25,779 nt of DNA from a virus, in the IMG/VR virus record IMGVR_UViG_3300048837_000247, positions 1-25,779 of that record; one strand, 5' to 3'. The notes beneath the pieces were generated by a model, which saw only the letters and a program-made list of their open reading frames with translations, did no database searches and was not told the DNA's origin. The position numbers and the translations under genes were made by a program. Below, in pieces: positions 1 to 25,779 of this stretch (position 1 is its first letter; the number at the start of each line of letters is the position of its first letter).

Positions 1-1131
1 GTGCATCGAGATATTAACTAACTTACCTTCTGTTAAAACATAGTCACCTTCTTCGTCGAGAAGATAAGAACCATCTTCCAACAGAATTTTATAAGGCGGC
101 GGAATATCGTCAAAGATGATAGTATCGGTGACTGATTTTTCAATTTGCGTGCCAGCAATCAAACTATCCATGAAAGTAATAGTTTGTGACACGGTTTCTT
201 TATATGGTGCTTGTCCTACAACAGATTGACCAAATGTAATAGTATCTACGCTAGACCGAGCATAGACAGGACTACCAATGCAGTCATCAGAAAAGGTGAC
301 AGTATCGTCAAGAGAACGATTATGAACATATTGCCCTTCTCCCTCGTCTGAGAAGGTAATAGTGTCAGAACCACTATCATCGAATTGGCGGTTGAGTCTG
401 TCCGTGAAAGTAACAGTATCCGTTAATTTCGGCAAATGACTACCATTTGCACTGTCGCTGAAAGTTACACTATTACTTAGACTTACAGGGAATGGATAAA
501 AGGTTCCAGTACCAGAATTATACAACGTTATTGCATCACTAGGCGATAGAGAAGCATTCCAAATGGCTAATTCATCGATGAACCCGTAATCGAAATTACC
601 GCCATGACCCGCGCCAACTTGAAAAGGTTGGCTGCCTAATGTTAACGAGCCACTGCGACTAGCGGTAGAATAGCCACCACCGCCGCCATCATTTAGCATG
701 ATGCCAATACTATTATCACTGCTACTATAGGTGACTGTCACCTTATAAGTAGTTCCAGCACTAATTGCAGGACTATCAACAGTGTAACCACCAACAGTCC
801 AGCGTAATCTAGTGGAACCACTTGTTTCAAGATATAAGCGAAAACCTTGATTTGGGGATGAGTTAGTATATTGCTGTAATACCGTTTGAACAGATGCCAC
901 AGAAGAAAAATTCAGCCATAGATTGAATGTAAAACTTCCAGCAAAACTGAAGGCTGATCTGCTTAGATAATTTACAACACTAAAAGGACCGGCGACGGCC
1001 TTGCCCTTCTTGCCGCCAGTGTTACCTAAGATTCTAGTTAGAGTCAGACTATAAGAACCAAACTCATCCGCTCTATTGCCAGATGCCTCTTCAAGTCGCA
1101 GATAACCGATAAGATTATCAGTCAGAGCCAT
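1..1131 (-). CDS. LamG-domain adhesin/tail-tip protein with 20-residue repeats (partial, C-terminus off window)
   Basis: The frame is open from the ATG at 1131 to base 1 (377 residues) without a stop, so the gene is cut by the window edge. Residues 1-210 read as a LamG/concanavalin-type jelly roll. The sheet ends with the usual closing motif (FIDELAIWNASLSPSDAI at about 184-201, then TLYNSG). Such domains bind glycans and are common in phage receptor-binding proteins. Residues 219-342 hold seven copies of a T-[VI]-T-F-x-D motif at 221, 239, 257, 277, 297, 317 and 337, a period of 18 then 20 residues, likely a beta-repeat shaft. Residues 348-369 are a short LLEDGSYLL-type tail. The start has a purine-rich site (AAGGGG) 7-8 bases upstream. 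The gene lies downstream of an intrinsic terminator, so it needs read-through or its own promoter. Function as host-binding adhesin is inferred from domain and position. Confidence 0.8.
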   Translation of the reverse strand, partial: MALTDNLIGYLRLEEASGNRADEFGSYSLTLTRILGNTGGKKGKAVAGPFSVVNYLSRSAFSFAGSFTFNLWLNFSSVASVQTVLQQYTNSSPNQGFRLYLETSGSTRLRWTVGGYTVDSPAISAGTTYKVTVTYSSSDNSIGIMLNDGGGGGYSTASRSGSLTLGSQPFQVGAGHGGNFDYGFIDELAIWNASLSPSDAITLYNSGTGTFYPFPVSLSNSVTFSDSANGSHLPKLTDTVTFTDRLNRQFDDSGSDTITFSDEGEGQYVHNRSLDDTVTFSDDCIGSPVYARSSVDTITFGQSVVGQAPYKETVSQTITFMDSLIAGTQIEKSVTDTIIFDDIPPPYKILLEDGSYLLDEEGDYVLTEGKLVNISMH

Positions 1132-1148
1132 CAGTCACCCCTTTCAAA

Positions 1149-1185
1149 AGAAAAAAACCCACCGTAGCCCAATGGCTACGGTGGG
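1149..1185 (-). terminator. Intrinsic terminator after the 189-aa tail gene
   Basis: Perfect 12-bp stem (1158-1169 with 1174-1185, arm CCCACCGTAGCC) with a 4-base loop. On the minus strand it is followed by seven T residues (1151-1157). It lies between the tail gene ending at 1196 and the LamG gene starting at 1131, so it ends or attenuates the main leftward virion transcript. There is no T-run in the plus direction. Confidence 0.9.
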
Positions 1186-1195
1186 CGTAGGTGAC

Positions 1196-1765
1196 TTAGC
1201 CTGCATTGACAGTATAGGTAATCTTAAGACTATCGCCATTAATGACAGCAATGTTTGAGGGAAACAAAGCAGTAGACCAAAGCGTACCAGTAGTACCACT
1301 CTTGGTGTTACTGCTAGTCACAAAGATTCCCTTAACCGTACCAGAACCGTTGATGCTGAAAGTTGCCGGAGTGGCATTGGTAATGCTCTGACTCGAAGCG
1401 GCACCCTCAGTCCATTCCTGGCGGGTAGCTTCGGAATAAGTAGTGAACTCATTCCAACCAGCGTGACTCGACATGGTATCAGCGGCAGCCAAAGCGGTGA
1501 AACCGCTATTGTCAATAAGGCCGATATACCATGTAGCAGTCTGAGTAACTGCGTGGAAAAGAACATCAAGAGCATGATCCTTCCCAACATTCGTAATGCC
1601 GTTCGGCATACGATACCGGCCCTTGAGATTCCCCTCGGAATCGTAATGCTCGATAACAGGAAAATAGCCTTGCAATTTCAGACCCTGCTCGACGCCGGGG
1701 AAGATTAAGTTCTTTCCGGCCCGGACAAGGCGAGCAATCATATTTTGACCAAACGAAGCGTTCAT
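1196..1765 (-). CDS. Distal tail / virion structural protein, function unknown
   Basis: 189 aa, directly downstream of the tape measure gene, with a good Shine-Dalgarno (AGGAG, 6 bases before ATG). After an N-terminal segment of about 45 residues come the motif NGITNVGKDHALDVLFHAVT (about 55-74), a W-Y-I-G-L-I-D-N strand and a Ser/Thr/Gly-rich beta C-terminal half. This pattern resembles small phage tail or fibre-associated proteins that I know only as conserved hypotheticals. No catalytic motif or signal peptide is visible. Position between tape measure and adhesin suggests a distal-tail component. A decoration protein is an alternative. Confidence 0.65.
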   Translation of the reverse strand: MNASFGQNMIARLVRAGKNLIFPGVEQGLKLQGYFPVIEHYDSEGNLKGRYRMPNGITNVGKDHALDVLFHAVTQTATWYIGLIDNSGFTALAAADTMSSHAGWNEFTTYSEATRQEWTEGAASSQSITNATPATFSINGSGTVKGIFVTSSNTKSGTTGTLWSTALFPSNIAVINGDSLKITYTVNAG

Positions 1766-1774
1766 TGAAAACTC

Positions 1775-4700
1775 CTAAAAACGAATGTTACCACGACGAG
1801 CTTCTCGCTTAATCCTATTCACAATATCACGAGCATCTACCTCAGATGCCTTTTGAACATTGGGAAGATTAATACTGATATCTCCGATGTTTGTTACTTC
1901 ACCACCAGAACTTAAGTGTTGTGTCCTGGTTTGATTGATAGCTCGAATCAAAGGAGCATATGCTCTAGAGGATTTTGCATTGATAATTGATTCTCCTGCT
2001 TGTGCCCAAATAGGGATGGTATCTCCACCCCGAGGCATACCAGGAAATCCACCAAGAGCATAGTAGCTTACTGGTCCACCTAATGCCTTTCCTGCTGGTT
2101 GTTGTCCTGCTCCAGGAACTTGACCAGCCAAGAAACTATAGATTTGAGCGACTTGCCCCAATAACCTTAGTTGCTCGGTCAATTGAACATTGATGTTCGA
2201 CCATTGCAATTCGATTTTAGGCAAATTAGCTTCAGCCGAAGCAGCCAGTTCAGGATGCTTAGCTTTCAATTTTTCGGCCTCGGCATTAATATTTCCTAGT
2301 TGCGTCGACTGCTGACGAAGTAAGGCATTTTGCTTATTGATTTCCTGAGTCGATGACGATAAGGCTCTAGCTTCTTCGAACAAACTATTCACTAACTCAT
2401 TGACATCCTCAACGCCGGCATTAGCGGCCGTATTAGGATGCTTAAGATTTCGTGATCTAATGAACTGCGTGAGCTTTGCAAGATCTTCGATAAAATTTTC
2501 ATTATCTCCAATCTTTGCAGCTTGTTCGAGACGGTCTTTGAGCCGACGAAATTCTTCAACCGTTTTTCGATTAGCCTCAATAAGCGAACTATGTTCACCG
2601 CGTCCTCGATTCTGACTAGCTACTTGATCTAGAAAAGAATCAACAGCCTCAAGATTCTTGAGAAATTCTTTTTGGCTTTTGAGACTCTCATCAGTCAATT
2701 CTTTAATACGCAGATTCGTTTCTTTGACAGACTCAGAGAATTTCTTCTGCCGTTCAATCTGCTCTTCAGCGGCTCGTGCTCTATCTTGGGTTTTCTCAAC
2801 TTCGACTTGAGCTTGCAATAATCGTTGACGATTATTAAGCTCTCTCGCAAGAGTCAATTGAGCTTCACGATCAAGGCCCGAAGTACCAAGAGATTGTTGA
2901 ATCTGAGCATTGATCTTAGCGAAATCAGCAAACTTCAAATCTTTATCATCAGCTTGGTTCAAAAGATCCTTAAGGCGATCAAAAGCTTTCTCTTGATTCT
3001 TTAAGGCTTGTTCTTGAGCCTCTGCTTCAGCTTTTCTTTGAGCGGCTTGCTGTTGAGCAAGTTTCAACAATTCTTGCTGATGTCCAATGCGTTCCTGATC
3101 GAAAGCATTAAGCTCAGCGAGTAGATTTCTTTGAAAGCCATCAGTCTCAACAAGTTTTTGACGAGCAGTACCTAGAGCATCGAGCTTAGCAATTTGAGCT
3201 TGAGCAGCTTCAATAGAGCCAACCAGTTGCTTATCCCTACTTGAACCAGGACGGGTATTTGACCGTTGTTCTTGGAGTCGTTCAATCCTGGTTTCAAGTT
3301 CAGCGATTTTTAACCGTTTCTCTTGAACTTCAGCGGCTTTCTGAATAGCGATGATATCCTCAGCAGATTTCTTCTTATCGAAAAAAGCATCTCTGCCTTT
3401 CTCAAGAATTTTATCCTGCTCTTTTTTGATTTCCTCATTGATTTTCTGCCGAATGTCTCGTTGCTTCTCAAGAATCTTATTAGCATCCTCATATTTCTGA
3501 TTAGCTAGATCAAAATTCTTGAGTTGTCGAGCTTCACGAGCCTCGTTAATAAGTTGAACAGCACGTTCTTCGAGAGCCTCATCCTTGCCGGCATTACTTA
3601 GACCGTCGAGACTTTGATCAAAGATTTTGTCATCGAATGACTTATTGCGATCTGCAATCTTATCTCGTAATCTATCGATTTCACGTTGGGCATTTTGAGC
3701 AGAGCGTTCAGCCTTCCTGGCTTCATTCTCTGCTTCTCTTGCTGTTTCACGAAGATTGTCTCGAACGGCGTTGCCTTTGTCGTCAATCAAGTCAAAGACA
3801 GTATCTAACGTCTTAAGATTATTCTTAAGAGCCGCAGTGATGTTGTCACTTAATTGATTACCAAGCTTATTCTGTTCAGCAGCAAATCGTAAGAAGATTC
3901 TGAAAGATCCCTGTAGAGATTTTTCGATTTCTTCTGATTGTTTGATGAATACTTCTTCTCTAGCTCTTTTGATATCTTTGTGCATTTTATCAAATTCTTC
4001 ACCAACCTCATCAATAGAACGCTGTAGACGAAGATTTGCTTCTTCCGCACTTTCAGTAAATAAGGTATAAGCAATTGCTGCTCCCGTTAAAGCAAGAGAT
4101 AAAGCACCAAAAGGTGTGAACACACCAGCAAATGTCAAAGCTCTAGTAAGAGTACCAGTAGCGGCAGACACACCTAAAATACCAGCAGTTAATAAAGGTA
4201 AGATTTTAAGGAGTTGCTCGCCATTGGTAATAAAAGCATTAACTCCAACAGACAATCCACCAAAGTATTCGCTGGCATCGAGTAACGTTTGATTGAATGA
4301 TTCGCCAACCTGTAAGAAAGCATTGCTGATTCTTTGTTGTTCGATCTGCAATCTTTTACCAGACGAGTTATTGATGATTTCAATAGCTTTGTTATATTCA
4401 TTGGCACTGCTTGTTATTTCTTTGAGATTTCTTTCAGCTTGATCGATTGCATTACTCAAACCTTCGAAACCTCGAATGGCCCGAATGTTCTGGAAGATTT
4501 GACCGATTTCAGCGAAACGATCACCGCCTGATTGAGCAGCGGCTTCGAACTTACGCAAGACTTCAAAGAATCCAAACGTCTGAATCGCAGCTTCACCAGA
4601 ACTGACACCCCATTCTTTGAGAAGTTCGTTCATCTGCTTTGAGGGCTTAATGAGAGCAATCAAGACATTGCTAAGCAACGTCTGCGATTCCTCAGCACTA

Positions 4701-6019
4701 ATACCTTGAATCGTCAATGCAGAAAGTGAAGCTAAAAGTTCTTGATAGGAGATATTGAGATTACGACCAAGCACAGCGGTATGGCCGAACGTATTAGCCA
4801 AATCCTCAACTTTGAAACGACCTAGATCGACTGCCTTAAAAAGCTCGGCAGAGATCTTTGCCGATTGAGAAGCAGCAAGTCCGTACGAATTGATGATTGA
4901 ATCTAGCAAATTACCCGCTTCAGCGGCAGAAGCCATCGTAACACTGGCAAGATTCAAGATGTTCGTCATATGTTCGAAGGCTTCTGCACCTTCAGCAACT
5001 TGGTTACTGATGGTTTCGTAAGTACCGGCAGCAACCTCAGCAGGCGTTTTACCAAAAGCATCCGATAATCTTAGAACACCATCGGTCCAATCCTTAGTCG
5101 TAAGAGAAGCACGTTGTGACAGCGTTTCAATCTCAGCAATAGCGATACTGAATTGTTTGGCTTCCTCACGAGCTTGTTGAAAAGCATTGACCGCGTTCGA
5201 GACTAAGCTATGAAGAAGTTGCACTTCAATAAGCCGAATCATACCTTGCCAAGAGATTGTGATTCTTTGGATCTCATTAGTCTCTCGACTATACTTACTT
5301 GCATTACTGCGACCCATCCTATCAACAGCTTCTCGATACTGATGGACAAGATTCACAGCTCGTTGTTGAGCAGGTGTAAGATTCTGGATCGTACCAGAAG
5401 CAACCGCCCGTACGGCAGTTTGATAATCTCTCGCAGTAATAGTGCCATCAGCTAAGGCACGATTAATTCCGGCAACTGCGTTACTTACAGCATTAAGCTC
5501 CGCTGGAGTTGCGTTGATTCGGTTCCCCGAAGCATTAGCTTGTCCAGCTAATTGACTACCGATTAAGTTACCAGAGAATGCTCGGAATTGTGCCTGCTCT
5601 GTCTTAGCGATCTCAGCCCGTAGCCGTGCTTGTGTTTCGATTTCTTTTCGAACAACTGCTTCTCGATCACGATGTCGACGCATACTGCGTTCGACTTCCT
5701 CAGCTTCTTCTCGAAAAGCATCAGCAGAAGCTTCACCAGCGGTAGAGGCCGCATTAAGCGTTGTCTTAAGCTTATCTAATTCTCCCTCAAGCTTAGAAAT
5801 TAAAACTTCGAACTTTTGACCTTCAACAGTCAAACCTTTGATTTTGGTGACTGTCGCATCTAAGGCATGGTCAAAGCTGGTAGTCGCTTGAGTTACCGCC
5901 CCTAATGTTACACCTTGTTGCTTAAGAATATCATCAAGCCTACGAATTTCCTCAACCGCACCAGAGGCGTCATAGACTACCTTCATTCTTTGTTCTTGAT
6001 TACTTGGATCAAAGACCAT
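1775..6019 (-). CDS. Tail tape measure protein (TP901-type)
   Basis: 1414 aa, the longest gene of the window, starting 3 bp after the previous stop with GGAG six bases before ATG. Order of parts: N-terminal coiled coil (about 20-145); a TP901-type tape-measure core (about 290-480) containing GKTPAEVAAGTYETISNQ and the Ala-rich helices typical of the family; a hydrophobic stretch (about 602-656); a very long Glu/Lys/Arg/Gln-rich coiled coil (about 657-1300); and a C-terminal segment with the conserved G-G-F-P-G-M-P-R-G-G-D-T-I-P pattern followed by GESIINA. The protein sets tail length and is threaded through the tube. At the usual 1.5 Angstrom per residue, 1414 residues predict a tail of about 200 nm, i.e. 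a siphovirus. No lytic transglycosylase or peptidase insert is obvious. Confidence 0.93.
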   Translation of the reverse strand: MVFDPSNQEQRMKVVYDASGAVEEIRRLDDILKQQGVTLGAVTQATTSFDHALDATVTKIKGLTVEGQKFEVLISKLEGELDKLKTTLNAASTAGEASADAFREEAEEVERSMRRHRDREAVVRKEIETQARLRAEIAKTEQAQFRAFSGNLIGSQLAGQANASGNRINATPAELNAVSNAVAGINRALADGTITARDYQTAVRAVASGTIQNLTPAQQRAVNLVHQYREAVDRMGRSNASKYSRETNEIQRITISWQGMIRLIEVQLLHSLVSNAVNAFQQAREEAKQFSIAIAEIETLSQRASLTTKDWTDGVLRLSDAFGKTPAEVAAGTYETISNQVAEGAEAFEHMTNILNLASVTMASAAEAGNLLDSIINSYGLAASQSAKISAELFKAVDLGRFKVEDLANTFGHTAVLGRNLNISYQELLASLSALTIQGISAEESQTLLSNVLIALIKPSKQMNELLKEWGVSSGEAAIQTFGFFEVLRKFEAAAQSGGDRFAEIGQIFQNIRAIRGFEGLSNAIDQAERNLKEITSSANEYNKAIEIINNSSGKRLQIEQQRISNAFLQVGESFNQTLLDASEYFGGLSVGVNAFITNGEQLLKILPLLTAGILGVSAATGTLTRALTFAGVFTPFGALSLALTGAAIAYTLFTESAEEANLRLQRSIDEVGEEFDKMHKDIKRAREEVFIKQSEEIEKSLQGSFRIFLRFAAEQNKLGNQLSDNITAALKNNLKTLDTVFDLIDDKGNAVRDNLRETAREAENEARKAERSAQNAQREIDRLRDKIADRNKSFDDKIFDQSLDGLSNAGKDEALEERAVQLINEAREARQLKNFDLANQKYEDANKILEKQRDIRQKINEEIKKEQDKILEKGRDAFFDKKKSAEDIIAIQKAAEVQEKRLKIAELETRIERLQEQRSNTRPGSSRDKQLVGSIEAAQAQIAKLDALGTARQKLVETDGFQRNLLAELNAFDQERIGHQQELLKLAQQQAAQRKAEAEAQEQALKNQEKAFDRLKDLLNQADDKDLKFADFAKINAQIQQSLGTSGLDREAQLTLARELNNRQRLLQAQVEVEKTQDRARAAEEQIERQKKFSESVKETNLRIKELTDESLKSQKEFLKNLEAVDSFLDQVASQNRGRGEHSSLIEANRKTVEEFRRLKDRLEQAAKIGDNENFIEDLAKLTQFIRSRNLKHPNTAANAGVEDVNELVNSLFEEARALSSSTQEINKQNALLRQQSTQLGNINAEAEKLKAKHPELAASAEANLPKIELQWSNINVQLTEQLRLLGQVAQIYSFLAGQVPGAGQQPAGKALGGPVSYYALGGFPGMPRGGDTIPIWAQAGESIINAKSSRAYAPLIRAINQTRTQHLSSGGEVTNIGDISINLPNVQKASEVDARDIVNRIKREARRGNIRF

Positions 6020-6022
6020 GAC

Positions 6023-6565
6023 TTACTCCGATGAGATTGTGTTCTTGACTATGAATTCATATACCTTAGGAAGTTTCGTCGGGAGAATCTCTCGCGTGTA
6101 CCTCTCAAAGGCCGCACGCCCATGACTGAAACTTTGCCACGGACCATGAACAATTCCTACATCGTTAAGTATGTAGTGATATACTTCACTCCTGAAATCA
6201 AAAGATACTTCTCCGCCATTCCTTTGGAAAGCATCTTCAGGCTGTGTGGAAAGAGAAGCTCCGCTCTCAGGAGTCTTTGGCATTTTAGTGCCATCAAAAT
6301 GAGTGTACGTTTGCGGCTTTTTCCAATTAGGATGCTTCCGCGAATAAGGTCCAGGACCACGCGGTACGGCAACTCTAAGGAAACGACCGATGTTGAGAAA
6401 GGAGCCGACAGCCATACCAGTGTCTATCGGGACACGCGGTATGACTGCTCGTAAAAACTCCCTTGCCGCATTTCGCATTTGAACTTCAAGAGTTTCGATT
6501 GCCGTCTTTGAAAAAGCCTTATGGTCTAATCGAATAACCTCTGCTTCAAATCGAAATCCAGGCAT
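6023..6565 (-). CDS. HK97 gp10-like tail component
   Basis: 180 aa. The N-terminal half has the hallmark I-P-R-V-P-I-D-T-G-M-A-V-G-S-F stretch (about 43-57), close to the 'P.DTGRAR.S' signature of HK97 gp10-like / minor tail proteins that sit at the head-tail or tail junction. A YHYILNDVGIVHG segment (about 129-141) matches the conserved 'YA.yvE.G' position of that family. The gene starts just after the stop of the chaperone frameshift extension (TAAAATG) and ends 3 bp before the tape measure start. Its position after the chaperone rather than among the neck genes is less common. Family assignment is moderately sure, exact role is inferred. Confidence 0.6.
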   Translation of the reverse strand: MPGFRFEAEVIRLDHKAFSKTAIETLEVQMRNAAREFLRAVIPRVPIDTGMAVGSFLNIGRFLRVAVPRGPGPYSRKHPNWKKPQTYTHFDGTKMPKTPESGASLSTQPEDAFQRNGGEVSFDFRSEVYHYILNDVGIVHGPWQSFSHGRAAFERYTREILPTKLPKVYEFIVKNTISSE

Positions 6566-6566
6566 T

Positions 6567-7219
6567 TTACATTCCCATCATTGGGACTTCTTCTTGACTA
6601 CGAATCTGACTGTAGGCAATAAGCAATGCCTGAATCCAGTCATGATTATCTTCCCATCTAGGCTGCACACCCGGCGGCAGTATCCCAAATCGTTCGCAGG
6701 CACGCCATTCGGCGTAGTCCATTGTACGACCATTTGGTAGGATCAATTCCCTGGTACCGACGCCTGAGAAGCTAAAAAACGCTTACGTGCTTCCTCAACC
6801 TTAGCATCGCTAAGACCATTAGCTTCAATGATTCCATAATGAATACGTTGAATCTCAGTCGGAGTCAAATCAGCATTCTTGAGTTCTTCATGCACGTTTT
6901 TCCAAGTCTCAGGATCATCGATATTAACGGTTTCCCATTCAAGACCTGGAGTAGCTTCTAAGGATTTGATGAACAGATAATCGTTGTACTTGGAATTATA
7001 CTCGTTCATCTTTTCCTTGTACTTAGGACTGCTATATTCAGGAGTAACAGTCCCATCTCCATGAGTCTTATGCGGTGGAATAGGCTCAGGGACTAGCTTA
7101 CGAAAATCTTCCATGCTCAAGACTGCTTGAGCATGGAAGATAATATCTTCACCATTCGATCGCGGAATAGCGATGATTTCAACATTCGGACCTTTGATTG
7201 TTTTACCGTGAATTTTCAT
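6567..7219 (-). CDS. Tail assembly chaperone, long form made by -1 frameshifting (G-T type)
   Basis: The upstream frame (start 7219) runs over the heptamer T TTT TTA at 6779-6773. A one-base backward slip joins residue 149 (codon TTA) to a second open frame that begins with AGC at 6773 and ends with TAA at 6567-6569, giving about 217 residues. The extension (68 aa) has a Trp-rich region (about WEDNHDWIQALL) and the amphipathic ending AYSQIRSQEE, which resembles T domains of lambda-type G-T chaperones. The extension lacks its own good Shine-Dalgarno, although an ATG exists at 6722. Gene order (tail tube, chaperone, tape measure) is exactly where such a frameshift is known. The chaperone is expected to coat the tape measure and recruit tube subunits. 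The slip itself is inferred from sequence. Confidence 0.8.
6743..7219 (-). CDS. Tail assembly chaperone, short form (G type)
   Basis: 158 aa if no frameshift occurs. The protein is charged, with a globular N-terminal part (KIHGKTIKGPNVEIIAIPRS at 2-21) and a helical C-terminal half ending in AKVEEARKRFLASQ. Length, acidity and position between the tail tube gene and the tape measure fit the G protein of siphophages. There is no strong primary motif, so the call rests on context plus the slippery site near its end. It starts 30 bp after the upstream stop with a modest AGGT site. Confidence 0.72.
   Translation of the reverse strand: MKIHGKTIKGPNVEIIAIPRSNGEDIIFHAQAVLSMEDFRKLVPEPIPPHKTHGDGTVTPEYSSPKYKEKMNEYNSKYNDYLFIKSLEATPGLEWETVNIDDPETWKNVHEELKNADLTPTEIQRIHYGIIEANGLSDAKVEEARKRFLASQASVPGN
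6773..6779 (-). promoter_or_regulatory. -1 ribosomal frameshift slippery heptamer T TTT TTA
   Basis: On the minus strand codons read CGT TTT TTA GCT, i.e. X XXY YYZ with X=T, Y=T, Z=A in the correct phase. This is the same heptamer used by HIV-1 gag-pol. Eleven codons of the zero frame remain before its stop (TGA at 6743-6745), while the -1 frame is open for 68 codons. A weak downstream stem (GGT/ACC and AGG/CCT around 6740-6765) could assist. Confidence 0.8.
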
Positions 7220-7249
7220 AGTACCTGTTCACCTTATGGAAAATGTTGA

Positions 7250-7756
7250 TTAACCGAAGATTGCGAAAATCTGAAACGACTGAGTGCCAGTTCCAGTAAC
7301 GTCAATATTTTTCGCACCCCCTGCAACGTCAGGCGTCAAATCAAGTCCATTGAATCCGATGTACTGACCTGCCTTCAAGGTGACTTTCCATCCATCACCC
7401 ATCGCTTCATAGCCGCTTGTGGCACCCTCGGTGAATACCATATCACCGTTCCCCGTCTTATTCTTAAGAATAAGATGCTGGAGCTTCAAGCCAGTCATAT
7501 CGACCGTAGCTCCAAGCGTTCCAGCAATTGCAGTTAGATCAAGAGTCTTAGCACCAGTGACCAAAGCAACTTCAACAGCCACACCTTTCGAAGGTACGAC
7601 GGAGGAAGCTCCATTGATCGTGTCATCAAGACCCATGTAGTGCGTGATTAGGTCATCAGCATTAGAACCACCATCCGAGGCGAATGGAGCACCAGTGACG
7701 ATTTCCTCACGAACAGTAATACCCATCCGTAGAGAGGAACTAGAAATTCCCATCAT
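7250..7756 (-). CDS. Putative tail protein (second tube-associated or decoration protein)
   Basis: 168 aa, beta-rich, Gly/Thr/Ala-rich, no Cys and no signal peptide. It lies directly downstream of the presumed tail tube gene (12-bp gap). The segment VDMTGLKLQHLILKNKTGNG followed by G-Y-E-A-M-G-D-G-W-K-V-T-L-K-A-G-Q-Y and a closing GTGTQSFQIFAIFG suggests a jelly-roll-like fold typical of small virion proteins. Two adjacent ATGs are present. AGGAG is 3 bases from the first (7756) and 6 from the second (7753), so 7753 may be the true start. No family is recognised with certainty. The role is inferred from position. Confidence 0.6.
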   Translation of the reverse strand: MMGISSSSLRMGITVREEIVTGAPFASDGGSNADDLITHYMGLDDTINGASSVVPSKGVAVEVALVTGAKTLDLTAIAGTLGATVDMTGLKLQHLILKNKTGNGDMVFTEGATSGYEAMGDGWKVTLKAGQYIGFNGLDLTPDVAGGAKNIDVTGTGTQSFQIFAIFG

Positions 7757-7768
7757 TATCTCCTAAGA

Positions 7769-8257
7769 TTAGGCACCAGCAACGCGGGTAATCGTTGCCT
7801 CAGTAGCATTGCACTTACCACTGACCGAGACACTCTGGCCACGGGCATCGTGAGAAAGCTTCTCGTAACGGAAATCCGGCAGAAGAATGACTTCATCATC
7901 TTCGGCACCGCAATCCACAACATTGCGAAGCTCAATGTCCACTGCGTAGGGCGAGCAAGTATTGCTATCCGAGCTAACCCAAGCAGCAGCCTCACCACGC
8001 TGCTTCAAAGCATCTTCGACGGACGGTGCAACGCCAGTATCTGACAACAGGTATTCCCACTGGAAGTCAAAAGAGACATCCATCGGTTCCTCATCGCCAT
8101 CCACGACTTCGTCGAGTTGGCCACGATTCTTCCGATAGATGCGGGTCTTAGTTTCGTCGTATCGCATTTGGCCTTCGCCAATCTTGATTTCGACAGAGTT
8201 AGCACCACCATCTTTGATGGTCATAGTTACATTCTTCAAGTCGATGATCGTCGACAT
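7769..8257 (-). CDS. Major tail (tube) protein
   Basis: 162 aa. The N-terminal strand DGGANSVEIKIGEGQMRYDE (about 17-36), then the region PMDVSFDFQWEYLLSDTG (about 58-75), PSVEDALKQRGEAAAWVSSD (about 78-97) and a C-terminal SVSGKCNATEATI edge, match the organisation I know for a family of siphophage tail tube proteins. Subunits stack as hexameric rings around the tape measure. It sits between the tail terminator-like gene and the chaperone, as expected. A GGAG site precedes the ATG. Two Cys pairs may be structural. Confidence 0.75.
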   Translation of the reverse strand: MSTIIDLKNVTMTIKDGGANSVEIKIGEGQMRYDETKTRIYRKNRGQLDEVVDGDEEPMDVSFDFQWEYLLSDTGVAPSVEDALKQRGEAAAWVSSDSNTCSPYAVDIELRNVVDCGAEDDEVILLPDFRYEKLSHDARGQSVSVSGKCNATEATITRVAGA

Positions 8258-8258
8258 C

Positions 8259-8681
8259 TTACACTCCTAAGTTCAACAGGTACTGGCCCTCTAGGGTCGT
8301 CCGCTGCACGTTGTCTTTCTGAGCAAAATTTGTAGTGATGACTTCTCCTTGTCTGATAGCACAGTTAAGTAAGTTATCACCATCACCATATTCTTTCACC
8401 GAAACATTCCTTGCAAACTTGGAAAGCATAACCCCAACCACTGCGTCCAGCTTGAAAATATTCTCGGGATCGACTCCAGCCACACAAAGGATATTAACCG
8501 AAATCAGGGCATGATATTGATCCCGGGAAACTTCTTCATAATCAACATCGAGTCTTATCTCGATATGATCTTGAAGTGATTGTTCCTCGGTAACATCATC
8601 GCCCTCGAAAAAAGTCTCGTAGTTTGAAGAAAAAGCATCGTAGAACGAAGCCTTAATCCATCTTGGCCAATTTTCGTTCAT
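8259..8681 (-). CDS. Tail terminator / head-tail joining protein (putative)
   Basis: 140 aa, start overlapping the upstream stop by 4 bp (ATGA). It is acidic at the N-terminus (SNYETFFEGDDVTEEQ), with alternating hydrophobic strands such as YHALISVNILCVAGVD. Size and place, between a small neck protein and the tail tube gene, fit the tail terminator (gpU-like) slot of siphophage genomes. No diagnostic motif is visible, so this is a positional call. Confidence 0.5.
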   Translation of the reverse strand: MNENWPRWIKASFYDAFSSNYETFFEGDDVTEEQSLQDHIEIRLDVDYEEVSRDQYHALISVNILCVAGVDPENIFKLDAVVGVMLSKFARNVSVKEYGDGDNLLNCAIRQGEVITTNFAQKDNVQRTTLEGQYLLNLGV

Positions 8682-9121
8682 AGTTCTCCCTCAGCTACAT
8701 CGGTGAAAACAATGGCCTGAGTGCTATAGCCCTCATGAAATTCTTTGATGGCCGACGAGTTCAAGGTCTTAATACCTTGAATCAAATAACCATCACCGAA
8801 TTTCTCTATCTCATCAATCTTGTAAAGACGATGATCATAGATGATGTACTTATCTTTGTCCAAGCTATAATTTGTCGGGAAATCCTTTCGCTCTACAATA
8901 AAGAAACGCACTTCTTTGTCAAAGCTTCCCTCATTACGAGTGAAGTATTTCAACATTGATTTCGAATCAAGAACTATACAACGGCGAACACGCACCTTAC
9001 TTCTAGTAATAGTGCGTGTGCCGTATTTCGGATCGAGTTCTTGCTTAGTCTCAGTGTAGAAGTCAACGATTCCCGAATAATCCCGCTTGAGCAAGTAGAT
9101 AATTCGGGAAATCATTTTCAT
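8678..9121 (-). CDS. Head-tail connector / neck protein (putative)
   Basis: 147 aa, basic, beta-rich. The central part, KDKYIIYDHRLYKIDEIEKF followed by G-D-G-Y-L-I-Q-G-I-K, is like the barrel edge of head closure/stopper proteins ('D.I.I.G..Y.V..v...'). It overlaps the neighbouring genes on both sides by 4 bp, which points to translational coupling. The assignment to a stopper or adaptor role is by position between coat protein and tail genes. Confidence 0.5.
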   Translation of the reverse strand: MKMISRIIYLLKRDYSGIVDFYTETKQELDPKYGTRTITRSKVRVRRCIVLDSKSMLKYFTRNEGSFDKEVRFFIVERKDFPTNYSLDKDKYIIYDHRLYKIDEIEKFGDGYLIQGIKTLNSSAIKEFHEGYSTQAIVFTDVAEGEL

Positions 9122-9366
9122 TCTTTCCCTGCTACTTTCTGTTCAAGATACTGAATTTTTACTTTCAATTCAGCAACAGTAGTCTGCAAGTCACGGACAG
9201 TGAATTGATCTTGAGCGTTAGTCGCTACAAGATTAGAAAGGATTGTCTTAGTTTCGATCGCAGTATTAGATTGCGTCTGAATCTGGACCGAAACCCATCC
9301 CATCCAAGCTATAATGGCCGCAACGACAATCCCCCATAGCCATTTTGGGATTTTCACATCGTCCAT
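9118..9366 (-). CDS. Small single-pass membrane protein with coiled coil, in the neck module
   Basis: 82 aa from the ATG at 9366, chosen because AGGGAG lies 9 bases upstream. A TTG at 9387 and an ATG at 9372 are alternatives but lie on or too near that site. Residues about 5-28 form one membrane segment (IPKWLWGIVVAAIIAWMGWV), followed by a hydrophilic heptad-like coiled coil (about 30-80; TVAELKVKIQYLEQKVAGKE at the end). It is the first gene after the terminator that follows the capsid gene. A holin, spanin-like or virion membrane role is possible, but nothing in the sequence decides it, and no endolysin is next to it. Confidence 0.65.
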   Translation of the reverse strand: MDDVKIPKWLWGIVVAAIIAWMGWVSVQIQTQSNTAIETKTILSNLVATNAQDQFTVRDLQTTVAELKVKIQYLEQKVAGKE

Positions 9367-9385
9367 CGGCATCTGCTCCCTTTTC

Positions 9386-9413
9386 AAAAAGAGGGAGAGC
9401 CATAGGCTCTCCC
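9386..9413 (-). terminator. Intrinsic terminator after the major capsid gene
   Basis: Perfect 9-bp stem GGGAGAGCC/GGCTCTCCC (9393-9401 with 9405-9413), a 3-base loop, then TC and five T on the minus strand. It lies 10 bp after the capsid stop codon. Such a leaky terminator would raise capsid mRNA relative to the neck and tail genes downstream. Confidence 0.85.
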
Positions 9414-9423
9414 TTCGGGAAGA

Positions 9424-10782
9424 TTAACCGAACATCACGCAGCCGAGCAACGGCTCCAGAACCTTGACACCGAACAGGGTATCAAAGACCACTCGCGTAC
9501 CCTGGCTCTTCGAATCGTATTGGATCACAACACGCATCGAGAGACCATTGCGGCTAGCAAGACCAGCCACAGCACCGGCACCAGCACGCGGCAACACAAG
9601 GGGGCGATTCACAATCGTGATCGCTTCCCGTTTGAACGCCAAATTATAGTTGCCGGCAGGACCGATGTTCACCTTCGCGGTATCCGCGATGGCGGCATCG
9701 AGCGGACGATCCAACTCAATGCTGGTCGTGGTCGGAGAACCGATGATGGTATAGACGGCCGAAGCAGTCGTATCACCAAAGGCAACCAACTGACCAACCT
9801 TCGGAGCAACGGTGAAACCATTAACCGTAATGGTCTTATACCAACCAGCAGCGTAACCAGCAACCAGGTTCACGGCACCAGGAGTGTAGATCGTGATTAC
9901 GGCATCATTGACGACAGCCTTACGCAGACCAGGAGTGATGACCATCGCCGTCGGCGTAGCACCACCGGTCGTGCTGACAACACGCTGAGGCGAATCATTG
10001 CCGGCGATGTTGATGTAAGTACCGGCCGAAATAGCCGCACTCAGGCCATCCACCGCGATGCTGGTAGTACCAGCAGCGTAACCAGCAACATTGTTGATGG
10101 CACCCGTAACCGTGGTGTTACCGGACGGGATGTAGCTCATGTTTTGGCACATATAGTGGTCAAAACCAAGCACACGACCCATCGAGGCTTCACGCAGAGC
10201 CGCACCACCATCACCACGCTTGTCGGCGTGCAAGAACGCTTCGGTCTTGAGGGCAGCAGTTTCGGCGTAAGGCGTCCAGATGATCGAGCGACCAGCCATG
10301 TCAGCCTTGTTGACATTCATGACATTTCGCGTGTCAAGAATGTAATCAATGGCATTGCTGCCGGTCAACTGACCCAGGCGACCAGCCGTGTTCGACAGGA
10401 ACTGTGGCCACTGACCCAGGATGATCTGGTCGACATAACGGGCCTGAGCCAGCATTGCCGGGGCCAGATAGGTCTCAACCAGACTCTTGAACGACTTCGA
10501 TTCCTCGCCGTCCTTAATCACAAACGAAACGTGGATATGCTGATTCAGCTTGACCTCGATATCGGTCGCCGACACATCCTGATCCGTAACATCGTCAGAA
10601 TTGCCCTTACGGCTAGCGGTCAATTCCGCCGGCTTCCGGGTATGGATAGTTTCACCGAACTTGGCAACCATCGGGCTAAAATCCCGATGAACAAGGTTGC
10701 TGACAACCATGTTCTCTTCCAGAATCCGGACGGACTCAGCCGCCCACAGTTCTGGAATAAAAGCATCAATCGAATTAGCCAT
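9424..10782 (-). CDS. Major capsid protein, P22 coat-like, with two inserted domains
   Basis: 452 aa. The N-terminus MANSIDAFIPELWAAESVRI, the basic TRKPAELTAS region and the A-M-L-A-Q-A-R-Y-V-D-Q-I-I-L spine helix (about 109-122) resemble the P22 coat family (HK97 fold). Residues about 231-302 and 307-376 look like tandem copies of one beta domain. Each begins N-[NL]-V-A-G-Y-A-A-G and ends with an I.I.PG- or V-N-I-G-P-type strand, in the place where P22 has a single insertion domain. The C-terminal part (VVIQYDSKSQGTRVVFDTLF) is the conserved closing P-domain strand. The gene follows the scaffold gene by 6 bp and is followed by a terminator. It is visibly richer in G+C than the tape measure gene (not computed), as expected of a highly expressed gene. 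Confidence 0.85.
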   Translation of the reverse strand: MANSIDAFIPELWAAESVRILEENMVVSNLVHRDFSPMVAKFGETIHTRKPAELTASRKGNSDDVTDQDVSATDIEVKLNQHIHVSFVIKDGEESKSFKSLVETYLAPAMLAQARYVDQIILGQWPQFLSNTAGRLGQLTGSNAIDYILDTRNVMNVNKADMAGRSIIWTPYAETAALKTEAFLHADKRGDGGAALREASMGRVLGFDHYMCQNMSYIPSGNTTVTGAINNVAGYAAGTTSIAVDGLSAAISAGTYINIAGNDSPQRVVSTTGGATPTAMVITPGLRKAVVNDAVITIYTPGAVNLVAGYAAGWYKTITVNGFTVAPKVGQLVAFGDTTASAVYTIIGSPTTTSIELDRPLDAAIADTAKVNIGPAGNYNLAFKREAITIVNRPLVLPRAGAGAVAGLASRNGLSMRVVIQYDSKSQGTRVVFDTLFGVKVLEPLLGCVMFG

Positions 10783-10788
10783 CTGAGA

Positions 10789-11595
10789 CTACTCCACCAT
10801 TGAGAGAATTTGATCACGGAATTTTTCGTACAACTCTGGATTTTTCGCAATCTCTGCGATCTTCGATGGGTCCAGATTACCCAACGAGCCGCCAGCGTTA
10901 CCGCTGCCCAACCCGCCCTTGGCGGTAGTGCGGAACAAATTGAAGTACCGCTCTTCTTTAGTCATCCGTTCCACTGCCTCTGATGGATCAAGGCTCAAAG
11001 TAACCTTTTTGCCTTCCTCATTGATGGTCTCCACCGAAACTCGCGGAACGAGCTTCTTAGGATCATCGGCAGAAGGCTGCAAACTTGTACGACCCTTCAA
11101 CATAAGCACAACCTGCTCATTGTCAAAGGCTTGGTGCTTGGCCGCAGCGTCAACTAACGAACGCTCGATTGTAGAATCGGAGTAGAGATTTTGCCAGTAA
11201 TCCCGCTCACTGGTCAATTTCTTCGAGGTCTCATCGAACTCGTTCTTGAGCTTGGTACGCTCTTCGGCTTCAAGAGCCGCACGAGTCATCGTCTCCCTCT
11301 TAAGGGTTTCGATCTGAGTTGCCAACTGCTTACGCTCGGCATCACTGAGATTCACGTTCTTTTGAAGGGTCTGCAAATCGCCGAGAAGCTTTTGCTTATC
11401 GGCTCGCATCTTTTCCTTTTCCTTCTTCAAGACGGCGTTCAGCTTCTTCTGGACCTCAGTCGGGATTTGAACATCCTTGAATTCTTCACCCAAATCATCC
11501 GATTGTTCTCCAGCAGGCGGATCTCCAGCAGGCGGATCACCTGCACCTTCACCGTCGCCGGCCCACACCAACAAGTCATACAGATCAAGAACCAT
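10789..11595 (-). CDS. Capsid scaffolding protein
   Basis: 268 aa, highly charged. An acidic, Gly/Pro-rich start contains two GDPPA repeats (about 19-28). A long coiled coil follows (about 45-150, rich in K/E/L/Q), then a middle region with Asp/Glu and a Gly/Ser stretch GGLGSGNAGGSLGNLDPS before a C-terminal helix (NPELYEKFRDQILSMVE). Scaffold proteins typically have this helical character with a helical C-terminal coat-binding end. It sits immediately upstream of the coat gene. No maturation protease gene is adjacent, as in P22-type assembly, where scaffold is released rather than cleaved. Confidence 0.8.
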   Translation of the reverse strand: MVLDLYDLLVWAGDGEGAGDPPAGDPPAGEQSDDLGEEFKDVQIPTEVQKKLNAVLKKEKEKMRADKQKLLGDLQTLQKNVNLSDAERKQLATQIETLKRETMTRAALEAEERTKLKNEFDETSKKLTSERDYWQNLYSDSTIERSLVDAAAKHQAFDNEQVVLMLKGRTSLQPSADDPKKLVPRVSVETINEEGKKVTLSLDPSEAVERMTKEERYFNLFRTTAKGGLGSGNAGGSLGNLDPSKIAEIAKNPELYEKFRDQILSMVE

Positions 11596-11597
11596 AA

Positions 11598-12317
11598 TTA
11601 ACCAATCCTACTCAAAGTAATTGAACGATTGTCACGAAGATACGGCATCAGAAGATGCCATGCTTCAACACTAGGAATCCCGTTAGCGATATGGGCAGGA
11701 ATTTGAGTAGTATCCTGCTCTGTATTAAGAGGACCAAATTTTGCGATTTTAGTCCGTAGAGTGTTATATTCTTCTTCTGGATTCTTACCGTCTAGCAGGG
11801 CTAGAGCAATTAAGCAACAAGCTCTCCTGATAGCCGTCGGAATTTCTTCCCCATCGTTTCTAGGGAATTCCAATACTTGGTCAGCATCTGTCTTAGAGCC
11901 GTGGAAGCTAAGATTATCAATCTTAGCGGTAGCCATTGTTAAGGCTTTGAGCTTTGTTTCATGAGTTGCTTCGTCCCAAGCCTCAGTCCAAAGACGAGTT
12001 GCAAAATAAGCATCTGCATCCACGACAGACGAATAAATATTCGTGATATCTTCCCAATCCGAGGGATCGGCAGGAAGATCTATTTCCTCATCCATTGATG
12101 CAACAGCCATAACTGTTACACCGGATAGGATCTTAAAAGCGACCGCTCCCGTTAATGGGACTCCAGTCCAAATGTAGTTACCGGCACCGATTTCAACAAA
12201 ACCTGTAGTAACCAATGAACCTACATCGGCACCGGCTTCGTCGATAAATTGACCTGTAAGAGTAAGGCCAGTTTGACCTGAACCTAAGCCAATACTAATA
12301 GTAAGTTCAGTGCTCAT
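11598..12317 (-). CDS. Head-tail connector (DnaT-like/gp6-type) with N-terminal beta domain
   Basis: 239 aa. Residues about 1-82 form a separate Gly/Thr-rich beta module (GLGSGQTGLTLTGQFIDEAG, then NYIWTGVP) like small Ig/BppU-type virion domains. Residues about 92-239 match the phage 'DnaT-like ssDNA-binding' / head-tail connector pattern: Y-F-A-T-R-L-W-T-E-A-W, A-L-T-M-A-T-A-K-I-D, L-E-F-P-R-N-D-G, I-P-T-A-I-R-R-A-C-C-L-I-A-L. In phages this family forms the ring under the portal. The location upstream of scaffold and coat, rather than after coat, is unusual, and so is the fusion to a beta domain. Confidence 0.7.
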   Translation of the reverse strand: MSTELTISIGLGSGQTGLTLTGQFIDEAGADVGSLVTTGFVEIGAGNYIWTGVPLTGAVAFKILSGVTVMAVASMDEEIDLPADPSDWEDITNIYSSVVDADAYFATRLWTEAWDEATHETKLKALTMATAKIDNLSFHGSKTDADQVLEFPRNDGEEIPTAIRRACCLIALALLDGKNPEEEYNTLRTKIAKFGPLNTEQDTTQIPAHIANGIPSVEAWHLLMPYLRDNRSITLSRIG

Positions 12318-12320
12318 TGA

Positions 12321-12707
12321 TTAGACCTTAACAGCAGATTGAAATTCTTTCAACAGAACGCTAAGTTCGTAGATTGCCGTTACAGTGGCGGCATATACTT
12401 CTTGATTTGCCGCGATAACCTCATCAAAAGAGGGTATAGTAACTTCAGGAATCAGAACTTCCTTAGTTACAGGATGCTTGACTTCTGCTTGAATAACTGT
12501 TCGATGCGGCCCAATAACAGCGGGGATTACTTGCAATGGTTGTCGAGATTTGACTGGATCAGCTGCATCTGCCGCCGTCTTATACACTCCAAAAGCAATT
12601 TGAATTGTTTTGTTGATATAATCGATTTGAAACAAATTCACACGCGAGTAGAGATCTTGGACCTCTACGTTCCAATTAGGGACAGTAAGATTGTGTTTCC
12701 AGGCCAT
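12321..12707 (-). CDS. Hypothetical virion protein
   Basis: 128 aa with a clear AAGGA site seven bases before ATG. It has beta-type N-terminal and middle parts (WNVEVQDLYSRVNLFQIDYI, then KTIQIAFGVYKT) and a helical C-terminus (ANQEVYAATVTAIYELSVLL). No known motif, signal peptide or Cys. It is sandwiched between the fibre-module genes and the connector in the same operon, so a small virion or fibre-assembly role is plausible. I do not recognise the family. Confidence 0.6.
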   Translation of the reverse strand: MAWKHNLTVPNWNVEVQDLYSRVNLFQIDYINKTIQIAFGVYKTAADAADPVKSRQPLQVIPAVIGPHRTVIQAEVKHPVTKEVLIPEVTIPSFDEVIAANQEVYAATVTAIYELSVLLKEFQSAVKV

Positions 12708-12716
12708 GAATTTTCC

Positions 12717-13031
12717 TTAAGCTGTTTGCCTGCAAAGACCAAGATTTTGCAAGACAGTGATTACGTCATCTACAGTAGCTCCGGCTCCTGTAGCTAGGAC
12801 TTGTTGAGCAATTGCGTTGGTTCCGTAGAAGCCAATAGCAGGTGCACTTCCAGTAGCTTCAATGCGGAATCCTTCTCTTTCGAGAGTATCCCAAACATTG
12901 AACTTGACTCTTGATTTTCTAGTCGCGTCTGTTTGATCGACCCAATCCGTTTTGATCGAACCCTGTTCTCTTTCAGTTACAGGCGATACCGTCGTTCCGC
13001 TGAAGTGAATAGGTTCTGTGCTCGCGATCAT
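12717..13031 (-). CDS. Small protein coupled to the head/tail fibre gene
   Basis: 104 aa from the ATG at 13031, which overlaps the TGA of the fibre gene (ATGA). The open frame extends upstream to 13124, but that part lies wholly inside the fibre gene. The protein has a beta-rich core (RKSRVKFNVWDTLEREGFRI) and a C-terminal Ala/Gly helix ending GLCRQTA. The ATGA coupling suggests co-translation with the fibre. A fibre chaperone or accessory role is possible but not shown by any motif. Confidence 0.6.
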   Translation of the reverse strand: MIASTEPIHFSGTTVSPVTEREQGSIKTDWVDQTDATRKSRVKFNVWDTLEREGFRIEATGSAPAIGFYGTNAIAQQVLATGAGATVDDVITVLQNLGLCRQTA

Positions 13032-15094
13032 GCCAGCGCAAGGCTCCCTGTAACGACCGTCCCATCCGCCGTCTTTGCTTTGACCATGAACTTCGGAGTC
13101 GCGTTGTCTGCATCCAGCCACCACGCCGCTTCCCCCGCTGCTAGTTCGGCGTCAGCCGGCGCGGCGTTCTTGCGCGTGGTCCAGTAGCCGTTTTCACTCA
13201 TCGTGCCGTAGATGGTCGTGCCATCGCTGGCTTGACCCTGCCAAACGTCAGCGGTTGCCGACGCGGCGGCGCGGATAACGCTTCCGATTGTCGAGGCGCT
13301 ATTGGCGAGAACAGTCAACTGGACACCGGGATCAGCGGTGATGTAATTAGTTGTCCCGATGATCGTGTTGCCGGTGCTGCCGAAAATCTTCTGGTAGTAC
13401 GGGGAGCCAGAGCCGATGCTAGAGACAGCTGAAACGGCTTCGATTGCGAAGAACCCCGACGAATTAAAGGCAAAGAAACTACCTACCGTCCCTGCGCCGA
13501 GTCCAGCGAACTTTCCGCCATCGGCTTGCAAGTAATAGCGGGGCGTCTGAATGTCGAGCCAGTCCATCGTGTGCCCGACAACATTCAGATTCGACAAGCG
13601 AAACTCGCCGCCATTGTCGCCACTGGCTGTAAATGAACCGTACGTCGTGCCGGTAGAGGTCCTCCAAGTTGTTTCGCCATTGCCAATCGTCAGATAGTCA
13701 AACAGCCCCTGCGCCGTACTCCCTGAACTCCCCGCCACGGTGCTCTGCAAGATCACGCTCGCCGGGGTGGCGTTGCCGGTGGACTGGCCAGGGGCGATGG
13801 TGCAGTTGGATGCCTGCGCGTTGGCTCCGCTGGCGTGCTTGCCGTAGATGGCTCGCAGCATCAGGTCTGCCGCACTACCCGCTCCATCTCGCAGAAGGAG
13901 CGTGGAATTGGCGTAACGAGAGAATCCAACAGATGACTCATCAAGCGAAAAATTGCCTGACTGGTGCCAGAGAGCAGCCAAGTCCAACCACATATACGAA
14001 TGCGTGTACGAACTGCTGCCCGGTACATTTCCAACAACAAACGTGTTGAAATCGCCAACCTGAAAACCACTCGCCACGACAGCACGCCGATTGCCGGCAG
14101 CGTCAAACACGCGAAACGCGTCAGAACTGGTTGGTACGATTGCGGCAATGTCCCCTTGCTTGCTAGTGAGTTCGGCTCGGTCGCCGCTATGTGATATCTG
14201 CACTTCATCCGTGCCGGCCACGCCGCCTGGCTGACGGACTGCAACTACCCCACTCCCTGAACCTGGAACCAGCGTCAGCTTGTTGGTGCTGTGGATTTCC
14301 GAGTCGTAGATACTAACTGAATTTCCGACAGACATCACAACCGGATTGTTGCGACCATCGAACCAGACTTTACTGTTCGCATAACCAATTGCGATTGATG
14401 TGTCATTCTCTGCCAGAATGTAGGTTTCACTGCCAAGCTGAGATTTCAGCCTTACCCTGGCACCAGACGATCCTGAACCATCTAGTCTGGCGTAATTGTC
14501 AGTGCCTCCAGACGTAGCGATACCACTCGGCCCGACAGCGAAGTTCGTCACGCCGCCCGATGTCCTTTGCTCGATGCCGTTGGCGGTTTGTGAGGCCGCT
14601 AATCCGACATTGATAGGCACGCCGCTGGCGTAGCCGCCGAAGTATGCTTGGCCGATTGGGTTTGCAGGATTTCCAAAACGTCGGTTCGACGGATCAGTCG
14701 GATAGAAGTCCAGACCTTCAAACTTCCAAATAATGGCGCCGGCAATGGTGTTGATATTGACGCTGCCATTGCCCAGGCTAACGCCGGTTGTGCCATCGTA
14801 ATTCGACAATCCTAGACCTGTCGCTTGCAGCCCGCGAATCTGATTCTCGGCGATGATGTGGCCATCACCAGCGGGATTGCTCTTAAGCACCATATCACCG
14901 CCCACGGCTTGAGAACCATAGATGGTTCCAGCGTTGGCCGGAGCGATACCGCCATCAACATCTTCCCAGACTTGGACAACCTCGGCAAGAACAAAGCCTG
15001 TTCCGTCCCATTGGATAAATTGATTAGCTGTTAACGGCCCGCTGAAATCGGCCATATCCTGAATTCGGTCGATGATTCTGTAAGCCGTTCCCAT
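13028..15094 (-). CDS. Large fibre / virion appendage protein
   Basis: 688 aa, Gly/Ser/Thr/Asn-rich and beta-repetitive throughout. No coiled coil, membrane segment or enzyme motif is visible. The N-terminus (DFSGPLTANQFIQWDGTGFV) looks like a fibre attachment segment. Many short G-[IV]-x-x-x-G-T-x-N turns follow, as in trimeric beta-helical fibres. The C-terminal 45 residues (about AAPADAELAAGEAAWWLDAD, then the T-A-D-G-T-V-V-T-G-S-L-A-L-A end) match a tail-end module that recurs in many phage and bacterial fibre proteins. The gene is visibly more G+C-rich than the flanking 12.3-12.7 and 15.1-15.4 kb stretches. It sits between portal and scaffold, so it may be a head fibre rather than a tail fibre. 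Confidence 0.7.
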   Translation of the reverse strand: MGTAYRIIDRIQDMADFSGPLTANQFIQWDGTGFVLAEVVQVWEDVDGGIAPANAGTIYGSQAVGGDMVLKSNPAGDGHIIAENQIRGLQATGLGLSNYDGTTGVSLGNGSVNINTIAGAIIWKFEGLDFYPTDPSNRRFGNPANPIGQAYFGGYASGVPINVGLAASQTANGIEQRTSGGVTNFAVGPSGIATSGGTDNYARLDGSGSSGARVRLKSQLGSETYILAENDTSIAIGYANSKVWFDGRNNPVVMSVGNSVSIYDSEIHSTNKLTLVPGSGSGVVAVRQPGGVAGTDEVQISHSGDRAELTSKQGDIAAIVPTSSDAFRVFDAAGNRRAVVASGFQVGDFNTFVVGNVPGSSSYTHSYMWLDLAALWHQSGNFSLDESSVGFSRYANSTLLLRDGAGSAADLMLRAIYGKHASGANAQASNCTIAPGQSTGNATPASVILQSTVAGSSGSTAQGLFDYLTIGNGETTWRTSTGTTYGSFTASGDNGGEFRLSNLNVVGHTMDWLDIQTPRYYLQADGGKFAGLGAGTVGSFFAFNSSGFFAIEAVSAVSSIGSGSPYYQKIFGSTGNTIIGTTNYITADPGVQLTVLANSASTIGSVIRAAASATADVWQGQASDGTTIYGTMSENGYWTTRKNAAPADAELAAGEAAWWLDADNATPKFMVKAKTADGTVVTGSLALA

Positions 15095-15097
15095 GAC

Positions 15098-15211
15098 TTA
15101 AGTGCTCAACTTTCTTACTCGTAACTCAGAGTGCCAAGTGATTGTTTCATTGACACAACCAGTTGCCAAAAGTCTAACAGCGGACCCGCTAATGTTAGTA
15201 GCGATAGCCAT
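15098..15211 (-). CDS. 37-aa peptide upstream of the fibre gene
   Basis: The short open frame from ATG 15211 to TAA 15098 ends 3 bp before the fibre start codon. It reads MAIATNISGSAVRLLATGCV followed by a basic C-terminus. The frame is closed upstream by a stop at about 15236-15238, so it is not an extension of the 58-aa gene unless a -1 slip occurs; no canonical heptamer is present. No strong Shine-Dalgarno. It could be a remnant of a longer decoration protein or just a leader peptide. Confidence 0.35.
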   Translation of the reverse strand: MAIATNISGSAVRLLATGCVNETITWHSELRVRKLST

Positions 15212-15225
15212 TGTTGGAATTGCTG

Positions 15226-15402
15226 CTAGATCTTGAAATTAGAATCGGCGTGCCATTGCACAAGTTGGGTCGGCATGGCGGCTAAGGTTGTTTTAGCAGT
15301 CGTAATACCAGATTTTGATTGCAAGAGTCGCGTACGCTCGGCCGCGATTCGCTTGGAAATTTCGTCCAATCCCGCCTTGATTTGAGATGTAGTTGAGGCC
15401 AT
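15226..15402 (-). CDS. 58-aa helical virion-module protein
   Basis: 58 aa from ATG 15402 with a strong AAGGA about 6 bases upstream, ending with TAG at 15226-15228. The composition is helical (IKAGLDEISKRIAAERTRLL at 8-27, then a second helix AKTTLAAMPTQLVQW), like short coiled-coil proteins found in phage structural operons. It fills most of the gap between the 201-aa fibre-like gene and the fibre gene. I do not recognise a function. Confidence 0.65.
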   Translation of the reverse strand: MASTTSQIKAGLDEISKRIAAERTRLLQSKSGITTAKTTLAAMPTQLVQWHADSNFKI

Positions 15403-15420
15403 CTTTATTCCTTTTCTTTC

Positions 15421-16026
15421 TTAAGATCCAACTTTCCAGACCCTAGCTGTGACATGCCACGTAATATCAGTAGTGCCATCGCCTGTGACTCGCACTAGAA
15501 CGTCATTACCAGAAACAGACATGCTAGCAACCCAGGTCATTGTACTATTGAACTCTTCGATAGACGGTAACAAGCTACCTAAAAAAGTAGCTCCGCCGCC
15601 TTCTCGCCTAAAAGCTTGCAATAATCTACAAGCGTAAAAATCACCAGCAGCACCGTCACCAGCAGTTCTACGTCCTATGACCATTGCCTCGATCAAATAA
15701 CCTTTTAGGTCTGTCAAAGCAATGGTTAGAGCAGTGGTTGTTGTAGCGTCCGCAGTAGTAATCCGACCTTGAAAAACTTCTTGCGTAGGATCGTCGCCAC
15801 TGGCAATCGATGATAGTGTCATAACTGCGTCGCCTAAGGTAGATTGTGTACCTACCAATGGACCAGAGCCGCCACCACCACCACCACCACCAGCAAGATC
15901 AAGAATCTGCTGGATAGTGGCTTTCTTACTAACTGGAGAGCTACCAGGATCAGCAACAACGTAGATAACATCAGTGGCTGCAAGTGACGCCTCAGTTTCT
16001 AGCTGACTGACTTTTTTATCAGGCAT
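15421..16026 (-). CDS. Head decoration / short fibre protein with poly-Gly linker
   Basis: 201 aa. The N-terminus MPDKKVSQLETEASLAATDV, then Y-V-V-A-D-P-G and K-K-A-T-I-Q-Q-I-L, is the anchoring pattern I know from phage fibres ('KISQLtta..l..dD.lyvvd....skkit...l'). Residues about 46-55 are a linker of eight Gly plus Ser-Gly. Residues about 60-201 form a beta-rich head domain (TTTTALTIALTDLKGYLIEA and WVASMSVSGNDVLVRVTGDG). The start overlaps the portal gene end by 8 bp. A virion fibre attached to head or neck is likely from both sequence and position. Confidence 0.65.
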   Translation of the reverse strand: MPDKKVSQLETEASLAATDVIYVVADPGSSPVSKKATIQQILDLAGGGGGGGGSGPLVGTQSTLGDAVMTLSSIASGDDPTQEVFQGRITTADATTTTALTIALTDLKGYLIEAMVIGRRTAGDGAAGDFYACRLLQAFRREGGGATFLGSLLPSIEEFNSTMTWVASMSVSGNDVLVRVTGDGTTDITWHVTARVWKVGS

Positions 16027-17731
16027 CTTTCACCGCCTTCCCTTTTCCTCTTTGCTTTTCACCACGTTGTCGAGCTTCGCGTTTCTCACGCCTACCCGAA
16101 GTAGGATCAGCACCAGTCTTAGAACCGCGAGCCTGATCCATCGCACCAGATGCCTTAGCCTGGGCTTCGGCAGTAGCAGCAGCACGACGAGCGAACCATT
16201 CTTCCGCACACTTCGATTCACCCTCAGGGTAGCCTCTGAGCTTGCAATAAGTCTCAGGACTCAACCCACCGAGTTCCAGGTCTCGTTGAGCGAATTCGAC
16301 GTTATCCAACACATCGTCAGCCGCATCAATCTCTCCCTTGATTTTCTCAAGAAGTTCACGAGAGACCTTATTGCCGATACTAAGATCGACAATCTTTTTA
16401 GCAATCTCTTTCTTAAAAGTCTTGGAAGGAATAGCAGAAAGAAGCTTTCGAGAAGCTTCGATTTCTTCACGAATTTCTTCTTCACTGCGTACTTCGTATC
16501 GTTCAGGGTATTGAACAGTTGCCGGAGTCTTGGACGATTCATACATCGACCAAATTTCAGCAATTTGCTGTTCGCCACGCTGTAAAATCATTCCGATACA
16601 AGCTAACCCGCTCTCAAGACCTCGCTGGTCTTGTTTCTTAGACTCAGCACTTGCCGAGATATTAGAGAGAGCCAGATTAACTAGTTCCAGAATCTCTTTC
16701 TTAAGCTGATCCTGCTTCTTCATCGACGCTTCTAATGGAGCGGTCGGTGGAGCAATGAAATCAGGTCTATCAGTGCCCTTCGGATACTTTCGACCAACAG
16801 TTGGAGAGACCTTGATCTCGGAATCTTTTGCTATAGCAGGATTCTCAGGACTATCGGGATCGATGGTCTTGATGTTCTGCCCTTCCGAGGAAGGATCGAA
16901 CTGTTCCGTATAGAATGGGTAATTGGCCAATAAATTGTAACTAACATCACTGCTCGACATATTCATCAGAGCGATTTGGTAGTTAGAAATATCGGCCAAG
17001 AGACTCTGAGGTAGCTCAAAAAGAACGAATGGAATTCGTTCAATGTTCAGAGCGATTTCAGGAGTCGATTCATTACCATCATCATCAAAGAACTGAACGT
17101 AGACCCGATTATTACGCACCTTCAATAACCGATAACGCTGCTCGTACCCATCAGGGAGACCAGTAGAATCGTCATAGGTGTAGTAATTGTCTCGCAGAAG
17201 GAGCGAAGTGAACTCATTAGGAGCATCACTATCGTCATAGGTCCAGTTCAAGATATCTTCGGCCTTATAGGCATAGATATAGGGCAATTTGTTCTGAGCC
17301 TCAGTGAGAAGCTGCCCATCAATCGGCATCCTATCTACAAAAATCCCTACCTTACGCATCGGAAGTAGCTCCGGCAGAACTTTTTCTGCCAAAAAGCTGT
17401 TCATCGAACTTCCAATCCTATCGACTCCGCCCTTCTTACCAAGAATCGCTTGTTGGTAAGAGAACGGCCCACCTACCCTAGTAATGTCACACATCCGTTG
17501 AATGATGCCATTTTTAACATCATCAACAGCTTTCTTAGCATAGGCAGGGTTAGGAGTCATTCCCTTACGGGCGACAAATTGCGTATCTGACTCGCGTTGA
17601 GTGTACTTCTCGCAGTATTGCTCAATGAAAGCATCACCAGCTTCATAAGTGGTTCGCCACTTCTGGTAATTGAGACTTTCATATAGATAATCGGGATGGT
17701 ACTTGTCCTTACTGACTAATTTTGCCATCAT
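16019..17731 (-). CDS. Portal protein (DUF4055-like)
   Basis: 570 aa, directly downstream of the large terminase (5-bp gap). The N-terminal region has W-R-T-T-Y-E-A-G-D (about 26-34), then a K-A-V-D-D-V-K-N-G-I-I-Q-R-M helix and F-L-A-E-K-V-L-P-E-L-L-P-M-R-K-V-G-I-F-V-D (about 123-143), which match DUF4055-type portals. The middle has beta wings (YEQRYRLLKVRNNRVYVQFF), then a stem helix and long C-terminal helices with an Ala/Lys/Arg-rich basic tail (about 530-570). Twelve copies would form the DNA channel. Two adjacent ATGs are present (17731 and 17728); AGGA lies 3 bases from the first and 6 from the second. Confidence 0.82.
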   Translation of the reverse strand: MMAKLVSKDKYHPDYLYESLNYQKWRTTYEAGDAFIEQYCEKYTQRESDTQFVARKGMTPNPAYAKKAVDDVKNGIIQRMCDITRVGGPFSYQQAILGKKGGVDRIGSSMNSFLAEKVLPELLPMRKVGIFVDRMPIDGQLLTEAQNKLPYIYAYKAEDILNWTYDDSDAPNEFTSLLLRDNYYTYDDSTGLPDGYEQRYRLLKVRNNRVYVQFFDDDGNESTPEIALNIERIPFVLFELPQSLLADISNYQIALMNMSSSDVSYNLLANYPFYTEQFDPSSEGQNIKTIDPDSPENPAIAKDSEIKVSPTVGRKYPKGTDRPDFIAPPTAPLEASMKKQDQLKKEILELVNLALSNISASAESKKQDQRGLESGLACIGMILQRGEQQIAEIWSMYESSKTPATVQYPERYEVRSEEEIREEIEASRKLLSAIPSKTFKKEIAKKIVDLSIGNKVSRELLEKIKGEIDAADDVLDNVEFAQRDLELGGLSPETYCKLRGYPEGESKCAEEWFARRAAATAEAQAKASGAMDQARGSKTGADPTSGRREKREARQRGEKQRGKGKAVKDA

Positions 17732-17736
17732 TATTC

Positions 17737-19401
17737 CTATAAGAAGTTCTCAATGTCCTTGTTAGCGGCCTGACTGAACGCTAGAGGATATGCAATCTCA
17801 GCATAGTTCCTAGCGTGAGCAAAGTGATCTGGAGTGCTGCCCTCAATGTAACGACCGACGGGGTTTCCGTCGGGATCTTTCTCGTAGATTCGGGCAGGGG
17901 CTTTGATGTTGATCTTGTACTCAGGAGACACGTCAAGAGGCAGCTTGATGCTACGATTACGGAATCTGCCAAGCGAGAGATCGAGCCATGATGTACGATC
18001 TACGCTAACAGTAGGCTCTGGAGCATCGTCACCGGAAAGGTGGATCTCTTTACCGTTAACTGAACGGGTGTAAAAGCACATCCTAGCTCGCCCATGCCAT
18101 CTTTTACAAAAATTATGGGCTTCACGACGAGCAGGCTGAGCATCTACAACACAATATCGTACATTGAATTTCTTCATCAATTGATCGAGTTCTTCAAACA
18201 TCCGGCAACGCCCTTCCCAAAGGACTCGGACACTGGAAAGGATGTTCAAATCATTGGTTCCCACGTTCGGCGGTATCCATAAGTCAACTTCACAGTGCAA
18301 AATATGGTGACCTACGTCGACACCAAGGGTAACAATGCCGCCACTATCCCAAGCTTCATGCTTTTTGTAGTTCTTAGAACGACATCCCTCAATATCTTCG
18401 TCAGTGATCTTGGCACCATCAACAAGATGGCACTTTCCGAGTGTAGAATTGTAAAATTCCTGCTCTTCTGTCGGATCAAAGCGAGATTTGAGGTAATCTT
18501 TTGCGATTTCTACCGGAGTACGAGCGGCAGCCATTGAATATAACTGCGAAACGTGGAATCCACGAGCGTCGCGGCCAGGGAAAGCAGGCACCCACTCCGT
18601 ATTGTCCAATGAAAGCCAATCAACCTTGGTTTCATGTGGCAATTTGTTCTTGCAAAGTTGGCAAATCAGGTGAGAATTATTGATATTTGGGTCATTGATC
18701 TCTTCCGCCGTGACAACCAAGCATTCAGGGAAGTCGAGCTTAGTGCTGCGACTACAGCAAGGACACTTGAAGAAGAATTCTTCTTGTGTAGTTTCCTGAA
18801 AATAGGCGTTAATCCCCTCATTTTCGATACGAGGAGTAGAGATCATCAACACCCAAAAGTCATCTTGCCCCGATTTTCGGTGCATCACCAGGGGCAAGTT
18901 TTCTTGCATCATTTCTTCAAGCTCATCCAATACGATGACATTGACCGGAATGGATTTCAGCTTGCTCTTAGATCTTGAGCCGCGAACGAAAAGGCTCGCC
19001 GCCCCTGCTCTTTTGAGGCCAACATTTTTAACATCGGAGAAAATCTTCGATAAGTGCGGAGAAAGTTCCAAGGCCGGGTCGAATCGGCTTGCTGAGAAGT
19101 CCGAGGCATCAGATTCAGAAGGGAGAACATAGAGCACACTCCTTGATTGTACATCGATATTGTAGTACGTGAAGTTCAAAGCCCATTCAGTGAAACCCAT
19201 CTGAGCAGCTTTTTGACCTACAATGAGCTGCGAGCCTACGGCATCATGCATCTCTTTGAGCCAAGTATGCTTTCTGAACGACCAAGGGCCTTTCGTCATG
19301 TAACGATAGGTCTCGGCCCACTTAGAGGGTTTCTGAACGCTTTGTCTTTTAAGGCCAATCTTGAGGCGATCAGCCATCAACTGCGCTAACTGATGGGCCA
19401 T
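17737..19401 (-). CDS. Terminase large subunit (gpA-like packaging ATPase/nuclease)
   Basis: 554 aa from ATG 19401, preferred over a GTG at 19413 because GGAG lies six bases before the ATG. Numbering from the ATG: the adenine/Walker A-like stretch GQKAAQMGFTEW (about 62-73), as in lambda gpA relatives; Walker B with catalytic Glu VIVLDELEEM (about 155-164); coupling motif ISTPR (about 187-191); a zinc-binding pair CPCC (213-216) and CQLC (247-250); and the C-terminal RNase H-type nuclease beginning V-T-L-G-V-D-V-G (about 357-364), with a later V-V-D-A-Q-P-A-R motif. The enzyme cuts concatemers and pumps DNA into the head. It overlaps the preceding gene by 32 bp. Confidence 0.92.
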   Translation of the reverse strand: MAHQLAQLMADRLKIGLKRQSVQKPSKWAETYRYMTKGPWSFRKHTWLKEMHDAVGSQLIVGQKAAQMGFTEWALNFTYYNIDVQSRSVLYVLPSESDASDFSASRFDPALELSPHLSKIFSDVKNVGLKRAGAASLFVRGSRSKSKLKSIPVNVIVLDELEEMMQENLPLVMHRKSGQDDFWVLMISTPRIENEGINAYFQETTQEEFFFKCPCCSRSTKLDFPECLVVTAEEINDPNINNSHLICQLCKNKLPHETKVDWLSLDNTEWVPAFPGRDARGFHVSQLYSMAAARTPVEIAKDYLKSRFDPTEEQEFYNSTLGKCHLVDGAKITDEDIEGCRSKNYKKHEAWDSGGIVTLGVDVGHHILHCEVDLWIPPNVGTNDLNILSSVRVLWEGRCRMFEELDQLMKKFNVRYCVVDAQPARREAHNFCKRWHGRARMCFYTRSVNGKEIHLSGDDAPEPTVSVDRTSWLDLSLGRFRNRSIKLPLDVSPEYKINIKAPARIYEKDPDGNPVGRYIEGSTPDHFAHARNYAEIAYPLAFSQAANKDIENFL

Positions 19402-19936
19402 CGAGAACTCCACTTACAATAGCGTTGGGGATTTCGTCACTAAGGATGTCAATGACATCAGGATCAGTGACGCGATTAGTAATGACATTGAGGATAAGAG
19501 CAGTAATTTGAAGAATAGCGTTCTTATCCATGAGGAAGCCACTCTGGACTTCGATCTTATGACAAGCTGTCACAAGACCTTGGATCTTACAGATTAGATC
19601 AGAGATCTTAGCGGAATTAGCGATAAGATCGTAATCGTCTGCAATTCCGTTCAGTTGGCGTTCCAGCATCACTCTAAGGATACAAATTTCTTCGCGTAAG
19701 GACTTAAGCTCAGAAGAGTCGAGCTTCTTATCGACATCTCCCTGAATCCGAGCTAGATTGTAATTACGGTGTGCCCGACGTTCCGAAGCTGCGACAGTAT
19801 TAGTACCGTGCTGCGGACAGAATCTTTGACCGGGGATCTTGACGTAGACACACTGCCCTTTGTTGTGCACCATTTCACAACGATTCGGATCGTTTTCATC
19901 CTTGATCCTGGTGATTTTCGTATCAACTGCTGGCAT
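19370..19936 (-). CDS. Cys/His-containing protein upstream of the terminase, possible small terminase subunit
   Basis: 188 aa from ATG 19936 (MPAVDTKITRIKDEN). The frame continues upstream to 20050, but that part overlaps the previous gene and lacks a binding site. Residues about 19-42 contain C-x7-C-x9-C-x2-H (RCEMVHNKGQCVYV, then RFCPQHG), a short zinc-binding knuckle. A helical middle follows (SLREEICILRVMLERQLNGI). The C-terminus is hydrophobic helices (ILQITALILNVITNR). Such proteins often neighbour terminases in phages. A DNA-recognition or small-terminase role is inferred from position only. Confidence 0.6.
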   Translation of the reverse strand: MPAVDTKITRIKDENDPNRCEMVHNKGQCVYVKIPGQRFCPQHGTNTVAASERRAHRNYNLARIQGDVDKKLDSSELKSLREEICILRVMLERQLNGIADDYDLIANSAKISDLICKIQGLVTACHKIEVQSGFLMDKNAILQITALILNVITNRVTDPDVIDILSDEIPNAIVSGVLDGPSVSAVDG

Positions 19937-20258
19937 TAGTAGCTGCCCTTTGCTTAAGGATTTTGTTGATCTCAAAGGCAGCACCTGGATCAGCAGCAAG
20001 AAGTTCCTCATTCTGCTGATGAAGAGCGGCCATATTTTTGACTGCCGCATAACTTGCAGCGATGATCTCAGGATACTTCTCCATGAGACCTACCATTTCA
20101 ACAACTCTAGGATCGTTGATGCCACCCTTCTTAGCAAAGAGTTGAGCACGACGATCCTGTAATTCTTTTCGATTGTTTTCGAACATCGACTGCTGCTGAG
20201 CCAACGTATTTTTAATCTGTTGCTCAAGAGCAGCGTCCAGATCGGCAGATCCTTCCAT
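19923..20258 (-). CDS. Hypothetical helical protein in the packaging module
   Basis: 111 aa, start overlapping the previous stop by one base (TAATG), a strong hint of translational coupling. It is almost entirely alpha-helical: a Gln/Lys/Glu-rich N-terminal coil (LEQQIKNTLAQQQSMFENNR) and further helices (PEIIAASYAAVKNMAALHQQ). No Cys, no membrane span and no enzyme motif. It could be a small-terminase or assembly factor, but no family is recognised. Confidence 0.6.
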   Translation of the reverse strand: MEGSADLDAALEQQIKNTLAQQQSMFENNRKELQDRRAQLFAKKGGINDPRVVEMVGLMEKYPEIIAASYAAVKNMAALHQQNEELLAADPGAAFEINKILKQRAATNASS

Positions 20259-20665
20259 TACAGTACCTCAATAGCATCAGCATCGGGTTCTTGGACCGGG
20301 GCTTCTTGGACCGGATTAGGTCTGGTTAGGTAATCCCAAGCTTTTGCTCCTACAGCACCGAGTACCGGGCCACCAGCAATAGCGGCACCAAGGATGGTAG
20401 ATTTTAGTATCCCTGAGGTCTTCTTCGGTGCTTCGAGCGGCAAGCCTGAAATGGTGATGTTGGTCGTATTTTGTCGACCGGTGTACGGCTTAATGGCAGA
20501 CTTAACTACGTCTAACACAGAGTTATCCTTCCCGAAAATATGGTCCATGCTCTGAGCAGTATGTAGGGCGTTGATATAAGCGTCATTCGCCGCCTTATAG
20601 TTGACGATTTCATCTTTTTCGATCTGTGTATCGAGATAGTCAGCGGCTACTGTTTGCGTGTTCAT
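20258..20665 (-). CDS. Hypothetical protein with one hydrophobic Gly/Ala segment
   Basis: 135 aa. A polar N-terminal half (DTQIEKDEIVNYKAANDAYI) is followed by a glycine-rich hydrophobic stretch at about 91-108 (ILGAAIAGGPVLGAVGAK) that could be a membrane or virion-pore segment. A Pro/Glu tail follows with PVQEA/PVQEP repeats. The start is odd: ATG abuts the five-T tract of the upstream terminator, with no purine-rich site between, so initiation would need an unusual mechanism or a later start such as ATG 20548. Function unknown. Confidence 0.55.
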   Translation of the reverse strand: MNTQTVAADYLDTQIEKDEIVNYKAANDAYINALHTAQSMDHIFGKDNSVLDVVKSAIKPYTGRQNTTNITISGLPLEAPKKTSGILKSTILGAAIAGGPVLGAVGAKAWDYLTRPNPVQEAPVQEPDADAIEVL

Positions 20666-20695
20666 AAAAAGATACCAGGGGCCGAAGCCCCTGGT
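20666..20695 (-). terminator. Intrinsic terminator with UUCG tetraloop
   Basis: The 9-bp stem (20674-20682 with 20687-20695; core CCAGGGGC/GCCCCTGG) closes a UUCG loop on the minus strand and is followed by TATC then five T ending exactly at the start codon of the next gene. It follows the stop of the 97-aa gene by about 10 bp. It would separate the metalloprotease/97-aa transcript from the virion operon, or attenuate it. Confidence 0.85.
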
Positions 20696-20705
20696 TCCAA
20701 AAAGA

Positions 20706-20999
20706 TTAGGCTACCTTACGCTCATGGGCGGGATAACCACCACCAGCCGTAGTAGCCGCAATCGCGTCACGGGGAGCCGAAGCATGGCTCAGACCCTGAG
20801 CAGCAAACGACTCAGCCAGGTCCATCTTGACCAGCTTCTCAGTGAAAGCCAGGTCCATCAAGTGACAGCTCACCTGATGATTTGCGATCGCCTGCGTGCT
20901 CAACTGAAGAGCGGTGTTGACCAGCAACTTCTCGAAAATGTCCATCTTTGTCTCCGACCCTTGGGGGTCATTACAGGGCTGACAGAGCGGATCTGACAT
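20706..20999 (-). CDS. Hypothetical 97-aa protein
   Basis: 97 aa with an excellent start context: AGGAG six bases before the ATG at 20999, within an 18-base leader identical to that of the plus-strand gene at 25113. Residues 6-9 are CQPC, a possible redox or metal pair. The middle is helical (LVNTALQLSTQAIANHQVSC) and the C-terminus is Ala/Gly-rich. Its first 29 bases overlap the metalloprotease gene end. No family recognised. Confidence 0.6.
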   Translation of the reverse strand: MSDPLCQPCNDPQGSETKMDIFEKLLVNTALQLSTQAIANHQVSCHLMDLAFTEKLVKMDLAESFAAQGLSHASAPRDAIAATTAGGGYPAHERKVA

Positions 21000-22275
21000 C
21001 GGATTCTCCTATAAAAGAGCTACCTAATGGACCCTCTGCCGTGGGAAAATAGTACAACCGCGGTAACGCATCGCCTGATACCTCGTCATTAGTTAGCTTG
21101 ACGATTCTAATGGGATACCTAGATTTCAATTGGACAACCATCTCGTAGAGTTCTTTTGGTGTTTCACCAGAAGTCAAGTAGATATAGAGCGGTCTCGCAT
21201 CAACGATTTTAGCTGACTGCTCCTTAATCTCTGCATTGAGCTTTTGGATAATGGATTCTTGCTCTGCGATGGTGAGTCTTAATTTTTGTAGCTCTTGACC
21301 GGACTTAAGAGTCTCTATCTCTTGATCCCGGCTCCTTAGGGCGGCATCCCTCTGAGCTAGGAGGGCGTCGCGTTCTTTTAGAGCAGCTTGCCACTTAAGA
21401 AGAGTTTCTTCGCATTGTTTCAATCGATCTTGGGGTTGTTCCTGAGATTGGGCCTGAGGAACGACCGCTCCTGGGGGACAATTCCTGGTTCCCCATCCTG
21501 ATCCTGTCCAGTAGAGTTCACAGCCGAAGTTCGCGGTGATTTTCTCAGGGTCCTCATCCTGAGGTAGTATTCTGCCGCTACGGTACCAACTAATCCAAGC
21601 ATCTTGGAACTCCTTCAAATCGGAGTAGTGGTAGTGATCTTTGAGAGTCTTAGACCAATCCTTTGTCCGATAACCCTGGATCATGAAATCCGAAAATTTC
21701 TGTCTCGAAGATTGGGAATCTTGAACGTGACAGAGAAGGAAGCGAACATTGGATTCAGATTGACCGTAAAAGACATCGACATCTCTTTTGGGATAATCTC
21801 GATAGGACCAGAGTTCTGAGGTAGGGAAAGCCCTTCCCGTTCGAAGAGCCTTATCTAAGGCATTCTCGAAATAAGTGGAAGTCTTTTCTACTACTGAAGC
21901 ACTTCCTTCATCGATCCAACGAAAACCAGGCTGATCACCACAAATTGAAGCATTGATTAGATGTTGTACTTCATGGGGAAGAACATCATTAATCACCCGT
22001 TCTTTTGTTGCAGCGACGATGGTCATTCGAACATCGTGGATTCGATTGACTCCGGTCCTAGGATTGGGAGAGACCGAGTAATTCATCTTGCCGCCACCTT
22101 CAGTGGCCTTAGGATCGAGTGTTACTTTTAGTGACACCTTACATTGAAAAGGAGCCACACTCCAATCCGCTGATTGTTCGATCCGGCATTTTTCAGCTTC
22201 CTGGAGATAGTTCTTTGCCTCAGGATTCTGAGCATAAAAGATCTGCCCGATCATTAAGATTATTACTGGAATCAT
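20971..22275 (-). CDS. Secreted HEVQH metalloprotease (peptidase MA-like) with coiled coil and C-terminal domain
   Basis: 434 aa. Residues 1-15 (MIPVIILMIGQIFYA) form a short signal peptide with a likely cleavage after A15. Residues about 98-130 hold the gluzincin active site: LPHEVQHLINAS with zinc ligands H101 and H105 and catalytic E102, then WIDEGSAS where E123 is the expected third ligand, as in peptidase MA-like families. Residues about 280-355 form a heptad coiled coil (KERDALLAQRDAALRSRDQE). Residues about 358-434 look like a small alpha/beta domain (RPLYIYLTSGETP, then LYYFPTAEG), maybe thioredoxin-like. Export suggests action on the cell envelope or outside the cell rather than on the capsid. 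It is the first gene of the leftward transcript. No cleavage substrate can be named. Confidence 0.75.
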   Translation of the reverse strand: MIPVIILMIGQIFYAQNPEAKNYLQEAEKCRIEQSADWSVAPFQCKVSLKVTLDPKATEGGGKMNYSVSPNPRTGVNRIHDVRMTIVAATKERVINDVLPHEVQHLINASICGDQPGFRWIDEGSASVVEKTSTYFENALDKALRTGRAFPTSELWSYRDYPKRDVDVFYGQSESNVRFLLCHVQDSQSSRQKFSDFMIQGYRTKDWSKTLKDHYHYSDLKEFQDAWISWYRSGRILPQDEDPEKITANFGCELYWTGSGWGTRNCPPGAVVPQAQSQEQPQDRLKQCEETLLKWQAALKERDALLAQRDAALRSRDQEIETLKSGQELQKLRLTIAEQESIIQKLNAEIKEQSAKIVDARPLYIYLTSGETPKELYEMVVQLKSRYPIRIVKLTNDEVSGDALPRLYYFPTAEGPLGSSFIGESDVRSALSAL

Positions 22276-22349
22276 TATTTCGATCTTTCAAAATCAAGAG
22301 ATCTTTCAAAGAATCTTCCCCTTACATCATATATTAGAGAGATTTGGTC

Positions 22350-22372
22350 ATTTTATACTCATTAAGGTCGAA
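22350..22372 (-). promoter_or_regulatory. Candidate leftward promoter region upstream of the metalloprotease
   Basis: The minus strand has TTCGACC, eight bases, then TATAAAAT. The same two blocks with six bases between occur twice on the plus strand in the 44-bp repeats at 22413-22521. TATAAA is a plausible -10, but no TTGACA-like -35 lies at normal distance, so a phage-specific factor or activator would be needed. The rest of 22276-22349 holds only a pair of direct repeats GATCTTTCAAA (22282-22292, 22300-22310). Confidence 0.35.
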
Positions 22373-22412
22373 AAGCGTGATTTCGGGACTCTATTTGACC
22401 CGCCCACTCTTA

Positions 22413-22521
22413 AGTCCCTCGTCCTTGATTTTGACCTTCGACCCTAGCCTATAAAATCAAAAAAAAAATCTTACCGGAGTCCCTCGTCCTTGATTTTGAC
22501 CTTCGACCCTGGCCTATAAAA
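22413..22521 (+). repeat. 44-bp direct repeat pair containing TATAAAA
   Basis: Two copies (22413-22456 and 22478-22521) differ at one base and start 65 bp apart. Each carries TTGATT, TTGACC, TTCGACC and then TATAAAA near its right end. TTGATT-19-TATAAA could be a weak sigma70 promoter facing right. The near-perfect repetition in a divergent control region suggests duplicated promoters or binding sites. Confidence 0.8.
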
Positions 22522-22573
22522 ATTCACGAAATCAAAGTGGCAGGTGCGGGTGGCCTGGCAATAGTGGACGGGC

Positions 22574-22587
22574 GTTCACTGGTGAAC
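22574..22587. promoter_or_regulatory. Operator-like inverted repeat GTTCAC-TG-GTGAAC
   Basis: Six-base arms with a two-base centre, typical in size of a helix-turn-helix dimer site. It lies just left of the 15-bp iterons. Confidence 0.4.
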
Positions 22588-22611
22588 ATTTGACCCCTAC
22601 CGGTATGTACA

Positions 22612-22678
22612 CTGTACGCATGGTTACTGTACGCATGGTTACTGTACGCATGGTTACTGTACGCATGGTTACTGTACG
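22612..22678. repeat. Four 15-bp iterons plus a partial fifth
   Basis: The unit CTGTACGCATGGTTA is repeated exactly four times head to tail (22612-22671), followed by CTGTACG (22672-22678). Each unit carries TGTACG. Perfect tandem iterons of this length are usual for replication initiator or regulator binding. They lie about 70 bp upstream of the first rightward promoter. Confidence 0.9.
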
Positions 22679-22684
22679 TGCGTG

Positions 22685-22696
22685 AAGTGTACACTT
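22685..22696. promoter_or_regulatory. Perfect 12-bp palindrome AAGTGTACACTT
   Basis: A self-complementary site immediately right of the iterons, sharing the TGTAC core with them. A related GTACACTGTAC lies at the left edge (22607-22617). Probably part of the same binding region. Confidence 0.5.
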
Positions 22697-22745
22697 ATCT
22701 TACCATGGTCGCTGAATCTTTTTTAAGAATTCTGTATCAAGCCTG

Positions 22746-22773
22746 TTGACATGGGTTGCCGATAGTGTATGAT
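22746..22773 (+). promoter_or_regulatory. Rightward sigma70-type promoter P1
   Basis: TTGACA (22746-22751), 16 bases, TATGAT (22768-22773): a perfect -35 and one mismatch in -10. It lies in the first copy of a 37-bp repeated element (22737-22773). Transcription would start near 22780 and run through P2. Confidence 0.8.
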
Positions 22774-22796
22774 GAGGACGTGGCAAGTGGATGTAA

Positions 22797-22880
22797 CGCA
22801 ACCCTTGGAGAAAACTTTTCGGAATTTCATGTCAAGCCTATTGACATGGGTTGCCGATAGTGTATGATACAAGGGTTGCG
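22797..22880. repeat. 11-bp inverted repeat flanking P2
   Basis: CGCAACCCTTG (22797-22807) and CAAGGGTTGCG (22870-22880) are perfect reverse complements. In RNA from P1 they can pair across P2. In RNA from P2 the left arm is absent. The right arm overlaps the first hairpin of the candidate RNA. Confidence 0.6.
22841..22868 (+). promoter_or_regulatory. Rightward sigma70-type promoter P2
   Basis: TTGACA (22841-22846), 16 bases, TATGAT (22863-22868), in the second copy (22832-22868) of the 37-bp element, which differs from P1 at one base just before the -35. Its expected start near 22875 coincides with the first helix of the candidate structured RNA. Confidence 0.82.
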
Positions 22881-23240
22881 AGCGAAAGCTTGCGACGGGC
22901 CAGCAATGGCTGCAGTGAAACCAGTATCCCTGCCTATAGCTGACTACGCTGGACTATAGGTGAGTGGGGGCGAACGGAGTAACTGCCTACATAGTGGTGC
23001 GTCTTGAAACGTACCTAGCCTGCTGTATGTCAGTAGTGGGCACTTGTATACTATGCTGTAATGTCGGCCTACGGCCGTGAACCAGCAGTACAAGCGAACG
23101 CTACGTCCGAAGGGTAGTGCCTTAGGACCGCAGGGGAGCAGAAGCTCTAATGATCTCTGATCATTCTATGCCGCCTAGACAAGCAGGCCAATGAACTGTC
23201 TCCGCCTGAGCAAGCAGGAACTGCTCGCTACGGTATCGGC
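22875..23240 (+). ncRNA. Candidate large structured RNA / 5' leader of the rightward operon
   Basis: About 365 bases directly downstream of P2 with no convincing gene. Helices read by eye: 22875-22883/22888-22896 (9 bp, GAAA loop); 22898-22902/22907-22911 (GCAA loop); 22933-22939/22954-22960 (CCTATAG); 22982-22985 plus 22989-22993 with 23026-23034, enclosing 22996-23002/23009-23015; 23065-23069/23073-23077; 23105-23113/23120-23128 with one G.A pair; 23136-23139/23144-23147; 23149-23155/23159-23165; 23177-23181/23197-23201; 23208-23212/23222-23226. A further CGCA-GAAA-TGCG hairpin (23252-23263) touches the ribosome site of the next gene. It could be an independent RNA or a regulatory leader. 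Phages carry large ornate RNAs (GOLLD, ROOL), but I cannot assign it to one. Confidence 0.55.
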
Positions 23241-23504
23241 AAAGGGTCCGCCGCAGAAATGCGAGGAACCTTATGTCAATACTAACCAAGCTGTCTAATT
23301 ACTTCTTTCCAAGAAAGATCCCGGTTCTGAATAGCAGAGCCGTGTACACGGACTTTCTGGAAAGTTCGGAGTTCTGCCCTACTTGTAAGGTGACAACTCC
23401 GAATATCCCGTCGAACGGCCGCATTCGTTGCTGCTACTGCCTTCAAGTCAAAGGCGTTCGCTAATCCCTAATCAAGGCGGCGGACTCTCTGCCGATACCG
23501 TAGC
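23227..23504. repeat. 15-bp perfect inverted repeat enclosing the zinc-ribbon gene
   Basis: Arms 23227-23241 (GCTACGGTATCGGCA) and 23490-23504 (its exact reverse complement) bracket the 63-aa gene with its ribosome site. The right arm also overlaps a local hairpin GTAGCT/AGCTAC (23500-23505 with 23513-23518), so two folds compete. The 23465-23559 spacer between the two genes holds these elements and no gene. Confidence 0.75.
23273..23464 (+). CDS. 63-aa zinc-ribbon protein
   Basis: 63 aa with GAGGA just upstream of ATG; the same GAGGAACCT context precedes the next gene. Residues about 35-57 contain CPTC-x14-CCYC, a four-Cys zinc ribbon. The N-terminus is basic and hydrophobic (LTKLSNYFFPRKIPVLNS). 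Small zinc ribbons in phage early operons often act on transcription or translation machinery, but no specific family is recognised. It is the first gene of the rightward operon, 398 bases from P2, and is enclosed by a perfect inverted repeat. Confidence 0.7.
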   Translation: MSILTKLSNYFFPRKIPVLNSRAVYTDFLESSEFCPTCKVTTPNIPSNGRIRCCYCLQVKGVR

Positions 23505-23538
23505 TACCTGACAGCTACTCTTGACGGGCCTTGGTCCC
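23503..23538. repeat. Left arm of a 36-bp imperfect inverted repeat around the ParB-like gene
   Basis: Its reverse complement matches 25053-25088 at about 29 of 36 positions. The core GACAGCTACTCT (23510-23521) is perfect, and five of the seven mismatches are transitions, which keeps G-U pairing possible in RNA. Confidence 0.6.
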
Positions 23539-23559
23539 TTATCGAAAGACGAGGAACCT

Positions 23560-25020
23560 ATGACCAAGAAAGCTATCAAGTCCGTCGTATCTTTTGTCAC
23601 GGCGGCCTACGTGTTCGTCAAGGAGTATTTGGTTGGCAAGGAGTACGATGCTCCTCTCTGCGACATTTTCTGGCCTGAGGAACGGAATTCCCGCCATCAA
23701 CTGGACTACGGCAACGAGGCCACTGGTATGCAACTGGTCCGCTCTTTGCGGACTGGTTGGAACAAGCTTCTGAGCCCGACAATCCAGGTGGCGATTCCGC
23801 CGAAGGAGAAGATCGCTGAGTATAACAAGCGTCGCCATGCTCAATGGGAAGCTTTGAAAAAGACCGCTCATGCGAGCACTGGCAACCGGATTGATACGTA
23901 TCGGCTCGAAGCGTTCGAGTTCTACAACGTCAATCCCGAGACCGGCGAACTGTACCCGGTTCGGCTTGTAGGCAATATGTCTTTCCGACGTGCGAGAAAG
24001 TTTCTCGATGCCTATATCTCGGCGAAGTATCCGCACGAGTTCCATGCCAAGAAGGTCGGCGATAAGACCGAAGCGGTCGATCTGGGCCTTGAACCCATCG
24101 ATCCGCCGACGTTCCATATCAATGTCGTTGTTGCAGACTACCTGCCCGACGGCGACGATAAGCTGATCGACTTCCAAGCGACCGAGAACACTAACCCTGG
24201 TCGCCAGGAACTAGGCGAGGCATCCCTGTTGTCCATCGCCCGACGCATGAAGCTTGCTGGAAAAACCCAGCAGGACTTCCGCGTGCGGATGAAGGACGGC
24301 ATGGGCCAGAAAATGTGGGAAATCATGTCCTTGGATCAAGATCCAAGGTATCGTGGTCTCAAGTTCTGGCAGCGTTGCGTCAACGGCGTTGACGCTAAGG
24401 CCAAGCTTCGTGAGGACAATCAAGGTAAGAAGCAGGGCGAAAAGAAGGAGTTCGAGGTCTTTCGTGGCGGTCCGATTGACAGCAGCAAGCTGAATACCGG
24501 CACCCTGCGGACTTTCCGGGCCTATCACAAAGGACCGGAGCGTTTCCGGCCCTACGGGAAGGATGGGCTTGATCTCCAGAACGTCGTTCTGGAAGCTTCA
24601 CACCTTGAGGACTACTTCATTGCCGCCATGAGCGGAAAGTCCGGCAATGCCCATACGATGATGGATCGTGGTACGGTCAAGAACCTGGTCGATGCTGGTT
24701 CAAACAGCAAGATCGTGCTCAAAACCCTGCGTTCGGTCTACGACGGCGATGGTACGGCCATCGGAATTCTCGGCGAAAGCCCGGAGTTCGTGGTGCTTCT
24801 GGATCTGCTGCATGATCTCTACATGCACAAACCGCCGAAGGATACCTGGACAAAGCTCTACAAGCACGTCGCAGGTATCTACGAGAAGCACGTTGGTATC
24901 TCCCCTGATACTGATGCGACCGTGAATGAGGAAACGCACTCCGAGGCCGTCGACGAAGAGGCGACCGAAGAGTTGCAAGAGAAACTGGTGGCGGCTTCTG
25001 GCCGCAAGCGTAAGAAATAG
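23560..25020 (+). CDS. Divergent ParB-like DNA-binding protein
   Basis: 486 aa from ATG 23560 (GAGGA five bases upstream); a TTG at 23521 is an unlikely longer start. Residues about 114-215 follow the ParB N-domain layout: YRLEAFEFY, then VGNMSFRRARKFLDAY in place of the usual GERRxxA segment, then INVVVADYLPDGDDKLIDFQ and ATENTN, like 'VPVIVRDL...ALIENLQR'. Residues about 216-258 resemble the ParB helix-turn-helix (GEASLLSIARRMKLAGKTQQ). The C-terminal half is unfamiliar and ends in a basic GRKRKK. ParB proteins bind centromere-like sites and use CTP; here the key Arg motif is altered. It is the main gene of the rightward operon, and no ParA is in the window. It could serve in segregation, replication or early regulation. 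Confidence 0.6.
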   Translation: MTKKAIKSVVSFVTAAYVFVKEYLVGKEYDAPLCDIFWPEERNSRHQLDYGNEATGMQLVRSLRTGWNKLLSPTIQVAIPPKEKIAEYNKRRHAQWEALKKTAHASTGNRIDTYRLEAFEFYNVNPETGELYPVRLVGNMSFRRARKFLDAYISAKYPHEFHAKKVGDKTEAVDLGLEPIDPPTFHINVVVADYLPDGDDKLIDFQATENTNPGRQELGEASLLSIARRMKLAGKTQQDFRVRMKDGMGQKMWEIMSLDQDPRYRGLKFWQRCVNGVDAKAKLREDNQGKKQGEKKEFEVFRGGPIDSSKLNTGTLRTFRAYHKGPERFRPYGKDGLDLQNVVLEASHLEDYFIAAMSGKSGNAHTMMDRGTVKNLVDAGSNSKIVLKTLRSVYDGDGTAIGILGESPEFVVLLDLLHDLYMHKPPKDTWTKLYKHVAGIYEKHVGISPDTDATVNEETHSEAVDEEATEELQEKLVAASGRKRKK

Positions 25021-25049
25021 AGATCAGGCGTTCTGATCTCTGATCATTC
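25021..25049 (+). promoter_or_regulatory. Hairpin after the ParB-like gene, plus a repeated GATC element
   Basis: AGATCAG-GCGTT-CTGATCT (25021-25039) forms a perfect 7-bp hairpin right after the stop codon without a T-run. It overlaps TGATCTCTGATCATTC (25034-25049), an exact 16-base copy of 23151-23166 in the structured leader. Possibly an RNA processing or binding site. Confidence 0.45.
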
Positions 25050-25052
25050 CAC

Positions 25053-25088
25053 GGGACCAGGGCTTGTCGAGAGTAGCTGTCGGGAAGG
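25053..25088. repeat. Right arm of a 36-bp imperfect inverted repeat around the ParB-like gene
   Basis: Pairs with 23503-23538; core AGAGTAGCTGTC at 25070-25081. It lies in the 92-bp spacer before the 86-aa gene. Confidence 0.6.
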
Positions 25089-25112
25089 GAGCCACCAAGA
25101 TAGGAGAATCCG

Positions 25113-25373
25113 ATGTCCAAGAAAAAGGCGTTACCGCCAAAGGTACGGGAAGCGATGGAACGGTATATCGATGCCTATATCGCTTTCAAGGAATCTACGA
25201 CTCTGATGTCTGGATCAATGCTCGATATCGCTCACGAATATCCGATTGAGGATTTCGAAGGCGAAGTGATCGAGTATCGAGACAAGAAATGGAAGATCCA
25301 GGATCTTTTCAAAGGGCCCTCACGGTGGCAATCCGTGTTCGTTGAACAATACGGAATCAGGGAAGTGAAATGA
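25113..25373 (+). CDS. Hypothetical 86-aa protein
   Basis: 86 aa with AGGAG six bases before ATG. The start is basic (SKKKALPPKVREAMERYIDA) and forms a helix. The acidic middle (YPIEDFEGEVIEYRDKKWKI) is compatible with a small alpha/beta fold, followed by W-Q-S-V-F-V-E-Q-Y. No Cys or membrane segment. The stop overlaps the next start (ATGA). I do not recognise the family. Confidence 0.65.
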   Translation: MSKKKALPPKVREAMERYIDAYIAFKESTTLMSGSMLDIAHEYPIEDFEGEVIEYRDKKWKIQDLFKGPSRWQSVFVEQYGIREVK

Positions 25374-25489
25374 TACTGATAACAATCCTTACTTTCATAT
25401 TCTTAGGGCTTTTCTACCCTAGAGTATTGGGGGTTATCTGTATCTTAATAGCGATCTGGGTTATTGCCGCCCAATGGGATCAAGAATGA
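25370..25489 (+). CDS. 39-aa two-helix membrane peptide
   Basis: Starts inside the previous stop (ATGA) with GGGAAG upstream and ends with TGA 25487-25489. It reads as two hydrophobic helices, about residues 2-15 (ILITILTFIFLGLF) and 20-34 (LGVICILIAIWVIAA), joined by Y-P-R-V, with a charged end DQE. Coupling with the 86-aa gene and a good site support a real gene. Such peptides may be holin-like, toxin-like or membrane regulators; nothing decides between these. Confidence 0.65.
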   Translation: MILITILTFIFLGLFYPRVLGVICILIAIWVIAAQWDQE

Positions 25490-25507
25490 GTCTTGGTTCC
25501 CGCGTCG

Positions 25508-25545
25508 TCCGGGGAGTGCCAATGGCACTCCCCGGATTTTTTTTT
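25508..25545 (+). terminator. First of two tandem terminators ending the rightward operon
   Basis: Perfect 13-bp stem (25508-25520 with 25524-25536; arm TCCGGGGAGTGCC) with loop AAT and nine T residues. Confidence 0.95.
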
Positions 25546-25591
25546 GCCCGATCTCGAATCCTATTAGGATTCGAGATCGGGCATTTTTTTT
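25546..25591 (+). terminator. Second tandem terminator
   Basis: Perfect 17-bp stem (25546-25562 with 25566-25582; arm begins GCCCGATCTCGAATC), loop ATT, then A and eight T residues. It directly abuts the first terminator. Its tail segment GCTCGGGCATTTTT is repeated twice more at 25592-25620. Confidence 0.93.
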
Positions 25592-25620
25592 GCTCGGGCA
25601 TTTTTTTGCTCGGGCATTTT
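25592..25620. repeat. Short tandem repeat GCTCGGGCA plus T-tract
   Basis: Two head-to-tail copies of GCTCGGGCATTTTT(TT) directly after the second terminator, apparently duplicated from its 3' arm and T-tract. Confidence 0.7.
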
Positions 25621-25779
25621 TGATTAAGTCCAGCGTCATTGAGCCGATATTTGATATTTTTGATTAAGTCCAGCGTCATTGAGCCGATATTTGATATTTT
25701 TGATTAAGTCCAGCGTCATTGAGCCGATATTTGACGTTCGATATTTTTGATATTTTTGATTAAGTCCAGCGTCATTGAG
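25621..25779. repeat. 40-bp direct repeats, at least four copies, continuing past the window
   Basis: Units begin TGATTAAGTCCAGCGTCATT at 25621, 25661, 25701 and 25757. The first two are identical 40-mers; the third diverges at its end (GACGTTCG), with a 16-bp AT-rich insertion before the fourth, which is cut by the window end. The sequence is AT-rich with no unique spacers, so it is not a CRISPR. Iteron, centromere or genome-end repeat are possible. No gene is present after 25489. Confidence 0.92.

Follow-up and report, generated by a model that had tools for sequence, protein, structure and literature searches.

Long stems around single early genes in a family of DNA phages point to gene-by-gene control at the RNA level

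In the early operon of the phage described here, two consecutive genes are each flanked by the arms of a long inverted repeat, and in the mRNA each of the two should sit in its own closed loop. The layout recurs in 35 clear cases from 17 phages, at least 16 of them relatives of this phage. An earlier note on this DNA had singled out the leader upstream of these genes; the conserved RNA feature is the series of long stems round each gene, which begins at the 3′ edge of that leader. The architecture is well supported, and from it we infer a mechanism in which a cistron would become open to ribosomes only when its transcription has been completed.

Operon and leader

The window, i.e., the whole stretch of DNA analysed, is a complete IMG/VR record of 25,779 bases. 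Head and tail genes lie on the minus strand, with the terminase at 17737-19413, and a plus-strand operon begins at about 22.8 kb and ends in twin terminators at 25.5 kb. The plus-strand region is best explained as the leader and start of an early phage operon. Beyond the terminase region, a minus-strand ORF of 434 aa (20971-22275) carries an HEVQH...DEGSA motif and resembles a zinc metallopeptidase; a convincing Pfam match to it is absent. At the other end, positions 25577-25779 contain terminator-like hairpins and, after them, tandem repeats of 16 bp and 40 bp up to the end of the record. The features of the operon are as follows.

22611-22678, no strand: 15-bp direct repeats, 4.5 perfect copies (ACTGTACGCATGGTT), upstream of the promoters (tandem repeat finder)
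22746-22773, plus: promoter P1, TTGACA-16-TATGAT, within a 53-nt near-duplicate of P2
22841-22868, plus: promoter P2, TTGACA-16-TATGAT, expected start near 22875
22875-23226, plus: structured 5′ leader, opening with two GNRA hairpins (22875-22911) and containing a branched domain at 23018-23188
23227-23254, plus: stem 1, 5′ arm, pairs with 23477-23504
23242-23272, plus: alternative local hairpin with a GAAA loop that takes the gene 1 Shine-Dalgarno sequence (AGGA, 23264-23267), -13.7 kcal/mol
23273-23464, plus: gene 1, 63 aa, with CPTC and CCYC motifs
23477-23504, plus: stem 1, 3′ arm, after the gene 1 stop codon
23507-23538, plus: stem 2, 5′ arm, pairs with 25053-25084
23533-23558, plus: alternative local hairpin with a GAAA loop that takes the gene 2 Shine-Dalgarno sequence, -9.8 kcal/mol
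23560-25020, plus: gene 2, 486 aa
25053-25084, plus: stem 2, 3′ arm
25113-25489, plus: gene 3 (25113-25373, 86 aa) and gene 4 (25370-25489, 39 aa)
25507-25583, plus: two strong terminator hairpins ending the operon

P1 and P2 are nearly identical promoters of the sigma-70 type, with 11 of 12 consensus matches. The exact repeats at 22611-22678 resemble iterons or operator sites. A P2-like element (TTGACATGGGGTGCCGATTGTGGTACAAT) stands upstream of the same type of operon in phage G016. The promoter spacer is conserved between the two copies in this phage and G016 (TTGACATGGGnTGCCGATnGTG; L124 6705-6733), which suggests a factor that reads beyond the -35 and -10 boxes.

The leader that follows P2 is about 350 nt long and is without a recognised gene. 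The earlier note had proposed a structured RNA below a strong promoter, with the P2 start falling on the first helix, and both points hold: P2 is near consensus and its expected start is the beginning of the first hairpin. It had also named a folding energy no better than that of dinucleotide-shuffled sequence as an outcome that would speak against the structure; the leader folds better than its shuffles. For 22875-23272 the sense strand has a folding energy of -157.3 kcal/mol (z -3.26), a value equalled by none of 100 shuffles, and for the leader alone (22875-23226) z is -3.11 with one shuffle in 100 as good, as against -1.59 for the antisense strand. A smaller in-house run on 22877-23226 with 30 shuffles gave z -1.73, so that the folding excess of the leader as a whole is only moderate. 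The GAAA and GCAA hairpins at 22875-22911 reach z -5.2 and the inner domain at 23018-23165 reaches z -4.15 (0 of 200 shuffles); the folding excess of 22912-22990 and of 23100-23226 is not significant. Two of the three GNRA loops counted in the earlier note lie within the leader, and the third (23252-23263) belongs to the Shine-Dalgarno hairpin of gene 1. An AATGATC...GATCATT palindromic hairpin is found inside the leader at 23149-23165, and a 16-nt copy of part of it occurs after gene 2 at 25034-25049. Phage G005 has a similar AATGATC-type hairpin after its own gene 2 (L021, near 8690), and AATGATC is also present in the G005 arms.

The suggestion that this stretch is a stand-alone RNA of the GOLLD/ROOL kind finds nothing to support it. 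It shares with those RNAs the character of a structured non-coding stretch within a phage genome, but it is continuous with a protein-coding operon, and no terminator was found between the leader and the genes. In Rfam, which the earlier note had proposed searching, no family matches the leader: the window has no covariance-model match at the gathering threshold and 22500-23600 has no credible match at a relaxed one. A tRNA/tmRNA search found none near the leader. No DNA homologue of the leader was found by blastn among 50,697 phage records or in the whole records of nine relatives, and a sensitive blastn against all related loci collected gave a resemblance limited to the promoter region, in G016. 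Processing of 22875-23226 from the early mRNA as an independent functional RNA, which would be compatible with any model of the stems, has the sense-strand folding excess in its favour, and the leader would be set free if RNase III cleaved stem 1. It is nevertheless quite improbable, given the lack of an Rfam match or homologue and the leaders of related operons, which do not fold consistently better than control segments from the same phages. The other half of that suggestion, a regulatory leader, fits better. The structured leader and its 5′-terminal hairpins may protect the 5′ end of the transcript, and the structure may also stop upstream sequence from competing with stem 1.

Stems around early genes in the window and in related phages

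Stem 1 is 28 nt long (26 Watson-Crick pairs, one G.U and one A.C) and stem 2 comprises 32 pairs (27 Watson-Crick and five G.U). No other inverted repeat in the 25.8-kb record is as strong; the terminator ranks next. A partition function over 22869-23520 assigns the pairs of stem 1 probabilities of 0.95-1.0, the single mismatch excepted, and when the complete 2.7-kb transcript is folded, its minimum-energy structure contains both stems. Only two bases separate the end of stem 1 from the start of stem 2, so that gene 1 and gene 2 are enclosed consecutively. A stem round genes 3 and 4 is weak and non-significant (p 0.09).

A family search with the gene 1 product gave no match. A short match to it in a T4-like contig (L003) was rejected as a relative since no common neighbourhood accompanies it. 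The gene 2 protein itself has no Pfam match and its structure model is unusable (mean pLDDT 42). Its homologues in G024, L160, G021 and others look ParB/Noc/KorB-like: the G024 protein matches ParB_N with E 1.5e-4, below the Pfam cut-off, and its model (mean pLDDT 68) matches the Spo0J/ParB fold with E 2.4e-5 and shows similarity to Noc and KorB. By alignment to these homologues, the gene 2 protein of the window may be ParB-like.

Initial scans with the terminase and gene 2 as single-protein queries found nothing. Relatives were found via the capsid protein and more via a terminase alignment, and whole records or early regions were read. The arms in the resulting cases are 22-38 nt long (median 27), and the enclosed ORF most often begins 11-24 nt in from the stem. 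The typical stem is nearly perfect, comprises about 25-32 pairs and links the sequence directly upstream of a ribosome site with that directly downstream of the stop codon. Proteins encoded inside the stems are between about 40 and 486 aa long, the ParB-like family among them. As the 35 cases had been filtered for an enclosed ORF, unfiltered counts are the fairer measure. Among 46 strong stems with long loops in early regions, 32 tightly enclose a sense ORF and 2 an antisense ORF, and loops slid at random do so in 2.2%; three phages are represented in this count by second loci of the same contig and none twice. When each region was shuffled ten times with dinucleotides preserved, no stem reached the same score. 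Downstream late regions on these contigs, over 600 kb, yielded a total of three stems; late genes are almost never enclosed.

Several phages carry the arrangement more than once. G005 has three stems, two of them perfect 23-mers, round three genes or gene pairs, and these are the top three inverted repeats of its 68 kb. Two stems are found in G004, three in L148 and six in series in G016, and L160, L202, L214, G021 and G034 have two or more each. G024 and G026 contain a nested version in which an outer stem surrounds the closed gene 1 together with gene 2. In the clearest chains, successive stems are separated by only a few bases. The layout is not universal: the gene 2 homologue of G037 has no enclosing stem, and none was seen in several related contigs that include 5-10 kb upstream. 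Two side observations concern neighbouring loci: a low-complexity, alanine-rich ORF (L021 5572-5922) adjoins the G005 early operon, and L179, another relative, has dense, mutually complementary repeats, unlike the single-gene stems, about 300-750 bases upstream of its terminase.

The arms of different phages are no more similar than shuffled arms even though gene 2 is homologous among these phages; it is the pairing that has been kept and not the sequence. Non-Watson-Crick pairs read on the sense strand comprise 53 G.U against 22 A.C (p 4.5e-4, strand-symmetric scoring), and this preference points to the transcript as the paired molecule. Identical stems in L183 and L184, which come from different metagenomes and are one base apart in the region, argue against an assembly artefact; with that single difference the pair gives no near-relative covariation. 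The sequences give strong support for stems that are genuine and that act as RNA.

A relative of the terminase (41% identity) lies within a 290-kb contig, L221, of a Planctomycetota MAG. This locus is likely a prophage, and the host phylum of these phages is likely Planctomycetota.

Shine-Dalgarno hairpins and the function of the stems

In many cases the end of the 5′ arm that faces the loop is complementary to the Shine-Dalgarno sequence of the same gene. In gene 1 of the window, the CGCA-GAAA-UGCG hairpin at 23252-23263 overlaps the 5′ arm of stem 1, and 23227-23300 folds with z -3.39; gene 2 has a similar GAAA-capped hairpin. Other examples are CCCTCG-GGAAAG-CGAGGG in G016 and TTGCCTC-TAGAATT-GAGGCAA in L148. 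In L213 the hairpin hides the Shine-Dalgarno sequence and start codon almost entirely, and the 3′ arm nearly duplicates the sequence around the ribosome site. The Shine-Dalgarno hairpin draws on the same arm bases as the long stem, and the two are mutually exclusive. Pairing between a 5′ arm and its own ribosome site is better than with swapped arms (z -7.2; 0 of 20,000 permutations), and in 18 of the 34 cases most of the Shine-Dalgarno core is engaged by the arm, compared to 33% with swapped arms (p 0.0013). Against late genes the figures are 56% and 14% (p 0.0017). The pairing is absent in about ten of the 34 cases. According to the energy model, addition of the 3′ arm raises the openness of the gene 1 Shine-Dalgarno from 0.25 to 0.52, and the mean gain over the cases is small (0.40 to 0.48, p 0.03-0.05).

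These observations suggest a mechanism in which the mRNA folds so that each cistron occupies its own closed loop. During transcription of a gene, the part of its 5′ arm nearest the loop would fold on the Shine-Dalgarno sequence, often in a GAAA-capped hairpin, and exclude ribosomes. The 3′ arm is similar to the Shine-Dalgarno region, and once the polymerase has left the stop codon behind, this arm would capture the 5′ arm in a much longer stem and free the Shine-Dalgarno sequence, restricting translation to complete messages. RNase III would cut the same stems and produce end-paired single-gene messages from the polycistronic RNA. This reading, i.e., completion-gated translation with closure of each cistron and RNase III processing as a likely consequence, is the one we tentatively prefer, at rather less than even confidence. 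Against such a switch, RNase III would normally cleave perfect long stems and might destroy the arms before any switching takes place. Bacterial genes are normally translated while transcription continues, and a gene kept free of ribosomes during transcription risks Rho termination.

The stems may instead serve processing and protection only, with RNase III releasing single-gene messages whose paired ends resist decay and with the Shine-Dalgarno hairpins being incidental or merely slowing initiation. This is a quite plausible account, if one to which we would also give less than an even chance. RNase III needs roughly two helical turns, and the arm lengths lie just above this requirement; stems abut in the clearest chains, and an RNase III gene is encoded in the Planctomycetota MAG that carries the related prophage-like terminase, the one host-like genome. 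Such an account leaves unexplained why the arm end fits its own Shine-Dalgarno sequence and why the ORF start is kept so near the arm, and separate local hairpins would suffice for processing and protection. A closed stem could also repress its gene in the style of hok, aapA or icaR and be opened later by processing or a phage protein, which would delay expression. Pairing of the 5′ and 3′ parts of a full mRNA is a known device for this, as in aapA3 (PMC6733600) and icaR (PMC3868564), but in the known cases the 3′ element pairs with the Shine-Dalgarno itself, whereas here that sequence lies in the loop, between arm and start codon, in nearly all cases, and 3′-arm pairing tends to open it. Repression is accordingly unlikely. 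Far less probable still is that the inverted repeats act as DNA, whether at the ends of gene cassettes that move or invert or as sites for protein binding. Single genes flanked by inverted repeats are the usual sign of a mobile cassette, and the G016 arms have a core sequence common to its cassettes. End sequences common to copies were found in G016 only, however; every gene has its own arm pair, unrelated to the arms of other phages, and the enclosed genes include no recognised recombinase or transposase. The excess of G.U over A.C on the sense strand, the fit of the loops to sense and not antisense ORFs and the fit of the arms to the ribosome site also argue against a DNA function.

Comparison with known systems and implications

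In Helicobacter pylori aapA3, co-transcriptional hairpins form at the Shine-Dalgarno sequence, followed by end-to-end pairing, and the gene is silenced (PMC6733600). Pairing of both message ends is shared with hok and aapA3, and for the full-length mRNA of the window it is predicted; short hairpins that mask the Shine-Dalgarno during transcription are a further likeness. In hok and aapA3, however, the Shine-Dalgarno is masked in the final fold and a small toxin is silenced, whereas here the final fold appears to free it, the end pairing itself leaving it in the loop. The fold is moreover repeated from gene to gene along an operon, and the enclosed proteins are unrelated to one another and reach 486 aa, in contrast to a small membrane toxin. 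In icaR of Staphylococcus aureus, the 3′-UTR pairs with the 5′-UTR of the same gene in a duplex that RNase III can cut, and the gene is silenced (PMC3868564). The phage arrangement is similar in the pairing and in a duplex that RNase III would cut; it differs in that icaR uses a 7-nt anti-Shine-Dalgarno motif and the phage stems, at 22-38 nt, stand beside the Shine-Dalgarno and not on it. Both aapA3 and icaR are single messages, in contrast to the operon described here.

The 16S and 23S rRNAs of bacteria are each surrounded by an RNase III processing stem. The phage operon resembles this organization in that sequences before and after each product form a long stem, serially on one transcript, and in that the double helix enclosing each product exceeds about 20 pairs; it differs in that protein genes are enclosed, with their ribosome sites just inside the stem. 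In the early region of phage T7, RNase III sites lie between genes as local hairpins. Both phages would have an early polycistronic mRNA with likely RNase III substrates between genes, but in T7 the hairpins are intergenic and here the stems enclose the genes. The layout would belong near mRNA end-to-end pairing, and further from it if gating were confirmed. A search of full-text literature, in which a minority of subscription papers fall, found no description of an operon with every cistron enclosed by a stem, which is weak evidence.

It is possible, though we hold this with some doubt, that a DNA phage family opens the ribosome site of each early gene only once the sequence after its stop codon has been transcribed, with cistrons that are self-closed and independently processed. 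If so, genes that are finished before their ribosome site opens, or that are excised in closed form, would represent a distinct layer of viral control. The rule of arm, ribosome site, ORF and arm is simple and can be scanned for in all genomes and built into reporters. It would account for long inverted repeats flanking single genes, which annotation pipelines ignore. The layout points to an undescribed RNA-level control of phage genes one by one.
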